Below are positions 1 through 64,000 of a stretch of 64,000 nt of DNA, piece after piece. Position numbers and translations under genes: made by a program. Every line of letters begins with the position of its first letter. The first letter of the stretch is position 1. Location: the NCBI RefSeq assembly GCF_003855495.1, contig NZ_CP034086.1, positions 2,641,501-2,705,500 of the forward strand, read 5' to 3'. Below the pieces are notes generated by a model. The model was not told the origin of the DNA. It saw only the letters and a list, made by a program, of their open reading frames with translations, and searched no databases. This DNA comes from Methylocystis rosea (GTDB lineage Bacteria; Pseudomonadota; Alphaproteobacteria; Rhizobiales; Beijerinckiaceae).

Positions 1-189
1 CCGCATCCGGCGCCATCGCCTATGCGCCGCCCCGCGCCGCAAGGCGCGCATTCTGCGCCATTCAGGCGCCGGCCAGAAAAACCGTCCGCGCACATTCGCG
101 CGCCGCCCCGCGCGCGCCGCCCTGCTTCTCCTGAACGCTCAGTCTTCCCTTAACGATCGCGCGGCGAGACGCCGCTCAGGAGAGATTCC
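1..189. other. Non-coding leader of the TonB receptor gene
   Basis: No gene is supported here. The stretch is GC-rich with short GCGC palindromes, and it ends in a good Shine-Dalgarno sequence (AGGAGAG, 178-184) six bases before the ATG at 190. No clear -35/-10 pair or operator was recognised. The upstream neighbour lies outside the window. Confidence 0.5.
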
Positions 190-2547
190 ATGTTCCGGAC
201 CGGCTTGCTGCGCGGCGCGTCCGCCGTCGCCCTCGTTCTTTCTCTCGCGGATTCGAGCGCCTTTGCGCAACAGAGTCTGCCGACCATCGACATTGGCGGC
301 GCCAAGCCGCGCGTCGTCGGACGCGGCGGCGGTCGCACGCCGTCTACGGCGACAGCGCCAGCCGCCCCCGCCACATGGACGCAAACCGGCGGCGGCGGCT
401 CGCTAACAGTGCCATCAGTCGCCCAGCAACGCCGCGAACTCGAGCGCAGCGTCGGCTCGGTCGCCTTCGTCGACGCCAATACGCCCGAGATTCAAACCCG
501 CTACGTTCACGACCTGCGCGACGCGCTCAAGGACGTCCCGGGCGTCTATGTCGAAAGCCGCTATGGACAGGAACTGCGTCTTTCGATCCGCGGCTCGAAT
601 CTGACGCGCGACTTCCATCTGCGTGGACTGGAGCTGCTGCAGGACGGCATTCCGATGAATTACGCCGATGGCGGCGGCGATATGTATCAGATCGATCCCA
701 AATATTTTCGCGCGATCGAAGTTATGAAAGGCGGCAACGCCCTCGCCTATGGCTCCTCGACGCTCGGCGGCGCGATCAATTTCATCTCGCCGACCGCATA
801 TACGGCGCTCGCGCCGAACATGGCGTCGATCGAGGGCGGCAGTTACGGGACCGTGCGCGGGCAAGCGCAGATGTCCCGCATCATCGGCAATTTCGATTTT
901 CTCATCAACGGCACGTTCACCCATGCCGACAATTACAGAAAACATTCGACGACGGACTACACGCAGCTCAACGGCAATCTCGGCTATCGCTTCTCCAATG
1001 ATCTCGAGACGCGATTCTATTTCGGCGTCTATGACACGTGGCAGTTGCTGCCGGGACAACTCAATCAGTTCGACGCGCGCAACAATCCGCGACTGTCGCT
1101 GCCGCCGTATCCGCCGGGTTTCGGACCGGACGGCTTTGGCGCCAATCAGGCGCGCAACGTCAAGAACTGGCGCATTTCGAACAAGACCACGATCCTGAGC
1201 GAGTTCGGCCGCATCGACCTCAACAGCTGGTACACGCACAATTATCTCTATCATCCGATTTTCGTGGTCATCGAACAGGACGGCGGGACCTGGGGATTCA
1301 CGCCGCGCCTCACCTCGAATTTCCTCGTTGACGGCCACCCCAACGAGCTCATCCTCGGCGGCCGCGTCTGGGGCGGATCGTCGAGCGATAATTGGGCCGA
1401 CAATTACAATGGGATGCGGCTTAATCCCTATGGCGGGATCCCCGCGAACTTCGCCAATGCGCAGTTCTCCTTTCCGCCCTATTCGTTCAACGGACTCGCA
1501 CAATTTGGCGCGGCGAATTCATGCTTCGGCTTCTGCGGCCTGTTCATCAATCCCGGATTGGATCCGCGTCTGCGCAACAATCGCGCGACGGCGCTCAATC
1601 TCGAAGCCTATTTCGAGGATCGCCTGCACATCACGCCGCAGCTCATCTTCATGTTCGGCGCCAAGCTTTTCGCCGATACGCGGCGCTACGCGGTTCTCGG
1701 CGGCATTCCCTTCGAGCCCGTTCCCGGCGTGTCGGACCAAGTCTACCGCGGCATCGTGCCCAAGGTCGGTCTGATGTACGAAGCGACGCCGGACATTCAG
1801 TTCTTCGCCGACATGACCGGAAGCCGCGACGTGCCGGACTTCATCGACCTGACGCAAGGCGTGTTTCCGCCGCCGCGTGACGGCACGAAATTCACGCCGC
1901 TCGCCGCGCAAAAAGCCTGGACTGGGGAACTTGGCGCGCGCGGCAGATGGGATCGCTACACCTGGGACGTGACCTTCTACCATTCGGAACTGCAGGACGA
2001 ACTGCTGAAATTCACCACCAATCCCGGCCTCGGCATTCCGGCGACGACCTTCAACGCGAAACGCACCATGCACCAGGGCGTCGAATTCGCGGCGAGCGCC
2101 GAACTCTTGCGCGATATTTTCGCGCCGGATGCGGGCGACGCGCTGAAGCTGTCGCAGGTTTGGACCTGGAACGATTTCCGCTTCGTCGGCGATCGCGACT
2201 TCGGCGACAATACGCTGGCCGGCATTCCGCGCCACGTCTTGCGCACCACGCTGTCCTATTGGCGGCCCGACGGCCTCTATCTCGCGCCGCAGATGGATTG
2301 GGTTCCGGCAGGCGCTTTCGTCGACTACGCCAATACGCTGCAGGCGCCGGGCTATGTCTTGCTGGGCGTCCAGGCGGGCATGAAGCTGCCCTACGGTCTC
2401 TCGTTCTTTGTCGAGGCGCGCAATCTGACCAATCGCCACTACATCAGCGACGTGACCACGATCGTCGACGCCCGCGGTCTCGATCCGCGAGTCTTCTATC
2501 CCGGCACGGGGCGGGTGATCTACGGAGGCTTGCGCCTCGCGTTCTAG
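190..2547 (+). CDS. TonB-dependent outer-membrane receptor (FecA-like)
   Basis: Outer-membrane active transporter of 785 aa that takes up a ligand using TonB energy. Residues 1-26 are a signal peptide ending AFA; a TonB-box-like LPTIDIGG follows at about 30-37. The plug lies at about 100-230 (LKDVPGVYVE, SIRGSNL, GGNALAYGSSTLGGAINF), then a long aromatic-rich barrel ends in the usual terminal Phe. The AGGAGAG site fixes the ATG at 190. The N-terminus matches that of the larger receptor at 37699-40329 (AQQSLPTID[IV]GG). The gene precedes an ABC/AttH-like operon on the same strand. The plug resembles FecA-type iron-complex receptors, but the ligand cannot be read from the sequence. Confidence 0.9.
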   Translation: MFRTGLLRGASAVALVLSLADSSAFAQQSLPTIDIGGAKPRVVGRGGGRTPSTATAPAAPATWTQTGGGGSLTVPSVAQQRRELERSVGSVAFVDANTPEIQTRYVHDLRDALKDVPGVYVESRYGQELRLSIRGSNLTRDFHLRGLELLQDGIPMNYADGGGDMYQIDPKYFRAIEVMKGGNALAYGSSTLGGAINFISPTAYTALAPNMASIEGGSYGTVRGQAQMSRIIGNFDFLINGTFTHADNYRKHSTTDYTQLNGNLGYRFSNDLETRFYFGVYDTWQLLPGQLNQFDARNNPRLSLPPYPPGFGPDGFGANQARNVKNWRISNKTTILSEFGRIDLNSWYTHNYLYHPIFVVIEQDGGTWGFTPRLTSNFLVDGHPNELILGGRVWGGSSSDNWADNYNGMRLNPYGGIPANFANAQFSFPPYSFNGLAQFGAANSCFGFCGLFINPGLDPRLRNNRATALNLEAYFEDRLHITPQLIFMFGAKLFADTRRYAVLGGIPFEPVPGVSDQVYRGIVPKVGLMYEATPDIQFFADMTGSRDVPDFIDLTQGVFPPPRDGTKFTPLAAQKAWTGELGARGRWDRYTWDVTFYHSELQDELLKFTTNPGLGIPATTFNAKRTMHQGVEFAASAELLRDIFAPDAGDALKLSQVWTWNDFRFVGDRDFGDNTLAGIPRHVLRTTLSYWRPDGLYLAPQMDWVPAGAFVDYANTLQAPGYVLLGVQAGMKLPYGLSFFVEARNLTNRHYISDVTTIVDARGLDPRVFYPGTGRVIYGGLRLAF

Positions 2548-2635
2548 CTCGGCGACGTTTGGGCGATCGGCGAGGCGAGCCATATATAGGGCTGGCGCGC
2601 CGGCCGCCTTCGCCGGTCCGATCAGGGCGCACTGC

Positions 2636-3349
2636 TTGTCGATTGACGCGACGCCGGAAAATCTCGCCGCAACGCGGACAGGCGCGCCGATGCTGCGCGT
2701 TGAGGGCCTGCGAAAATCCTATCCGACGCCGCAGGGCCGCATTCCCGTGCTGCGCGGCGTGGACTTCACGCTCGCCGCGGGCGCCAGCCTGGCGCTGACC
2801 GGCGAATCCGGCAGCGGCAAGAGCACGCTCCTGCATCTTGTCGGCGCGCTCGACGACGCCGACTCGGGCAACGTCATTCTCGATGGCGTCGCGCTGACGC
2901 GGCTTTCGGAAAACGCGCGGGCCGCCATCCGGCGCGAAAGGATTGGCGTCGTCTTTCAGCAATTCAATCTGATCCCGAGCCTGACCGTTGGCGAAAATCT
3001 GGGCTTCCAGGCGCGACTCGCTGGGCGCTACGATCCGGCGTGGCAGGAAGAGCTTACCGCGCGTCTCGGCCTTGCGACGCTCGCCGCCCGCTATCCTGAG
3101 GAGCTATCGGGCGGACAGCAGCAGCGCGTCGCCATCGGCCGCGCCCTCGCCGTGCGCCCCAGGCTTCTGCTCGCGGACGAACCGACCGGCAATCTCGACG
3201 AAGCGACCGGAGACGCCGTCATGGCGCTGGCGCTCGACCTCGTCGCCGCGACCGGCTGCGCCTTTCTGATGGCGACGCACAGCGAACGCCTTGCGGCGCG
3301 GCTGCAACGCCGCGTGCGGCTCGAATCCGGTCTTCTGGCGGCGCAATGA
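2636..3349 (+). CDS. ABC transporter ATP-binding protein (LolD/MacB type, AttE-like)
   Basis: Cytoplasmic ATPase subunit, 237 aa. Walker [10 protein letters not shown] lies at 56-64, the signature LSGGQQQR at 157-164 and Walker [11 protein letters not shown] from 177. The pattern and size are those of the LolD/FtsE/MacB group that pairs with FtsX-fold permeases. The first in-frame start is TTG 2636; ATG 2690 (giving [11 protein letters not shown]) is a realistic alternative, and neither has a strong ribosome site. The partner permease at 3519 and the CrtC-like hydrolase at 5977 follow on the same strand, the gene order of AttEFGH-type systems. Substrate unknown; lipid or lipoprotein handling is the family norm. 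Confidence 0.92.
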
Positions 3350-3383
3350 AACGAATCCCGACCGATCCGTGCGCTTGGACCGC

Positions 3384-3492
3384 GTCATTCCCGGCAGGCC
3401 GAAGGCCTGACCGGGAATCCAGAGCCAATCCAAGAACACGGGTCGTTCTCTGGATTCCCGGTCGCGCGCTTTGCGCGCGCGTCGGGAATGAC
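3384..3492. repeat. 109-nt hairpin-rich dispersed repeat, copy 1
   Basis: The outer arms GTCATTCCCG and CGGGAATGAC are exact inverted repeats. Inside are a hairpin CAGGCC-gaa-GGCCTG, a pair GGGAATCCAGAG / CTCTGGATTCCC, and a GCGCGC hairpin, so the whole can fold as a branched palindrome. Same-length copies lie at 46302-46410 (degenerate) and 60843-60951. It sits between the ATPase and permease genes of one operon, so a transcript would carry it. It resembles REP/BIME-type elements of Rhizobiales; the family name is not known to me. Confidence 0.85.
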
Positions 3493-3518
3493 ATCCGAGC
3501 CGTTCGAACGGATGTCGT

Positions 3519-5987
3519 ATGAGAGAGACGCTCTGGACGCTCGCCGCACTGATCAGCCACTGGCGCCGACGGCCCGGGAACCTCGCGACGCTCGTGCTGG
3601 GTCTCGCCATCGCCACGGCGCTGTGGAGCGGCGTGCAGGCGCTCAACGCTCAAGCGCGCAACAGTTATGACGCCGCGGCGAACGCGATTTCGGGCGGCGG
3701 CGCGAGAACGCTTGTCGCCGCGCGCGGCGGCCTGTTTGACCAGGAGCTCTTCGTGAGACTGCGTCGCGCCGGCGTCGAAGTCTCGCCGGTGCTGGAAGGC
3801 GCAGTCCGAATTGGCGAAAAGAATATTCGGATCATCGGCGTCGAACCGCTGTCGCTGCCGCGCCGTTCGCCGATCGCCGACAGGCGGATGCGATCGGATG
3901 TGATCGAAGATTTCTTTTCCGGTCCAGGCCGTAGCTTTGTCGCGCCGCAGACGTTGCGCCCACTCGATCTCGCCGAGGGCGCACAGCCGCACACTGAACG
4001 CGCTCAGCAGCTCCCGCCGCTTGCGGCGCTCGCCGAAGCGCCGCCCGGCGCAATCATCGTCGACATCGGCGTCGCGCAACGCCTGCTCGATCGACCCGGA
4101 AAGCTCTCGCGACTCGTTATCCTCGATGAGGAGACATTCGACGAGGCGCGGCTTAAGCCGATCGCCGGCGATGCGCTACGGCTGGTCGCGCCGGATGATG
4201 ATAGCGATCTCGCCCGCCTGACCGACAGTTTTCACCTCAATCTCACCGCCTTCGGCTTTCTTGCGTTCCTTGTCGGACTGTTCATCGTGCACGCCGCTTA
4301 CGGCCTCGCCTTCGAACAACGGCTGCCGACCCTGCGCACTTTACGCGCGCTCGGCGTTGGTCCCCCTCATCTCATCGCGGCGATGGCATTCGAAATCGGC
4401 GCCCTGACGCTCATCGCGGGAGGCGCGGGCGTCCTCGGCGGTCACGCCATCGCGCAGGCGCTTCTGCCGGACGTCGCAAAAAGTCTCGAGAGCCTCTACG
4501 GCGCGCAAATCTCCGATCGCCTTGCGCTCGATGCGCGCTGGTGGCTCTCCGGCCTCGCGATGGCGGGCGCCGGCGCGGCGCTTGCGGCGGCGAGCGGCTT
4601 GACGAAAGCATTGCGGCTGCCGGCGCTGTCATTCGCGCGTCCCATGGCCTGGCGCGGCGCGCATCACCGCTATTTGCTGCGGCAGGCCGCGCTCGCGGCG
4701 CTTGCTCTTGTCGCAGCGGCCGGCGCATACGGCTTTGGCCAAGGACTTGCGTCAGGCTTCGCGATCATCGGCTTGGCGCTTCTTGCCGCCGCTCTCATTC
4801 TGCCGGTCGGGCTCGCCGGAGTCCTGGCGCTCGGCGAGCGTTTCGCGCGCCGCCCGCTCGCCCGCTGGTTCTTCGCCGACGGACGCCAGGAAATTTCCGG
4901 TCTTTCGCTTGCGCTGATGGCGCTGCTGATTGCGCTTGCGACCAATATCGGCGTCGGCGGCATGGTCGAGGGCTTTCGCCAGACGTTCGATCGATGGCTC
5001 GACGCGCGGCTCGTCGCCGAGATCTATTTCGAAGCGGCGACGCCCGCCGATGCGCGCGACATCGAGGCGTGGTCGCGCACGCAGCCCGACATTGCCGCGA
5101 TCCTTCCTGTCTGGCGCGCGAAGACGCGCATCGGCGGATGGCCCGTCGACGTCGTCGGCATGACGCCTCACGAAACCTATACGACGCATTTTCCCTTGAT
5201 CGACGCCCCGACGGATGTGTGGACGGCGCTGCACGCGCAGGACGCCGTTCTCGTCAGCGAGCAATTGGCGCGCCGCCTCAGTCTCGCTATCGGCGAGACG
5301 CTCGACATTCCGACGTCGGGGCGAGACTTGCCCGCGCGCATCGTCGGCGTCTTTCCCGATTACGGCAATCCGAAAGGCCAGCTGCGCATCGATCACGAAA
5401 GGCTGAAGCGCTATTTCGACGACGCCTCCGGCGTGCAATACAGTCTGCGTGTCGATCCCGCCGCCACAAAGCGCGTCATCGAAGACATCAAGCAGCGCTT
5501 TGGCGGAAAAATCACGCGCATCGTCGATCAGGCCGAAGTCAAGACTCTCTCGACGGACATCTTCGAGCGCACATTCGCCGTCACGACGGCGTTGAACACG
5601 CTCACGCTGATCGTGTCCGGCGTCGCGCTTTTCGCCAGCCTGCTGACGCTTAGCGACATGCGGCGCGCCCGCATCGCGCCAGTCTGGGCGTTGGGCGCGA
5701 CGCGGCGAAAGCTGGCGGCGCTGGAAATGGCGCGGGTCATGGCTTTCGCCGCCGGCGCCGCGGCTTTCGCGATCCCGCTTGGGCTGTTCATGACGTGGTG
5801 CCTTGTCGCGATCGTCAATGTCGCCGCCTTCGGATGGCGGCTGCCATTCCATATGTTTCCGGCGCAATGGCTTGTGGTTTCCTGCATCGCGCTCTGCGCC
5901 GCGTTCTTTGCGGCGCTCATCCCCGTCGTTCGGCTCGCACGCGTCTCGCCGTCCGAACTGCTCAGGGTCTTCTCGAATGAACGCTAG
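3519..5987 (+). CDS. ABC transporter permease, FtsX/MacB-LolE fold
   Basis: Inner-membrane permease of 822 aa, about twice the usual FtsX-domain protein. A TM segment near residues 25-45 is followed by a periplasmic domain, then a TM group at about 245-420, a second periplasmic part and a final TM group at about 690-810, which is the two-FtsX-domain layout of AttF/AttG or YbbP-like permeases. The C-terminal RVSPSELLRVF matches the usual ending of the family. It works with the ATPase at 2636. The start ATG 3519 lies 26 nt after a 109-nt repeat. The stop overlaps the start of the next gene by 11 nt, indicating translational coupling. Confidence 0.88.
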   Translation: MRETLWTLAALISHWRRRPGNLATLVLGLAIATALWSGVQALNAQARNSYDAAANAISGGGARTLVAARGGLFDQELFVRLRRAGVEVSPVLEGAVRIGEKNIRIIGVEPLSLPRRSPIADRRMRSDVIEDFFSGPGRSFVAPQTLRPLDLAEGAQPHTERAQQLPPLAALAEAPPGAIIVDIGVAQRLLDRPGKLSRLVILDEETFDEARLKPIAGDALRLVAPDDDSDLARLTDSFHLNLTAFGFLAFLVGLFIVHAAYGLAFEQRLPTLRTLRALGVGPPHLIAAMAFEIGALTLIAGGAGVLGGHAIAQALLPDVAKSLESLYGAQISDRLALDARWWLSGLAMAGAGAALAAASGLTKALRLPALSFARPMAWRGAHHRYLLRQAALAALALVAAAGAYGFGQGLASGFAIIGLALLAAALILPVGLAGVLALGERFARRPLARWFFADGRQEISGLSLALMALLIALATNIGVGGMVEGFRQTFDRWLDARLVAEIYFEAATPADARDIEAWSRTQPDIAAILPVWRAKTRIGGWPVDVVGMTPHETYTTHFPLIDAPTDVWTALHAQDAVLVSEQLARRLSLAIGETLDIPTSGRDLPARIVGVFPDYGNPKGQLRIDHERLKRYFDDASGVQYSLRVDPAATKRVIEDIKQRFGGKITRIVDQAEVKTLSTDIFERTFAVTTALNTLTLIVSGVALFASLLTLSDMRRARIAPVWALGATRRKLAALEMARVMAFAAGAAAFAIPLGLFMTWCLVAIVNVAAFGWRLPFHMFPAQWLVVSCIALCAAFFAALIPVVRLARVSPSELLRVFSNER

Positions 5988-7080
5988 ATCCCCGAACAGT
6001 TTCCCGGAACGGCGCTCGGCAATTTCGAGGCGATCGGCGCTTCTTCTCGCGCTGTCGTCGAGCGGCGCGTTGGCGCAAGGCTTCGGCGGACTTGGCGCGA
6101 CGGCGCCCGGCTTCGCGATTCCCCGAGCCGGAACGCCGCTCGCTTTTCCAAGAGACCACGGCGCGCATCCCGATTTTCGCACCGAATGGTGGTACGTCAC
6201 GGCAAATCTAAAAGGCGATGACGGCGCCGCCTATGGCGTGCAATGGACGCTCTTTCGCTTTGCACTGCAGCCGAACGCGGCGCGGGCCGGCTGGGACGAC
6301 CGCAACGTGTGGATGGGCCATGCGGCGGCGACAAGCGCCAGCGAACATCTCTTCGCGCAAAAATTCGCGCGCGGCGGAATTGGCCAGGCGGGCGTCGAGG
6401 CTTCGCCCTTTCGCGCTTTCATCGACGACTGGGTTTTGGAAACGCGCGACGATTCCACGGAAGCCGGAATCGAGCGGCTGCGCGTTGCCGCGAGCGACAA
6501 AAGTTTCGCCTATGCGCTTGACCTTACAGCGACGGGGCCGGTCGTATTGCAGGGTGAGGGCGGCTACAGCCGCAAGTCCGAGGCTGGACAGGCCTCCTAT
6601 TATTACAGCCAGCCGTTCTTTCGGGCGGAAGGCTCGTTATCGATGAACGGACGCAAAATCCAGGTCTCCGGCCGCGCCTGGATGGATCGCGAATGGTCGA
6701 GTCAGCCGCTCGGCGCTGATCAAAAAGGCTGGGACTGGTTTTCGCTGCATCTTGAGGGCGGCGCCAGACTGATGCTGTATCGTATGCGCAGCGTCGAGGC
6801 GGCGCCGTTTCTCTTGGGGAATTGGATCGACGCCGATGGCGCAACATCCATACTCGCGCGCGAAGACATCTTCCTCGAGCCTTTGGAGAGGACGCGTATC
6901 GTCGATCGCGACGTGCCGATCCGCTGGCGCGTGAAGATTAAAAACCGCGACGTTGACATTGAGACGCGGCCGCTCAATCCAAGAAGCTGGATGGGAACCG
7001 ATTTCGCCTATTGGGAAGGTCCGATCCGCTTTACGGGTTCGCACAGCGGCGAGGGCTATCTCGAAATGACGGGCTATTGA
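5977..7080 (+). CDS. AttH/CrtC-family lipocalin-like hydrolase, secreted
   Basis: Protein of 367 aa with a twin-arginine-like leader (SRRSALLLALSSSGALAQ), so probably exported. The mature part has the AttH/CrtC (PF07143-type) signature: FPRDHGAHPDFRTEWWYVTANL, then WTLFRFAL, AWMDREWSSQPL and GWDWFSLHL. Carotenoid 1,2-hydratase CrtC belongs to this family, but the ABC neighbours point to the AttH branch, whose reaction is not established. Start ATG 5977 overlaps the permease stop by 11 nt. An upstream in-frame ATG at 5803 lies inside the permease and is unlikely. The 3' end overlaps the convergent MarR gene by 7 nt. Confidence 0.82.
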   Translation: MNARSPNSFPERRSAISRRSALLLALSSSGALAQGFGGLGATAPGFAIPRAGTPLAFPRDHGAHPDFRTEWWYVTANLKGDDGAAYGVQWTLFRFALQPNAARAGWDDRNVWMGHAAATSASEHLFAQKFARGGIGQAGVEASPFRAFIDDWVLETRDDSTEAGIERLRVAASDKSFAYALDLTATGPVVLQGEGGYSRKSEAGQASYYYSQPFFRAEGSLSMNGRKIQVSGRAWMDREWSSQPLGADQKGWDWFSLHLEGGARLMLYRMRSVEAAPFLLGNWIDADGATSILAREDIFLEPLERTRIVDRDVPIRWRVKIKNRDVDIETRPLNPRSWMGTDFAYWEGPIRFTGSHSGEGYLEMTGY

Positions 7081-7520
7081 GACCCCGTGGCCGTGCGAAA
7101 AAAGTTCAAAAGAGCGCCTCGCGTATCCCGAAGCTTTTTCAAATGCACGGCGGCGAGCTCCGACAGCCGCCGGTCGCCCGCCCGCGTGATGACCACCAGC
7201 GATCTACGACGGTCAGTCGGATCGGTCTTTCGCCTGACAAGCTTGGCCTGCGCCAGGCGCGACACCAGCTCCGCCGCGCTGTGATCGCGGATCATCAACT
7301 GCTCGGCGAGTTCGCCGACGCTGATGTGTTTTGCGCCCCGAAAGGTGCGCACGACCAGAAGCGCCTGATACCATTGCACGGTCACGCCATGGTCGGCGGC
7401 GACCTGTTCGCTGAAGGCCACAAACCTTCGCAAGTCGGAGCGAAATTGCGCGAGCGCGACCAGGTCGTCTTCACTTGGCGACTTGCGCGGAGTCCCTTGT
7501 GTATGTTCGCAGAGATTCAA
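7074..7520 (-). CDS. MarR-family transcriptional regulator
   Basis: Winged-helix repressor of 148 aa. The helix-turn-helix is about residues 62-90 (SVGELAEQLMIRDHSAAELVSRL), followed by the wing DPTDRRRSLVVIT, which is the MarR hallmark. The start is TTG 7520, preceded by AAGAGG eight bases upstream; no ATG fits. It is convergent with the AttH-like gene and does not obviously control it. The ligand is unknown; several MarR proteins respond to aromatic acids or oxidants. No operator was identified in the 108 nt before the next gene. Confidence 0.88.
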   Translation of the reverse strand: MNLCEHTQGTPRKSPSEDDLVALAQFRSDLRRFVAFSEQVAADHGVTVQWYQALLVVRTFRGAKHISVGELAEQLMIRDHSAAELVSRLAQAKLVRRKTDPTDRRRSLVVITRAGDRRLSELAAVHLKKLRDTRGALLNFFRTATGSQ

Positions 7521-7628
7521 ATGAAACCTCTTACTTCCCGAGTCGTTCTCGCGCTGCGCGACTCATTTGGAGTAAAGAAACAATGCGCGCGCAGCGCCGG
7601 CGGGTCAATTCTTGTCGGCGTCAAAGCG

Positions 7629-8969
7629 TTATAATTGCGCGATGAATTCATCAATCTTTGCAAAAAAAACATTGGGATCGTCGGCGCCTCCTCTGCTGAT
7701 GCGCGCAAGCGCCGCGTGACGACGCGGCGACTGCGGCGTCGAATAGTCGCGAACCGCTTGCAGCCATCCAAGTCCGTCGAGCGGATCGACATAATCGATC
7801 GCGTCGCCGCCAACTTCGCGGAAGGCCTCGATGTCAGAGGCGATGACCGGCGTTCCCGCCGCAAGCGCTTCTGCGACGGGCAGACCAAAGCCTTCCGCAA
7901 AGGAAGGCATGAGCAGCGCACGCGCGCCGGCAAGCAGGCTGCGCAGTCCCGGCGTGGAAAGTCCGCCAGCCTCAATGACGTGAGGACGCAATGCGGCGCT
8001 TCGTTCCAGCATTTCGATCACGGCGGCGCTGAGCCAGCCGCGCTTGCCGACAATGACGAGCTTCGGCGGAGCCGTATCTCGCGCCAACGCGCGCCATACG
8101 TTCAGCAGCGTCATAAGATTCTTGCGCGGTTCGATCGTGCCGCAAACAACAAAATAGTTGACGCCGTCAAGCGCCGCCGGCGGCTCGGCGCGCGACGAGA
8201 AGACCGGCGATACGGGCAGGCGGGCGACGCAGATCGGCAGTTCCGGCCTTCCGCATTCGGCGGCGAATTGACGAAGGCGCTCGGCGACGGCTTGCGATCC
8301 GACGACAACGCCTGCGCCATAGCGGCAGACATTGCTCATGCGTCTGGGATGCAGCATCGCTTCTCTCGCACGAAAGAACTCCGGCGCCTCGATGGGAAGG
8401 AGATCATGGACGAAGAAAACAGGCTTCACATCCGGCCGCGCCGTAAGCCAGCGCAGATACCAGCTTCGATCAATGAGAAATTGCGTGACGTTGAAATAGA
8501 TCGCGCCACGCGGCGCCTCGCCCGTTGGCCTTCCAAGATAAGGCGCCCAGCGCCGCATCGCCTGCCAGTTTCGCTCGAGGAAAGAGAGATTCGGCGATCT
8601 TTTGACGCGAGTCATCGAGGCCCGAGTGGAGCCGTTGGATAGAAGCGCCGCGACGACGGCGCGATAGACCTCATCCTCTCCAGCGTCGCCATCTTCGCGC
8701 CAGAGACTTTCGACGCCTTCGATCGTCTCGAGCGCGCTGTCGGGATCGGCGAGGCGCGGGCCAATCGCCGTGCAAATGAGCGCGCCACGCTCGCCTGCGC
8801 TGCGTGCAAGAAAATGCCTCGCGAGAGCGAAATCGACGCGATCGATGCCGTTTGGCGCCGCATTCAGCGCGCGTGTCACGATTCTCGTGACGTCATAGAT
8901 GACGATGCTGCGCGCCGCGTCAGTCGCCGTCGACGTCAGTTGCGGCACTTCGTCTCGTCCATACGACAT
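7629..8969 (-). CDS. GT4-family glycosyltransferase
   Basis: Cytoplasmic sugar transferase of 446 aa, GT-B fold, group 1. The nucleotide-sugar half carries GTIEPRKNL and the donor-binding EGFGLPVAEALAAGTPVIASD stretch (E-x7-E type). The N-terminal acceptor half has VHDLLPIEAPEFF, as in mannosyl- or rhamnosyl-transferases that build exopolysaccharide. ATG 8969 is preferred to TTG 8975 two codons earlier. The start overlaps the 3' end of the small secreted protein at 8936-9253 by 34 nt, so the two are coupled. Neighbouring export and lipid-headgroup genes suggest surface-polymer synthesis; sugar specificity is unknown. Confidence 0.88.
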   Translation of the reverse strand: MSYGRDEVPQLTSTATDAARSIVIYDVTRIVTRALNAAPNGIDRVDFALARHFLARSAGERGALICTAIGPRLADPDSALETIEGVESLWREDGDAGEDEVYRAVVAALLSNGSTRASMTRVKRSPNLSFLERNWQAMRRWAPYLGRPTGEAPRGAIYFNVTQFLIDRSWYLRWLTARPDVKPVFFVHDLLPIEAPEFFRAREAMLHPRRMSNVCRYGAGVVVGSQAVAERLRQFAAECGRPELPICVARLPVSPVFSSRAEPPAALDGVNYFVVCGTIEPRKNLMTLLNVWRALARDTAPPKLVIVGKRGWLSAAVIEMLERSAALRPHVIEAGGLSTPGLRSLLAGARALLMPSFAEGFGLPVAEALAAGTPVIASDIEAFREVGGDAIDYVDPLDGLGWLQAVRDYSTPQSPRRHAALARISRGGADDPNVFFAKIDEFIAQL

Positions 8970-9253
8970 CGCCAAATCTCGATCGCGTCATTGGCTTCGC
9001 GAACAGCGCGTTCCGTTTCTCTTTCGAGACACTCCCGATAGCGGAAAACCATTTTCGTAAAGAGCTGCATTTCCTCATCACAAGCGGCCATCGCGAGTGC
9101 GGCGGCGGACGTCTCAATGCAGCTTGGGCGCGCCGGCGGAGCGCAGTAGGTGAAGCCTCGAAGCGCTTGCGCGGCAAGCGGCTGCGCATGCGTCAGGAAA
9201 GCAGCCGCGGTCGCGAGCGCGGCGCTGCACATGCTCATCCCGGAGAACCGCAT
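8936..9253 (-). CDS. Small secreted Cys-containing protein of unknown function
   Basis: About 105 aa. Residues 1-30 form a signal peptide (MRFSGMSMCSAALATAAAFL ... LAAQA). The mature part has four cysteines (FTYCAPP, PSCIET, MAACDEE, YRECLE) and a charged helix with EEMQLFTKMVFRYRECLERETERAV. ATG 9253 is chosen because it begins the signal peptide; the open frame continues upstream through a palindromic repeat and has no good start there. It overlaps the glycosyltransferase gene. The pattern of paired Cys suggests disulfides in the periplasm; no family was recognised. Confidence 0.6.
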   Translation of the reverse strand: MRFSGMSMCSAALATAAAFLTHAQPLAAQALRGFTYCAPPARPSCIETSAAALAMAACDEEMQLFTKMVFRYRECLERETERAVREANDAIEIWRCRMDETKCRN

Positions 9254-9277
9254 CGAACCCACTCCGGTTGTCGAGCG

Positions 9278-9371
9278 CTTCCCGATCACATCGGGACATG
9301 TGATCGGGAAGGAAACGCTCAAAATCAAAATGCTGGAGCACGTCCTAACGAAAAAGTCTGTGAACTTTTTC
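9278..9371. repeat. Two adjacent perfect palindromes (Rhizobiales-type intergenic element)
   Basis: Arms 9278-9291 and 9298-9311 are a perfect 14-bp inverted repeat (CTTCCCGATCACAT) with a 6-nt loop. Arms 9349-9357 and 9364-9372 form a second perfect stem (CGAAAAAGT). The sequence between (AAAATCAAAATGCTGGAGCA) and the whole arrangement resemble short intergenic repeats common in Rhizobiales genomes. It lies between the epimerase stop (9382) and the start of the small secreted gene (9253), so either stem could also end the epimerase transcript. Confidence 0.6.
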
Positions 9372-9381
9372 GGAACCTGCT

Positions 9382-10368
9382 CTAAGCGCCGCGACTGGCG
9401 AACCAACGCACCGCATCGGCGACTGCATCGGCTGGCGGCCGCGTCTTGTAGCCGAGCGTGCGGCGCGCCTTGGAATCGTCGAAGAACATGCGCTTCCCCG
9501 AAAGCCGCAAGCTCTCCCGATTGAGAAACGGCTCCGAGCCGGCAAAGCGCGCGACGATTTCATTGGCGTAGGCGAGCGGCATGAGCGGCCAGCGCGGCAA
9601 TTTCGCCCAAGGCGGCGGCCGCCCGGTGATCCGCGATATTTCAACGAGCAGGTCGCGCAAGGTCAGATTCTCGCCTCCGAGAATATAGCGCTCGCCTATA
9701 CCGCCGACTTTCATCGCGGCGATGTGGCCCGCGGCGACATCCTCCACATGAACGATGTTGAGTCCGGTATCGACGTAGGCCGGCATGCCGCCGCGCATCG
9801 CCTCGCAGACGATCCTGCCGGTTGGCGTCGGCCGCACGTCGCCGGAGCCGAGCGGCGCAGAGGGGCACACGATGACGGCAGGCAGTCCTTCATCTCGGAT
9901 CATGCCTTCGACCAAACGCTCAGAAAGGACTTTGCTGAGCTTGTAGGCGCCGATCGCCCGTTCTGGAATCAACCGGTTGAATTCTGTGCAGGGCGCCGAA
10001 TCGGGATCAAGCGTCGCGACGCTGCTCGTATGCACGACGCGCTGCACGCCGGCCCGCAGCGCCTCGCGCATGACGATCTCCGTCCCGCTCACATTGACGC
10101 GCATCACCGGTTCTGGATCGGGAGCCCAAAGTCGATAGTTTGCTGCAAGGTGAAAGAGAGCCGAGACGCCGGTCATGGCGCGCCGGACGCTCTCGCGATC
10201 AGTGACGTCGCCTTCGACGATCTCGCAATCCGGCGGCACATTGCCGCGCGAACTCGATCCGCGCAGAAGCGCGCGTACGCAGAATCCTTCCGCCAGCAAA
10301 CCTCTCGCGACAGCGCCGCCGATGAAACCGCTTGCGCCCGTGACAAGTACCGTTCCGCGAGAAACCAT
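9382..10368 (-). CDS. hpnA: Hopanoid-associated sugar epimerase (HpnA-like, extended SDR)
   Basis: NAD(P)-dependent epimerase/dehydratase of 328 aa. Rossmann motif TGASGFIGG at 10-18, HLAANYRLWAPDP at about 73-85, catalytic Tyr142-x3-Lys146 (YKLSK). The LAANYRLWAPDPEPVMRVNVSGT stretch is characteristic of the HpnA family, found with hopanoid genes in methylotrophs and other alphaproteobacteria. Start ATG 10368 follows GGGAAGGAGC. It is not next to squalene-hopene cyclase here; neighbours are a glycosyltransferase and a CDP-alcohol phosphatidyltransferase. The precise sugar substrate of the family is not settled, so a general sugar-epimerase role is safest. Confidence 0.85.
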   Translation of the reverse strand: MVSRGTVLVTGASGFIGGAVARGLLAEGFCVRALLRGSSSRGNVPPDCEIVEGDVTDRESVRRAMTGVSALFHLAANYRLWAPDPEPVMRVNVSGTEIVMREALRAGVQRVVHTSSVATLDPDSAPCTEFNRLIPERAIGAYKLSKVLSERLVEGMIRDEGLPAVIVCPSAPLGSGDVRPTPTGRIVCEAMRGGMPAYVDTGLNIVHVEDVAAGHIAAMKVGGIGERYILGGENLTLRDLLVEISRITGRPPPWAKLPRWPLMPLAYANEIVARFAGSEPFLNRESLRLSGKRMFFDDSKARRTLGYKTRPPADAVADAVRWFASRGA

Positions 10369-10518
10369 GCTCCTTCCCTGCCCCAGCGCCAGCGCCCTTA
10401 AAGAGCCCAGACTCCTTCGCCTCTCTTTGCTGATGGAATCGACAGAAAATGCCGCTTCACGGAAAATGGGCGGCGACCCCGTGAGGTCTAGATCGGGCCA
10501 TGCGCTCGTCAGCGGCCG

Positions 10519-11268
10519 TCAGTTCGCGGCAGTCTCAATCAGACTTTGATCATCTACTTCCAATATGGATGGCTCGTGCGCCGCCAAGGCCGGTGGGAGC
10601 GATTCCATAATCTCGCGCTCCTCGCGCTGCATCCGCGCAAGATCCTTCTGTATGACGACGACGAAGCCAAGGAAGGTCAACCCGGACAGGCCGCCGATCA
10701 CGAGATCCAGGACTGCGAAGCCATAAGCCTGCGCCGTCGTCGCGCTGGAACCGAGCCAAGCTGCAAAAAGCGCCCAGGACGCGACGAGAAGTCGAAACTC
10801 CGTCGCGCCCATGCCGCCGTAAGACAACCGATGCACCCGCTCCGTGACGACCCTCAGATAGGTGTAGGAACTCATCAGAAGATAGAGCGAGAGCACCAGG
10901 AGCGATGAGCCGAGCGTGAAATATGGCGACACGCCCAGACCGACAACGATCAGAGTCTGAGCGATGAGATCGGACGAATGGTCGATGAAATAGCCATAAT
11001 GCGGCCGTTCGATCGAACGATGCCGCGCAAGCGTGCCATCGAGAGAATCGCCGAACCAGTTAAGGAACAGGCCTCCAACGACCAGGACGAGAAATCCACT
11101 GGACCAGTGACAGCCGATGAAGCCGATGAGCGTCAGGCCCGCGCCGCACAATCCGATCGCTGTCAGATGATCCGGGGTCGCCCAGTCCGGCAAACGCCGC
11201 ACCAACGCCAATAGCACAGCGCGCTCCTTGAGCGCGAGAAAACTTTGGTTGATGCGCTGATTGGCCAC
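10519..11268 (-). CDS. CDP-alcohol phosphatidyltransferase family protein (intact active site)
   Basis: Integral membrane enzyme of 249 aa that moves a phospho-group from a CDP-alcohol to an acceptor alcohol. The active-site motif D-G-x2-A-R-x9-G-x3-D-x3-D is complete, with Asp74, Asp77, Asp96 and Asp100. Hydrophobic segments lie around 35-70, 105-135, 160-180 and 185-215. A paralogue with an eroded motif lies at 13330-14034. The neighbourhood (polysaccharide export protein, epimerase) suggests a special lipid or phosphodiester headgroup rather than housekeeping PgsA/PssA, but the substrate is not visible. Confidence 0.85.
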   Translation of the reverse strand: MANQRINQSFLALKERAVLLALVRRLPDWATPDHLTAIGLCGAGLTLIGFIGCHWSSGFLVLVVGGLFLNWFGDSLDGTLARHRSIERPHYGYFIDHSSDLIAQTLIVVGLGVSPYFTLGSSLLVLSLYLLMSSYTYLRVVTERVHRLSYGGMGATEFRLLVASWALFAAWLGSSATTAQAYGFAVLDLVIGGLSGLTFLGFVVVIQKDLARMQREEREIMESLPPALAAHEPSILEVDDQSLIETAAN

Positions 11269-11473
11269 GAGAACCCCTCAAAAGCGTTCAACAAGTTAGC
11301 GTCTGCGCAATTTCCGATGACGCTCAAGCGAACAACCGATCATATCCCAGACATATTACGGATGAAACAGGCAAAACGATGACATATTGAGAACTTAACC
11401 GGCATTAACCCAAATTCGAAAGCTGTAATGCGCCGGCATTTTCCGCGTTGACGCGAAGCAAGCTTTATGCCCG
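11269..11473. other. Intergenic region without a gene, with an imperfect stem
   Basis: This AT-richer 205-nt gap separates the export lipoprotein (ends at 11474) from the phosphatidyltransferase start (11268). Around 11399-11443 an imperfect inverted pair (CCGGCATTA / TAATGCGCCGG) could end the lipoprotein transcript. The half nearer 11268 presumably carries the phosphatidyltransferase promoter; no motif was clear enough to name. Confidence 0.35.
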
Positions 11474-12655
11474 TCAGTACAAATATCGACTGACGGCGAC
11501 GCCCTGAATCGCCGGCTGCCCAACCGTACCGACAAGTTGCATAAGTTTGCTGATGTCGGAGAACGGGGCGTTGCTGACGTAAAGAATGTCTTTGTCGCGA
11601 ATGGGGAAGCGGCGCGCCGCAAACAACGCCGCGGGTTCCCGAAGATTGAGGTGATAGGCGACCGGCACCAGCCCAAGCGCAAGCAGTCGCGGCGAGACCT
11701 GCGGATATTCGCGCGCGAGACTTGCCGGCTCGTAGCGGAGAATGAAAACCCCATCGGGGTCGGCGCGTGAATCGGTCAGGCCGCCGGCCCTGCCGATCGC
11801 CTCTTCGAGCGTGATTCCGCGTGCATCGAATGGAACGACTGCGTTGGCCCCGGTCGCCCCCATGACGGTAAACGTCTGCGGCGTGCGCTCGACGGTCAAA
11901 ATGTCGCCCGCCCGCAAATAGATGTCTTCGCGAGGATTGACGAGCAGCGCCTGAATGGGCGCCCGCGCCGTGCGGTTGCCGCGCGTCAAGGTCACGAAAG
12001 TTTCGTGGACTGGCGAACGATAGCCGCCGGCCGCGGCGATGACGTCCATGATGCGATCGCCGCCGAGCGTCAGCGGAACGCGCGAACCATTGGAGACTTC
12101 GCCGGTGACCGTGACGGCGTTGGTGATGTTGCGAGTCACATTGACCACGACCTGCGGTTCAATCGCCTTGCCGCGAAGCCGCTCGATGATCGCCGACTCG
12201 ACTTCCTGCTGATTGCGGCCGGCGACCTGGATGCGGCCGGCGTAGGGCACGGTGACCGAACCGTCGCGCCCGACCATCTGGTCCGGAATCGCGGCGGATC
12301 GAGATCCAGGGCTCATCCGATCGGCGACGGGCGCCGAGAACAATCCGCCGGAAGCGGCCTCCCAAACAGTGATTTGAACCGAGTCGCCGATTCCGATCGC
12401 CTGGGCGGCGGCAGGCCGGTAATCGCCAAAGTAGCCCCGCAATGTCGGCGGCGCACGGCGGGCGAGCACGATGAGCGAGTTTTCGTCGATCTCGACAAGC
12501 GCGAAGCTCGGCTCCGGCGTGGCCAGCGTCGGCGCCATGCTCTCTACAATGTCCTTACGGGATGGACCTGCCGCAGGAAAAATCGAGCACCCCGCCAGCT
12601 GCAATCCGAGAGCGAGCGCGAGGCAGAGCCGCAGCGGGGGAATGACAATCGTCAA
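11474..12655 (-). CDS. Polysaccharide export outer-membrane lipoprotein (Wza/KpsD family)
   Basis: 393 aa. Lipoprotein signal peptide with lipobox LAGC (Cys about residue 23). The polysaccharide-export domain begins near residue 80 (YRPAAAQAIGIGDSVQITVWEA) with VPYAGRIQVAGRNQQEVE, followed by two SLBB domains (VNVTRNITNAVTVTGEV; IYLRAGDILTVERTPQTFTVMGATG). Wza-type proteins form the outer-membrane pore for capsule or exopolysaccharide. No Wzc-like kinase is in this window. With the glycosyltransferase at 7629 it supports a surface-polymer locus. Start ATG 12655 places the signal peptide correctly. Confidence 0.9.
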   Translation of the reverse strand: MTIVIPPLRLCLALALGLQLAGCSIFPAAGPSRKDIVESMAPTLATPEPSFALVEIDENSLIVLARRAPPTLRGYFGDYRPAAAQAIGIGDSVQITVWEAASGGLFSAPVADRMSPGSRSAAIPDQMVGRDGSVTVPYAGRIQVAGRNQQEVESAIIERLRGKAIEPQVVVNVTRNITNAVTVTGEVSNGSRVPLTLGGDRIMDVIAAAGGYRSPVHETFVTLTRGNRTARAPIQALLVNPREDIYLRAGDILTVERTPQTFTVMGATGANAVVPFDARGITLEEAIGRAGGLTDSRADPDGVFILRYEPASLAREYPQVSPRLLALGLVPVAYHLNLREPAALFAARRFPIRDKDILYVSNAPFSDISKLMQLVGTVGQPAIQGVAVSRYLY

Positions 12656-12851
12656 AGTCGCTCCAATATATGCGCCCGCCGGCGCGAATTATTGAACACA
12701 GAGGAAGAGCCCTCCCAGAGACGCCGGGAGCTTGTGCGGGCCAACCCAATATGCCGGCTATATGGCGGAAATGCCACCAGTTTTGTGAAGGATCGTAAAA
12801 ATTTTACCAAAACGTTTGGATGGTTAATCGGACCGCCAGAATCGCCGTTTT

Positions 12852-13280
12852 TCAATCAGCTTTGTCGAACGTTCTCAGCGAGAGCGCGCGAACGCGGGCA
12901 TCCGGGAGACGCTCGAAATCGGTCGCGCTGTGACGCTGGCCTTCCGCGCCATGAAATACGAAAACGCCGCCTCGCGTCACGATCAGATCGTTATAACGAA
13001 GGGTGGGATCGTCGAGCGCCGCCAAGAGCGGGTCCAACGAGGTCGGCGCGCCAGCGCGCGTTGGCCGCCCCACGCGCAGCTCGGATTCCGCACGCGCCGC
13101 GAAGGCTTCATAGCGTTGCCGCGCCGCTTCGACTTTCAGACGCCAACTCGTATAGGCTGCGGGCGCGTCTCTCGCTTCAAGCGCTGAAAGAGAAGGGGAG
13201 GCCGAGCGTGCGCTGGCGCTTGCCCCAACGGCTCCCAGCAGAACTCCAATGACTGTTATCGTCACGTAAGCGGCGCGCAT
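12852..13280 (-). CDS. Secreted protein of unknown function
   Basis: 142 aa. N-terminal signal peptide of about 24 residues (MRAAYVTITVIGVLLGAVGASASA). The rest is helical and charged, with no cysteines and no motif I recognise (for example DPLLAALDDPTLRYNDLIV and GGVFVFHGAEG). It lies 49 nt after the degenerate phosphatidyltransferase paralogue (start 14034, stop 13330) and before the Wza-like gene, all on the minus strand, so it may belong to the same surface-polymer operon. Function unknown. Confidence 0.6.
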   Translation of the reverse strand: MRAAYVTITVIGVLLGAVGASASARSASPSLSALEARDAPAAYTSWRLKVEAARQRYEAFAARAESELRVGRPTRAGAPTSLDPLLAALDDPTLRYNDLIVTRGGVFVFHGAEGQRHSATDFERLPDARVRALSLRTFDKAD

Positions 13281-13329
13281 GAAGGTAAATGCGCCCGCGT
13301 GACGAAAGTTCCGCGCTTCCTTCCAGCGA

Positions 13330-14034
13330 CTACTCGTCGCTGCTTTGCGCGGAGGCGGCCGCGATCCGGCGTCCGTCCTTGAACAGCTTGGCGAACAGCC
13401 CGAGGACCGCCACCAGCGCGAGCCCGATCACCGCGACGTCGATCGCCGGCAGGGGATCGTGCTGACTTGCGGGAACGCCGAGCGCGATCGCGGCGAAAGG
13501 CCAGAAGGCCAGAAGTATGCGGAACTCCGTCACGCCCAGACCGATGTAAGCCATCTGCTGAACATGGCGCGTCGCGGCGCGAATATAGCCATAGGAAGAG
13601 AATAGCAGGTAGCAGACGAGCACCGCCGCAGCAGCGCGCAGCGTCAGAAACGGCGAAAATCCGTAGGCGATGATAAGCAGTATGTGCGAGAAGAGTTCAG
13701 AGACGTGATGCGACATGCCGGCGCCCGGCAGTTCGCCGCCGCGCAGCCGCGCCAGCGGAAGATCCGTCGTCAGGCCGAACCAGTTGACGAACATCGCCGG
13801 CGGCACGAGCCAGACCAACTCAGGCCATGAGCGGCAGCCGACCAGCGCCGCCGCCGCGAGCGCTGCGCCGCCCGCGCCGATCATCGACAGATGCGCGGGC
13901 GCGATCCAGCGCGGCGCGGCCCGCGCCATGCTTTGGACCAGGCGTTGTTCCGCGGCATAGAGGAAGCTCTGCCCGCGTCCGGGCGAACCGCCAAATAGCC
14001 GATTGGCCACCTCGCCGAAATTCATGACGCGCAT
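13330..14034 (-). CDS. CDP-alcohol phosphatidyltransferase paralogue with eroded active site
   Basis: About 234 aa from ATG 14034 (an alternative ATG is 14025; the frame also extends to 14088). It aligns along its length with the enzyme at 10519-11268: matching starts (RINQ/FGEVANRL), WFG before the motif, the TM pattern, and TEFR[LI]L[LV]A near the end. The catalytic motif is degraded: Asp74 to Leu88, Gly78 to Leu92, Asp96 to His110, Asp100 to Leu114; only one Asp (91) and the LAR core remain. It is probably catalytically dead, perhaps a partner or regulator of the intact paralogue. The reading frame is otherwise undamaged. Confidence 0.72.
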   Translation of the reverse strand: MRVMNFGEVANRLFGGSPGRGQSFLYAAEQRLVQSMARAAPRWIAPAHLSMIGAGGAALAAAALVGCRSWPELVWLVPPAMFVNWFGLTTDLPLARLRGGELPGAGMSHHVSELFSHILLIIAYGFSPFLTLRAAAAVLVCYLLFSSYGYIRAATRHVQQMAYIGLGVTEFRILLAFWPFAAIALGVPASQHDPLPAIDVAVIGLALVAVLGLFAKLFKDGRRIAAASAQSSDE

Positions 14035-14224
14035 GCCCCTGCTGCTATGGGGTCGGAAAAACGGCGCCCCAGCCGTAGACAATCTCAAGCGTTGAAATCT
14101 ACGCGCTTGCGGCGCTGCTGCAAGTCGCCGATGATCTTCGGGCCCTGGCGCCGCATTTAACCTATCTCAGGGAATTCCTTCAAAACTTTGGCGAAGCCCG
14201 CAGCGAGCTGATCCGGAGACCTTT

Positions 14225-14974
14225 ATGTCGGAAAAGATCGTCGTTTCGAGGGATGCCGGGGTGCTGCGCCTGCTGCTGAACCGCCCCGAAAAAAAGAACG
14301 CGCTGAACCGCGACATGTATCGCGCATTGATCGCCGCTCTTGATGGCGCGGCCCGTGACGAGACGGTGCGTGCCGTCGTCTTCGCCGGCGCGGGCGGCAA
14401 TTTCACGGCGGGCAATGATCTCGCCGACTTTCGCGATTTTGCGCCTGGCGCAGAAACATTTCCGGCGCTGGCCTTCGTTCGCGCGGCGGCGGCCTTCGAG
14501 AAGCCGCTCGTCGCCGCCGTGACCGGGGACGCCGTCGGCGTCGGAACCACCCTGCTCTTCCACTGCGACCTCGTCTACGCCAGCCCAGAGGCGCGTTTCA
14601 AAATGCCGTTCATTGATCTGGCGCTGCCGCCGGAGGGTGGCGCCAGCCTGCTGGTCCCGCAGCGGTTCGGGATGGCCAAGGCGTCCCAATATCTGCTGCT
14701 CGGCGAGAGTTTCGACGGCGCGGAAGCCTTCCGTCTCGGCCTCGTCAACGCTGTCGCCTCCCCGGAAGTCGTCCTCGACCTTGCGATGGAGGCCGCACGC
14801 CGCCTGGCGGCGAAACCCCGTGAGGCGCTACTCGCGGCGCGGCGGCTGATGCGCGGCGAGCCGAACGACATACGATCGCGCATCGACGCGGAAGCCGCGC
14901 TTTTCGCCAAGGCGCTGACGTCGCCCGAAGCGCGCGAGCGCTTCGCCGCCTTTTTCGCTTCGAAGTCGCGTTAG
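14225..14974 (+). CDS. Enoyl-CoA hydratase/isomerase (crotonase) family protein
   Basis: 249 aa, cytoplasmic. The crotonase fold is clear: LNRPEKKNALN at 19-29, oxyanion-hole loops AGNDLADF and AVTGDAVGVGTTLL, and the PEGGAS loop whose Glu is the general base of isomerase/hydratase members. It lacks the second catalytic Glu loop of classical short-chain enoyl-CoA hydratase, so the exact reaction (hydration or double-bond isomerisation of an acyl-CoA) is open. Start ATG 14225 follows GGAGACC. It stands alone between the polymer locus and the DnaJ-type gene. Confidence 0.85.
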   Translation: MSEKIVVSRDAGVLRLLLNRPEKKNALNRDMYRALIAALDGAARDETVRAVVFAGAGGNFTAGNDLADFRDFAPGAETFPALAFVRAAAAFEKPLVAAVTGDAVGVGTTLLFHCDLVYASPEARFKMPFIDLALPPEGGASLLVPQRFGMAKASQYLLLGESFDGAEAFRLGLVNAVASPEVVLDLAMEAARRLAAKPREALLAARRLMRGEPNDIRSRIDAEAALFAKALTSPEARERFAAFFASKSR

Positions 14975-15094
14975 CCTTCAGCGCGGCGCGACCTGCGCCG
15001 CTTGCGTTGCCGACGCGCTTCTCCCAAATAATAGGGCGGACATACGCGCCCGCGCCGCCAAGGGCGGGCGCTCACATGGGCTGATGGGAAAATT

Positions 15095-16093
15095 ATGCGC
15101 GATCCTTACGACGTTCTCGGCGTGTCCAAATCGGCGAGTCACGCCGAAATCAAGAAGGCCTATCGCCAGCTCGCCAAGAAATTCCACCCTGACCGCAACA
15201 AGGACGACACGAAAGCCAAGGAGCGATTCACGGAAATCAACTCCGCCTATGAAATCGTCGGCGACGAGACGAAGAAGGCGCAGTTCGACAAGGGCGAGAT
15301 CGGTCCCGACGGGAAACCCCGCTACACCGGCTTCGAGGGCTTCGGCGCGGGCGCGGGCGCCGGCCCCGGCGGCTTCACCCGCGGCTGGCGAACGGGCGGC
15401 GCGCCTGGCGGCGGCGCGCCCGGCGGCGATCAGCATTTCGAGTTTCACTTCGGCAATGAGGCGCCCGGCGGCGGCGGGCGCGCGGGCTTCGACCCTTCCG
15501 ACCTCTTCGCGGATCTCTTCGGCGCGGGCGGACGCCGTCGCGCCGGCCCGCAGCCGACTCGAGGCGACGATGTCGTCGCCACCGCCACCGTGCCGCTCGA
15601 AACGGTCGCTCACGGCGGCTCGGCCCGCGTCATCCTGCCCAGCGGCCGCACGCTGGAAGTCAAAATTCCTGCGGGAATCGAAGACGGCAAGCAGATTCGT
15701 CTGCGCGGCCAGGGCCAGCCCGGCTCCATGGGGGGCGAACCCGGCGACGCGCTGATCACCGTGAAGGTCGCGCCCCATCCCCATTTCAAGCTGGATGGCC
15801 GCGATTTGCGGCTGGAGCTGCCGGTCACGGTTTATGAAGCCGCGCTCGGCGGACGGGTCGAGACCCCGACGCTGAACGGCAAGGTGGAGCTAAGCATCCC
15901 GCCGCACTCCAACAGCGGGCGCGTGCTGCGGCTGCGCGGCAAAGGACTTCCGGCGAGCGAAGGCAAAATAGCCGGCGACCTTTATGTCTCGCTGAAGATC
16001 ATGCTGCCGGAAACGGCGTCCAGCGATCTCGACGCGCGGATGCGGGAATGGCGCGACGCGCAGCCCTACGATCCGCGCGCCAAAATGTCTTGA
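15095..16093 (+). CDS. DnaJ-class co-chaperone without zinc finger (CbpA-like)
   Basis: 332 aa. The J domain fills residues 1-66 with the HPD tripeptide ([11 protein letters not shown]) that stimulates DnaK ATPase. A long Gly-rich linker follows (about 85-155), then two C-terminal substrate-binding beta domains ([41 protein letters not shown]). The four CxxCxGxG repeats of true DnaJ are absent, so this is a class B type such as CbpA. It probably serves stress folding with DnaK encoded elsewhere. Convergent with the anti-sigma gene, 10 nt apart. Confidence 0.9.
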
Positions 16094-16103
16094 GGTCCTC
16101 GGA

Positions 16104-16997
16104 TTATTTAACTTCGGCTGGCGTCGCCGCGACCGCGGCGGCGGCCGCTTCCGCCGCGGCCTGCATCGCTTCGGGCGCCAAGGCGCCAACGAGCACGAAG
16201 GCGAAGCCGCCAGCCCGCCATTCGATGACCGAAACGCCCTGACCGCGCTGGCCAGCCGGCGCGGCGAGGGCCTCCGCCCGCTCGAAATAAAGACCAACCC
16301 GCCCACCGTCGTCGCGCTCATAGACGAGAAACGCCGCCGGCGCCGCGACGCCGGGCGCGACGCGTCCGCCAAGCAGCCGCAATCCAACGCCGCTCAAATC
16401 CGGCGCGCGTGAAAACCCGACGCGCTCTTGCAGCCACGCGAGAAGCTCGCCACGCCGGCTGGCCTCGACCTCCACGGGTCGCGGGTCAAGGATGTAGGTC
16501 GCGTAGGTCAAGCCCGCCCGTGCGGCATAGCTCGTGGCGGCGATGGCGCGCGTCGTCGGGCTCTGCGCCGGGGGACGGCTTGCCAGAAAGAGCAACGCGG
16601 CCGCGGCGACGGCCGCGCCGGCGATGAGCGTCAGCAGCGTCGACGCGAGCGCCTGGCGCCGCCGGCTCGCGCGGATTTCGTCGAGCTTGCGCGTCGGACG
16701 CGGCGCGGCGCCGGGTCGCCCCCAATGGATGGCGCCGGTTTCTATCGGCCCCTGACCGGCGGGCGGGGCCGGCGGGCGCGCCGCCGCCTCCCGCAGCGAC
16801 AGCGGCGGCGTCTCAAGCGCCACCGGCTCAAAAGCGGCGCGCAGCGCCGCGTTCTGTCGCCGCCAGCCCTCAACGAGAGCGGCGTCCTCGGGATGCTGCA
16901 GGAGATGGTCTTCGACCTTGCGCCGCCGCTCGGGGTCGAGTTCGCCGTCGACGAGGGCGTGTAAATCGGCTTCTTCGATCAGGGCCGAGGGCGTCAT
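16104..16997 (-). CDS. Membrane-anchored anti-sigma factor
   Basis: 297 aa. The N-terminal helical domain (about 1-50: EEADLHALVDGELDPERRRKVEDHL) is the anti-sigma domain; one TM helix lies at about 116-141 (ALASTLLTLIAGAAVAAAALLFL), and a periplasmic domain of about 150 aa follows. The Cys/His zinc ligands of ZAS anti-sigma factors are missing; the region has no Cys. Start ATG 16997 lies 5 nt after the stop of the sigma gene, so the pair is one operon with the sigma first. Release of the sigma presumably needs proteolysis or binding at the periplasmic domain; the signal is unknown. Confidence 0.8.
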   Translation of the reverse strand: MTPSALIEEADLHALVDGELDPERRRKVEDHLLQHPEDAALVEGWRRQNAALRAAFEPVALETPPLSLREAAARPPAPPAGQGPIETGAIHWGRPGAAPRPTRKLDEIRASRRRQALASTLLTLIAGAAVAAAALLFLASRPPAQSPTTRAIAATSYAARAGLTYATYILDPRPVEVEASRRGELLAWLQERVGFSRAPDLSGVGLRLLGGRVAPGVAAPAAFLVYERDDGGRVGLYFERAEALAAPAGQRGQGVSVIEWRAGGFAFVLVGALAPEAMQAAAEAAAAAVAATPAEVK

Positions 16998-17002
16998 CGG
17001 CG

Positions 17003-17503
17003 CTACTTCACGACCCGCAGATGCGAAGCGGCGCGGCGGGCGCCCTCCGACGACGCGACGGGCCGCAAACCCTCGGCGCCGAGCGTCGCGCGGGCGCGCA
17101 TCAGACGCGCCAGCGCCGTTTCCCGGCTCGCGCCGACGATGCGCGCGGAGGCGTCATAGCCGAAGCCCTCGAGCGAAACGAGCAGCAGCATGGCGCGCTC
17201 GTCGAAGCAAAGACTTGCAAGCCCGTGCACGACCGGCGGGTGGCGCGACGCTGGACCTGGCGCATCTGCGAGCTTTTTCTGAGACAGCGCGACGAGCGCC
17301 GCATAGGCTTCGATTCGCGCTTCGGCGAGATCGGCGGGGCGCAGCTCGCGCGCCCGGATCCGCGCGCCGACCGACTGCAGCGCGCTTTGCACGAGATCGT
17401 CGGCGATGGCCGGCCCTGCGCCGGCGCAGAGCGCGCGCGCATAGCGTCTCAGGGCCGGAGTCGCTCCGCCCAGATCCGTTATGATGTCGGCTCTTCTGCC
17501 CAT
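17003..17503 (-). CDS. ECF-like RNA polymerase sigma factor
   Basis: 166 aa from ATG 17503. Region 2-like sequence is near 10-45 (RYARALCAGAGPAIADDLVQSAL). A region-4 helix-turn-helix lies near 105-145 (RAMLLLVSLEGFGYDASARIVGASRETALARLMRARATL), the usual ECF pattern. It is more divergent than typical RpoE-like factors, with a weak region 2.4. It is cotranscribed with the anti-sigma gene directly downstream. A longer open frame (to 17866) has low-complexity upstream sequence and is not preferred. Target promoters are unknown. Confidence 0.75.
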   Translation of the reverse strand: MGRRADIITDLGGATPALRRYARALCAGAGPAIADDLVQSALQSVGARIRARELRPADLAEARIEAYAALVALSQKKLADAPGPASRHPPVVHGLASLCFDERAMLLLVSLEGFGYDASARIVGASRETALARLMRARATLGAEGLRPVASSEGARRAASHLRVVK

Positions 17504-17554
17504 GCGGCCCGCTCCGCTCGGTCTTCTCGCCAGTCTGCGAAGCCAATGACGTTT

Positions 17555-17570
17555 CCTATCGAATGATAGG
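17555..17570. promoter_or_regulatory. Short palindrome upstream of the sigma gene
   Basis: CCTATC-GAAT-GATAGG is a perfect 6-bp inverted repeat about 52-67 bases before the sigma start. It sits in the divergent promoter region shared with fabI. It may be an operator or part of a promoter; its role is inferred only from position and symmetry. Confidence 0.3.
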
Positions 17571-17720
17571 GCATCGCCGCGCAATTGGCTATGCTTGGCC
17601 GCTCTGGCGCGTGCGATTTCACATCCGCCGCCGCCTGTGGCGCGAGGGTTTCCTTTGCGCCCAAACCACGCTAAACGGCGCGAGCCGCCGAGCCCTTCTT
17701 TGCCCAGGATATAGACACGC

Positions 17721-18581
17721 ATGACACAGCAAGCCGCGCCTGCCGCCCTTTTCGCCGGATTGCTCAAGGGCAAGAAGGGGCTCATCCTGGGCGTCGCCAA
17801 TAATCGCTCGATCGCCTGGGGCATCGCCAAGGCCTGCGCCGACGCCGGCGCCGATCTGGCGCTCACCTATCAGATCGAAGCGCTGGAAAAGCGCGTGCGG
17901 CCGCTGGCGGCGGACATCGGCGCGACCGTCATTGGGCGCTGCGACGTCGCCGAGCCAGAGACGATGGACGCGGTCTTCGCCGAGATCGAGAAGCTTTGGG
18001 GCCGGCTCGATTTCGTCGTGCATTGCCTCGCCTATTCCGACAAGGACCAGCTCGACGGGCGCTATGTCGAGACGACGCTGGAAAACTTCCAGATGTCGCT
18101 GAACATCTCCTGCTATTCCTTCACGGCGATCGCGCAGCGCGCCGAGAAGCTGATGACGGACGGCGGCTCGCTCCTCACGCTGACATATTACGGCGCCGAA
18201 AAATGGATGCCGCATTACAATGTGATGGGCGTGGCGAAAGCGGCGCTCGAAGCGTCGGTGCGCTATCTCGCCGCCGATCTCGGCGTCAAAAACATTCGCG
18301 TCAACGCGATCTCGGCCGGGCCGATCAAGACGATGGCGGCCTCGGGCATCGGCGACTTCCGCTACATTCTGCGCTGGAACGAATATAATTCGCCGCTGCG
18401 CCGCGTCGTGACGATCGAGGAAGTGGGCGAGACGGCGGTCTATCTGCTGTCGCCGATGGCGCGCGGCGTTTCGGGCGAAGTGCTGCATGTCGACGCGGGC
18501 TATCATGTCGTGGGCATGATGAACCCGAGCGCGGCGCCGAAAATGGCGGATCTCCTGGCGCTGCTGCCGCAGCAGAAGTAG
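17721..18581 (+). CDS. fabI: Enoyl-[acyl-carrier-protein] reductase (NADH)
   Basis: 286 aa. Reduces the trans-2 double bond of acyl-ACP in the last step of each fatty-acid elongation cycle. The cofactor motif is the FabI type GVANNRSIAWGIA (about 30-42) rather than GxxxGxG. Catalytic Tyr-x6-Lys is in HYNVMGVAKAALEASVRYLA, and the preceding conserved Tyr is in LTYYGAEKWMPHY. NAISAGPIKTMAASGI and GVSGEVLHVDAGYH close the fold. Start ATG 17721. Divergent from the sigma/anti-sigma pair. FabI-type enzymes are the target of triclosan; nothing in the sequence marks a resistant form. Confidence 0.95.
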   Translation: MTQQAAPAALFAGLLKGKKGLILGVANNRSIAWGIAKACADAGADLALTYQIEALEKRVRPLAADIGATVIGRCDVAEPETMDAVFAEIEKLWGRLDFVVHCLAYSDKDQLDGRYVETTLENFQMSLNISCYSFTAIAQRAEKLMTDGGSLLTLTYYGAEKWMPHYNVMGVAKAALEASVRYLAADLGVKNIRVNAISAGPIKTMAASGIGDFRYILRWNEYNSPLRRVVTIEEVGETAVYLLSPMARGVSGEVLHVDAGYHVVGMMNPSAAPKMADLLALLPQQK

Positions 18582-18846
18582 GCGGCTTGCCGCGTCATGC
18601 CCGCGCTTGTCGCGCATCCTCGTTGGGATGGCCCGCTCTCCCAAAGCTGCCGAACTCTTTCACGTTATGAACGCCGCAGGAGAAGGAGGAGCGCCGGGAC
18701 GGCCGGACGCCGACAACCCGGATGACCGTCATATGATTCCGCGCCAAATCTATCGATAAGAGTCGCGAATATTTTTGGCGGAGATAACAAGAAAGAACCC
18801 CCTACACTCCGCCAAAAATCGTTGGACTCTATCAATAGCTTTAGTC
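18582..18846. other. Gene-free stretch with a 13-bp perfect inverted repeat
   Basis: Composition drops in GC from about 18700. Arms 18771-18783 and 18807-18819 (ATTTTTGGCGGAG) are perfectly complementary with a 23-nt loop, and outer sequence (AGAGTC at 18759-18764, GACTCT at 18825-18830) extends the pairing imperfectly. It lies just 3' of the orphan gene ending at 18847 and could terminate it, or be the end of a small mobile sequence. No gene is supported. Confidence 0.5.
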
Positions 18847-19503
18847 TCATAAGACTTCGATAGTGACACTCAGTTCATCTTGCAGAATAAATCCGCCGTT
18901 CCTTCCGGAGACGCCAAATAATCTCCAATCGATGTAGTCGGTATGAAGCGCACCCTTGGCAGATGCGATTGCATCATCAAGAGCTTCCTTAAACTGCCCC
19001 GTTTGCGAAAGGCCTGTAAATCTCTTGCCCGCGATGGCAGCATGGGAATGGCTTTCGAGAGGGAAAGGATCGGCGCCGCCCGAGTTGCCAATTTTCCGCC
19101 AACGCCGAAGCCATGGCCAAGGAAGTATTGGCCCCTTTAAGTCGGACACGGCCGCGATCCAACCTTGATCATCAAAAGCGATTTCAATTGTATTCTGACG
19201 GGCGTGAATTCGTGCTCCAAGAATTGGCTTTCCCTCTCCCCAATAGTTCCTCGGGTCAAGCAGTATTATTGGATCGGAAACGATTGGGGTCTGGACAGGC
19301 AAAACAATACCCGTCGGCGGCTCTGCATTAAAATCAAAATCTTGAATACCATCTTCCGGAGGTTCAATGTAGAACCAAGCGGATAGCGCGCCCTTTGTCC
19401 AACCACTGGAAGAAACAGTTCCAATAGCAAATAGCGCCAACGTAACTGGCTTACTCTTGAGGATTTCAAAAGAGGCTGAGTCGACTTTCTGAATTCTTTC
19501 CAT
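18847..19503 (-). CDS. Orphan protein of unknown function in an AT-richer island
   Basis: 218 aa from ATG 19503, which has an ideal ribosome site (GGAGG, 5 nt upstream). The frame can extend to TTG 19515, but that codon overlaps the ribosome site. The protein has a few hydrophobic residues near 20-30 (PVTLALFAIGTV) but no clear TM segment. Tryptophan-rich motifs are visible (YWGEGKPI, PWPWLRRWRKIG), and no family was recognised. Codon use and GC are clearly lower than in the flanking genes, suggesting acquisition. Stand-alone, followed by the inverted repeat at 18771-18819. Confidence 0.55.
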   Translation of the reverse strand: MERIQKVDSASFEILKSKPVTLALFAIGTVSSSGWTKGALSAWFYIEPPEDGIQDFDFNAEPPTGIVLPVQTPIVSDPIILLDPRNYWGEGKPILGARIHARQNTIEIAFDDQGWIAAVSDLKGPILPWPWLRRWRKIGNSGGADPFPLESHSHAAIAGKRFTGLSQTGQFKEALDDAIASAKGALHTDYIDWRLFGVSGRNGGFILQDELSVTIEVL

Positions 19504-19663
19504 AACTACCTCCAAAGCAATATAAAAAACAATCCAATTTACACGGAAAGGAGATTGGTCTTTGAATAAAGGCTACTTCTTTCAGTTCAGTTCTTTCTAT
19601 TCTCGTGGCCCCACCGCTTATCGCGACAAGTTTATTTAATATAGTTGTATCAACCTTCACCAT
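19466..19663 (-). CDS. Possible small protein, weakly supported
   Basis: An open frame of 65 codons from ATG 19663 (MVKVDTTILNKLVAISGG...). It overlaps the start of the orphan gene by 38 nt, has no convincing ribosome site and no recognised motif. It is AT-rich like its neighbour. It could be the first gene of a two-gene unit with 18847-19503 (a small protein translated just before a larger one), or chance. Confidence 0.2.
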   Translation of the reverse strand: MVKVDTTILNKLVAISGGATRIERTELKEVAFIQRPISFPCKLDCFLYCFGGSYGKNSESRLSLF

Positions 19664-19669
19664 AGCCAA

Positions 19670-19908
19670 GAGCTAACAAGCTTTTGCTTGCCAGTTAAGG
19701 TTAACTTCAAAACTAAGACTCTCGGGCAGCCCGTTGGCGTCTTGGCTCTTACTGGAAAACAGTTAAACCCAATCAAAAGCGCCCACTCGTTAAAATTAAG
19801 TAGAATACGCTTCTTGCCGAGAGTCAATAGACTGTGTCTTTACGGTTGCTAGATCCATTACCGAGCGAGATCGTGTTGACAACTTTGCCGACGGTATGAG
19901 CCCTAACG
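19670..19908. other. AT-richer intergenic sequence without a gene
   Basis: No coding frame, RNA gene or strong repeat was found. It probably includes the promoter of the orphan gene(s) on the minus strand. GC is lower than in the core genes on either side, as in the rest of 18.7-19.9 kb. Confidence 0.4.
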
Positions 19909-20080
19909 CACCCCAGCCGGCTTCCCCGCCACAGTCACCAGCAGATCGCGTCGCGCAAGAGCCGCTCCGCGTCGGCCATTGCGCTCGTTGAGGAAGCTCG
20001 GCTCTAAACTATCGAGCTGCAGATTGACGAGCTGGCTCGCGATCTTCGTCGACGTGTCGAAGCGCAGCGCATAGGAGCCG
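19909..20080 (-). pseudogene. Broken duplicate of the 3' end of the M16 peptidase gene
   Basis: This sequence repeats the 3' end of the peptidase gene at 22457-23740 in the same orientation. Positions 20011-20080 are identical over 70 bases to 22598-22667; 19909-20010 match 22464-22597 with substitutions and an internal deletion of about 45 bases. It has no start and no intact frame. The long identical tract implies a recent copy or gene conversion, while the other half has decayed or was rearranged. Confidence 0.85.
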
Positions 20081-20152
20081 TTAAGTAACTGTTGGTCCTC
20101 CTATCGTCTCTGAGGTCCGAAAAGGGCGGTCGCTGCCGTGGAATCGGAGAAG

Positions 20153-20340
20153 GGCTTCCTCATCCTGAGGAGCGTGCGAAGCACGCGTCTAGAAGGACGA
20201 GGAAGCCCGTTCTCGCGTATTTTTCCTCACCCGCGTCCTTCGAGACGCCGCCATCGATCTCGGGCTTGCCCGAGATCGACATTAAATTCGCAAGTCGGGT
20301 AAACCCGACTTGCGGGCGGCTCCTCAGGATGAGGGTGAGG
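20153..20340. repeat. Compound palindromic repeat element
   Basis: Outer pair GGCTTCCTC (20153) / GAGGAAGCC (to 20207), then CCTCACCCGCGTCCTTCGAGACG with its complement-like partner CTCCTCAGGATGAGGGTGAGG near 20320-20340. Inside are two perfect stems: 20255-20265 / 20268-20278 (CGATCTCGGGC) and 20289-20300 / 20303-20314 (CGCAAGTCGGGT), each with a 2-nt loop. Motifs of the kind TCATCCTGAGGAGC and TCGAAGGACG are widespread in Rhizobiales intergenic repeats. It lies just downstream of the M3 peptidase gene. Confidence 0.75.
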
Positions 20341-20364
20341 AAAACAGTTCTCTGGACGGCTCCT

Positions 20365-22410
20365 CTACCCCGCCGGCTCCGCAAATCCGCGTTGCCGTAG
20401 CAGCGGCTCCACCGTCGGCATCCGCCCGCGAAAGGCCACATAGGCGTCCGCCGCGTCCTGCTTGCCGCCGGCCGCGTAGATATGATCGCGCAGGCGCTGC
20501 GCGACCTCGGGCGCGAAGGGGTCGCCCGTCTCCTTGAAGGCCTCGAAAGCGTCGGCGTCGAGCGTTTCGGCCCAGAGATAGCTGTAATAGCCCGCCGAAT
20601 AACCGTCGCCGGAGAAGATATGCGAAAAATGCGGCAGGCGGTGCCGCATGATGATTTCCGGCGGCATGGAAATCGACGCGAGGCTGTCCGCCTCGAAGGC
20701 GCCAGCGTCGAAATCCGGCGCGACGCTTTGCGCGTGAATGTCGAGATCGACATGGGCCGAGGCGCAGAACTCGACCGTCGCGAAGCCCTGATTGAAATGG
20801 CGCGCGGCGGTGATGCGCGCGACGAGGTCATCGGGAATGGGCGCGCCCGTCTCGGCATGAAGCGCGAATTTCTTCAGCACCGCCGGCTCCAGCAGCCAGT
20901 GCTCGTAAAGCTGCGAAGGCAGTTCGACGAAATCGCGCGCGACATTGGTGCCCGCGACCGAAGGATAGGTCACGTCCGACAGCATGCCATGCAAGCCATG
21001 GCCGAATTCGTGAAACAGCGTGCGGGCGTCGTCGAGGCTGAGCAGCGTCGGCGCGCCATCGGCGCCTTTGGTGAAATTCATCACATTGACGATGATCGGC
21101 CTGGTTTCGCCAACGAGATTGTGCTGCGCGCGGAATTCCGACATCCAGGCGCCGCCCCTCTTCGACGGCCGCGCAAAATAATCGGCGAGGAACAGCGCGA
21201 CATGCTTGCCGTTGCTGTCCAGCACATCGAAGGCGCGCACATCCGGATGGTAGAGCGGCAGGCCCTTCTGCTCGACGAAGCGGAGGCCGAAGAGTTTCTG
21301 CGCGACGTCGAACGCCGCGGCGATCATGTTGTCGAGCTGGAAGTAAGGACGCAGCGCGGCCTGATCGAGATCGTAGCGCTTCGCGCGCACGCGCTCAGCG
21401 TAATAGCGCCTGTCATGCGCCGCGACAGTGAAATTCGCGCCCTCTTCTTCGACCATCGCCTGGATCTGCGCGCGCTCCTCGGCGGCGCGCGTCAGCGCCG
21501 GCGCCCAGACGCGACCGATCAATTCGCGCACGGCGGCCGGCGTCTTCGCCATGGAGTCGTCGAGTTTGAAAGCGGCGAAACTGTCAAAGCCGAGCAGCTT
21601 CGCGCGCTCTTCGCGCAATTGCAGAATTTCGCGGATGAGCGGGCGGTTGTCGGTCGCGCCCGCATTCTCGCCGCGGCTCGCCCAGGCGCGAAACACCGTC
21701 TCGCGCAGATCACGCCGCGTCGAGCTTTGCAGAAAGACTTCGGCGCTGGAGCGCGACAGCGTCACGCCATATTTGCCGGGCGATCCACGCTCCGCCGCAA
21801 TGCGCGCGGCGCCGGCGCGAAAGTCCGGCGAGAGGCCGTCGAGATCGCTTTCGCCGAGCAGCAGCAACCATGATGATTCATCGGCCAGCACATTCTGCGA
21901 AAACTGCGTCGAGAGGCCCGCCAGCCGCTCGAGAATCGCTTTGAGACGCGCCTTGTCGGCGCCGTTCAGCTTCGCGCCGGCGCGCACGAAGTTCTTATAG
22001 GTCAGTTCGAGAACGCGGCGCTGCTCCGGCGTCAAATCGATGGCCTCGCGCGTCTCGTAAAGCGCCTCGATCCGGCGAAACAGCGCGGGATTCATCGAGA
22101 TGTCGCTGGAGTGACGCGAAAAGGCGCCGGCCATATCGCGCTCGATCCCCTGCAATTCGGGCGTCGTGTCGGTGGCGGCGAGATTCCAGAAAACCGCGCC
22201 GACGTCGGTGAGAAGTCGCCCCGCCCGCTCCAGCGCGCCGATGACATTGTCGAAGGTCGGCGGCGACGTGTCGTTGGCGATGCCGTCGATCTCGCCCTTG
22301 TGCTGGGCGAAGGCCGTTTCGAACGCCTCGCGGAAATGCCCGGGCGCGACCGCGTTGAAAGGCGGCAGGCGGAACGGGCCGCTCCAGGCCATAAGGAGAG
22401 GGTTATCCAT
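20365..22410 (-). CDS. M3-family oligopeptidase (PrlC/Dcp-like)
   Basis: 681 aa zinc metallopeptidase that degrades short peptides in the cytoplasm. The catalytic HEFGH (His467-Glu-x2-His471, in LFHEFGHGLHGMLSD) is intact, and the downstream ligand Glu lies in the QLYEHWLLEP helix. Length and the N-terminal LPPFNAVAPGHF match oligopeptidase A and Dcp. Start ATG 22410 follows AAGGAGAGGG. It lies 46 nt downstream of the inactive M16 protein, and with the active M16 gene it forms a three-peptidase minus-strand group. Whether it acts as OpdA or as a dipeptidyl carboxypeptidase cannot be told. Confidence 0.93.
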   Translation of the reverse strand: MDNPLLMAWSGPFRLPPFNAVAPGHFREAFETAFAQHKGEIDGIANDTSPPTFDNVIGALERAGRLLTDVGAVFWNLAATDTTPELQGIERDMAGAFSRHSSDISMNPALFRRIEALYETREAIDLTPEQRRVLELTYKNFVRAGAKLNGADKARLKAILERLAGLSTQFSQNVLADESSWLLLLGESDLDGLSPDFRAGAARIAAERGSPGKYGVTLSRSSAEVFLQSSTRRDLRETVFRAWASRGENAGATDNRPLIREILQLREERAKLLGFDSFAAFKLDDSMAKTPAAVRELIGRVWAPALTRAAEERAQIQAMVEEEGANFTVAAHDRRYYAERVRAKRYDLDQAALRPYFQLDNMIAAAFDVAQKLFGLRFVEQKGLPLYHPDVRAFDVLDSNGKHVALFLADYFARPSKRGGAWMSEFRAQHNLVGETRPIIVNVMNFTKGADGAPTLLSLDDARTLFHEFGHGLHGMLSDVTYPSVAGTNVARDFVELPSQLYEHWLLEPAVLKKFALHAETGAPIPDDLVARITAARHFNQGFATVEFCASAHVDLDIHAQSVAPDFDAGAFEADSLASISMPPEIIMRHRLPHFSHIFSGDGYSAGYYSYLWAETLDADAFEAFKETGDPFAPEVAQRLRDHIYAAGGKQDAADAYVAFRGRMPTVEPLLRQRGFAEPAG

Positions 22411-22456
22411 GACAGTCTCTTAGCAAGATGCCGACCAGCGGCGGCGTGGCCGGCCG

Positions 22457-23740
22457 CTACACCCCTGCGGGCTTGCCCACCACCGTCACCAGCAGATCGC
22501 CGTCGCCGAGGAGCCGCTTCGCGCCGCGCTGACAATCCTCCATCGTCACCGCGGCGATCCGGCCATTGCGTTCGTCAAGGAAGCTCGGCTCGAAACCATC
22601 GAGCTGCAGATTGACGAGCTGGCTCGCGATCTTCGTCGACGTGTCGAAGCGCAGCGCATAGGAGCCGATGAGGAATTTCTTCGCCTTGTCCAATTCGTCT
22701 TCGGTCGGACCGTTGGCGACGAAGTTTCTGAACTCTTCCTGGATCACGCCGATCGCTTCGCCGGCACGCTCGTTCTTGGTCGCGGCGGCGCCGATCAGCA
22801 TCGGGCAATGGTCATATTCGTTGAGATGCGAATAGACCGAATAGGCCATGCCGCGCTTTTCGCGCACCTCGCGGAACAGTCGCGACGTGAAGGTGCCGCC
22901 GCCCAGAATGTGATTGGCGACGACGACGGCGAAATAGTCTGGATCGTGCTTGGTGATCGACGGGCGTCCGAAGCGGATCGTCGATTGCGGCACGTCAAGA
23001 TCGACGATTTGGCGCATGCCGACATTGGCGACTTCGATCTCCGGGACGGGCGCGAGATCGTTTTGCAGCGCGAGGCCGCCGAAGGTCGCGTCAAGGAGTT
23101 CCGAAAGCCGCGTCGCGTCGATCGCGCCGACGACGCCGATCTTGAGATCGCGTCTCGCGAAGAGCCGTTCGCGCAGGGCGATGAGGTCTTCGCGCGAGAG
23201 CGTGTCGATCGACGCAAGGTCGCCGCGCACCGGGCGCCCATAGGGATGGTTCGGGAAGGCCGCTTCGCGGAAGGCTTTCGACGCCATCGAGTCGGGGTCA
23301 TTGGCGTCGCGCTTCAATTCGGCGGCGAGTTGGCTGCGCACGCGCGCGACGTCGCCGGCTTCGAGCCGCGCATCGTTGAGCGCGAGCTTTAAGAGACCGA
23401 ACGCCTTGTCGACATTGCGCGAGAGAGTCTGCAAATGGCCAGAGATCGCGTCGCGATCGGCGCCGAAGCCAAGATGAATAGCGAGATCGTCGATGGCGCG
23501 ATGGAAGCCGCGCGCGTCATAGGGGCCGGCGCCTTCGTCGAGCGTCGCCGCGAGCAGCGTCGCCAATCCGGGCTTCTCGCGAGGATCCTGCGACGCGCCG
23601 CCGAGGATCGCGAATTCGAGCGCGACGAGCGGCACGGCGTGGCTTTCCACGAGCCAGGCCTCAAGCCCGGCCGGCGTCGTGATCCGCTGCACATGTTCGG
23701 CGCGGGAGGCGATGGTGACGATGGGCGCGTGAGCGGTCAT
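22457..23740 (-). CDS. M16-family peptidase-like protein, non-catalytic subunit
   Basis: 427 aa, two-domain M16 fold (GGASQDPREKPGLATLLAATLDEGAG; SRLFREVREKRGMAYSVYS, the conserved second-domain motif). The zinc-binding HxxEH is absent from the first domain where the partner has HFLEH, so it should not cleave alone. Such inactive subunits pair with an active M16 protein, here encoded 86 nt upstream at 23827-25152. Start ATG 23740. A broken copy of its 3' end lies at 19909-20080. The partner's substrate is unknown; processing of small peptides or cofactor precursors is possible. Confidence 0.9.
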   Translation of the reverse strand: MTAHAPIVTIASRAEHVQRITTPAGLEAWLVESHAVPLVALEFAILGGASQDPREKPGLATLLAATLDEGAGPYDARGFHRAIDDLAIHLGFGADRDAISGHLQTLSRNVDKAFGLLKLALNDARLEAGDVARVRSQLAAELKRDANDPDSMASKAFREAAFPNHPYGRPVRGDLASIDTLSREDLIALRERLFARRDLKIGVVGAIDATRLSELLDATFGGLALQNDLAPVPEIEVANVGMRQIVDLDVPQSTIRFGRPSITKHDPDYFAVVVANHILGGGTFTSRLFREVREKRGMAYSVYSHLNEYDHCPMLIGAAATKNERAGEAIGVIQEEFRNFVANGPTEDELDKAKKFLIGSYALRFDTSTKIASQLVNLQLDGFEPSFLDERNGRIAAVTMEDCQRGAKRLLGDGDLLVTVVGKPAGV

Positions 23741-23826
23741 TTCAGTTCCTAACGGAGGTCGGCGGTAGGTCTTGGGCAGTCGAGTCAGGCGTCGGCTTTA
23801 TGCCGACAACCTGACGCGATCGCCGT

Positions 23827-25152
23827 CTAGGCTGGAAGCAGAAAGCCCGTGACGGCCCTGCGCTTGTCGAGCCATTTGCGCGCGGCGTTTTGCACGTCCT
23901 CGGCCGTCACCTTCTCCATGCGCTCGGGCCAGGCGACGACGTCGTCGATGGTGAGGCCGGTGGCCAGCGCCTCGCCATACCAGCGGGCAAGCGAGGCCTG
24001 GCTATCCTGCGCGTAGATGGCGTCGGCGATCAGCCGGGTCTTGGCGCGCTGCAAATGCTCCGCGTCGATCGGCTCCTCCGCGAAACGCCGCAGCACGCGA
24101 TCGATCGCGACGTCGAGGTCCTGGAGCGAAACATCCGGCGCGGGCGTCGCATAGACCCAGAGCCGCGTGTCGTCGACGGCGGAGCCCATGTAATATGCGC
24201 CGGCGCCGACCGCGACCTGCTCTTCGACGACCAGCGTGTCATAGAGCGCGCTCGTTGGTCCGCCGCCGAGCATATAAGCGAGCGTCTCCAGCGCCTCGGC
24301 TTCGCCGGGCTTCGCCGTGCTGTAGGACGGCACGAGATAGACCTGCTCATGCGCCGGCTGCTCGACCTTCTCATCGCGCAGCGTCACCAGACGGTGGGCG
24401 CGGTGCGGGGGCTCCTGGGCGCGGGCGCGCCGCGGCGGCGCGGCCTGCGCGGGAACCTTGCCGTAGGTGTCCTTGGCGAGACGCTCGACCTCGTCGGCCT
24501 CGACGTCGCCGGCGACGATCAGGATGGCGTTTTCCGGCGTATAGAAGCGTTGGTAATAGGCGAGCGCGTGTGCGCGACCGAGCCCCTCGATCTCGTGATT
24601 CCAGCCGATGATCGGGATGCCGTAGGGATGATGGGCGAAGAGCGCCGCCTGTACGGCCTCGTCGAGCTGGGCGGAAGGGTCGCTGTCGGTGCGCATGCGA
24701 CGTTCTTCAAGCACGACGTCGCGCTCCGGATCGACGACCTCGTCGGTCAGAACCAGATTGCGCATGCGATCGGCCTCGAACGCCATCAGCGTGGCGAGAT
24801 GCTCCTTGCCGATGCGCTGGAAATAGGCCGTGTAATCGTAGCTGGTGAAGGCGTTCTCCTGGCCGCCGAGTTCGGCGACAAGATTCGAGAACTCGCCCTG
24901 CGGATGATCCGCCGTGCCCTTGAACATCAGATGTTCGAGAAAATGCGCGATGCCCGACTGGCCGAGCGGATCGTCGGCGGCGCCGTTTTTGTACCAGACC
25001 ATATGTGTGACGACAGGCGTTCGCGCGTCCGGGATGACGACGACCTCCATGCCGTTGCCGAGCGTGAAGCTCGTAATGCTCGCGCGCGCAGGCCCCGGCG
25101 CGGCTGCCCCGGGCGCAAGCGAAACGGCTGACGCCTTCGTCTCAAATGACAT
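23827..25152 (-). CDS. M16-family zinc peptidase, catalytic subunit
   Basis: 441 aa. The inverted zinc motif His70-Phe-Leu-Glu73-His74 (SGIAHFLEHLMFKGT) is intact, as is the helix with the third ligand Glu downstream (DEVVDPERDVVLEERRMR). This is the catalytic type related to PqqF/YmxG and mitochondrial processing peptidase beta. It has no obvious signal peptide. First gene of the M16-M16-M3 group. PQQ genes are not adjacent, although the window does encode a PQQ enzyme (XoxF) 38 kb away, so a role in PQQ maturation is only speculative. Confidence 0.93.
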   Translation of the reverse strand: MSFETKASAVSLAPGAAAPGPARASITSFTLGNGMEVVVIPDARTPVVTHMVWYKNGAADDPLGQSGIAHFLEHLMFKGTADHPQGEFSNLVAELGGQENAFTSYDYTAYFQRIGKEHLATLMAFEADRMRNLVLTDEVVDPERDVVLEERRMRTDSDPSAQLDEAVQAALFAHHPYGIPIIGWNHEIEGLGRAHALAYYQRFYTPENAILIVAGDVEADEVERLAKDTYGKVPAQAAPPRRARAQEPPHRAHRLVTLRDEKVEQPAHEQVYLVPSYSTAKPGEAEALETLAYMLGGGPTSALYDTLVVEEQVAVGAGAYYMGSAVDDTRLWVYATPAPDVSLQDLDVAIDRVLRRFAEEPIDAEHLQRAKTRLIADAIYAQDSQASLARWYGEALATGLTIDDVVAWPERMEKVTAEDVQNAARKWLDKRRAVTGFLLPA

Positions 25153-25215
25153 GAACGGCCTTTCCCGCGGCGGCGGCCGCGTCTCGGAGAGTGGTTCTCC
25201 TATATAGGCCGGAAT

Positions 25216-25920
25216 TTAATTCTTGTCAGAACCTCTCAGGAAGCTCGGCATCATGCTCGACAGGCCGCCGCCGCTTGAACGGGCGACTGTACTTGGCGCG
25301 TTCGGATTGCCGGTCTGGGCGACGGGATCGCTGTCGGTGCCGCCGCCACCGCCCCAACTTAACGGATTCCACCAGCTCTTGCCCGACTTCTCGTTGTTAT
25401 AACTGCTCAAGTCCTTCGTGGGTTGGCGATACCCATCCGGGGGTTCGACGAGCATCCGGCGCGGCGCCACGTCTGGCTCGGCCGCAGCGTTACGGGTGCG
25501 CGACGTGAGCACGCGTTGCAGGAAGCCCGGCTCATCGTCGGTTCCAGGGGCCGCCGTCGGACGCGGACCTCGAATGCGTTCGAGAAGGCCTTTCTTTTTT
25601 TCTTCGGGCGGCGCGTCCGGAACGCGCGCATAGCGATCGGCGTTACGGCGTCGCTCCGACGAAAGTTCGGTTGGCCATTCGCCCGACCGGGCGCCCCGCT
25701 CGCGCGGCGCCGGGAGGTTGCCGGCGCTCGGCGGCAAAACGAGCTTGGGCCGTTCGCTATAATCGATTTTGCCGACGCCCTCGTCCGAAGACGCGCCGAC
25801 CATCTCCATCATCGCCGACCATGTGGATTTATCGTCGCCGGCTAAGGCTGGCGCGGCCTGGACCGCCGCGAGACCGGCGAGAGCGCAAAGGGCGCAGCGC
25901 TGCGACTGAGCAAGCTTCAT
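25216..25920 (-). CDS. Secreted low-complexity protein of unknown function
   Basis: 234 aa from ATG 25920, where a signal peptide starts (MKLAQSQRCALCALAGLAAV ... ALAG). The longer open frame to 26220 has no signal peptide and overlaps the lspA end. The mature protein is Pro/Arg/Ser-rich with short conserved-looking blocks (KIDYSERPKLVLPP, EWPTELSSERRRNADRYARVPDAPPEEKKKGLLERI, SWWNPLSWGGGGG). This arrangement is familiar from alphaproteobacterial proteins encoded next to lspA and M16 peptidases; no function is known to me. Confidence 0.7.
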   Translation of the reverse strand: MKLAQSQRCALCALAGLAAVQAAPALAGDDKSTWSAMMEMVGASSDEGVGKIDYSERPKLVLPPSAGNLPAPRERGARSGEWPTELSSERRRNADRYARVPDAPPEEKKKGLLERIRGPRPTAAPGTDDEPGFLQRVLTSRTRNAAAEPDVAPRRMLVEPPDGYRQPTKDLSSYNNEKSGKSWWNPLSWGGGGGTDSDPVAQTGNPNAPSTVARSSGGGLSSMMPSFLRGSDKN

Positions 25921-26020
25921 CTGTCGGACTCCATTCGGGCTCCGGTTATATTCGGCTACATGGACGCGACTTATTGGCGATTTAGTGGCGAAGGCTGGGC
26001 CACGCTCGACCAGAGCGCGT

Positions 26021-26530
26021 TCAGGTCTCGGCGCGCCGCTCCTGGGGCAGGAAAAACCCTTCAATGACCAGCAGCGCCACGCCCGCCGTAATGAAGACAT
26101 CGGCAAGGTTAAACACGTAGTTAGCCAAAGGTCCGACGGGCAGACTGGTGTGCAGGTAGAAGAAATCGGCGACAGCCCCCCGTGTGATGCGGTCGGCGGC
26201 GTTGCCGAGCGCGCCGCCAATGATCAGCCCGAGCGCCACAGCCGTCGCGCGACTCTGCGTGCGCACCATCCAGATCGCCAGCCCGGCGATGATCGCGCCC
26301 TGCATGGTCAAGAGCGCGAGGCGGGTTAAGGCCTCATGGGCGGGAAACAGCGAATAGGAGACGCCGTAGTTCCAGGACAATACGATGTCGAGGAACGGCG
26401 CAAGGCTCATCGGCGGCCGGGCGGCGACGTCAAATATATTCAGCATCCAGAATTTATGCGCCTGGTCGAAGGCCAGAGCGGCGAGCGCCGCGGCGAGGCC
26501 GAGCGCGCGAGGGGAAAGTCTGCCGGACAA
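26021..26530 (-). CDS. lspA: Lipoprotein signal peptidase (signal peptidase II)
   Basis: 169 aa inner-membrane aspartic protease that cuts prolipoproteins at the lipidated Cys. Four TM helices; motifs DQAHKFW (22-28), WNYGVSYS (53-60), GNAADRI with catalytic Asp113, and FNLADVFI with catalytic Asp144. The start is probably TTG 26530, preceded by GGAG eight bases upstream; the frame stays open to TTG 26572. The usual GNxxDR and NxAD motifs are intact. The upstream M16/M3 genes are on the same strand. Confidence 0.93.
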   Translation of the reverse strand: MSGRLSPRALGLAAALAALAFDQAHKFWMLNIFDVAARPPMSLAPFLDIVLSWNYGVSYSLFPAHEALTRLALLTMQGAIIAGLAIWMVRTQSRATAVALGLIIGGALGNAADRITRGAVADFFYLHTSLPVGPLANYVFNLADVFITAGVALLVIEGFFLPQERRAET

Positions 26531-26615
26531 GCGTGATCTCCGTGACGCCAACGCAGCATTAAGCCGGATCAATGCGAAAAAGAAAGCGCGCCCCGCTCAT
26601 GCGTCGATCAGGCGA

Positions 26616-28418
26616 TCACTGGGCGAGGATGATCGGTCCTTCCGGCTCGGGCCAGTCGATCCGGTAATTGAGGCCGGTGCGGATAAGATGAGTCGCGCTG
26701 GCGCTCGAGGCGACGAAATGTGCGGGAAATCCGTCCAGAACGGAGCCGCCGAAGGCGTTGATCGGATAGCTCTGCCGGCCCAGATCGACGTAGAGCCATT
26801 CGGCCTTGAGGCTCCAATTTCGGGCGACGGCGTATTCGAGCCCCGCGCCGGCGGTCCAGCCCGTCGCCAAGCCGGAATAGGCGCCGGCCGAGCAATAGAA
26901 GTCGAGCGCGCAGAACTTGTTGCCGTCGCCGAGCGCGCCAAGCGCCGAGACCTGTCCATAGGCGAAGCCGCCGGTGACGTAGAGCATGAAGTCCTCGCGC
27001 GGCAGAATCCCGAAGCGCCCGCGCACAGTCCCGAGCGACTCGAGCAGCCGCTTGGTGCTAGCGGCGAAATTCCGACGGTCGCCGAAGTCGACGGAAGCGC
27101 CGAACGAGCCGCCGATATTGGCGTAGGCGAAATCGGTCTCGAGACCCGCGACGAGGAACGGATGCAAGCGCCAGTTATAGCCGATCTGCCCGCCGCCGAC
27201 GAAGCCCGCGATGTCCGAACGCTGCGCGAAGGGCGCCTTGAAGTCCGTCTGGAGGATCGCCGCTTCCGGCGAGCGCGCCGCGAGCGTCGTATCTTTCGCC
27301 GCGCCGAAACCATAGCCGACATGGCCGCCGAGATAGACGCCGCGCCATTCATGCGGCTCGGCGTCCGCCCTGCCGAAGAACGGCCCGAAATTTCCAGCGC
27401 CGGTCGGATCGTCAGGCCCGCCAAAGCGGTAGCCCGCCTGCAGGAAAAAGCCATAGCGCTGCGAAAATGAGTAGATCGGCCTGGTCACGTTGTTGACCAG
27501 GCGCTCGCCATGGTCCTTGCCTGGCGCGCTGAACTGCCAATAGCGGCCGCCGACGCCCACGCTGAAACGCGACGTCAGATCATAGGCGATGAGGCCTTCG
27601 AGCTGAAAACCGTCCCCCTTGCCCGACTGCTGCGCGCCTCGGATTTCGGGGCGAAAATTGTGATAGTCGGTGTTCCACAACCAGCTATGTATCCAGGCCG
27701 CTTCGAGCGATGCGCGCAAGCCCGGCACGAGTTCGATCTCGCCGCCGACGCCGACCCGCAGCGAGTTCCAGGCGACGTCGAAATCGAGCCCGTCCAGACT
27801 CGTCGGGTAAGGAACCCTGTTCGGCGGATCGGTCGAGCAAAACTCCGTGCCGGCGAGAATCTGCGCGCAGCCGAATGAATTCATCCGCTCATGGAAATTA
27901 TTATATCCAACGAAAGGACTAATTCTGACCGGCTGGCCGGTCGGCAATCTGTTCTCTACGACATTATAGCCCAGATCGACGGTGACATATTTGAGCGAGC
28001 CGCCGCTCTGGACATGGACAGTATTGCTGTAGGGGCCCTTGGTCGCGGCGACAGTATCCTCGTCATTGAGCTTGCCGCTCGCGAGAGTCCCGCCGCCGAG
28101 AAAACCTTTAAGGAAGACGCCGCTCTCGTGGTCGACGCGAAAGAAGGTCTCGGCTGAATGCCCGGTCAAATCGCCGAAGGTGAGACGTGAAATCAACAGT
28201 CCGGGGACCTGGGCGTCGTAGTAATCGTATTTATGGTTGCCCGAACTGAACCAGTAGCGGGTCCCAAATTCCACGCGCCAAGGCGAAGCCGCCAATAGTG
28301 CCGGCGGCGCTTTCAAGCCGAGCGGCGCCGGATCGTCGGCCTTGGCGGCGCCGGCGGCCAGGAGGGCCGTCACTAAAATAGCCGTCACTGAAATAAATGC
28401 GGAACGCGTTCTGTGCAT
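26616..28418 (-). CDS. Outer-membrane protein with two tandem beta-barrel domains
   Basis: 600 aa. Signal peptide 1-27 (ending AAKA). Residues about 40-330 are a first barrel (WRVEFGTRYWFSSGNHKYDYY, FSVGVGGRYWQFSAP, RYGFFLQAGYRFGG). Residues about 350-600 are a second, Omp25/RopB-like barrel beginning with the typical HEWRGVYLGGHVGYGFGAA and including WTAGAGLEYAVARNWSLKAEWLYVDLG. Such porin-like proteins are normally a single domain of 200-280 aa, so this is a fusion of two barrels. Function unknown; it may be an abundant surface protein. It is separated from groESL by 391 nt. Confidence 0.78.
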   Translation of the reverse strand: MHRTRSAFISVTAILVTALLAAGAAKADDPAPLGLKAPPALLAASPWRVEFGTRYWFSSGNHKYDYYDAQVPGLLISRLTFGDLTGHSAETFFRVDHESGVFLKGFLGGGTLASGKLNDEDTVAATKGPYSNTVHVQSGGSLKYVTVDLGYNVVENRLPTGQPVRISPFVGYNNFHERMNSFGCAQILAGTEFCSTDPPNRVPYPTSLDGLDFDVAWNSLRVGVGGEIELVPGLRASLEAAWIHSWLWNTDYHNFRPEIRGAQQSGKGDGFQLEGLIAYDLTSRFSVGVGGRYWQFSAPGKDHGERLVNNVTRPIYSFSQRYGFFLQAGYRFGGPDDPTGAGNFGPFFGRADAEPHEWRGVYLGGHVGYGFGAAKDTTLAARSPEAAILQTDFKAPFAQRSDIAGFVGGGQIGYNWRLHPFLVAGLETDFAYANIGGSFGASVDFGDRRNFAASTKRLLESLGTVRGRFGILPREDFMLYVTGGFAYGQVSALGALGDGNKFCALDFYCSAGAYSGLATGWTAGAGLEYAVARNWSLKAEWLYVDLGRQSYPINAFGGSVLDGFPAHFVASSASATHLIRTGLNYRIDWPEPEGPIILAQ

Positions 28419-28718
28419 GCGGCGCCCCGGGCTCGGCGGACGATGGACGGCGATTGAGCCGACCGCAAAGACGCACGACGCTGACGACGACGCTACAATT
28501 TAGATGGATGCTTATGGTTTCTATTTTATTAAGCGCCGTCAACGCTATAGCGGTCCGCGCAACAGCATAGCCGCCGTGCCAGGCGCCGCGCCCGACCCGT
28601 CTAATGGCTAAGATCAACCTTTAGGCTGCGCTGTGGCTGCGCGGCGCCAAAACTGAAAATTCTGCGCCTGTCCCCAACTTGACAGCGATTGGCCTCGCCC
28701 ATATCTGTGTGGCGCCTG
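28419..28718. other. Divergent intergenic region before groES
   Basis: About 300 nt without a supported gene. It should hold the promoter of the double-barrel protein (minus strand) and, at its right side, that of groESL. The TTGACAGCG stretch at 28679 is a plausible -35 for groESL. No repeat or RNA was recognised. Confidence 0.35.
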
Positions 28719-28745
28719 CTGGCACTCATCTCACGTGAGTGCCAA
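28719..28745. promoter_or_regulatory. CIRCE operator (HrcA binding site) of groESL
   Basis: CTGGCACTC-N9-GAGTGCCAA closely matches the CIRCE consensus TTAGCACTC-N9-GAGTGCTAA, with the 9-nt spacer conserved. It lies 65 nt before the groES start. HrcA bound here would repress groESL until heat shock. HrcA itself is not in the window. Confidence 0.92.
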
Positions 28746-28809
28746 CAAGCCTTCGCATATCCCTTTTTGGCGGGCCGAACCCGTCAGGTCAGAAAAGGAA
28801 AGATTAACA

Positions 28810-29097
28810 ATGACGTTCCGTCCCCTCCACGACCGCGTCGTGGTCAAGCGACTCGAAGGCGAGGAAAAAACCAAAGGCGGCATCATCATTCCGGACACCG
28901 CGAAAGAGAAGCCGCAAGAGGGCAAGGTCATTTCCGTCGGCCCCGGCGCTCGCGACGAAAACGGCAAGCTGAACCCGCTGGACGTTAAGTCCGGCGACCG
29001 CGTGCTTTTCGGCAAATGGTCCGGCACCGAAGTCAAGATCGACGGCGACGACCTGCTCATCATGAAGGAAAGCGACATCCTCGGCATCGTCGACTGA
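28810..29097 (+). CDS. groES: Co-chaperonin GroES
   Basis: 95 aa, the heptameric lid of the GroEL chamber. Classic sequence: [12 protein letters not shown] at the N-terminus, the mobile loop [23 protein letters not shown], and the [16 protein letters not shown] core. Start ATG 28810, preceded by GGAAAG. It is the first gene of groESL, 42 nt from groEL, under a CIRCE operator. Confidence 0.98.
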
Positions 29098-29139
29098 CTC
29101 GACGCCGCCGTTCGCTTCCAACCCCCAGGAGAATTGTAA

Positions 29140-30777
<1,638 letters not shown>

Positions 30778-30801
30778 GTCTGCGCTCATTGCGAACAAAA
30801 C

Positions 30802-30832
30802 AAAGCCCCGGGCGAAAATCCGGGGCTTTTTT
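30802..30832 (+). terminator. Rho-independent terminator of groESL
   Basis: Arms AAAGCCCCG (30802-30810) and CGGGGCTTT (30821-30829) with a 10-nt loop, followed by a run of T. It lies 25 nt after the groEL stop. Because the stem starts with AAA, it can also act on the opposite strand for the LysR gene. Confidence 0.9.
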
Positions 30833-30884
30833 GCTGGGACGGGCCGATTAAGGTCCGAAGACGGTCAGACGCCGGATTTGCGCG

Positions 30885-31760
30885 TTACAGTGCTTGCGGG
30901 TTTTGGGTCGCGCCGAATATGCCTTCGATCCACGCCGTCACCGCCCTGATCCTTGGGACGTTTCTGTCGCCGGGATTGACGAGCAGCCACACTTCGCGTT
31001 TGAGCACGGGCGCTTTGTCGCCGAGCCGGCGCAACCCAGACTCGCGATCGGCGATCAAACAGGGAAGCAGCGACTTTCCGATGCCGAACTTTACGGCGTT
31101 CAGGGCCAGCTCGGAGTCATTGACGGCAAGGCCAGCCGGATGTCCCTGCCGACTGACCGCCCGATTGATCCAGGCGACGTGTGGAAGCCCGGCCATCTCC
31201 GCCTCGTAAGTAATCCATGAAAGCCGCCGCGCGTCCCCTTCGCTTGGCGCGTAAACGGCATAGTCGAGGTCTGCGATGCGGCGGGTGATCGCGCGCTGAT
31301 CCTCTCGCGGTCTCGCGTGGCGAAGCGCGAGGTCGGCATCGCGACGCATGACGCTTAGATTGCGCGGCTCGGCGACAACCTCGAGCGATAGTCCCGGATA
31401 AACTTGAGTCAGCTGCTTGATCGCGGGCAGCAGAAGACGGCTCGCGATGAGCGGGATTGCGGTGATGCGGACGCTGCCGGTCGGCTCGGCGTCGACGCCA
31501 GTCGACGATTCGGCGATCGCGATGGCCTCTTCTTCCATTCGCTCCGCGCGTTCAATGATATACGAGCCGATCTCGGTCAGGCGCCAGCGGGGCTCGAACA
31601 GCGTCAATCCGAGGCCTTGTTCGATGCGCCGAACCCGCCGCGCCACCGTGGTCTCGTCCACCCGCAAAGCCTTTGCCGCCGGCGCGATGGCGTTTGCGCG
31701 CGCCACCGCCAGCACGTAGCGCAGATCGTTCCAGTTTAGTGGCGGCAAGTTTGCTGACAT
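30885..31760 (-). CDS. LysR-family transcriptional regulator
   Basis: 291 aa from ATG 31760 (a TTG three codons upstream also fits). The N-terminal winged helix (about 5-65) has LRYVLAVARANAIAPAAKALRVDETTVARRVRRIEQGLGLTLFE, the LysR DNA-binding pattern, followed by a substrate-binding domain with VRITAIPLIASRLLLPAI. It is divergent from the haloacid dehalogenase gene at 31841, with 80 nt between, so that gene is its likely target by the usual LysR arrangement. The inducer is unknown. Confidence 0.9.
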   Translation of the reverse strand: MSANLPPLNWNDLRYVLAVARANAIAPAAKALRVDETTVARRVRRIEQGLGLTLFEPRWRLTEIGSYIIERAERMEEEAIAIAESSTGVDAEPTGSVRITAIPLIASRLLLPAIKQLTQVYPGLSLEVVAEPRNLSVMRRDADLALRHARPREDQRAITRRIADLDYAVYAPSEGDARRLSWITYEAEMAGLPHVAWINRAVSRQGHPAGLAVNDSELALNAVKFGIGKSLLPCLIADRESGLRRLGDKAPVLKREVWLLVNPGDRNVPRIRAVTAWIEGIFGATQNPQAL

Positions 31761-31840
31761 GGGCGGCAAAACTACTGCTGCCGAGGCGTTTTTGCATCAA
31801 CTAGGTTTCTCCCGTCGACCTCTGAAGACGGAGCCGGGCC

Positions 31841-32674
31841 ATGCACATTGATCGTCGTCTGCTTATCCAGGGAGGTCTGGCGTCGATGACCAGCTCGCGA
31901 TCGCCGGAACCTTCCCGACGTTCCTTCACAACTGCGGCCGCGCGCTTCAAGGCTTTGGCCTTCGACGCATTCCCGATCTTCGATCCCCGGCCAATTGACG
32001 CACGCGCCGAGGCGCTTTTTCCAGGAAACGGAACGCGACTTGTCGAGTTGTGGCGAAATCGTCAGTTCGAATACTCATGGCTGCGAACTGCGTCGGGCCA
32101 ATATGTGGACTTCATGAAAGTATCGGAGGAAGCGCTGGTCTTTGCCGGCCACGCGCTCAGGCTGCAATTGAGCGGAGAAACGCGCGATCAACTCCTTCGC
32201 GCATATCTGACGCTCGGCGCATGGCCTGACGCCAAGCCGGCTCTGCAGGGACTGCGGTCCGCGGGCGTTCGTCTCGCGCTACTTTCCAATCTTACGCCAG
32301 ATATGCTCAACGGATCGATCGCAAGATCCGGGCTTGAAGGCTTTTTCGAGCATGTCCTGAGCACGGATAGGGCGAAGACGTACAAACCAAGTCCAGACGC
32401 GTATCGGCTAGGGGTCGATGCGTTCGGACTGGCGGAAAACCAAATCTTGTTCGTCGCCTTTGCCGGATGGGACGCGGCAGGCGCAAAGGCGTTTGGCTAT
32501 CCGACGTTTTGGGTCAATAGGCTCGGTCTGCCTCCCGAGGAGTTGGGGAGCAAAGCTGATGCAGAGGGTAAATCGCTCGCCGAACTGACGGCATATGTGC
32601 TCGATTGCGCTTGTACGGACCGGCGCGCGCACCCAGATCGTCGCTTCCAGCGCCGGCGCCGCGCGCGCCAATAA
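31841..32674 (+). CDS. Haloacid dehalogenase type II (HAD superfamily)
   Basis: 277 aa. HAD motifs of L-2-haloacid dehalogenases: nucleophile Asp in LAFDAFPIFD (about 39-48), SNLTPDML (motif II), catalytic Lys in KTYKPSPDAYRLG, and FVAFAGWDAAGAKAFGYPTFWVNR (motif III with the dehalogenase-type WDAAGA). The N-terminus carries an extra 35 residues with a twin-Arg-like SRRSFTTAA, and the C-terminus ends in an Arg-rich tail (RRAHPDRRFQRRRRARQ) that looks like read-on out of the normal frame. Possible substrate: a short 2-halo acid. Divergent from the LysR gene. Confidence 0.85.
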   Translation: MHIDRRLLIQGGLASMTSSRSPEPSRRSFTTAAARFKALAFDAFPIFDPRPIDARAEALFPGNGTRLVELWRNRQFEYSWLRTASGQYVDFMKVSEEALVFAGHALRLQLSGETRDQLLRAYLTLGAWPDAKPALQGLRSAGVRLALLSNLTPDMLNGSIARSGLEGFFEHVLSTDRAKTYKPSPDAYRLGVDAFGLAENQILFVAFAGWDAAGAKAFGYPTFWVNRLGLPPEELGSKADAEGKSLAELTAYVLDCACTDRRAHPDRRFQRRRRARQ

Positions 32675-32721
32675 GAAAGCTCCCAACCAGCGTCGGGGCG
32701 CTGTTCTGCGCCGCCGACCGG

Positions 32722-33512
32722 CTACTGACCCGCCGTGCCCGGCGCAGTGATCTGCGCATGTTTCTTCGCGAGTATCTGCGCCGGGGTGATGTTCGCCGTC
32801 GCAACCTGCAATTTGTTGCGCCAGCCGCTGATGATCTCTGCGTCGCCGCGCATCATCGCCTCGAAACCATCCATGCCACTTCTTGCGCGGACGCCTTTTC
32901 AGACCGTCCGACCTTCGTGTCCATCAGATCCGCGCGCTCGAAGAAATCGGTCGCGGTCACTCCCGGCATCAGGCAAGTGACGGTGACGCCTGAATCTTCG
33001 AGTTCCTCGCGCAGCGCGAAGCAGAAGCTGTTGAGAAAGGACTTCGTTGCGTTGTAGACGGCCTGATACGACCCCGGAATAAAGCCGGCGATGGAGCCGG
33101 TTACGAGAATGCGGCCGGCGCCGCGCGCCCGCATGTCGCGCGCAACCTTGTGAAGCAGATAAATCGTGCAGGTGACATTCGTGTCGAGTACATGCCGCTC
33201 GGCCGAGAAGTCTTGATCGAGAAAGCCGCGACCCAATCCATGCCCGGCGTTGGCGAGAAGCGCGTCGATCTGGCGCCCATCAGCCGCGGCGCATAACCGG
33301 TCGACGCCGTCCGTTGTGGAGAGGTCGGTTTCAACCTCGGCCACATGCGCGCCGAGCTCCCGAAATCGAGCGGCTGCGCCATGAATTTCCGGGCGATCGG
33401 CCGCGACCGCCAGATCGAAGCCGCGCTCAGCGCAGATCAAAGCGAGTTCGTAGCCGATACCCGAGGAGGCCCCCGTCACCACGGCGAGCGGCTTCTTTGA
33501 AGTCTGATTCAT
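32722..33512 (-). pseudogene. Short-chain dehydrogenase gene with a frameshift near its 3' end
   Basis: The intact frame runs from ATG 33512 to a stop at 32853 (219 aa): cofactor motif TGASSGIGYE (about 14-23), LLANAGHGLG, catalytic Tyr-x3-Lys in YQAVYNATKSF, and PGVTATDF. It then ends in WMVSRR. In another frame the sequence continues directly with the normal family C-terminus (GFEAMMRGDAEIISGW, NKLQVATANITPAQILA, ITAPGTAGQ) to a stop at 32722. One base lost near 32872-32880 explains this. It may be a real recent mutation or a sequencing error. The 219-aa product could still fold, but lacks about 50 residues. Substrate unknown. Confidence 0.8.
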
Positions 33513-33569
33513 TTCACGTCAACGGCGCCGCCCGAGAGCGACGCCGCTGCTCCTATTAGCGATTTTCCG

Positions 33570-34073
33570 TTAGGCGGCCTTACGGTTGATCCGCCCTTCG
33601 GCGAGCGACGAGAGTTTCTTGTCAGCGTTCTTTTCTTCGGCAAGCGTCTCCGACAGAAGCTGCGCGCAGTCCTCGCGGCCAAGCTCCTTCGCCCAGGCGA
33701 TCAGCGTGCCATAGCGCGTGATCTCATAATGCTCGACCGCCTGCGCGCTCGCGATCAACGCCGCGTCCAGCACTTCATCGTCAGCGGTTTCGCCGGAGAT
33801 TTCTTCGGCCTCTTCGAGGATGCCGTCGATCGCCGGGCAGTTGACGCCCTTGGGAGCCACACCATGCAGCTGAAAGACTTTCTCGAGCCGGCGCACCTGA
33901 TTTTCCGTCTCGCCGAGGTGCTGCTCGAATGCTTCCCTCAGCTGCGGATCGGAGGCCTTCTCGACCATATCGGGCAGCGCTTTCAGGATCTGATTTTCGG
34001 CATAGTAGATGTCGCGCAGCGTGTGCACGAACAGATCGTCGATCGTCTTGATGTCTTTGGAAAAGAGACCCAT
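33570..34073 (-). CDS. DUF892 ferritin-like protein (YciE/YciF family)
   Basis: 167 aa, all-helical. DUF892 signature near the N-terminus: IDDLFVHTLRDIYYAENQILKALPDMVEKA, with LREAFEQHLGETENQVRRLEKVF and VEHYEITRYGTLIAWAKELG, supplying the Glu/His residues of a ferritin-like di-iron fold. The family is stress-induced in many bacteria, often under general stress control; its chemistry is not known. Start ATG 34073. Stand-alone; the next gene leftwards is the frameshifted SDR. Confidence 0.9.
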   Translation of the reverse strand: MGLFSKDIKTIDDLFVHTLRDIYYAENQILKALPDMVEKASDPQLREAFEQHLGETENQVRRLEKVFQLHGVAPKGVNCPAIDGILEEAEEISGETADDEVLDAALIASAQAVEHYEITRYGTLIAWAKELGREDCAQLLSETLAEEKNADKKLSSLAEGRINRKAA

Positions 34074-34339
34074 CGTGCCGCTCCGGTTTGCGATGTTGGG
34101 GAAAGCCCGCCGGCCGCAGGCGTGCAGTGGAACGCCGCCGACGAGCGAATGTTCCCCATGGAGCGGAGAGGCGCGGCAAAGCTCCCGAAAGGGCCGCGCC
34201 CGGATTTCCTCGCTTGCCCCGCGCGTCGGGGCGCCGCAGCTTTCCGAAGCTTCAGGCCGTTGCCCTATGGCTTCCGCTCGTTTAGCATCAGCTTCGCACG
34301 CGGAGTCACGCGCGCGTCAGCAAGAATCGGGAGAGCGAA

Positions 34340-34486
34340 ATGGCGAGCTTGCGCACGCCGGCGGAGTCGAACGGCGACTGGGCCGAGCATCTAAGGACCT
34401 ACAACTCATTCTTGTTGCTGCTGAAGATCGGCGCGGCAAGCACGGCGGTCCTGCTGCTCCTGCTGTATTTCTTCGTCGCGCGCTAG
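34340..34486 (+). CDS. Small aa3-type cytochrome oxidase subunit IV-like protein
   Basis: 48 aa with one TM helix (about 24-46: SFLLLLKIGAASTAVLLLLLYFFV). The amphipathic front ESNGDWAEHLRTYNSFL matches the short bacterial aa3 subunit IV family (PF07835 type), where a H-x2-TY-x2-F pattern precedes the helix. In many alphaproteobacteria this gene sits directly upstream of pntAA, as here (71 nt). Start ATG 34340 with GGAGAG upstream. It may accompany an oxidase or the transhydrogenase; no oxidase genes are nearby. Confidence 0.75.
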   Translation: MASLRTPAESNGDWAEHLRTYNSFLLLLKIGAASTAVLLLLLYFFVAR

Positions 34487-34557
34487 GTTCAGAGCCTCCG
34501 CTTTTACCGCTGTCGGCGACGCTGGCGGCGACGGTTTTTCCACAACCGGAGTTCGTT

Positions 34558-35685
34558 ATGCGCATCGCCGTATTGGCTGAAACGGATAAATCCGAGCCGC
34601 GCGTCGCGGCCACACCCGAGACCGTCAAGAAATTCATCGGGCTGGGCGCCGACGTCGTGGTCGCGGCCGGCGCGGGCGCCGACGCCGGCTTCGCCGACAG
34701 CGACTACGCCGCCGCCGGCGCGACGATCGCCGATAGCGCGGCGGCCGCGCTGACGGGCGCCGACGTCGCGCTGCGCGTGCGCCGTCCTTCGGCTGCGGAG
34801 CTTGCGGGCGCAAAATCCAATCTCGCGGTGATCGCGATCATGGATCCCTTTGGCGCCGGGGCTCAGCTTGCCGATCTCGCCAAGAGCGGCGCGATCGCCT
34901 TCGCCATGGAGCTCATGCCGCGCATTACGCGCGCGCAAACCATGGACGTGCTGTCGTCCCAAGCCAATCTCGCCGGCTATCGCGCCGTTATTGACGCGAT
35001 GGCCGAATATGGCCGCTCCTTTCCGATGATGATGACCGCCGCCGGCACCGTCCCGGCGGCGAAAGTCTTTATAATGGGCGTCGGCGTCGCCGGTCTGCAG
35101 GCGATCGCCACGGCGCGGCGCATGGGCGCGATCGTCACCGCCACCGACGTGCGGCCGGCGACGAAGGAGCAGGTCGAATCGCTCGGCGCGAAATTCATCG
35201 CCGTCGAGAACGAAGAGTTCAAACAGGCCGAGACCTCCGGCGGCTACGCCAAGGAGATGTCGCCTGAATATCAAAAGGCGCAGGCCGAACTCGTCGCTGC
35301 GCACATCGCCAAGCAGGACATCGTCATCACCACGGCGCTGATCCCCGGCCGGCCGGCGCCCAAGCTCATCTCGGCGGAGATGGTGCGCTCCATGCGGCCT
35401 GGCTCAGTCATCGTCGATCTTGCGGCCGAGCGCGGCGGCAACTGCGAATTGACCAAGCCCGGCGAAACGGTGGTCGTCGACGGCGTGAAGATCCTTGGCG
35501 CGCTGAACCTCGCCGGCCGCATGGCGTCGACGGCGTCGAGCCTCTACGCCAAGAATCTGCTGGCCTTCGTCGAGACGCTCGTCTCGAAGGACACCAAGCA
35601 GCTCGCCATCAATTGGGACGACGAACTGGTGAAGGCGACCGCGCTGACCCGCGACGGCGCCGTGGTCGACGAGCGTTTTAAATAG
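34558..35685 (+). CDS. pntAA: NAD(P) transhydrogenase subunit alpha part 1 (PntAA)
   Basis: 375 aa, soluble NAD(H)-binding domain I of proton-translocating transhydrogenase, which makes NADPH from NADH using the proton gradient. Visible: MRIAVLAETDKSEPRVAATPETV at the start (split over conserved residues), RAQTMDVLSSQANLAGYRAV, the Rossmann GVGVAGLQAIATARRMGA with the acidic end TDVRPA, and GYAKEMS. The ATG 34558 is preferred because it begins the family N-terminus; upstream extension is not homologous. First of three pnt genes; NADPH supply is important in C1 assimilation. Confidence 0.95.
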   Translation: MRIAVLAETDKSEPRVAATPETVKKFIGLGADVVVAAGAGADAGFADSDYAAAGATIADSAAAALTGADVALRVRRPSAAELAGAKSNLAVIAIMDPFGAGAQLADLAKSGAIAFAMELMPRITRAQTMDVLSSQANLAGYRAVIDAMAEYGRSFPMMMTAAGTVPAAKVFIMGVGVAGLQAIATARRMGAIVTATDVRPATKEQVESLGAKFIAVENEEFKQAETSGGYAKEMSPEYQKAQAELVAAHIAKQDIVITTALIPGRPAPKLISAEMVRSMRPGSVIVDLAAERGGNCELTKPGETVVVDGVKILGALNLAGRMASTASSLYAKNLLAFVETLVSKDTKQLAINWDDELVKATALTRDGAVVDERFK

Positions 35686-35722
35686 CCGCCTGCGCGCATA
35701 TCAAACTAAGGGGCGTTAAGCG

Positions 35723-36175
35723 ATGACCGACTCTACGCAACAATTGCTCGAGAAGGCGCAGGCGGCGGCCGAGGCCGCCCGCCATCTGGCCGAACAGGCG
35801 CAACACTATTCGGACGAACTCGCACATACGGCCGCCGCGGCGGCGGCGCACGGGCTCGCCGGCGGCGCCATTGATCCTTTCGTCTTCCGCGTGGCGATCT
35901 TCGCCATGGCGGTGTTCGTCGGCTATTACGTCGTCTGGTCGGTGACGCCGGCGCTGCATACGCCGCTGATGTCGGTCACGAACGCGATTTCCTCCGTCAT
36001 CATCGTCGGCGCGCTGCTCGCGGCGGGCGTCGAAGGCATGACCGCCGCCGAGGCGTCGGGCTCCTGGTGGGCGAACGCCTTCGGTTTCATCGCGGTCATT
36101 CTCGCCAGCGTGAACATCTTCGGCGGCTTCCTCGTCACCGAACGCATGCTCTCCATGTACAAGAAGAAGGGCTGA
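35723..36175 (+). CDS. pntAB: NAD(P) transhydrogenase subunit alpha part 2 (PntAB)
   Basis: 150 aa membrane subunit carrying the first TM helices of the proton channel domain II. A helical, Ala-rich N-terminal extension (about 1-45: [18 protein letters not shown]) precedes three to four TM helices from residue 50 ([50 protein letters not shown]). Split PntAA/PntAB is the alphaproteobacterial and Rhodospirillum arrangement. pntB starts 4 nt after its stop. Confidence 0.93.
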
Positions 36176-36179
36176 GGCC

Positions 36180-37577
36180 ATGAGCGCCAATATCGCAGCC
36201 CTTCTCTATCTCGTCGCCGGCGTGCTGTTCATCTTCGCGCTGCGCGGCCTCTCTTCGCCCGCCACCTCTCGCGAGGGCAATCGCTACGGCATGATCGGCA
36301 TGGCGATCGCCGTGGCGACGACGCTGCTGACGCATTTCCCCTCCTTCGGCGGCCTGCTGATGATCGTGATCGGCGTCGCCATCGGCGGCGGCGCGGGCGC
36401 TTTCATCGCCCAGCGCGTTCCGATGACGAAGATGCCTGAACTTGTCGCTGGCTTCCACGCGCTGGTCGGCCTGGCGGCGGTGCTTGTCGCGGCCGGCGCC
36501 TTTTTCGCGCCGCGCGCCTTCGGCATCGGCGACGCCAATGAGATTCACGCCGGCAGCCTCGTCGAAATGTCGCTCGGCGCGGCGATCGGCGCGATCACCT
36601 TCACCGGATCGATCATCGCCTTTCTAAAGCTTTCCGAACGCATGACCGGCAAGCCGATCCTGCTGCCGGAACGCCATACCATCAACATCATGCTCGGCGT
36701 CTCCCTGCTGGCGCTGACGGCGCTCTTCGTCGGCACGCAGAGCGGCGTCTGGCTGTTCCTGCTGATTCTCGCCTCCTTCGCCTTGGGCGTGACGCTGATC
36801 ATTCCGATCGGCGGCGCCGACATGCCGGTGGTCGTCTCCATGCTCAACTCCTATTCGGGTTGGGCGGCGGCCGGCATCGGCTTCACGCTGGGCAATCTCG
36901 CGCTGATCATCACCGGCGCGCTTGTCGGCTCGTCGGGCGCAATCCTCTCCTACATCATGTGCAAGGGGATGAACCGCAGTTTCATCTCCGTCATTCTCGG
37001 CGGCTTCGGCGGCGAGGTGGCGGGGCCTGCTGGCGGCAAGGAGACGCGCAACGTCAAGCAGGGTTCGGCGGAAGACGCCGCCTATATCATGCAGAACGCC
37101 GGCAAGATCATCATCGTGCCGGGCTACGGCATGGCGGTCGCGCAGGCGCAACACGCGCTGCGCGAAATGGCCGACATGCTCAAGGAGGAAGGCGTCGACA
37201 TCAAATACGCCATCCATCCGGTCGCGGGCCGCATGCCGGGCCATATGAATGTGCTGCTCGCCGAGGCCAATGTGCCCTATGATGAAGTGTTCGAGCTCGA
37301 GGACATCAACTCCGAATTCGGACAGGCGGACGTCGCCTTCGTCATCGGCGCCAACGACGTGACCAACCCCGCCGCCAAGACCGATAAGACCTCGGCGATC
37401 TATGGCATGCCGATTCTCGACGTCGAAAAGGCGAAGACGGTTCTGTTCCTGAAACGCGGCATGGGCTCTGGATACGCCGGCGTCGAGAACGAGCTGTTCT
37501 TCAGACCAAACACGATGATGCTGTTCGGCGACGCCAAGAAGACCGTCGAGTCGATCGTCAAGTCGCTGGCGCATTAA
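36180..37577 (+). CDS. pntB: NAD(P) transhydrogenase subunit beta (PntB)
   Basis: 465 aa. The N-terminal half has about eight TM helices; the NADP(H)-binding domain III begins near 285 with GGKETRNVKQGSAEDAAYIM and the GYGMAVAQAQH motif, and ends in PIGADMPVV/GANDVTNP-type signatures (VIGANDVTNPAAKT; RGMGSGYAGVENELFF). Starts 4 nt after pntAB. A good terminator follows at 37605. Full length and intact. Confidence 0.96.
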   Translation: MSANIAALLYLVAGVLFIFALRGLSSPATSREGNRYGMIGMAIAVATTLLTHFPSFGGLLMIVIGVAIGGGAGAFIAQRVPMTKMPELVAGFHALVGLAAVLVAAGAFFAPRAFGIGDANEIHAGSLVEMSLGAAIGAITFTGSIIAFLKLSERMTGKPILLPERHTINIMLGVSLLALTALFVGTQSGVWLFLLILASFALGVTLIIPIGGADMPVVVSMLNSYSGWAAAGIGFTLGNLALIITGALVGSSGAILSYIMCKGMNRSFISVILGGFGGEVAGPAGGKETRNVKQGSAEDAAYIMQNAGKIIIVPGYGMAVAQAQHALREMADMLKEEGVDIKYAIHPVAGRMPGHMNVLLAEANVPYDEVFELEDINSEFGQADVAFVIGANDVTNPAAKTDKTSAIYGMPILDVEKAKTVLFLKRGMGSGYAGVENELFFRPNTMMLFGDAKKTVESIVKSLAH

Positions 37578-37604
37578 GTCTCTTCAACGCCGCCAAAACA
37601 AAAC

Positions 37605-37630
37605 GCCCGGGAGTTTCTCCCGGGCTTTTC
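37605..37630 (+). terminator. Rho-independent terminator of the pnt operon
   Basis: Perfect 9-bp arms GCCCGGGAG (37605-37613) and CTCCCGGGC (37617-37625), loop TTT, followed by TTTTCTTTT. It lies 28 nt after the pntB stop and faces the convergent TonB-receptor gene. Confidence 0.93.
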
Positions 37631-37698
37631 TTTTGCGTCCATACCGCCCCGAAGCGGAGTCTCCGCGAAGGGGGAATGATCCCGCTTCGCGTTCGGGA

Positions 37699-40329
37699 CT
37701 ACTCCCAGTTCCAGGCGACCGGCTGGAGCCAGCCGCCAAATTGCGGCCAGCCTTCGTTGCCGGTGTAGAAAATGCCCGGCAAATTCTTGCCCGTGCCATA
37801 TTCGTACTTCGCTGAGAAGATGAAGGTCCGCTGTGGATAGGGGTGGAACAGCGCGAATTTGTAATTGTTCACATTGTCGATGCCGGCGTCGAACGACCAG
37901 CGGTCGCTGTATTTGTAATGCGCGTGCAGATCGACCATGAAGAAGCGATCCGACGAGCCGAAGATGCCATGCACGAGATCGTTGTTGGCGAGCGTGCGCC
38001 AGATGCGATCCTGCCAGCGCATCGCCACCGTGAACGCCCAACTGTCATCCGGGCGATAGGTGACTCCGAAATTCCAGCGCCATTTCGGCACGCCCGGCGC
38101 ATTCTTGCCGGCGACCGATGTCGCCCATGGAAACTCGAAGCTCGTTCCGAACGGCGATGTCGCAGATGGCGCCGAAGGCTGCCATCTGCTGAACGAGATG
38201 ACCCGTGAATTGACGAATGTCACGCTGCCGAACAGTTGGAGTCCCTTGTAGTAGACATTGTCCTTCTGCCACGCGAACTCCGCGCCGGTATTGCGAAGGC
38301 GGTCGACGTTGATATTGGCGTTGGCCTGAAAGGCCGAGCCGGGAACGATCGTGGCGTTGCTGATAATCGCGTCGCGCGCTTCTTCGTCGAAGAGCGACAG
38401 CCGCGCCCAGCTGTCGGGACCAAGGCTGCGTTGAAAGACGATCTCCTTGGTCAGAGCGGTCTCTGGACGCAGATTGGGGTTGGGATTGGAGACGAATCCC
38501 GTCGCGCCCGGCGTCGCGGTGAGATTGTAGAGTTCGCGCACGGTCGGAAAGCGATTGGCCATGCCGATATTGCCGGTGATTGTCCAATAGGGATCCGCCT
38601 CCCAGCGCAGCGACGCCTTCGGCGAAACGCGCGTGGAATACAGATTGGGCTGGAAGATCGGCAACATGGTCCCAAGCGTCGCCGAAGCGCCGGTGGCGGC
38701 GGCGTTCAATCCTCCGAGCAGCTGATTGTATCCGTCGGAGGCTTGCCAATGCTCGCCGCGAACGCCGAGCGTCAGTTTCAGGTCGGGACGCAGGAGAATC
38801 GCATCCTGCGCCCAGAGCGCCTGCGTGCGCGTCGTGCCGCTGCCGACCGATTGCACGACGCCAAGCGACGACTGCATGCCCGCTGTCCAATTCGTCGTGA
38901 CCCAGATCGGATTGTTCGAGTGGTATTGGTCGCCGTGTATGCCGAAGCTGATGTCGTGCATGCCCTCGGGGCCGTCCGGCCGATAAATGCCCTTCAGGTC
39001 GAGAAGCGTCCAGTAGGTGCCGGTGAAGATTGTGTCCCGCCCCGTCTGCGTATAGCCGCCGAAGGGGTTGATGCCGGTCGACGGCACCCCGCTCCAGGCC
39101 GAGCGCGAAGAGCTGTAGGGGTAGGTGAAATGCGAGGCGGAAAGCTCGAAGTCGAAAACGCCCTGCGTATTCGACTTGAGCGCCAAGGAGTTGACCAGGA
39201 TGGTCTCCTGATAGCGCAGATTGGCCGCGCCGAAGCCTTGCAACGTGGTCAGAGGCAGCGCAGCAGGCCCCGAGGGCGGGCCAAAGACTTCGTTGCGTCC
39301 CCCCGACAGATAGTTCAGCGGCCAGGACACGCGATCGCTGTTGAACACGCCGAGCGTATAGACGCCGCGGATCGTCGGCGTGAAGTCATAAGCGACCTTC
39401 ACCTTGCCGTTGATGAAATTCTCCTCCGATATCGATCCCGAGCCGACGATCGACTGCGGCACGCCATAGACATTTTGCGAGAAGATCGCGCCCGGATAAG
39501 GATAGAAGCGGTTAGCGTTGATGAACGAAATCGGCTGGTTGTTGTTCCAGGCGTAATTGAGCGCGACGAAATAGGACAGATCGCCGATTTTATCGCCGAT
39601 GGTCAGCGCCGTCGTCGTCGTCGGCAGGCCGAGCTGAGCGCCCCACCACGCAAAATCCTGCACCGCAACGGTCTGCTTGGCGGTGACTTCGAGATGCTCC
39701 GGCATGCGCGTGGTGAATTTGATGACGCCGCCGATCGAATTGCCCGGATACTGCGCCGCATAGGGCCCATAGAGATAGTCGACGCGCTCGATCTCTTCCG
39801 GCGAGATAAGCCCCCAGCGCGGCTGGCCGTCAGTGTGGCCGTTGGAGATGAGCTGGCTGATCAAGAGATCGTCGACATAGACCAGAGCGCGCGCCGACGA
39901 GAGGCCCCAGGTGCGCGTCTGAATCATGCCTTCATTGCCGCCGCGCAATTTGCGCACGAACAAGCTCGGCACATATTTGAGCGCATCCTGGCTATCGACG
40001 ATGTTGATCTTCTCTTTGATGTCGCGGCGCGTGACGCTCGCGACCGTGTTGGGCAATTGCCAGCGCTGAACGAAAGCCGGCTTGCCGTCAGGAAGCGTCG
40101 CCGACCAGATTGAGACAGGCGCGGGGCCCGGAGCCGGAGCCGGCGCGACATTTGTCGCGGCGCCTGGAACCCCAGTCGTCGGCCGCCTGACGACGCCGCG
40201 GCGTTGACCGCCGACGTCGATCGTAGGCAGCGACTGCTGCGCAGCGGCGCGCGTCGCGTAAAGTTCGGAAAGCGCAAAGATGGCGAGAGCGCCGGCGGAG
40301 ACGCCGCGCAGAAGCGAGTGGCGAGACAT
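37699..40329 (-). CDS. TonB-dependent outer-membrane receptor
   Basis: 876 aa from ATG 40329 (GGAAG upstream). Signal peptide 1-30 (LYATRAAA); TonB-box-like LPTIDVGG follows. Plug at about 95-230: DIKEKINIVDSQDALKYVPSLFVRKL, RGGNEGMIQTRTWG, ARALVYVDDLLISQL, IERVDYLYGPYAAQYPGNSIGGVIKF. A long barrel with aromatic girdles follows. The plug is of the siderophore/metal-receptor class. It shares the N-terminal signature with the receptor at 190-2547. A small Cys/His protein lies 77 nt upstream on the same strand, and the divergent operon encodes ExbB, ExbD and TonB, so this receptor very probably has its own energiser. Ligand unknown; a copper or other metal complex is possible. Confidence 0.92.
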   Translation of the reverse strand: MSRHSLLRGVSAGALAIFALSELYATRAAAQQSLPTIDVGGQRRGVVRRPTTGVPGAATNVAPAPAPGPAPVSIWSATLPDGKPAFVQRWQLPNTVASVTRRDIKEKINIVDSQDALKYVPSLFVRKLRGGNEGMIQTRTWGLSSARALVYVDDLLISQLISNGHTDGQPRWGLISPEEIERVDYLYGPYAAQYPGNSIGGVIKFTTRMPEHLEVTAKQTVAVQDFAWWGAQLGLPTTTTALTIGDKIGDLSYFVALNYAWNNNQPISFINANRFYPYPGAIFSQNVYGVPQSIVGSGSISEENFINGKVKVAYDFTPTIRGVYTLGVFNSDRVSWPLNYLSGGRNEVFGPPSGPAALPLTTLQGFGAANLRYQETILVNSLALKSNTQGVFDFELSASHFTYPYSSSRSAWSGVPSTGINPFGGYTQTGRDTIFTGTYWTLLDLKGIYRPDGPEGMHDISFGIHGDQYHSNNPIWVTTNWTAGMQSSLGVVQSVGSGTTRTQALWAQDAILLRPDLKLTLGVRGEHWQASDGYNQLLGGLNAAATGASATLGTMLPIFQPNLYSTRVSPKASLRWEADPYWTITGNIGMANRFPTVRELYNLTATPGATGFVSNPNPNLRPETALTKEIVFQRSLGPDSWARLSLFDEEARDAIISNATIVPGSAFQANANINVDRLRNTGAEFAWQKDNVYYKGLQLFGSVTFVNSRVISFSRWQPSAPSATSPFGTSFEFPWATSVAGKNAPGVPKWRWNFGVTYRPDDSWAFTVAMRWQDRIWRTLANNDLVHGIFGSSDRFFMVDLHAHYKYSDRWSFDAGIDNVNNYKFALFHPYPQRTFIFSAKYEYGTGKNLPGIFYTGNEGWPQFGGWLQPVAWNWE

Positions 40330-40405
40330 GAAATGCTTCCTTCTAGCGCCGGTCAAGGCGGCGCGACTGACCTGAACGGCTTTCGCCGTCGTAACGTTCG
40401 GCAGA

Positions 40406-40780
40406 TCAGACGAAGGAAGGGGGCCCGCGCGTCGGGGCGCTGCGGTTCGGCCGCGAAGGGACAAAGGCCAGCGTCGGCGGCGCCCGCGGCGCGAGATTGT
40501 GTTCGACGCCACGGATCGCAAAAACGGCGTCCGCCGGCGGCGGTGCGCTCCAGCCGATCTGGCAGAGCGCGCAGGCGCATCCATCGTGATCAAGCTGATC
40601 CGAAGGCGCTTGATCCGACTCGCCCTGCGCCACAGGCGATGTATTCGCCAGCAAATGGCACTTGGCGATCGGCGCGTTCGGCGCGTCAACGGATCTCGAC
40701 GCCATCGCCTCGCAAGGCGATACGAGCCTCGCGACGAGCGCAAGGAGAGCGAGGAGAGCGAGGAGTTGGCGAATGCGCAT
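40406..40780 (-). CDS. Small exported Cys/His protein (DUF2946-like)
   Basis: 124 aa from ATG 40780 (frame open to 40804). N-terminal signal or anchor (MRIRQLLALLALLALVARLV). The mature part has a Cys/His cluster: CHLLANTSP, then DHDGCACALCQIGW. This pattern (H...CxxC before a hydrophobic stretch) resembles DUF2946 proteins, which often accompany copper-related TonB receptors; the match is by eye. The C-terminus is Pro/Arg-rich. It precedes the TonB receptor by 77 nt, forming one operon, and is divergent from a similar small protein at 40922. Confidence 0.6.
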   Translation of the reverse strand: MRIRQLLALLALLALVARLVSPCEAMASRSVDAPNAPIAKCHLLANTSPVAQGESDQAPSDQLDHDGCACALCQIGWSAPPPADAVFAIRGVEHNLAPRAPPTLAFVPSRPNRSAPTRGPPSFV

Positions 40781-40868
40781 AGGCTCTTGCGAAGTCGACG
40801 TCATTAACTTTAGCGACGCCGTAATCGCACATGAACCGGTAAACCGAGACTTTCCAAGCCTGCGCGCG

Positions 40869-40897
40869 TTGTCAAAGGTTAAAAAATCAACTAAGAG
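40869..40897 (+). promoter_or_regulatory. Possible promoter of the exb/tonB operon
   Basis: TTGTCA (40869-40874) and TAAGAG (40892-40897) are separated by 17 nt, within the only AT-rich part of the 123-nt gap between two divergent Cys/His genes. The start of transcription would fall near 40903, which favours ATG 40922 over ATG 40904 as the downstream start. Confidence 0.35.
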
Positions 40898-40921
40898 ACA
40901 TTTATGTCACAGTTGCGCGCC

Positions 40922-41332
40922 ATGCGTCGGGAATTCCGCGCGGCATTTGCCGTCGCGGCCGCTTGCGCGCTGATGTTCTCGCTTCTTTTATCGGGCGCGA
41001 CGCGGCCGGCGCACGCATTCGCGGACCAAGGCGGAATCGCCTGCGATCATGCCGCTTATGTTGCAGGTCTGCACGCAACCGCCGCGCAGAAGGGGGCGGC
41101 GACGCAGCGCGACGGCTCGCCAACGCATTCTGCGCATAGATGTCCGGACTGCTGCCTGACCGCCCATGCAGGCCACGCCGTTCTTCCAGAGCGCGTCGCT
41201 TCGGCGATGCGGACCGCCGCGGAGCGCCCTTCTGAAATTCGGCATTGCGCCGTCGCCACGCCGCCGCCCGAGAGTTTCGCAGCGAACGGCGCGAATGGCG
41301 CGCGCGCCCCACCCTCAATTCATATTTCCTGA
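40922..41332 (+). CDS. Small exported Cys/His protein (DUF2946-like), first gene of the exb/tonB operon
   Basis: 136 aa from ATG 40922 (ATG 40904 gives six more residues). Signal or anchor segment MRREFRAAFAVAAACALMFSLLLSG. The mature part is rich in His and Cys: CDHAAYVAGLHATAA, then HSAHRCPDCCLTAHAGHAV, a CxxCC-x4-H-x2-H cluster suited to binding a soft metal such as copper. This resembles DUF2946-type proteins and pairs with the divergent protein at 40406. It is followed by exbB after 148 nt that include an inverted repeat. Confidence 0.6.
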   Translation: MRREFRAAFAVAAACALMFSLLLSGATRPAHAFADQGGIACDHAAYVAGLHATAAQKGAATQRDGSPTHSAHRCPDCCLTAHAGHAVLPERVASAMRTAAERPSEIRHCAVATPPPESFAANGANGARAPPSIHIS

Positions 41333-41338
41333 ATTTAC

Positions 41339-41371
41339 GTTAGACTCCAGTGCGCCGCGCAGGAGTCTAAC
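41339..41371. promoter_or_regulatory. Perfect 10-bp inverted repeat before exbB
   Basis: GTTAGACTCC (41339-41348) and GGAGTCTAAC (41362-41371) with a 13-nt spacer. It starts 6 nt after the stop of the Cys/His gene. No strong T-run follows, so either a weak terminator/attenuator that lowers exbB expression relative to the first gene, or an operator for a metal regulator; the sequence alone does not decide. Confidence 0.5.
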
Positions 41372-41480
41372 TGCGGGCTTTCTCCGCTTTGCGGCCTCTC
41401 GTCTCGCGAAGACATAACAAAACAAAAACTGACGCTTCGCCCGCGCGATCGCCGCAGGCGCGTCCTAATGAAACGAGTGA

Positions 41481-42131
41481 GTGAAAATGGATTACAATAC
41501 GCTTTCTCCTCTCGCCATGTTCCTCAACGCCGGTCCTGTCGGAAAGGCCGTCATGGCGCTGCTGCTGCTCGCGTCGATCTGGACGTGGGTGCTCATCGTC
41601 GAAGGCGTGGTGGCCGTCACCCGCATCGCCAAGTCGGCCCGCTCCGCCCGTGCGGGGGGAGACGTCGGCGTTCTCGCGCCCGTCGCCGAAGCAGGCCGCG
41701 AAGGTTTTGCCCTCGACCTTCCCGACGAAACGATCGGCGACAAGCGCGCCCGCATCGCCGACCATATGAGCCGCGCGGCGCGCGAGTTCCTGACCAAGGC
41801 GGAGGGCGGCCTGCCTAATCTCGCCGTCATCTCGTCGGTCGCGCCCTTCGTCGGCCTGTTCGGCACGGTGTGGGGAATCATGACGAGCTTCGCCGGCATC
41901 GCCCAGTCGCAGGACACGAGCCTCGCGGTCGTCGCGCCCGGCATCGCCGAAGCGCTTGCGGCGACGGCGTATGGACTTGCCGCCGCCATCCCCGCGTCAG
42001 TCGGATACAACCGCATCGGCGCCGCCTTCGCGCGCGTTGGCCAGCAGGTCGCGCATTACATCGAAGACGAGTCTCTCCTGATGTGCAGCGGCCATCAGTC
42101 GCGTCCGCGTCGCGATCGGGAGGCTGCATAA
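41481..42131 (+). CDS. exbB: ExbB/TolQ-family proton channel protein
   Basis: 216 aa with three TM helices (about 18-42, 107-135, 150-175). MotA/TolQ/ExbB signature: LPNLAVISSVAPFVGLFGTVWGIMTSFAGIA and APGIAEALAATAYGLAAAIPASVGYN. With ExbD it forms the proton-driven motor that powers TonB. The last 20 residues (MCSGHQSRPRRDREAA) are basic with Cys/His. The stop and the exbD start overlap (TAATG). Expected partner of the TonB protein at 42658. Confidence 0.93.
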   Translation: MKMDYNTLSPLAMFLNAGPVGKAVMALLLLASIWTWVLIVEGVVAVTRIAKSARSARAGGDVGVLAPVAEAGREGFALDLPDETIGDKRARIADHMSRAAREFLTKAEGGLPNLAVISSVAPFVGLFGTVWGIMTSFAGIAQSQDTSLAVVAPGIAEALAATAYGLAAAIPASVGYNRIGAAFARVGQQVAHYIEDESLLMCSGHQSRPRRDREAA

Positions 42132-42661
42132 TGGGCATGCCCTCACGCCAGCGCCAGAGCGCAACCGAAGGCCTTTATCAGCCGCTCGCCGATATCAATG
42201 TGACGCCGCTCGTCGACGTCATGCTCGTGTTGCTGATCATTTTCATGATCACGGCGCCATTGCTCGCCAAGGGCGTCAAGGTGAACTTGCCGCAGGCGAG
42301 CGCCGCGATGCCGATCAACCAAAAAGACCCGATCGTCGTGACAGTGGGCAAGGACGGCAAGATCGCGCTTGGCGCGGACGAGCTCTCAGCCGAGGCGCTC
42401 GTCGACGGCATCAAGGTGATGATGGGCGACGACCAGTCGCGCGTCGTTCATATCCGCGGCGACACGGAGGCGGTTTATGGCGAGGTCGTCGCGGTGATGG
42501 ATAAGCTTGCGACCAACGGCATCACCCATATCGCGATCATGACCAACTCGCGCAGCAAGACCGGCGCAGGCATGAAAGCCGCGCCCGGACGCGCTGCGCC
42601 CGCAGCGGTCGGCGCTCCGCCGGCGCAGGCGCCCGCCGCGGCCACAGGGGCGGCAAAATGA
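42131..42661 (+). CDS. exbD: ExbD/TolR-family protein
   Basis: 176 aa, one TM helix (about 27-47). Signature ADINVTPLVDVMLVLLIIFMITAPL with the channel Asp (VDVMLVLL), then the periplasmic domain ending THIAIMTNSR. An Ala/Pro-rich C-terminal tail of about 30 residues (AAPGRAAPAAVGAPPAQ) is longer than in most ExbD. Start ATG 42131 is fused to the exbB stop, and its own stop overlaps the tonB start (ATGA at 42658). Confidence 0.93.
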   Translation: MGMPSRQRQSATEGLYQPLADINVTPLVDVMLVLLIIFMITAPLLAKGVKVNLPQASAAMPINQKDPIVVTVGKDGKIALGADELSAEALVDGIKVMMGDDQSRVVHIRGDTEAVYGEVVAVMDKLATNGITHIAIMTNSRSKTGAGMKAAPGRAAPAAVGAPPAQAPAAATGAAK

Positions 42662-43374
42662 CGGATCTCGCGCTAAGTCCCCACGACATGGCGCGGGAGG
42701 GCGATCATCCGCCTTCTGGTCCGGAGCCGGTTAAGCCGGGTTGGCTGCGCTCGGTGACGACCGTCCTCGTCGTCGCGGCGCATGTCATGGTCTTCGGCAT
42801 ACTCGCCTATTCGGCGAAGCCGACGGCGGTATCGCTCGACTCTGTCAGCATGGACCTCGTGCCGGAAGGCGACTTCTTCGAGCAGGAGGAAGTCGCCGAG
42901 GCCGACGACACGCCGCCGCCCGAAGCGGTCGAGGAGCCCGACATCGCGCTTCCGCCGCCAATGGTGATGTCGCCCGACGCCGTGCCTCTGCCGGCCAAGA
43001 AGGAAGACGTCGACGAGGTCAAGAAGAAGGTCGAGCAGCAACAGGTCCAGCGCGCGCAGCAACGTCAGGAGGCGCAGGCGCGTCGGCGCTACGGCGCGCC
43101 TGAGGGACACGCCGCGAGTTCGGGCGCGTCGCAGGCGACATGTCTTGCCCATATCGCCGCAGCGCTTCGCCGGCATACGCCAGGCAACACCAGCCTTGGT
43201 CCCGGCCATGCGAGCGTGACGTTCCACGTCAATCCGGGCGGCGGTCTGTCTGGCATTTCGGCTTCAGGATCGACTCCGGCGCATGCGGCGCTCGCGCGGC
43301 GGATCGTGTCTTCCGCGCGCGGCCCAGGCATGTGCAGCTCGGCCTTCGTGAGCCAGGCTTTCGCCTTCCATTGA
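42658..43374 (+). CDS. tonB: TonB-like energy transducer
   Basis: 238 aa. Cytoplasmic N-terminus of about 28 residues, one TM helix (about 31-51: SVTTVLVVAAHVMVFGILAYS), an acidic/Pro-rich spanning part (EEVAEADDTPPPEAVEEPDIALPPPMV), a Lys/Gln coiled section (EVKKKVEQQQVQRAQQRQEAQARRRYG), then a C-terminal TonB-like domain (ASVTFHVNPGGGLSGISASGSTPAHAALARRIVSSARGP). Unusually, this domain has two Cys (ATCLAHI and GMCSSAF) that could form a disulfide. Starts within the exbD stop. It is the only member of the four TonB-C proteins here with full TonB layout. Confidence 0.85.
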   Translation: MTDLALSPHDMAREGDHPPSGPEPVKPGWLRSVTTVLVVAAHVMVFGILAYSAKPTAVSLDSVSMDLVPEGDFFEQEEVAEADDTPPPEAVEEPDIALPPPMVMSPDAVPLPAKKEDVDEVKKKVEQQQVQRAQQRQEAQARRRYGAPEGHAASSGASQATCLAHIAAALRRHTPGNTSLGPGHASVTFHVNPGGGLSGISASGSTPAHAALARRIVSSARGPGMCSSAFVSQAFAFH

Positions 43375-43435
43375 CGCGAACGGCGGCGGACGCTCGCGCC
43401 CGCCGCCTAAGATCGTTCCGAATATTGAGGGCCTG

Positions 43436-43897
43436 ATGAAGCTCGCGCGACTGCTTACCCTCGCCGCGGCGCTCGCCGCGTGCGCGGCGCACGCCGAGGA
43501 CGCGAAGCCCGCGACCACGCCGGCGCCTAAGCCCGCTTCCACAGCGCCCGCGCCACCGCGAACTGCAGCGCCAAACGCCGCTGCGCCGGCGACGACGGGC
43601 GGCGCAGCCGCGCCTTCCGCCGCTCCGGCGATGTCGGAGAGCAAGTTCCTCGGCGCGCTCTACACGGCGATCGCCAAGCGAACGCCCACGGAAAGTCCTG
43701 CCGGCGACGGCGAGGTGACGGCCAGCTTTCACGTCAACGCGCAAGGCAAGATCGACAAAGTGACGATCGACAAGACGACAAGTCCAGCGCTTTCAGAAAC
43801 GGTGAAGAAGATCCTGTCGAGCGTCGAAGCGCCGCCGCCGCCGGGCGGATCGATGGATGTGGGACAAACCTTCAAGTTCCGCGCAACGCCGAAATGA
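43436..43897 (+). CDS. Periplasmic TonB-C-domain protein 1
   Basis: 153 aa. N-terminal signal peptide (MKLARLLTLAAALAACAAHA), possibly a lipoprotein because of LAAC at about 13-16. An Ala/Pro/Thr linker (about 25-62) leads into a TonB-C-like domain: VTASFHVNAQGKIDKVTIDKTTSPALSETVKKILSSVEAPPPPGGSMDVGQTFKF. It lacks the TM anchor that would contact ExbB/ExbD, so it cannot transmit energy in the ordinary way. It follows tonB by 61 nt on the same strand, and the same domain ending (PPPPGGS...QTFKF) is shared with the two next genes. Confidence 0.7.
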   Translation: MKLARLLTLAAALAACAAHAEDAKPATTPAPKPASTAPAPPRTAAPNAAAPATTGGAAAPSAAPAMSESKFLGALYTAIAKRTPTESPAGDGEVTASFHVNAQGKIDKVTIDKTTSPALSETVKKILSSVEAPPPPGGSMDVGQTFKFRATPK

Positions 43898-43985
43898 GTC
43901 GGTCGCGCCGTTCAAAACTTTCGGTCCGTGGCTGAATTGAATCCATGCGCAAGAGGCCCGCGCATGTTTATCGAAGGAGAAGGAA

Positions 43986-44507
43986 ATGCGGCACATTTCT
44001 CGACTGACACTGAGTCTTTCGGCATTGGCGTTCGCCTGTGCGCTTGGCGCGAGCGGACCGGCGCGCGCCATCGATGAGGCGCAAAAGCCCAAGGCCGAAG
44101 ACAGCGCCGAACCGAAGCGCGAAGAGAGCAAGGATACGAAATCCGAGGAGAAGACCGAAAAGCGCGAGGAGAAGACCGACGCCGGGCGCGAACAGAAACC
44201 CAAGGCCGCGCGGGACGAGAAGACTGAGAAGGCAGCCGATAAAAAGAAACACGCCGACAACAGCGCCTATCTGCGCAAGCTCGGTCTAATTATCCGGGCG
44301 CGCTCGCCGGGCGCGACGAGTCTTGGCGAAGGAAGCGCCGTCGTTCGCTTTCATCTTGGCGCCTCAGGCGCGACTGACAGCGTCACACTCGTTTCCGCTT
44401 CGACGCCCCGCCACGGGCAATTGGCGCGCTCCATCGTCTCCGGCCTGCGGGCGCCGCCGCCGCCCGGCGGCTCATATGACGGCGTGCAGAGTTTCAGATT
44501 TCACTAG
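43986..44507 (+). CDS. Periplasmic TonB-C-domain protein 2 with charged linker
   Basis: 173 aa. Signal peptide (MRHISRLTLSLSALAFACAL...ARA, about 1-29). A highly charged Lys/Glu linker (about 30-90: SEEKTEKREEKTDAGREQKPK) follows, then a TonB-C-like domain (SAVVRFHLGASGATDSVTLVSASTPRHGQLARSIVSGLRAPPPPGGSYDGVQSFRFH). The linker would span the periplasm as the Pro-rich region of TonB does. There is no retained TM segment. Third of four tandem TonB-C genes; GGAGAAGGA before the ATG 43986 is a strong ribosome site. Confidence 0.7.
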   Translation: MRHISRLTLSLSALAFACALGASGPARAIDEAQKPKAEDSAEPKREESKDTKSEEKTEKREEKTDAGREQKPKAARDEKTEKAADKKKHADNSAYLRKLGLIIRARSPGATSLGEGSAVVRFHLGASGATDSVTLVSASTPRHGQLARSIVSGLRAPPPPGGSYDGVQSFRFH

Positions 44508-44553
44508 CGGTGCGGCGTCTCTTCGCGGCTGAGGCGATCAAGATGGGAGAGAG

Positions 44554-44952
44554 ATGATGCGCAAGGCAAGAAGAATGCGTCGGCCTCTTTCCTGGCCATG
44601 GATTCTCGCCTTGCTCGTCGTCGGAATTGAAGTCGCGTCAATCGGCGCAGCGTCGGCGCGCAACAATATGCTCCGCGCCGCCTATGCGACGCGCGTTTCG
44701 GAAATGTTGCGCGATCGCGCCTATTTAGAGATCTCGTCGCGTTTTTTCCGGATGGAGTCGCCACGCATGGGCCCGGGCTATGCGCGCGTCTGGTTCAAGA
44801 TTGATTCGTCTGGACATGTGACGAACGTTAGAGTGGTCGACGCAACCAGCGATGCGCACGCGCGGAAGGCGGAAGCGATCTTGTCCGGCTTGCGCCTGCC
44901 GCCGCCGCCTGAGGGCGGCTTTGCGGCCGCACAATCATTCAACTTTAGATGA
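44554..44952 (+). CDS. TonB-C-domain protein 3 with N-terminal anchor
   Basis: 132 aa. A basic N-terminus and hydrophobic segment (RPLSWPWILALLVVGIEVASIGAASA, about 10-36) may be an anchor or a signal peptide. The rest is a TonB-C-like domain (YARVWFKIDSSGHVTNVRVVDATSDAHARKAEAILSGLRLPPPPEGGFAAAQSFNF). There is no Pro-rich spacer, so it could not reach the outer membrane alone. It lies 47 nt after protein 2 and 35 nt before the BNR-repeat gene. Confidence 0.68.
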   Translation: MMRKARRMRRPLSWPWILALLVVGIEVASIGAASARNNMLRAAYATRVSEMLRDRAYLEISSRFFRMESPRMGPGYARVWFKIDSSGHVTNVRVVDATSDAHARKAEAILSGLRLPPPPEGGFAAAQSFNFR

Positions 44953-44986
44953 CGGCGCCGCTACACAGATGAGATCGGGAGGACCA

Positions 44987-46276
44987 ATGAAGCGTCTAGC
45001 TCTTGCCCTACTGGCGTTCGCGGCCTCTAGCGCCGTAAGCGCGGAACAAGGCGCGCCCTCCGCAGACGCTCCTAAGGACGCGTCGACGCCGACTCAATCA
45101 GCGCCGCCGGCCGCGATGAGTCACCATCCCGCCGCCGCCTGCGCCGAGGCGAAGGTCGACTGCGCGGCGACCGCCGTTCCCGCCTTTGCGAAGGACGGAC
45201 GACTGTGGGTCGCCTTCTCCGTTGGCAAGAGCCTTTACGCAGCCGCCTCTTCGGATAATGGCGCGACGTTCTCCGCGCCGACCGCGATCGCTACGATCGG
45301 CGACGGCGTGATCGACGCGCATGGTGACGCGCGTCCGAAAATCGTCGCGCTCAAAGACGGAACGCTGCTCGCGAGCTATACGACACGGCCCGACAAGCAG
45401 ATGATCGGCACGATCTTCACCGCTCGCTCGACCGACGGCGGCAAGACCTTTTCAGCGCCGCAGGCGCTTTTAGCCGAAGGCGGCCAGCGCTTCGACAGCA
45501 TCCTCGTCAACCGCAAGGGCCGCATCTACGCCGGCTGGCTCGACAAGACTCATGCGCTCAAAGCCAAGGCCGAAGGCAGGGAGTTTCTCGGCAGCGGCGT
45601 CGCCTTCGCCTATTCGGACGACGGCGGCAAGACGTTCAAAGGCAAGTCGATCCTCATCGATCACGCCTGCGAATGCTGCCGCATGTCAGGCGCGCTCGAC
45701 AAGGACGGAACGCCGGTCTTCGCGTGGCGACAGGTTCTGGACGGCAATGTTCGCGACCATATGGTCGCCAAGCTTTCCGCGGACGCCGCGCAAGCGACGG
45801 CGACGCGCGTTTCCGACGACGATTGGGCGATCAATAGCTGCCCGCATCACGGACCATCGATCGCGATCGACGCCGCCGGCGATTGGCATGTGGTCTGGTT
45901 CACCAAGGGCAAGAAGCGCCAAGGGCTCTATTACGCGCGCAGCCTCGACGCCGGCAAAAGCTTCTCGGAGCCGGAGAAATTCGGCGACGACGCGCGCGCC
46001 GCCGGACATCCGACGCTGGTCGCGGCCAAGGGCCGCCTGTATCGCGTCTGGAAGGAATTCGACGGCGCGACGACGACGATCGCCATGCAAATGTCGCGCG
46101 ACAACGGCAAGAGCTGGAGCGCCCCGCGCGTCGTGGCGCAAACCTTGGACGCCTCCGACCATCCCGAGCTCATCGCCCATAATGGCGCGGCGTATTTGTC
46201 GTGGTTGACCCATAAGGAAGGCTATCGCCTGATGCCGCTGCCGCGAGACGAAAAAAGCGCAGCGGCGCCGCAGTGA
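44987..46276 (+). CDS. Exported BNR/Asp-box repeat (sialidase-fold) protein with Cys cluster
   Basis: 429 aa from ATG 44987 (GGGAGGACC upstream). Signal peptide 1-18 (AVSA). At least five Asp-box repeats of the S-x-D-x-G-x-[TS]-[FW] type: SSDNGATFSAP, STDGGKTFSAP, SDDGGKTFKGK, SLDAGKSFSEP, SRDNGKSWSAP, giving a six-bladed propeller. The catalytic Arg triad of real sialidases was not found, so glycosidase action is doubtful. Cys-rich spots (CAEAKVDC near 50, HACECCRMSG at about 226-234, NSCPHHG near 280) suggest a metal or redox site. Last gene before a repeat and the thioredoxin gene; likely a periplasmic partner of the uptake system. Confidence 0.75.
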   Translation: MKRLALALLAFAASSAVSAEQGAPSADAPKDASTPTQSAPPAAMSHHPAAACAEAKVDCAATAVPAFAKDGRLWVAFSVGKSLYAAASSDNGATFSAPTAIATIGDGVIDAHGDARPKIVALKDGTLLASYTTRPDKQMIGTIFTARSTDGGKTFSAPQALLAEGGQRFDSILVNRKGRIYAGWLDKTHALKAKAEGREFLGSGVAFAYSDDGGKTFKGKSILIDHACECCRMSGALDKDGTPVFAWRQVLDGNVRDHMVAKLSADAAQATATRVSDDDWAINSCPHHGPSIAIDAAGDWHVVWFTKGKKRQGLYYARSLDAGKSFSEPEKFGDDARAAGHPTLVAAKGRLYRVWKEFDGATTTIAMQMSRDNGKSWSAPRVVAQTLDASDHPELIAHNGAAYLSWLTHKEGYRLMPLPRDEKSAAAPQ

Positions 46277-46301
46277 CGCCAATTCGGATGGGCGCTGCTT
46301 T

Positions 46302-46410
46302 GTCATTGGCGACGCGCGCGCCGCGCGTGATCGGCAATCCAGAAGCGATCAACGGCGCCGGCTTTATCACTCTCGATTCCCGGTCGGGCCTGCGGCCTAC
46401 AGGGAATGAC
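46302..46410. repeat. 109-nt hairpin-rich dispersed repeat, copy 2 (degenerate)
   Basis: Same length and order as the copies at 3384 and 60843: GTCATTGGCG ... GGCAATCCAGAAG ... CGATTCCCGGTCG-GGCCTGCGGCC ... CAGGGAATGAC. The left arm has several changes from the consensus GTCATTCCCGGC, so its hairpins are weaker. It lies between the BNR gene and the thioredoxin gene. Confidence 0.7.
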
Positions 46411-46443
46411 AAGAACTATAGAAGTTTAGTGGGTCTTCGTCGC

Positions 46444-46923
46444 ATGCGCCTCATGTCTTTCGCCGTCGTCATTGCGCTTCTTGCAGGTGGAGGCGCCTTC
46501 GCCATGGACTTCAAGCCCTACGGCCGCGGCGCATTCGGGCAATTGACCAAGGCTCACGCCGGCAGGCCGCTCATCGTGCATTTCTGGTCGGTGACCTGTC
46601 CGCCCTGCCTCGTGGAATTGCCGCAATGGGCGAAGATCGCCGCCGAGAAAAAGGGATCCGACATCGTCTTCGTCAACACCGACAGCGACGATGACCGCGC
46701 CCGCGCTGAGGCGCGCATCGAGAAGGCCGGGCTCTCGGGCGCGGATCATTACGGATTCGCCGACGACTTTGTCGAAAAGCTCTATTTCGAAGCGGACAGC
46801 GCCTGGCGCGGAGAATTGCCGTTCACGGCGCTTGTCGCGCCTGACGGCGGCGTCGTGACGGTGACGGGCGCGGTCGACGATCCGCTGATCGTCGACTGGT
46901 TGAAGAAGCACGTAGCCAAGTGA
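46444..46923 (+). CDS. Exported thioredoxin-like protein (TlpA/ResA type)
   Basis: 159 aa from ATG 46444. Signal peptide 1-20 (MRLMSFAVVIALLAGGGAFA). Thioredoxin fold with active site WSVTCPPC (Cys52-Pro-Pro-Cys55) followed by LVELPQW, and the cis-Pro in ELPFTALVAPDG. TlpA-type proteins reduce periplasmic disulfides, including those of copper chaperones and oxidase subunits, which suits the Cys-rich neighbours (CECC protein, Cys/His proteins, TonB with two Cys). The longer open frame to 46273 runs through the repeat and is not used. Confidence 0.85.
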   Translation: MRLMSFAVVIALLAGGGAFAMDFKPYGRGAFGQLTKAHAGRPLIVHFWSVTCPPCLVELPQWAKIAAEKKGSDIVFVNTDSDDDRARAEARIEKAGLSGADHYGFADDFVEKLYFEADSAWRGELPFTALVAPDGGVVTVTGAVDDPLIVDWLKKHVAK

Positions 46924-46932
46924 AGCGGCCGC

Positions 46933-47133
46933 TTACCAGCGGCCTCGCGCGTAAAGCACGCCGAGCACGATGAGAAGCGCCAGCAATTGCAGACCGACGC
47001 GCCAGCGCATGAGCTTCTGCGAGCGGGCCGGCGCGCCCTCGCCGCCGCGAAACATATTGATGAAGCCGGCGACGACGACAAGAATCACCGCCGCGACGGC
47101 GACAATGACCAACAGATTTGAAGAACTTGGCAT
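46933..47133 (-). CDS. HIG1-domain twin-TM membrane protein
   Basis: 66 aa with two TM helices (about 8-28, LVIVAVAAVILVVVAGFIN, and 46-63, VGLQLLALLIVLGVLYA). The loop and RWRVGLQLLAL match the small alphaproteobacterial HIG1 family (hypoxia-induced-protein region), whose mitochondrial relatives attach to respiratory supercomplexes. Start ATG 47133. It lies 60 nt downstream of the TIGR02302 gene on the same strand and is convergent with the thioredoxin gene. Confidence 0.75.
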   Translation of the reverse strand: MPSSSNLLVIVAVAAVILVVVAGFINMFRGGEGAPARSQKLMRWRVGLQLLALLIVLGVLYARGRW

Positions 47134-47193
47134 GAGCGGCGCTTCTCCCTACCCGGTGCGCTGTAGAGAAGCGCGCGCCCGCGGGCAAGGCGT

Positions 47194-49662
47194 TTATCGC
47201 CGCAGCAGGCGCTGCAGATAATCGAGCTCTTCCTGCGGGCGTTCAGGCTGGCCAAGCCTGCGGCGCAGCTCTTCCTGCACGCGATGGGCGCGCTGCGCCG
47301 GCGGCAGGCCGAGCGGATCATATTTCCCATAGGCGTCGGGGCGATTGCCGTCGCCAGACGCCCGCCCGAGCGGATCGCGTCCCTTGCCGCGGCGGCCGCG
47401 CCTGCCCGGGCTTCCGCCCTCTTCTTCAGCGCTTTGGTCGCCCTCGCCGCGCATCTGCTGCGCCAGCCTGTCGGCGCCCTTACGCAACGCCTGCACCGCG
47501 CGCCCTTGCGCGTCGACCGCCCTGGCGCCGCCTTCGCCAGCCTTTCCGAGCGCGTCTTCCGCCTCCTTCATCGCGCGTCGCGCGTCATCGAGTTCTTCGG
47601 CGGCTTCGACGCCGCCCTCGCGCAGCGCGTCCTGCTGGCGCTCAAGCCGCTCGCGAAGCGCCTGCTGGCGCTGGCGCTCGGCGCTGAGCTCCTCGTGCTG
47701 CGGCTGTCCCTTCTGCCGATGGCCGCGCGCGCCGCGCGCCTCCATATCGCTCGGCGCGTTCATCCCCTGGAACGTGTCGTCGCGCAATTGCTGTTCTTCG
47801 CGCGACAACTGGTCAAGCTCGTTGAGCGCGCGCGCCATTTCGCGCCCGCGCCCGCGACTCTGGCCCGCCCCCTGCGCCGTCTGCGCATTTTCGAGAATGT
47901 CCTGGAGTTCCTCCAGGAGCCGTTGCGCCTGCGCCATGTCGCCCGATTTCATGGCTCGGTCCATCTCGTCGAGCATCGCCTGCAAATCGTCCGGCGTGAC
48001 GGTGTCGGCGCCGCCCTCCGACTCCTGGCGCGGCGCACCTTCCGGCGGCAATCGGCTGCCAAGCTGCTGGAGGAATTTATCAAGCGCGGCGCGTAGCTCC
48101 TCGGCGCGGCTGGCGATGTCCTGCTCGCTGTCGCCGCGCGCGATCGCATCCTTCAATTCGCGCTCCGCCGCGCGCAGTTCGCGCTCCGCTTGGGAGGTGT
48201 CGCCCTCTTCCAGGCCGAGCGCCATCGCCCACAGCATGTCACAGACGCCGCGCAACTCGTCGTCGCTACGCGGACCCTCAAGACCGCGGCGCGCCTCGCG
48301 GAGTCCGAGATGGACGGCGGCGGGCGTATCGAAGGCTTCGGGCGCGATCGACAGCGCCTCGAGCGCCGCGCGAACGCTTGAGCGCGAATCCGGATCGAGC
48401 GCGAGGATGCGCCTCTGTTCGGCGAGCGCGCGCGCGAGCGGCTTGACGAAGCGACGCTGCGGCAGGGTCACGTCGATCGATTCAGAAGCGCCTTCATTGT
48501 CCGCGGCGTCCTTGGCGACGAGGCGCATCGCGAGCTTCGCGCCGCCGAAAGGACTGTCGGCGAGATCGATTGTCGCCTTGGCCTCGCCCTGACCGCCGCC
48601 GCCGGGCGGCAAAGCGAGCGCAAGACGGGGCGGCTCATAGAGCGCGCGTCGCGCGCTGGGCGGGCCGCTAAAGACCGCTTCGGCGCCGACGACGCCGTAA
48701 TCGTCCGTGGCGCGGAACGCAAGCGTCATCGAGCCCCGAACATTGTTGCGCGGCTTTTCCGTCAGCGCGATGGTCGGCGGCTTGTCTGGGATCGCCGCGA
48801 GATCGAAACGCCGACCGTCGGAGAGCGACACGCGCGCCGCGCGAGAGAGTTTGAACGCCTGCTCTTTCGACGCGCCCTTTTGCGACTCTTCGACGGCGGT
48901 CTGCGCGGCGACCAGTCCGCCGGAGACGGATACGCCAGAGTCTGGGGGGCGGATGCGCAGCATCGAATTGACCGGCGCCTCGATGGGCGCGTCGCTCTCC
49001 TTTGCCAGCACGATCGGCGGACGCCCCGTATAGGCGGGCGGTTCGAGCCAGGCGTCGACGCGCGCGGCGGTCCCGAAGCTCGCGGACGTGCGCCAGTCAA
49101 ATGCGGCGGCGATTCGCGCGCGCTTTTCATCGCCTGCCATGAATCCGGCCGCAACCGCCGCGACGAGCGCCAGCGCGCGCAGCGCATAGGGGTCGCGCTG
49201 GGGCACGCGCGGATGCGGCGCCTCGATGGGGGTTTGCGCCAGCGCCGCCTCCAAGCGCTGGCGATGCAGCGCCCAGAGCGCCTCGACCGCCGCGTCGGGG
49301 TTCGGACTGGCGAGCCGATCCTCGAGTGAAGAAGCAGGGCGCAGCGCGGCGTCGGCGCCGCGGTCCAGCCGTTCGAGCGCGGCTGCGCGATGCGGCAAGC
49401 CGCGCGCAGACTCCCGCGCGACGACATAGAGCGCGGCGAACCCAAAGAGCGCCACGCCGCCGACGCGCGCCTCAAGCGGCGCAGCCTGCCAAAGGCCAAG
49501 CCAGGACAGCGCCAGAAAAAACAGGAGAATCGTGGCGAGCGCCAAGCCGGCCCGCCAGACGCGCTCGGCGATGAGCGCAAGCGCCGACCGGCGCAGCATC
49601 CCCTCAAGACGCGGCGAGGTCGTGTTCCCCGTGGGCGTATTCTGGTGCTGAGGCTCGTCCAT
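47194..49662 (-). CDS. TIGR02302/DUF4175-family membrane protein
   Basis: 822 aa. Two TM helices near 32-48 and 65-82 (ALATILLFFLALSWLGLW; ARVGGVALFGFAALYVVA). An Ig-like periplasmic part (ARVDAWLEPPAYTGRPPIVLA, MTLAFRATDDYGVVGAEAVF) is followed by a long Gln/Glu/Arg-rich coiled region (about 545-770, including QQALRERLERQQDALREG) and the terminal ELDYLQRLLRR. This is the alphaproteobacterial TIGR02302 family; no function is established. Start ATG 49662. Divergent from the protein at 49786. Confidence 0.88.
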   Translation of the reverse strand: MDEPQHQNTPTGNTTSPRLEGMLRRSALALIAERVWRAGLALATILLFFLALSWLGLWQAAPLEARVGGVALFGFAALYVVARESARGLPHRAAALERLDRGADAALRPASSLEDRLASPNPDAAVEALWALHRQRLEAALAQTPIEAPHPRVPQRDPYALRALALVAAVAAGFMAGDEKRARIAAAFDWRTSASFGTAARVDAWLEPPAYTGRPPIVLAKESDAPIEAPVNSMLRIRPPDSGVSVSGGLVAAQTAVEESQKGASKEQAFKLSRAARVSLSDGRRFDLAAIPDKPPTIALTEKPRNNVRGSMTLAFRATDDYGVVGAEAVFSGPPSARRALYEPPRLALALPPGGGGQGEAKATIDLADSPFGGAKLAMRLVAKDAADNEGASESIDVTLPQRRFVKPLARALAEQRRILALDPDSRSSVRAALEALSIAPEAFDTPAAVHLGLREARRGLEGPRSDDELRGVCDMLWAMALGLEEGDTSQAERELRAAERELKDAIARGDSEQDIASRAEELRAALDKFLQQLGSRLPPEGAPRQESEGGADTVTPDDLQAMLDEMDRAMKSGDMAQAQRLLEELQDILENAQTAQGAGQSRGRGREMARALNELDQLSREEQQLRDDTFQGMNAPSDMEARGARGHRQKGQPQHEELSAERQRQQALRERLERQQDALREGGVEAAEELDDARRAMKEAEDALGKAGEGGARAVDAQGRAVQALRKGADRLAQQMRGEGDQSAEEEGGSPGRRGRRGKGRDPLGRASGDGNRPDAYGKYDPLGLPPAQRAHRVQEELRRRLGQPERPQEELDYLQRLLRR

Positions 49663-49785
49663 TTATTCTCCGAGAGCGCGCCCATGACAATGGCGGTTTC
49701 GTTACGGGCAGACAATCTTGGCCGTAGGAAAATGGTCAAATTCAGCGCATTGGCGCATCAAGGGCGGAGCGCGCTAACATGCTGC

Positions 49786-50298
49786 ATGAGCCGCAAACCC
49801 AAGGCTGACGTCACTGGAGACGTCATTTCGCCCCCGATCGGCGATCTCGCGCTGCTGCCCGCGCCCGTCGCCAGGATCCGCGACAAGATTCTTGCCGCGA
49901 CCGAGACTGGCGACGTCGAAGCGCTCCGCATTCCGATCGACTGGAACGAGACGCGCCCGCTGTTCGCCAAGAGCGGCGCCTTCATGGCCGGAACCGATCC
50001 CATCGAGATTTTGAAGACGCTTTCCTTCGATCGCAAGGGGCAAGAAACGATTTCGCTCATCCGCTCGATTCTTGCGCAGCCCTTCGTCAAGATCGTCCGC
50101 GGACCGACGACGCTCTATGAATGGCCGGCCTTCGCGCGCCATCCGCAGGCCGCGGCCAATGAGGACGAAGCGCGCGCAAGGTGGCGCTGCGTGCGTTTCG
50201 CCGATCTTATACGCTCTAATGCCGAAGGAAAGCCGCGCGCGACGCGCATCGGCATCGGGTCGGACGGCGTTTGGCACTACTTCTGGAGCGAAGACTAG
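49786..50298 (+). CDS. Conserved-looking cytoplasmic protein, possibly cut by an in-frame stop
   Basis: 170 aa from ATG 49786. No signal peptide; blocks such as ALRIPIDWNETRPLF, DPIEILKTLSFDRKGQETISLI and RIGIGSDGVWHYFWSED read as a folded alphaproteobacterial protein, but I do not recognise the family. After the TAG at 50296 the same frame continues for about 35 codons with protein-like sequence (KFAEALGDDAAAIAASG, LEKAVQQVERDRQLQ) up to the next gene, suggesting that the original protein was longer. Divergent from the TIGR02302 gene. Confidence 0.65.
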   Translation: MSRKPKADVTGDVISPPIGDLALLPAPVARIRDKILAATETGDVEALRIPIDWNETRPLFAKSGAFMAGTDPIEILKTLSFDRKGQETISLIRSILAQPFVKIVRGPTTLYEWPAFARHPQAAANEDEARARWRCVRFADLIRSNAEGKPRATRIGIGSDGVWHYFWSED

Positions 50299-50403
50299 AA
50301 GTTCGCCGAAGCGTTGGGAGACGACGCGGCGGCGATCGCCGCGTCGGGATTGGAGAAGGCCGTTCAGCAGGTTGAACGCGACCGCCAGCTGCAAAGCATC
50401 GAG

Positions 50404-50631
50404 TTAGATTTCGCGCTCCTGCTCATGCGGCGCGGCGTGCGAGCGACCCTCGTCTTCGGCGCGCTTCAACTCTTCCGCTTCGTCGCCTTCGATCGCCTGC
50501 TCAGCGTCTTTCGCCGCTTTGTCGACCTTGCCGCTTTCGACGAATTTCCGTGTCGCGTCATTATACTGTTTGGCGGCGGTGCGACTGCCTTCGCCTTCGT
50601 TCGTCGGCTGCTCGTCGTTCTGCGCGGTCAT
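50404..50631 (-). CDS. Small acidic hydrophilic protein of unknown function
   Basis: 75 aa, rich in Glu, Ala and Lys, without Cys or hydrophobic segments (AAKQYNDATRKFVESGKVDKAAKDAEQAI ... HEQEREI). It starts at ATG 50631 behind AAGGAGATCGCG. Composition suggests a stress or desiccation-type disordered protein; no family is named. It lies 36 nt downstream of the basic protein at 50668-50979, same strand, likely cotranscribed. Confidence 0.65.
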   Translation of the reverse strand: MTAQNDEQPTNEGEGSRTAAKQYNDATRKFVESGKVDKAAKDAEQAIEGDEAEELKRAEDEGRSHAAPHEQEREI

Positions 50632-50667
50632 CGCGATCTCCTTGTGGTCTAGAGCAATGGCTTCGCG

Positions 50668-50979
50668 CTAGCTGGCGCGCTGTTCGTTGCGTTTGCGCGT
50701 TGGGGCGGCCTTTTTGGCGGAAGCCGAGCGTTCCGAAGCGGGACGCGACGCGGAAGCTTCACCGCCGATCTTGCCGCCCTTGTGCGCCGCCGGATTGCCT
50801 GTACTTGCGCCGCGGCCGGACCCCGATTTCTTGCCGCCGCCATCATCCTTGTTGACAGTCGCCCAGGCGCGGCGCTCGGCTTCCTTATCGGGCACGCCGC
50901 GCTTCTCGTAGCCTTCTTCGATGTGCTCGGCTTTGCGTTTCTGCTTGTCGGTATAGGCCGACTTGTCTCCCTGCGGCAT
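50668..50979 (-). CDS. Small basic Lys/Arg-rich protein
   Basis: 103 aa. The N-terminus PQGDKSAYTDKQKRKAEHIEEGYEKRGVPDKEAERRAWATVNK is a recognisable conserved block in small proteobacterial proteins often labelled plasmid-stabilisation protein, without proof of such a role. The C-terminus is a Lys/Gly/Ser-rich tail (GGGKKSGSGRGAS; KKAAPTRKRNEQR) that may bind nucleic acid. ATG 50979 follows AGGAGATGAGCC. It forms a pair with the acidic protein downstream. Confidence 0.7.
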   Translation of the reverse strand: MPQGDKSAYTDKQKRKAEHIEEGYEKRGVPDKEAERRAWATVNKDDGGGKKSGSGRGASTGNPAAHKGGKIGGEASASRPASERSASAKKAAPTRKRNEQRAS

Positions 50980-51074
50980 GGCTCATCTCCTCTCGCGCGC
51001 AATCGGGAATGAGCGACTAACCGCGCGCGAGTTCTCAATGTTCCGCGCGTGCGCGCAAACTTTGCAAAAGGAGA

Positions 51075-51160
51075 TTAGCGAGCGTTCCAGATTGCGGTGT
51101 GTCTCGCGGCGCTTCAAGCGACGAGGGTGAGATCGGCGTCGTAGCCAACGACGCGCGTTT
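51075..51160 (-). pseudogene. Decayed fragment of the dihydroorotase gene
   Basis: This stretch aligns with the internal pyrC segment 52366-52453 in the same orientation, with about a quarter of bases changed and small gaps; the best block, 51126-51147 (GGTGAGATCGGCGTCGTAGCC), is identical. It has no frame of its own. The AT-rich orphan gene at 51247-52161 lies between this fragment and intact pyrC. Confidence 0.6.
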
Positions 51161-51246
51161 CGATCCTTATAATCAGGCGCTCCGATGAAGGCGCCGCCGG
51201 CGGTGAAATTCCAATTTGGGAGGCGTGTCAAAGGCGTCGTCGTCGA

Positions 51247-52161
51247 TCACAACCGGCCTTCCTTCAGCTCACCGATCTCAAATGAATCCAAAAGCCGCTC
51301 CGTCCGCTCCTTAATCTGCGGCCATATCGGCATGTATATACGCGGAAATAGAACTTTGATCTGCGCATCCAGGCGCGCATACCTGAGGTACATATAGCAC
51401 TCAGGTCTTCCGCTCCACGCAGCATCTTCAGTGTGATCTCTTATCTCGTCCGCATCACAATCAAACCATAGATCAATAGGATTTCTATCAACGAAATATA
51501 GATCTGGCGTTTCTCCGCGTCCATATTTATACTTAAACTGGTCTAGATCTCCGATTACGCCAAAGCGCTTTAGTTTAAACTTATCTGGTTTTTGTCCGGC
51601 AGATAGGCCAGCTTCTTTTAAATATCCATGTTTAGGATTCACGCTATATTGCCGGACCGAAAAAAATAGATCTTCTATGAAACGATTTTTTTTGCTCTCA
51701 GACTTGAGCAATGCCATTGTGTCAATGTGAACCACCATCTTTGACCAATTCACACCGTTTCTATCAATGTTGCGATCAGCCGGCGGCAGCGGCTTAAAGT
51801 CCGGCAGCGACAAGCCAACCGCAAACCCCTGTGCAAATGGTTTTGTGTAATTCGGGTCCGGATAGCCCGGCATTGTCGCCGACTCGCACCCGACATCGGC
51901 CCATGTCACATAGTCGGCCGGCACGCGCAGACGGACGCGCCAGCCTGGCGGGTCCGCCAGCCAGCGCAGTTCGAGAAAGCGACGCCCGTCCGGATCATTG
52001 ACGAAGCGTTCGTTAGGGATGCAGTCAGTCTTCTCGGCTTTCACCGCCAAGACATTGCCGCCGATATGGTTCGCCGCCCAAATAAGCGCGGCGACGATCG
52101 CGAGAGGGCCAACAAGCCACGCCGCAAACCGATGAATGGAAATGTCACGCCGCGGATTCAT
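51247..52161 (-). CDS. Orphan single-TM protein of unknown function, AT-rich 3' half
   Basis: 304 aa from ATG 52161 (frame open to 52260, inside pyrC). One TM helix near 12-32 (AAWLVGPLAIVAALIWAANHI), then an extracytoplasmic domain with CIPNERFVND, LELRWLADPPGWRVRLRVP, VGCESATMPGYPDP and DLWFDCDADEIRDHT. No family was recognised. GC falls strongly in 51250-51800, so the 3' half has foreign-like composition. It lies 55 nt after pyrC on the same strand and is followed by a decayed pyrC fragment, which suggests insertion or duplication at this site. Confidence 0.6.
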   Translation of the reverse strand: MNPRRDISIHRFAAWLVGPLAIVAALIWAANHIGGNVLAVKAEKTDCIPNERFVNDPDGRRFLELRWLADPPGWRVRLRVPADYVTWADVGCESATMPGYPDPNYTKPFAQGFAVGLSLPDFKPLPPADRNIDRNGVNWSKMVVHIDTMALLKSESKKNRFIEDLFFSVRQYSVNPKHGYLKEAGLSAGQKPDKFKLKRFGVIGDLDQFKYKYGRGETPDLYFVDRNPIDLWFDCDADEIRDHTEDAAWSGRPECYMYLRYARLDAQIKVLFPRIYMPIWPQIKERTERLLDSFEIGELKEGRL

Positions 52162-52216
52162 CTCCTGAACCGGGCGCCGCGCGCTCGCGAATATGCGAAC
52201 CTGAGGCGAGAGCGGA

Positions 52217-53551
52217 TCATTTAATGCCGAGCGCCGCGTGAAAACGCATCGGCGCGCCATGCGAAGGCGTTACGAGTTCGCCTTCCCACATGACCTTGGC
52301 GCCGCGCACGAACGTCCCGACAGGCCAGCCAACGACTTCCTTGCCGTCATAGGGCGTCCAGCCGACGCGCGAAGCGATCCAGGAATTGCGGATCGTCTCG
52401 CGCCGCTGCATGTCGACGACGGTGAGATCGGCGTCGTAGCCCACCGCGACGCGCCCCTTGCCGGCGATGCCGAAGAGCCGCGCCGGACCGGCGCTGGTCA
52501 GGTCGACGAAGCGCTGCAAGGTCAATCGACCGGCGTTGACGTGATCGAGCAGCAGCGGAACGAGCGTCTGCACGCCCGTCATGCCTGAGGGGCTATTGGG
52601 ATAAGGCTTGGCCTTCTCTTCAAGCGTATGCGGCGCATGATCGGAGCCGAGCACATCGACGACGCCTTGCGCGACGCCGCGCCAGAGGGCTTCGCGGTGG
52701 CGCGCCTCGCGCACCGGCGGATTCATCTGCGCCAGCGTGCCGATCCGCGCATAGTCGCTCGCGTCCATCGTCAAATGATGCGGAGTCACTTCGACGCTGG
52801 CGATGTCCTTATGCTCGGCGAGCAGCGCGATCTCTTCTTCGGTCGTCACGTGCAGCACATGCACGAGGGCGCCCTTCTCGCGCGCGATGTTCATGAGCCG
52901 ACGCGTCGAGCGCACCGCCGTCTCGACGTCGCGCCAGACCGGATGCGACGACGGATCGCCGGAGATGCGCAACGACTTGCGCAGATTCAGCCGGTCTTCG
53001 TCTTCGCTGTGAAAGGCGGCGCGCCGGCGCGTATGCGACAGCACTTCCGCGATGCCGGCGTCGTCGGCGATGAGCAGCGAGCCGGTCGAGGAGCCCATGA
53101 ACACTTTGACGCCGGCCGCGCCAGGAAGCCGCTCCAATTCGCTGAGGTCACGGGCGTTCTCATGCGTGCCGCCGACCCAGAAGGCGAAATCGCAATGCAT
53201 GCGACCGGTGGCGCGCGCCACCTTGTCGGCCAGCTCCGCTTCGCCTGTCGTCAGCGGATTGGTGTTGGGCATGTCGAAAACGCCGACGACGCCGCCCAGA
53301 ACCGCGCCGCGCGACCCCGATTCAAGGTCTTCCTTATGCGAGGCGCCGGGCTCGCGGAAATGCACTTGGCTGTCGATGACGCCGGGCAGAATATGCAGGC
53401 CGCGACAGTCGATCGTCTCACCGGCCGAGGCGCGAGACAGATCGCCGATCTCGGCGATCTTGCCGTCGCGAAGGCCGACGTCGCGGGCGCCCTCCCCGTC
53501 CTGATTGACGAGCGCGCCGCCGGAGAGGATGACGTCGAAAACCTGCGGCAT
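52217..53551 (-). CDS. pyrC: Dihydroorotase
   Basis: 444 aa from ATG 53551 (longer frame to 53689 overlaps the divergent gene). Amidohydrolase fold, third step of pyrimidine synthesis: carbamoyl-aspartate to dihydroorotate. Visible: DSQVHFREPGASHKEDL (metal-site loop), GVKVFMGS with the carboxylated Lys, VTPHHLTM, and catalytic Asp in LGSDHAPHT. The first metal His of the canonical D-x-H-x-H is Gln here (D-S-Q-V-H); I recall the same in other alphaproteobacterial members, so the protein may rely on another metal arrangement. pyrB is not adjacent. Confidence 0.85.
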   Translation of the reverse strand: MPQVFDVILSGGALVNQDGEGARDVGLRDGKIAEIGDLSRASAGETIDCRGLHILPGVIDSQVHFREPGASHKEDLESGSRGAVLGGVVGVFDMPNTNPLTTGEAELADKVARATGRMHCDFAFWVGGTHENARDLSELERLPGAAGVKVFMGSSTGSLLIADDAGIAEVLSHTRRRAAFHSEDEDRLNLRKSLRISGDPSSHPVWRDVETAVRSTRRLMNIAREKGALVHVLHVTTEEEIALLAEHKDIASVEVTPHHLTMDASDYARIGTLAQMNPPVREARHREALWRGVAQGVVDVLGSDHAPHTLEEKAKPYPNSPSGMTGVQTLVPLLLDHVNAGRLTLQRFVDLTSAGPARLFGIAGKGRVAVGYDADLTVVDMQRRETIRNSWIASRVGWTPYDGKEVVGWPVGTFVRGAKVMWEGELVTPSHGAPMRFHAALGIK

Positions 53552-53655
53552 GAGTGGCGCCTCGCTTGCGATGTCGTCGCGGGGTGGAGTTTTGTTGCTA
53601 ATGCGCCAAAGGCGCGCGAGACTCAAGCAGCTGGCGGCGGAGGCGGAAGAGAGAC

Positions 53656-54486
53656 ATGACGACGGCGATTCTGCTCGATGACCGCGCAATCATCGAGGTT
53701 GCGGGCGAAGACGCAGGCAAGTTCCTGCATAATCTGGTGACCAACGACGTAGCTGCGCTCAAGCCCGGAGAGGCGCGCTACGCCGCGTTGCTGACGCCGC
53801 AGGGCAAGATTTTGTTCGATTTTCTGGTCTTTGCCGCGGGCGAAGGAGGCTATCTGCTTGACTGTCCGCTCGCCCTTGCCGCCGATCTCGAAAAACGTCT
53901 GAACATTTACAAGCTGCGTTCGAAAGTGACGGTGACGAACCGCAGCGGCGACCTCGAAGCGATCGCCTTTCCCGACTCGACCGAAGCGCCGAAGGTCGAG
54001 GCCGTCGTCATCGCCGCCGATCCGCGCGGTCCGCTTGGATTCCGCGCCATCGCGGCAAAAGGCAAGATACCGACGCAGGACGGGCGGAGCGCCTACGAGG
54101 CCCGGCGCATTCATGCCGGCGTGCCGCTCGGCGGCGTCGATTTCGACTATGGCGCAACCTTTCCGCACGAAGCCAATATGGATCTCCTCGCCGGGATCGA
54201 TTTCAAGAAAGGCTGTTTTGTCGGCCAGGAGGTCGTGTCGCGGATGAAGCATCGCGGCTTGGTGCGCCGGCGGGTCGCGCCCTACCGCGCGCAAGGCGAA
54301 GCGCCGGCGCCGGGCGAAGCGATCCACATCGGCGGCGTCGAAATCGGGGTCACGGGGTCGCGGCTCGCCGATGAAGGCTTGGCGATGGTGCGACTCGACC
54401 GTCTCGCCGAGGCGAGGGAGAAAGGCCAGTCGCCAGTAGCCGGGGGAGTCGCCCTCGATTTTGATACGGAAAAAGACGCGCTTTAG
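53656..54486 (+). CDS. ygfZ: YgfZ/GcvT-domain folate-binding protein
   Basis: 276 aa. Tetrahydrofolate-binding fold related to GcvT; the family motif K-G-C-[FY]-x-G-Q-E is present as KGCFVGQEVVSRM (about 185). N-terminal IEVAGEDAGKFLHNLVTNDV and GPLGFRAI match. YgfZ/IBA57-type proteins help build or repair Fe-S clusters, for example in radical-SAM enzymes. Start ATG 53656, divergent from pyrC with 104 nt between. Confidence 0.9.
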   Translation: MTTAILLDDRAIIEVAGEDAGKFLHNLVTNDVAALKPGEARYAALLTPQGKILFDFLVFAAGEGGYLLDCPLALAADLEKRLNIYKLRSKVTVTNRSGDLEAIAFPDSTEAPKVEAVVIAADPRGPLGFRAIAAKGKIPTQDGRSAYEARRIHAGVPLGGVDFDYGATFPHEANMDLLAGIDFKKGCFVGQEVVSRMKHRGLVRRRVAPYRAQGEAPAPGEAIHIGGVEIGVTGSRLADEGLAMVRLDRLAEAREKGQSPVAGGVALDFDTEKDAL

Positions 54487-54544
54487 GCCGAGTGAGGAAG
54501 ACGACTGAGCGCGGCGTCAGCCGCGAAATCCGATAGAACGGCAA

Positions 54545-54567
54545 AAGGCCCACGCGCGGCGGGCCTT
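54545..54567. terminator. Weak terminator-like stem after ygfZ
   Basis: AAGGCCC (54545-54551) and GGGCCTT (54561-54567) form a 7-bp stem with a 9-nt loop, without a clear T-run. It lies between ygfZ and the convergent small membrane gene and may serve both. Confidence 0.45.
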
Positions 54568-54608
54568 CATCTACTATCTCTCGATACTATCTTCTCCGAG
54601 CAGCGGAT

Positions 54609-54770
54609 TTACCGCACCCAGGAATCCAGCGCGACATCCATGGCGCGGACGAGCGCCACATTGCCGAAGAGAATGACCGCAATCGCGAGCGCGACGTAAA
54701 ACACGTCGGTTAATGCAAGATGTCCAGCCGCACGCTCGGCGACGTCCCGTTCAGTCGGCTGCACATCCAT
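54609..54770 (-). CDS. Small single-TM protein of unknown function
   Basis: 53 aa from ATG 54770 (GGAAGATC just upstream). An acidic N-terminus (MDVQPTERDVAERAAGHLAL) is followed by one TM helix (about 22-44: DVFYVALAIAVILFGNVALV). No family recognised. A frame extension to 54854 lacks a ribosome site. It sits alone between ygfZ and the C1-transfer locus. Confidence 0.55.
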   Translation of the reverse strand: MDVQPTERDVAERAAGHLALTDVFYVALAIAVILFGNVALVRAMDVALDSWVR

Positions 54771-55100
54771 CTGATCTTCCTTCCAGCGTAAAAATGTATC
54801 GTACTGGTCGCTTTTCGCACAAAACCCGCCTGCTTGATGTGCGGAAACACACAAGCGATGCTCAACGCTTCAGCAGCCGATTGGTTGCCTTAATAAACCC
54901 ACAAAGATTGAAATTTTGTGACATTGACCTCAAACTTCCTGGCCAAGCGGTTCGCGTCCGCGACACGCTGCGACGCGGCCCGGCTTTCGTTTCGGCGGAA
55001 AGCTCTATAAGTTCAGGCTCGAACCGGCTGCAGGCTCATGCTTAGAACGGCCGGGCAAGGGTGGACAGCGCCACAGAGCGAAAGAAGGGAAGGGCCACAA
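54771..55100. other. Non-coding region before mch
   Basis: About 330 nt. The left part has AT-rich sequence (for example TTGAAATTTTGTGACATTG near 54910-54930) that could carry the mch promoter. No intact gene, terminator or known operator was found. An in-frame ATG at 55038 opens the mch frame early, but the ribosome site supports GTG 55101. Confidence 0.4.
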
Positions 55101-56081
55101 GTGAGCGGAAGCCTGAACATCAGCGGCCGTACGACCGAAAGCGTCAACGCTCTCGCGGGCGCGATGGTCGACCGTCTCGTCGCCGGCGCGGCGAAATATC
55201 GGATCGCCGTCGAGCGCGGCAGTCTCGGCGAATTGCTGATCGACGCCGGCGCCAAGGTCCCGGGCGGCATTGAGGCCGGCCTGCTGCTGACCGAGATCTG
55301 CATGGGCGGACTTGGGCGCGTCACCCTCTCCCACGCGCCGGCTGCGCCCAAATGGCCGTTTTGGCTGACCGTGACCAGCGCCGATCCCGTCGTCGCCTGC
55401 CTTGCCAGCCAATACGCCGGCTGGAGCCTGAGCCACGAGAAATTCTTCGCTCTCGGGTCGGGCCCAGGCCGCGCCCAGGCGCGGGCCGAAAAGCTCTTCG
55501 ATGAGCTGTCGTATCGCGATCTCGCCGACCGCGTCACCATCGTCCTCGAAAGCGCTTCGCCGCCGCCCAAGGAAGTCGTCGAAAAGGTCGCCGCGCGCTC
55601 AGGCGTGACGCCAGACAAAGTCGCCTTCATTTATGCCCCGACGCAGTCGCTCGCCGGCGGCGTTCAGGTGGTCGGCCGGGTGCTCGAAGTCGCGTTGCAC
55701 AAGGCGCATGAGCTGCATTTTCCGCTCGACGACATTATCGACGGCGTCGCGACGGCGCCGCTCTCGCCGCCCCACCCCGACTTCGTGCAGGCGATGGGCC
55801 GCACCAATGACGCGATCATTTATGCGGGGCGCGCGCATCTTTTCGTGAAGGGCTCGGCGGCCGCCGCCAAGGAGCTCGCCGAGAAGCTGCCGAGCGACAC
55901 CTCGCGCGACTACGGCCGGCCATTCGCCGAAATCTTCAAGGCTTATAAGGGCGACTTCTATAAGATCGACGGCAGCCTGTTTTCGCCGGCCGAAGCGCTG
56001 GTGACGGCGGTCGAGACCGGCGAAACCTTCCGCGCCGGCGAGGTCAATCTGGCGCTGCTCGATAAATCGTTTGGCGGGTGA
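55101..56081 (+). CDS. mch: Methenyltetrahydromethanopterin cyclohydrolase
   Basis: 326 aa from GTG 55101, which follows GGAAGGG and gives the usual family length; ATG 55038 would add 21 unrelated residues. Converts methenyl-H4MPT to formyl-H4MPT in the cytoplasmic formaldehyde oxidation path. Typical blocks: [87 protein letters not shown]. First gene of the same-strand group mch-ATPgrasp-CitG-like-fae-fae. H4MPT use by a bacterium is a methylotroph marker. Confidence 0.96.
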
Positions 56082-56096
56082 TCGCCGGGGCGTTTT

Positions 56097-57053
56097 GTGA
56101 CTGCGTTCGACCTGCTCGATAGATCCGACCCCACCGCTCCGAGCGAGGATAGAGGGCCGCCGCCGCGCGTGGCGGTCTTCACCGACAAGCTCGATTGGCA
56201 TGTGATCCGCACGCTCCGCGCCTTGCGCAGGCAAGGCGCAACGGCCGTCGCCGTAAGGCTCTCCGCCTGCAAGATCGAGACGGGCCGCGCCCACGGGCTC
56301 ATCATCCCCGGATTTCGCGACCTGCCCGATCTCGCCATCGTTCGCGCCATCGGCGATGGGTCGCTGGAAGCGATCACCATGCGGCTCGGCGTCCTGCACG
56401 CCCTGGAGGCGCTCGGCGTTCCGGTGCTCAACAGCGCGCGCGCGATCGAACGCTGCACCGATAAATCCATGGCGAGCTTTCTTTTGGCGCAGGCCGGACT
56501 GCCGACGCCGCAGACTTTCGCGGCGCAGACTCTCGCGCAGGCGCGCGCCATCGCGCGGCGCGAATGCGCCCAGGGCCCCCTCGTGATGAAGCCGCTTTTC
56601 GGGGCGCAGGGCTGGGGTCTGCGGTTGATCGAAAACGACAGCGATCTGCCGTCGCTACAGGACGCGCGCGGCGTGTTCTACCTGCAGCGCTTCGTCGGCC
56701 CGGCGCGGCCGCCGTTCGAAGACATGCGTATTCTCGTTTCGGGCGGCGACATCATCGCGGCCATGCGCAGGCGCTCGAGCCATTGGATCACCAATGTGCG
56801 GCAGGGGGCGAAGCCGCTCGCCGTCGAGCCGTCAGAGCGGGAGGCGGAGATCGCGCTCGCCGCCGCCGCGGCGCTGGGCGTCGATTTCGCCGGCGTCGAC
56901 ATCATCAATGATGAGCGGGGCGCGCCGCTTGTTCTTGAAGTCAACAGCATGGCGGGCTGGAGCGGACTGCAGCGGGTGACGCCCTTCTCGATCGCCGACA
57001 GAGTCACGGCCGACGCGCTTGCGCAGATGACGCGCATGCGCCTTCGCGGCTGA
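56097..57053 (+). CDS. ATP-grasp (RimK-like) protein of the H4MPT gene cluster
   Basis: 318 aa. ATP-grasp fold: LMK-type lysine loop RCTDKSMASFLLAQAGLPTPQTF, GPLVMKPLFGAQGWGL, and the metal site DFAGVDIINDERGAPLVLEVNSMAGWSGLQ. Orthologues sit between mch and the CitG-like gene in methylotrophs (orf5 of the Methylobacterium cluster). By analogy with archaeal MptN it may add a glutamate to the pterin cofactor; this is inference. Start is GTG 56097, 15 nt after mch. Confidence 0.85.
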   Translation: MTAFDLLDRSDPTAPSEDRGPPPRVAVFTDKLDWHVIRTLRALRRQGATAVAVRLSACKIETGRAHGLIIPGFRDLPDLAIVRAIGDGSLEAITMRLGVLHALEALGVPVLNSARAIERCTDKSMASFLLAQAGLPTPQTFAAQTLAQARAIARRECAQGPLVMKPLFGAQGWGLRLIENDSDLPSLQDARGVFYLQRFVGPARPPFEDMRILVSGGDIIAAMRRRSSHWITNVRQGAKPLAVEPSEREAEIALAAAAALGVDFAGVDIINDERGAPLVLEVNSMAGWSGLQRVTPFSIADRVTADALAQMTRMRLRG

Positions 57054-57054
57054 C

Positions 57055-57930
57055 GTGGCGAATTTCGCGGCCGACCCGCAGGAGATCGCGACGGGCTTTC
57101 TCGCCGCCTGCGAGGCGGAGCTGCAGGCGCCCAAGCCCGGCAACGTCCATGTCTTCGCCGACGGCCATGGCATGACCACGGCGGATTTCCTCGCCAGCGC
57201 CAAGGCCGCCGCGCCCTTCATCGCAGCGGCGCAATCGACCGTTGGCGCGCGCATCGCCGGCGCGGTCGAGGCGACGCGGGCGCGAGTCGGGCAGAACACC
57301 AATCTCGGCATTATCTTGCTCTGCGCGCCGCTGGCCCAGGCCGCCGCGACCGCGCAAAGCGCCGATCTACGCCGGGAGACCGGGCGCGTCCTGCAGGCGC
57401 TCGACATCAACGACGCCGCCGACGCCTTTCGCGCTATCGCCCAGGCGCGGCCGGCGGGACTTGGAGATGCGCCGCAGCACGACGTCCATGCGCCGGCGCA
57501 AACGACTCTCCTCGAAGCGATGCGGGCGGCCGCCGACCGCGACCGCATCGCCTGGCAATACGCCAACGGCTTTGGTGATATCTTCGGCCTTGGCCTTACG
57601 ACCCTCGCGGAGGCGCGCGCGCGAAGCGCCGATGCGGCGCTCGGAACGCTGAGCGTGTATGCGGCCTTTCTCGCCGCTTTTCCGGATAGCCATATTGCGC
57701 GCAAACATGGAGCCGCCGCCGCCGAGGCGGTCCGCGGCGAGGCGGCGCGTTTTGAAGAGAGTTTCAAGAGCGCGAAAGGCCGCGCGGCGGCGTTCGAACT
57801 GGCGTTGGACTTCGATCGCGCGCTCAAACAGCGTGGGTTGAATCCCGGCACAAGCGCCGATCTGACCGTCGCGGTTCTTTTCGCCGATTATCTTGGGGCC
57901 ATCTTGGCAAGGCCGCGCAAAAATGGTTGA
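57055..57930 (+). CDS. Triphosphoribosyl-dephospho-CoA synthase-like protein (H4MPT cluster)
   Basis: 291 aa. CitG/MdcB-type all-helical fold: LEAPKPGNVHxF appears as LQAPKPGNVHVFADGHGMTTADFLASA, then VGQNTNLGIILLCAPLA and DALSVYAAFLAAFPDSHIARKHG-like sequence with KHG. It is orf7 of the methylotroph H4MPT cluster. A dephospho-CoA prosthetic group is not needed here, so it likely transfers a similar phosphoribosyl unit in the making of methanopterin or methanofuran; unproven. Start GTG 57055, 1 nt after the ATP-grasp stop. Confidence 0.85.
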   Translation: MANFAADPQEIATGFLAACEAELQAPKPGNVHVFADGHGMTTADFLASAKAAAPFIAAAQSTVGARIAGAVEATRARVGQNTNLGIILLCAPLAQAAATAQSADLRRETGRVLQALDINDAADAFRAIAQARPAGLGDAPQHDVHAPAQTTLLEAMRAAADRDRIAWQYANGFGDIFGLGLTTLAEARARSADAALGTLSVYAAFLAAFPDSHIARKHGAAAAEAVRGEAARFEESFKSAKGRAAAFELALDFDRALKQRGLNPGTSADLTVAVLFADYLGAILARPRKNG

Positions 57931-58067
57931 GTCCGCCGCGCGCGGGATGGACTCGCGGCTATCTGACCACCGGTCGGATCGGGCTTTTTCGCTCGGCGCC
58001 GAAGAGGGGATAGAGTCGCTCGGGGCCGAATGGCGCGCGCGATCATGAGGAATTCTGGGAGGAACAC

Positions 58068-58577
58068 ATGGCTTTAATCAACAAAATGCTGGTCGGCGAG
58101 TCGCTGGTCGGCGACGGCAATGAAGTTGCGCATATCGACCTGATCATGGGTCCGCGCGGTTCGGCGGCCGAGCTCGCCTTCGCCAATGCGCTCGTCAACA
58201 ACAAGGACGGCTTCACGACGCTGCTCGCCGTCGTCGCCCCGAACCTGCTGTGCAAGCCCAACACGATCCTCTTCAACAAGGTGACGATCAAGGGCGCCAA
58301 GCAGGCCGTGCAGATGTTCGGTCCGGCGCAGCATGGCGTCGCCAAGGCGGTTGCGGATTCGGTCGCCGAGGGCGTGATCCCGGTCGACGAAGCCGACGAC
58401 ATCTTCATTGCGGTCGGCGTGTTCATTCACTGGGACGCTTCGGACGACAAGAAGATCCAGGACTATAATTATACCGCGACGAAGGAAGCGATCGCGCGCG
58501 CCGTCAAGGGCGAGCCGAAGGCTTCGGAAGTCGTCGCCAAGCGCAACGAAGCCAAGCACCCCTTCGCGCCGAACTGA
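58068..58577 (+). CDS. fae: Formaldehyde-activating enzyme (copy 1)
   Basis: 169 aa. Catalyses condensation of formaldehyde with H4MPT to methylene-H4MPT. Near-perfect Fae sequence: [12 protein letters not shown] with catalytic His22, [72 protein letters not shown]. Start ATG 58068 follows GGGAGGAA. Strong ribosome site and its own upstream gap of 137 nt suggest high expression. A stem-loop follows at 58597; copy 2 starts 258 nt after its stop. Confidence 0.98.
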
Positions 58578-58835
58578 ACCGCGTAGAACATGCGCAGCGG
58601 GGAGCCCAACGCTCCCCGCCGCCGCGCTCGCAGCCGACCGACGCCGCCGCTTAAGCGGCCAAGCATCAGGCTGCAAAACGATGACGCCGCAGCGTTCTAA
58701 AGTCTGGCGCGCGGGGGCGGCCGCCAGCAGAAATTTCGTCTTCTCTGAGGGAAGGCGCAACCAGCAATAGGGGCATTCCGCGCGCGCAAAGTCGAAGACG
58801 CCGCAGGGACGCGAACGCACCGGAAGGGATGGATT
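58578..58835. other. Intergenic region between the two fae genes with a 9-bp stem
   Basis: Perfect arms GCGGGGAGC (58597-58605) and GCTCCCCGC (58611-58619), loop CCAAC, lie 20 nt after the fae stop; no T-run follows, so it may stabilise the fae messenger or act as an intermediate terminator. The remaining 215 nt hold no gene and probably the promoter of the second fae (a -10-like stretch was not clear). Confidence 0.55.
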
Positions 58836-59405
58836 ATGGCTTCGTTCTTTGAGAAAATACTGGGCGCGCTTTTTCCGAAGCCGTCATCCGGCTTCACGTC
58901 CAGCAGCGGCAAGACCAGCGTCGGCGAATCGCTCGTCGGCGACGGCAATGAGGTCGCGCACATCGACCTGATCATGGGTCCACGCGGCTCCGCCGCCGAG
59001 AAGGCCTTCGCCAACGGCCTCGTCAACAACAAGGACGGCTTCACGACGCTGCTCGCGGTCGTCGCGCCGAACCTGTTGGTGAAGCCCTATACGATGATGT
59101 TCAACAAGGTGACCATCAAGAACGCCAAACAGGCCGTTCAGATGTTCGGCCCGGCGCAATATGGCGTGGCCAAAGCGGTCGCCGACAGCCTCGCCGAGGG
59201 CGTCATTCCGATGAGCCAGGCGGACGATCTCTTCATTTGCGTCGGCGTGTTCATCCATTGGGACGCCAATGACGATCAGAAGATTCAGGACTTCAACTAC
59301 ACGGCGACGAAGGAAGCCATCGCCCGCGCGATGAAAGGCGATCCGAGCGCGCGCAGCGTGTTGTCGGCCCGCGTCACCGCGAAACATCCTTTCGCCGCCA
59401 ACTGA
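58836..59405 (+). CDS. Formaldehyde-activating enzyme homologue (copy 2, N-terminally extended)
   Basis: 189 aa. About 80 % identical by eye to copy 1 from residue 27 on, with catalytic His42 in [12 protein letters not shown] and the same [13 protein letters not shown] and TATKEAI blocks. It has 20 extra residues ([20 protein letters not shown]), amphipathic at first, that could target it to a partner or membrane surface. It probably has Fae activity or a formaldehyde-sensing role as in other fae paralogues. Start ATG 58836 follows GGAAGGG. Its terminator lies at 59426. Confidence 0.93.
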
Positions 59406-60144
59406 GCTTTGGCGGTTCGCTTGACAAGGGAGCCTCAGGGCTCCCTTTTTTTTTGTGCGCCGACGCGAAGCGGTCGAGGTCGGCGCGCGTCAGAGCGCCA
59501 TCGTGCAGCGCCGTCGCGACCAGCGCGCCAGCGGCGCCAATCGCTTCAAGCCGTTCAAGATCGTCCGCGTCGCGAACGCCGCCTGCGGCAAAGACGCGCC
59601 GATCGCCGGCGCGCGCGATGATTTGCGAGACGCGCGCAAAGTCGGGACCCGCGCTGACGCCGACGCGCGTGAGCGTCATGACGATGATCCGACGCGGCCA
59701 CAGCTTGGGGGATTGGTCCAGCGCATCGGGACCCAAAAAAAACTCGTCGCGAAAATCGAGCGAGAGAACGACATTGGGATCATGCGTCGCGGCATGCAGG
59801 GAGTCGCTGTCGCGCAAGGATTCGCTGCCGATCACACAGTTGATGCGCGCTGCGCCGCGCCAGTCGCAGGACGCGGCGCCGGCGTCGACCATGAAGCGCA
59901 GCGCTGGGAAGCATTCGGACAACGCGCCGATCTCGCGGCGGTTGTCGCCGCGTCCCTCGATCGCATCGAGATCGGCGATATAGATTTTCTCGAATGGATG
60001 AAGCGTCAGGAAACCGGCGACGACATCGGCCGGCGCACTTGTCGACGCAAGCGGCGTAGAGATTGGCTTGTAGATGTCGCGGGCGCCGGCGCGGGCGCGC
60101 ATGACCGCGCCGTTGCGAATATCGATGACGGGGATGATCTGCAT
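59374..60144 (-). CDS. HisA-like TIM-barrel protein of the H4MPT locus (COG1411 type)
   Basis: 256 aa, (beta/alpha)8 barrel of the HisA/HisF family: [18 protein letters not shown] at the start, [54 protein letters not shown] (phosphate loop) and [11 protein letters not shown]. It lacks the HisA product-site residues I would expect and sits with H4MPT genes, so it is more likely a methanopterin/methanofuran synthesis enzyme of unknown step than histidine HisA. The last 28 codons cover the fae terminator and overlap the convergent fae2 by 32 nt. ATG 60144. Confidence 0.82.
59426..59454 (+). terminator. Rho-independent terminator of fae copy 2, inside the HisA-like gene
   Basis: Arms AAGGGAGCC (59426-59434) and GGCTCCCTT (59439-59447), loop TCAG, followed by about nine T. 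On the minus strand the same bases encode KKKGSPEAP near the end of the HisA-like protein. It is a strong terminator for fae2. Confidence 0.92.
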
Positions 60145-60189
60145 GGGGCATTATAGCGCGTCGCGATCCTGCGACGTCCGGCGAGCCTC

Positions 60190-60810
60190 ATGATTCATCT
60201 TAGCCTGCGTCTTGCGCTTTTCTTGCTCGTTTTCGCCGACGCCGCTGCGGCGCAGGCGCCGCCCCTACAGAGCCAGCCCGATTGGCCGTGCCGACAGGTG
60301 CGCGTGCCCGAGGTCGCGGTCGGGGGCGTCTGGGCCGGTCCGCCGCTCGACGCCGCTATGAAACATTGGCGCGATGATGCGACGATCGCCGATCTCGTCA
60401 CGCGCCTCGCGCAGCGACGCACGCAGATGGACGAAGCAGAGACGCTTATCGCGCAGTTCGCCAAATCGGCGGGCGACAAGCGCAAGGAGCGCCTGACGAC
60501 GCTGTTCGCCGGCGTCTATGAGCGCATGAATGACGAGCGGCGCGACCTGGTCAACGGGCTCGATCGTTTAGGCCGGCGGCTGAAAGCCATGGCGGAGACG
60601 GCGCGCCAGGAGACGCAGACGCTGCGCGAACTGCAGGATCAAAAGCCCCCGGACCCCGAAGCGATGAAAAAGGCGAGCGAAGCCGTGCAGTGGCGGCTGC
60701 GCCTCTTCGAGGAGCAGCGGCGCATGGTCGGCTATGTGTGCGAAAGCCCGGCGCTGATCGAGCAACGTTTTGGAACGCTCGCGCGCGCCATCCAGCAGGC
60801 GATGGAGTGA
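60190..60810 (+). CDS. Exported coiled-coil protein of unknown function
   Basis: 206 aa. Signal peptide 1-21 (MIHLSLRLALFLLVFADAAA). After a Cys (DWPCRQVRVPEVAVGGVWAGPPLD), nearly all helix: about 65-180 predict coiled coil (MDEAETLIAQFAKSAGDKRKERL, DRLGRRLKAMAETARQETQTL), and a second Cys near the end (YVCESP). Start ATG 60190. Divergent from the HisA-like gene (45 nt) and convergent with the xox genes. Its position between H4MPT and methanol-oxidation genes suggests a methylotrophy-linked role, but nothing in it tells the function. Confidence 0.72.
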   Translation: MIHLSLRLALFLLVFADAAAAQAPPLQSQPDWPCRQVRVPEVAVGGVWAGPPLDAAMKHWRDDATIADLVTRLAQRRTQMDEAETLIAQFAKSAGDKRKERLTTLFAGVYERMNDERRDLVNGLDRLGRRLKAMAETARQETQTLRELQDQKPPDPEAMKKASEAVQWRLRLFEEQRRMVGYVCESPALIEQRFGTLARAIQQAME

Positions 60811-60842
60811 GCGGCGGACCCCATTGATCTGCTGGTTTGCGT

Positions 60843-60951
60843 GTCATTCCCGGCAGGCCCACGGCCTGACCGGGAATCCAGAAGTGTGAGTGAGCGCTGG
60901 CCTTGCTCTGGATTCCCGATCGCTTCGCTCAGGCGAAGCGTCGGGAATGAC
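60843..60951. repeat. 109-nt hairpin-rich dispersed repeat, copy 3
   Basis: Arms GTCATTCCCG and CGGGAATGAC are perfect and extend outward to GTGTCATT...AATGACAC. Inside: CAGGCC-cac-GGCCTG, GGGAATCCAGA / CTCTGGATTCCC and a CGCTTCGC-tcag-GCGAAGCG hairpin. Identical in length and layout to copy 1 at 3384. It lies 32 nt after the exported coiled-coil gene and just before the convergent CXXCW gene, where it may also terminate both. Confidence 0.9.
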
Positions 60952-60977
60952 ACCCCAGCCTCAATTGAAATCGCGCC

Positions 60978-61547
60978 CTACTCGCGCGGCTCGGGCTGGC
61001 GCTCCTCGAGCGGATGGCCGGCCTGCTCCCAGGCGTCGGCGCCGGGCGGATACCACAGCACATGCGTATAGCCGAGGGTGAGCGCGCGTTTCGCGGCGTT
61101 CCAGGACGCCCAGCAATTGGTGCGGCAATAGAAGACGAGCGGCTTCGATTTGTCGCCGCCGCTGGCGCGCGCCACGCCTTGCTCGAAATAGCGCGCCATC
61201 GGTTCGGAGAGTTCGCCAAACCCGGTGTCGGGAAGCCAGATGCTGCCAGGGATGTCGAAGCGCTTCGGATCGCGCCATACCGCGTTCTTCGGCAGGCCTT
61301 CCGGCTTTGGCGGCCGCGAAAGCGCGTCGATGAAAACCGCTTTCTTGCCGCTCCACAGTTCAAACGCCTGCGGGGTGTCGAGGACGGTCGCGCCCTTGAG
61401 CGTCGCCGGCGTCGGCGCGTGATAATTGTCGAGGCGGTAGCCTTCCGGCTCCGGCGGCGCTTGGGCGCTAGCCGGCGCGGCGCAAAGCGCGACCGCCGCG
61501 CACAGCGCGAGAAGGCCGCTCGCCAAATGTTTCGCCAGACTCATCAC
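60978..61547 (-). CDS. PQQ-dependent-catabolism CXXCW-motif rhodanese-like protein
   Basis: 189 aa. Signal peptide 1-29 (ASAQA). Rhodanese-like fold with VFIDALSRPPKPEGLP and the family-specific YCRTNCWASWNAAKRALTLGY (Cys141, Cys145, Trp146), then VLWYPPGADAWEQAGH. This matches the TIGR03865 family, periplasmic proteins encoded next to PQQ alcohol dehydrogenases. It may handle disulfides or PQQ enzyme maturation; the reaction is unproven. Start ATG 61547 overlaps the stop of xoxJ by 4 nt. Confidence 0.88.
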   Translation of the reverse strand: MMSLAKHLASGLLALCAAVALCAAPASAQAPPEPEGYRLDNYHAPTPATLKGATVLDTPQAFELWSGKKAVFIDALSRPPKPEGLPKNAVWRDPKRFDIPGSIWLPDTGFGELSEPMARYFEQGVARASGGDKSKPLVFYCRTNCWASWNAAKRALTLGYTHVLWYPPGADAWEQAGHPLEERQPEPRE

Positions 61548-62443
61548 GGAACGGTGATCGCATGTCCCGACTCATCGAGCAACGGGACTTCAAAATCGCG
61601 AAGGATGCGCTCCAGCTCGATCTTGTTTTGGGCGATCAGCGTATTGAGTTCGCGCTTCCAGTTCTGATCGGAATGGCGAACCCCGAAGCCGATGCGGAAG
61701 GCCATGCGGGCGCCGGGCGTCTCCGGCAGAGGGCTGACATTGAGCTTCACGCTCGATTGTTTGGCGTAGTAGCCGGCGATCGGTCCCCACAGCAGCGCGA
61801 CGTCGATCTCGCCCTTTTCGAGATCATGCATCATCGCCGCGCCGGAGGATTCGACGCGCGTGTCGACCATCAGCGCATAGGGCTTCACCGACGCCATCAG
61901 ACCATTCATCGCCAGCACATTGCCGGGCGGCGTGTTGGCGACAAGGCCGATGCGATGCGGCTTTTCCTTCAGACGGGGATCGTCGAGCGTCTTGACGCCG
62001 TCAAGCTCCGAGCCCGCCCGGGTCACGATGGCGTAGGTCGTCCGGTAATAGGGATTGGTGGTCTGCACGAGGTCATTGCCCTGCGGCATGCCGAGGATGA
62101 CGTCGCAAAGATGCGCGTTGAGCGTGTTGCGCACAAAGCCCGTAGCGCCCGGATAATAAGTATAGGCGAGATCCTTGCCGAGCTTCTTGGCGAGGAATTC
62201 GGCGATCTTGTTCTCGAAGCCTTCGCCCTTGTCGTTTGAAAAGGGAAGATTGTTCGGATCGGCGCACACGCGCAGCGTCTTGGGATCGACGAGTTCGATC
62301 GAACCCTGATTGTCGTCGCCCTTGGCGCCGGCGTCGGGCCCCATATGCTGCGCCGAGGCGGGGGCCGCCACAAAGAGGATTGCGGCGGCCCAGCCCGTCG
62401 AGAGCAGCGCGGAAAAACCGCGCCGATGCGTGAAGCGGATCAT
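61544..62443 (-). CDS. xoxJ: XoxJ/MxaJ-like periplasmic solute-binding-fold protein
   Basis: 299 aa. Signal peptide 1-32 (APASAQH). Periplasmic binding-protein fold: LRVCADPNNLPFSNDKGEGFENKIAEFLAKKLG is the hallmark of the quinoprotein-dehydrogenase-associated binding proteins (TIGR03871). VILGMPQGNDLV, YAIVTRAGS and LLWGPIAGYYAKQS follow. XoxJ is thought to bind and help activate XoxF, not to import a solute. It follows the cytochrome gene by 18 nt and overlaps the rhodanese-like gene by 4 nt, so xoxF-xoxG-xoxJ-CXXCW is one operon. Confidence 0.93.
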   Translation of the reverse strand: MIRFTHRRGFSALLSTGWAAAILFVAAPASAQHMGPDAGAKGDDNQGSIELVDPKTLRVCADPNNLPFSNDKGEGFENKIAEFLAKKLGKDLAYTYYPGATGFVRNTLNAHLCDVILGMPQGNDLVQTTNPYYRTTYAIVTRAGSELDGVKTLDDPRLKEKPHRIGLVANTPPGNVLAMNGLMASVKPYALMVDTRVESSGAAMMHDLEKGEIDVALLWGPIAGYYAKQSSVKLNVSPLPETPGARMAFRIGFGVRHSDQNWKRELNTLIAQNKIELERILRDFEVPLLDESGHAITVP

Positions 62444-62461
62444 GCGATCGTTTCGACGCTC

Positions 62462-62971
62462 CTACTTCTGATTCATGCACTCGGTCTCGGCCTTGGCGAA
62501 GGCCTCCGGGCGGTCTTCCTTTTTCCCCGGACGGCCGGGCTCGATGGCGCCGGTCGAGAGGGCGCGCAGATAGACATAGAGATCGTCGATGTAGCAGGAG
62601 GCGTTCTTGTTGTCGGCGAAGGCCGGCATAACGCTGTTGCCGTTCTGGCGGCCGCCGATGACGATGCCGGCGAACTCGGCATAGTCGAACCGCTTCACCG
62701 AATCCTTGAGCGCCGGCGCATAGGTCGAGCCGCCGCCATTGGGGCCGTGGCAGACGTGGCATTCCGCGTGATAACGGCGATAGCCGGAGAAGGTGTACCA
62801 GTCCACCTTGCCGTCGGGGCCGACGTTGAAGGTGGGGTCGCCTTTGGCGTCGAAATATTTGCCGTCGGTCGATTTGACGGCCTTGGGGTCTCCCGGCGCC
62901 TCGGCCATTGCGGAGGTCCCCACGCACATGATGACGCCCAGAGCCAACGCTCCGGCAAGCGACGATCTCAT
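62462..62971 (-). CDS. xoxG: Cytochrome c electron acceptor of XoxF (XoxG-like)
   Basis: 169 aa from ATG 62971. Signal peptide 1-23 (AMAEA). One haem c site Cys71-x2-Cys74-His75 (AECHVCHGPNGGGS), axial Met probably in NSVMPAFADNKN, plus two further Cys (SCYIDDLYVYLRA and the C-terminal ETECMNQK) typical of the cytochrome family tied to methanol metabolism. XoxG takes electrons from the PQQ of XoxF and passes them to a c-type cytochrome and oxidase. Second in the xox operon. Confidence 0.93.
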   Translation of the reverse strand: MRSSLAGALALGVIMCVGTSAMAEAPGDPKAVKSTDGKYFDAKGDPTFNVGPDGKVDWYTFSGYRRYHAECHVCHGPNGGGSTYAPALKDSVKRFDYAEFAGIVIGGRQNGNSVMPAFADNKNASCYIDDLYVYLRALSTGAIEPGRPGKKEDRPEAFAKAETECMNQK

Positions 62972-63013
62972 TACCTCTCTCCTTGGTCTCTTCTCTTCCC
63001 ACACAGTGTAAAC

Positions 63014-63055
63014 GCCGACGCTCGGCGGCACCTTGACGGTGCGCCGAGCGCCGGC
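63014..63055. terminator. Stem-loop between xoxF and xoxG
   Basis: Arms 63014-63032 and 63038-63055 pair over about 17 bp with one bulge (GCCGACGCTCGGCG...GCACC / GGTGC...GCCGAGCGCCGGC). On the plus strand it is followed by TTTTTATT, on the minus strand only by GTTTAC. On the xox transcript it would lie between the first and second gene and could stabilise xoxF messenger or reduce read-through to xoxG. Confidence 0.75.
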
Positions 63056-63077
63056 TTTTTATTGCTTCGCGTCTTGC

Positions 63078-64000
63078 TTAGTTTGGCAGAGCGAAGACAG
63101 TCAAGACGCCGCCAAGAGCCGTATAATTGGCCAGCGACGCGTAGTTGCCCACGGCGCCGAGTCCCTCGTTGCTCTTGGAGAGGCCAGCCGCCAAGCCGAT
63201 GCCGGCCCAGCCGCCAACGCCCGAGAGCACCGCGACATACTGCTTGCCGCCGGACTCATAGGTGGTGACGTTGCCGATGATTCCCGACGGAGTCTTGTAC
63301 TTATAGAGCTCCTTGCCGGTCTTGGTGTCGACGGCCTTCAGATAGCCCTCGAGCGTGCCGTAGAAGGTGACGCCGCCGTCCGTCGACGTGGCGCCGCCCC
63401 AGACCGAGAACTGCTCCTTATTGGACCAGACGATCTTGCCGACCTTGGCGTCCCAGGCGATGAAGTTGCCGGTGTGGGTCTCGCCCTTGTCCTTGCCCGC
63501 CGGGAACATTTCCAGCGTCGCGCCGACGTAGGGCTGGCCCGCCGTATAGCTCACGCGGAACGGCTCATAGTCCATGCAGACATGGTTGGTCGGCACCAGG
63601 AACAGTCCCGTCGTCGCGTCGTAGCTCGCCGGCTGCTGGTCCTTGGAGCCAAGCGCCGCCGGGCAGACATATTGCGTATTGACGTCTTCGCCGTTCTGCT
63701 CGGTCGAATATTTCGCCACGCCGAGCGGACGGCCATAGGTCTTGGAGTTCTTGTCCATATCGACCTTGCTCGCCCAGTTCACCGCCGGATCAAATTTCTC
63801 GGCGACGAGCAGCTCGCCGGTGACGCGGTCAAGCGTATAGGCGAAGCCGTTGCGGTCGAAGTGGACGAGAGTCTTGCGCTTCTGGCCGCCCATGTCCTGG
63901 TCAGCGAGAATCATCTCGTTGATGCCGTCATAGTCCCACTCGTCGTGGGGCGTCATCTGGTAAACCCACTTCGCCTTGCCGGTGTCGAGGTCGCGCGCCC
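63078..64000 (-). CDS. xoxF: Lanthanide-dependent methanol dehydrogenase XoxF (C-terminal half; cut by window end)
   Basis: About 307 codons visible to the right edge; the start lies outside. Beta-propeller PQQ enzyme of the periplasm, oxidising methanol. Visible: [34 protein letters not shown], the [20 protein letters not shown] loop, [12 protein letters not shown], and the C-terminus [16 protein letters not shown]...[12 protein letters not shown]. The [15 protein letters not shown] ending is of the XoxF type (XoxF5) rather than MxaF. The catalytic Asp and the extra lanthanide Asp are upstream, outside the window. Genes xoxG and xoxJ follow. Confidence 0.95.

Follow-up and report, generated by a model that had tools for sequence, protein, structure and literature searches.

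TonB is classically presented as a membrane-anchored rod, with one TonB per motor. The stretch of Methylocystis rosea DNA analysed here (64,000 nucleotides, referred to as the window) contains an exbB-exbD-tonB cluster followed by three genes, the satellites s1, s2 and s3, whose products end in a TonB C-terminal domain (CTD). That a conserved operon should also encode secreted TonB domains, and keep them under strong selection, raises the question of what role a TonB domain has in the absence of force. It is also relevant to two disputed matters, the role of TonB dimerisation and that of release from the TonB box.

Organisation of the locus and its leader ORFs

All of the genes named in an earlier note on this DNA were confirmed in the ORF list of the window, in order and on a single strand (Table 1). 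The gene set assigned to the interval 40406-46923 was correct, but the interval does not start at exbB: it is opened by a minus-strand DUF2946 ORF, and a second DUF2946 ORF precedes exbB. In the first genome scan the run from tonB through one or more satellites to the propeller gene was retained, to contig limits, in 20 of 21 loci, the 21st being that of Methylobacter. Because this run is kept and tonB, s1, s2 and the propeller gene are under purifying selection, the cluster is not a chance arrangement. The promoter scan of 40300-47300 found no sigma-70 promoters, and terminator-like sites in this region were not more numerous than in shuffled sequence.

Table 1. Features of the locus, with positions in the window.
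Feature	Position	Strand	Description
Receptor	37699-40329	-	TonB-dependent outer-membrane receptor, 876 aa; from the ORF list
TonB box LPTIDV	40213-40230	-	receptor residues 34-39
Receptor-side leader ORF	40406-40804	-	DUF2946/CruR-like; ahead of the receptor
exbB-side leader ORF	40904-41332	+	DUF2946/CruR-like; ahead of exbB
exbB	41487-42131	+	Pfam MotA_ExbB, 102.9 bits
exbD	42131-42661	+	Pfam ExbD, 103.8 bits
tonB	42658-43374	+	membrane helix, D-box-like strand, linker, CTD with two Cys
Conserved membrane-helix His	42781-42783	+	TonB residue 42
D-box-like stretch SLDSVSMDLVP	42832-42864	+	after the TonB membrane helix
s1	43436-43897	+	signal peptide, Ala/Pro linker, TonB CTD from about 43634
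s2	43986-44507	+	signal peptide, Lys/Glu linker, TonB CTD from about 44268
s3	44554-44952	+	signal peptide or anchor, no linker, TonB CTD from about 44683
BNR propeller	44987-46276	+	exported; HACECC and CPHHG motifs; Pfam BNR_2
HACECC motif	45662-45679	+	H226, C228, C230 and C231 invariant in 27 aligned rows
CPHHG motif	45839-45853	+	C285, P286, H287 and G289 invariant in 27 aligned rows
Thioredoxin-like protein	46444-46923	+	exported; CPPC; Pfam Redoxin and Thioredoxin

The two leader ORFs resemble CruR, a DUF2946 leader ORF with CXXC and RAPP that is reported, in excerpts of PMC9426467, to be a copper-sensing switch. In the receptor-side leader CALC is separated by 44 residues from RGPP, which is followed by 3 residues, while the exbB-side leader has CPDC, 50 residues, RAPP and then 5 residues. 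The DUF2946 scores of the two (20.1 and 17.7 bits, respectively) lie below the Pfam cut-off of 23.7, and counterparts in loci L080 and L104 score above it. CXXC and RxPP are both present in 29 of 29 exbB-side orthologues found by BLAST and in the receptor-side leaders of 25 of the 27 loci having receptor and exbB; L075 and L076 carry RASP. Across orthologues the motifs are 43-46 residues apart on the receptor side and 48-50 on the exbB side, the latter being longer than the spacing reported for CruR (about 45). A methanobactin locus is located ~34 kb downstream, and its mbnPHT side is likewise headed by a CruR-like ORF. Copper regulation of both divergent operons, as predicted from these sequences, is well supported.

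The motor and the satellite proteins

The exbB and exbD products score above the Pfam cut-offs. In NCBIfam the former matches TolQ (155 bits) and ExbB (140 bits) and the latter TolR (119.8 bits) and ExbD (92 bits), each below its own cut-off. For tonB, Pfam returned no TonB domain at E<=1, and NCBIfam returned only a weak match to a part of the TonB model other than the CTD. The homology of tonB and the satellites is based on the similarity of s2 to tonB (tblastn, 38%, 8e-9); a home-made CTD profile was seeded with the tonB and satellite domains themselves and provides no independent support.

TonB has a single N-terminal helix, in which the His is present in 31 of 31 full-length orthologues, and the stretch after it is similar to the D-box of E. 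coli TonB as described in excerpts of PMC12215075. An earlier count of this pattern was circular, the D-box or membrane His having defined tonB; in a recount by gene position, which left out L010, L014 and L017 as duplicates of L067, L071 and L073, the pattern occurs in 30 of 31 CTD genes in first position behind exbD versus 0 of 61 in later positions. The two Cys residues of the Methylocystis TonB CTD coincide with the thioredoxin gene, in one lineage.

CTD homology was found for all three satellites, as the earlier note had claimed. The s1 product matches Pfam TonB_2 at 22.8 bits, above the cut-off of 22; s3 matches TonB_C at 21.3 bits, below the cut-off of 24.6, the Pfam match of s2 is likewise below cut-off, and NCBIfam TonB_Cterm gives weak matches, all below cut-off, for s1, s2 and s3. 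The PPPP motif is present in the three satellites but absent from the tonB of the window. The fold was checked on s1, and the AF2 model of its CTD (block pLDDT 88-96) resembles solved domains, with the CTDs of TonB and TolA as top fold matches. Homology of s1 to the TonB CTD is well supported.

Two satellites had been described as having a signal peptide and one as having a bare anchor. The export signals of s1 and s2 stand, but the anchor assigned to s3 is questionable, since the segment itself is scored as a signal peptide and its orthologues in L003, L008 and L012 start with typical signal peptides. A signal peptide was called in 71 of 77 segments, in a survey that placed one s1 (L019) under tonB; the other six are read as two segments cut by a contig end, two tonB genes, one frame-disrupted s2 and one just under the hydrophobicity limit. 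Because they have export signals and no ExbD-binding D-box, the satellites should be un-energised periplasmic proteins. The s1 product was also considered as a lipoprotein (LAAC in the window), which was rejected because several orthologues lack the Cys but retain cleavage-site-like motifs.

The arrangement is conserved in related genomes, s1 being present in 17 of 18 Methylocystis and sister-genus genomes among those of both genera appearing in the match listings. A fixed set of four TonB-C genes is not supported, since the number of satellites varies from 0 to 4 by lineage with s1 as the core. In the CTD tree, built on only 79 columns for 85 rows, for which the tool warns, s1 forms one supported clade spanning both genera. 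Within the family sample, 15 of 20 pmoA-positive genomes have the s1 cluster, versus 2 of 179 pmoA-negative ones (Fisher test, p 1.5e-16, shared ancestry ignored). For the CTD part, taken as the last 95 alignment codons, pairwise NG86 estimates from 7 to 11 chosen loci give a dN/dS of 0.081 for s1 versus 0.152 for TonB.

A possible route of copper uptake

Plug and barrel domains were found in relatives of the receptor, and the structure search found no close solved relative. The receptor adjoins the motor in 27 of 30 loci with exbB. Near relatives carry, at the same place, alleles with either 59-60% or 93-96% identity to the window receptor, and the TonB box is LPTID[VI] in 26 of 27 receptors, of both alleles, and LPTINV in the remaining one. 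In L003, L006, L008, L067 and L068, where receptor identity to the window is 59-60%, that of the s1 CTD reaches 94-97% and that of the TonB CTD 89-98%. Because the receptor alleles diverge while the box stays constant, we infer from the sequences that the identity of the bound copper complex differs between strains.

The assignment to the sialidase/BNR propellers is based on BNR repeats and on the fold seen in the model and its structure matches. In the thioredoxin-like protein, with Redoxin and Thioredoxin matches above Pfam cut-offs, CPPC corresponds to C52-C55 (46597-46608). In L080 and L104 the propeller gene comes after a CruR-type ORF and a TBDT, and in L104 it is followed by Trx, PCuAC, DUF1775 and CopC-CopD.

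On balance, and with modest confidence, the locus is interpreted as a TonB system for copper starvation whose secreted TonB-domain cofactors act where TonB meets the TonB box. Such a system would be induced by copper starvation in Methylocystis and the sister genus, whose members mostly have pMMO. At low copper, ribosome arrest on the two CruR-type leader peptides would lead to transcription of both operons, and copper sensed by the leader CXXC would turn both off, as in the described CruR mechanism. The receptor would bind a strain-specific copper complex, and the dedicated ExbB-ExbD-TonB motor would pull its LPTIDV box. For the satellites, chiefly s1, we infer a function within this system between power strokes, in which they may either occupy the TonB box through beta-strand addition or bind the TonB domain itself, as un-energised cofactors of the cycle of pull and release. 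Periplasmic copper may then pass to the Cys/His-rich propeller, presumably kept reduced by the thioredoxin, and be delivered to copper enzymes, e.g. pMMO. If true, this would be a second copper route for Methylocystis alongside methanobactin, and the receptor locus would be a place to study ligand exchange between strains. A bolder version, possible but doubtful, is a split Ton machine, in which secreted CTDs take the TonB box from energised TonB after the pull and hold or re-seat the plug, separate proteins thus providing force and gate-keeping; it would have arisen in Methylocystis and the sister genus for high-flux copper uptake, with strains exchanging receptors on an unchanged motor and so gaining access to one another's copper carriers.

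The satellites could also be brakes, their CTDs titrating TonB boxes or TonB and lowering uptake at high copper or on an empty receptor. Production of a TonB domain in the periplasm of E. coli reportedly inhibited transport. The satellites should not be energised yet retain the CTD, and such a CTD, if soluble and able to bind the box, would be a mass-action competitor; however, they share gene run and leader with the machine that they would block, and constraint on the s1 CTD is no weaker than on that of TonB, which makes brakes unlikely. Very unlikely is substrate handling, in which a satellite CTD would capture the arriving copper complex, or a copper protein, and pull it into the periplasm: the CTD of FusB, which can bind imported substrate according to excerpts of PMC13253070, is among the s1 fold matches, but relatedness of the s1 CTDs tracks the motor and not the receptor allele, which a substrate binder would be expected to track, and the s1 CTD rows inspected contain no Cys. 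There is a similarly slight chance that the satellites act on the propeller as TolA domain III does on the TolB propeller, given that 3 of 17 clusters have satellites without a propeller, that L080, L081 and L082 have a propeller without satellites, and that none were seen in the ORF list of the L104 propeller stretch. The patchy occurrence of s2 and s3, a dN/dS of 0.52 for s3 by the same pairwise method, an s2 copy split over two frames in L004 and a satellite remnant in L075 would suit decaying tandem duplicates without a role, which the near-universal presence of s1 in the listed genomes, its strongly constrained CTD and a dN/dS of 0.23 for s2 render highly improbable.

Copper had been proposed as a possible substrate and is upheld as the likely one, with support from the CruR-type leaders and operon partners that the earlier note overlooked. 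The receptor itself scores only 19.4 bits with TIGR01778 (TonB-copper, OprC type; cut-off 472.45), and its best model matches are heme-type, also below cut-off, which would favour a lanthanide, iron or another substrate. This alternative to copper is distinctly unlikely in view of the two CruR-type leaders, of the recurrence of propeller and thioredoxin in an operon with PCuAC and CopCD, and of a further ExbBD-TonB set that the genome has for other substrates.

Comparison with known systems

No description of this cluster, or of an exbBD-tonB operon that also encodes secreted TonB CTDs, was found in titles and abstract openings of mainly open literature. In the CruR-bfrG(crtA)-bp2921 operon of Bordetella pertussis, as presented in excerpts of PMC9426467 and PMC12914433, a DUF2946 leader with CXXC and RAPP heads a TonB-dependent receptor as in the window, and ExbBD-TonB genes are reported to adjoin some crtA genes. 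The ligand site of CrtA-Bp has the conserved residues E337, Q356, H358, R395, W265 and Y130. Unlike that operon, the window has a pair of divergent leaders and, besides a propeller and a thioredoxin, a motor accompanied by secreted TonB domains; no PepSY_TM gene was found by Pfam among the scanned cluster genes. The pcuABCDE copper-starvation operon of Bradyrhizobium japonicum (excerpts of PMC8424229, PMC6696091 and PMC9426467) is comparable to the CruR-TBDT-propeller-Trx-PCuAC-DUF1775-CopCD operon of L104, from a genus of the same order; in contrast to the window, no ExbBD, TonB or satellites were seen in the L104 operon stretch.

MbnT of Methylocystis and Methylosinus is, like the proposed role of the window receptor, a receptor for a copper complex (excerpts of PMC9601215 and PMC3621798). 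Identity of the two is ruled out by context: no mbn genes lie beside the window receptor, and the separate mbn locus of the genome has its own receptor, beside MbnP/MbnH.

HasB and FusB are dedicated TonB paralogues and have in common with the satellites an extra TonB CTD for one uptake system; they sit in the inner membrane, whereas the satellites are read as exported and without a D-box. The locus is also similar to the Tol system (TolQ-TolR-TolA-TolB) in that ExbB and ExbD are slightly TolQ/TolR-like, the CTD fold is like TolA III and a propeller gene follows, but it differs in having a TonB-dependent receptor with a TonB box and a propeller that is dispensable.

Organisation and distribution of the cluster

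ORF reading and domain searches revealed two divergent gene runs pointing away from one another in the 4.2 Mb genome of Methylocystis rosea (see table). The intergenic gaps from exbB through the propeller gene are -4 to 88 bases, and the thioredoxin gene begins 167 bases after the propeller. A gap of 99 bases separates the two leaders, and the leader-to-first-gene spacings are 76 and 154 bases. ExbB and ExbD scored higher with the TolQ and TolR models than with the ExbB and ExbD models, all scores being below cut-offs.

Gene runs, TonB C-terminal domain (CTD) genes and related loci
Feature	Location	Strand
Short leader ORF, then TonB-dependent receptor (TBDT)	window	-
Second leader ORF, exbB, exbD, tonB, three satellite genes, BNR propeller, thioredoxin	window	+
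ExbB/ExbD	window 41487-42661	+
tonB	window 42658-43374	+
DNA unmatched in L003/L006/L068 comparison	window ~39067-39652	
Extra TonB-CTD gene	L091 6231-7067	-
Extra TonB-CTD gene	L092 6939-7307	-
Extra TonB-CTD gene	L093 6768-7136	-
Methanobactin locus	L084, G000:C1:2722554-2735000	
TBDT, then PepSY_TM gene	L090, G000:C1:1568552-1572579	
Propeller operon, same-order genus	L104 5436-12705	
Propeller locus, Methylobacter psychrophilus	L020 4514-17061	

Elsewhere, the genome encodes a second TonB of the cluster type adjoining an exbB, two orphan secreted CTD genes, and a separate ExbBD-TonB adjoining a different receptor. L091-L093, along with tandem copies at L094, L095 and L102, are further TonB-CTD genes outside the cluster; they include a second TonB accompanied by ExbB, the remainder being secreted CTDs that stand alone or in tandem.

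A profile of TonB-type CTDs, seeded with the tonB and satellite domains of the window, matched 43 of 199 family genomes at E<=0.001, matches below 1e-20 being confined to two genera. Among the genomes listed, exbBD-tonB and the first satellite, s1, are present in 10/10 from Methylocystis and 7/8 from its presumed sister genus; G105 carries exbBD-tonB without a satellite. The 31 loci with exbD hold 0 to 4 satellites. An order-wide sample of 347 genomes gave nine with matches at E<=1e-8, two of them Methylocystis; the others (one of the same family, six of other families; best E 8e-13) match in longer open frames, 348-662 residues in length. The s1 sequences of both genera group into a single clade of the CTD tree (support 100/96), and the tree's s2 and s3 rows are exclusively Methylocystis. 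The receptor adjoins the cluster in 27 of 30 exbB-holding loci and is absent beside it in L021, L074 and L100.

Receptor divergence and the proposed role of s1

In five near-relative loci (L003, L006, L008, L067 and L068) the receptor is just 59-60% identical to that of the window, against 96-99% for exbB and 84-97% for the propeller. Three loci with propellers at 85-86% have receptors at 93-94%, as does L022, whose propeller is interrupted by a contig end. In L003, L006 and L068, DNA similarity breaks off only within the receptor gene. The TonB box reads LPTID[VI] in 26 of 27 receptors and LPTINV in one, and similarity of the s1 CTD tracks the motor, not the receptor. Taken together, the divergent receptor, the constant TonB box and the behaviour of s1 suggest that the receptor gene has been exchanged between strains, that the ligand would vary against an unchanging TonB-box interface, and that this constant side is probably where s1 acts. 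The divergent receptor alleles occupy one fixed locus with conserved flanks.

Median pairwise dN/dS was 0.06 for exbB, 0.13 for exbD, 0.16 for tonB (CTD part 0.15), 0.16 for the propeller, 0.19 for thioredoxin and 0.34-0.43 for the leaders. For s1 it was 0.18 (CTD part 0.08, N-terminal part 0.39), and for s2 and s3, 0.23 and 0.52. These values argue for s1 as a functional gene in which the domain is more important than the linker, and for loose constraint on s3.

The TonB CTD of Methylocystis has two conserved cysteines; at this place the TonBs of the sister genus mostly show a PPPPGG loop, and they have fewer cysteines. The sister-genus loci also lack the thioredoxin gene, a weak correspondence given a single lineage.

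From sequence and modelling it follows that s1 would be an un-energised periplasmic TonB domain. The reading we prefer is that of a cofactor which would work at either the TonB box or the domain of TonB. It may instead act as a brake, as a Tol-like link to the propeller, or as a substrate handler, a role with a precedent in FusB (PMC13253070).

Copper context

Both leaders look like CruR: each is a short protein at an operon head that carries CXXC and a near-terminal RxPP. Their Pfam DUF2946 scores are below the cut-off. On the exbB side both motifs are kept in 29/29 orthologues found, the orthologue search giving none in L100; on the receptor side they are kept in 25/27, with RASP instead in L075 and L076. 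In Bordetella, the CruR leader turns off the operon of a copper receptor in the presence of copper (PMC9426467).

The propeller has eight invariant cysteines and histidines in 27 rows (C52, C59, H226, C228, C230, C231, C285, H287). It lies downstream of a CruR-type ORF and TBDT in L080, has a TBDT and a thioredoxin as neighbours in both L081 and L082, and in L104 belongs to the operon CruR-TBDT-propeller-Trx-PCuAC-DUF1775-CopC/CopD. In M. psychrophilus, ORFs place it beside two receptors and a conventional TonB-ExbB-ExbD; there the receptors are divergent, the propeller is a probable lipoprotein, and an ABC-2 type transporter occurs in the same stretch.

The methanobactin locus lies ~34 kb downstream of the cluster, with MbnP, MbnH, MbnB, MbnC, MbnM and MbnF all above model cut-offs. 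One strand carries MbnP, MbnH and a TBDT, with a CruR-like leader ahead of mbnP, and the other MbnB, MbnC, MbnM and MbnF; an ORF terminates in the M. rosea-type MbnA sequence given in PMC3621798. Of the 199 family genomes, 20 match pmoA (PF02461), and the s1 cluster occurs in 15 of these versus 2 of the other 179 (raw counts, uncorrected for shared ancestry). The cluster occurs without a pmoA match in G057 and G164, and pmoA without the cluster in G105, G126, G172, G185 and G198. With several lines of support, a copper-starvation reading of the cluster is very probable.

At L090 a weak DUF2946 match (E 0.08) lies ahead of the TBDT, and the PepSY_TM gene after the TBDT scores 189 bits. This is an arrangement of the CrtA type, as in Bordetella, within the genome of the window.
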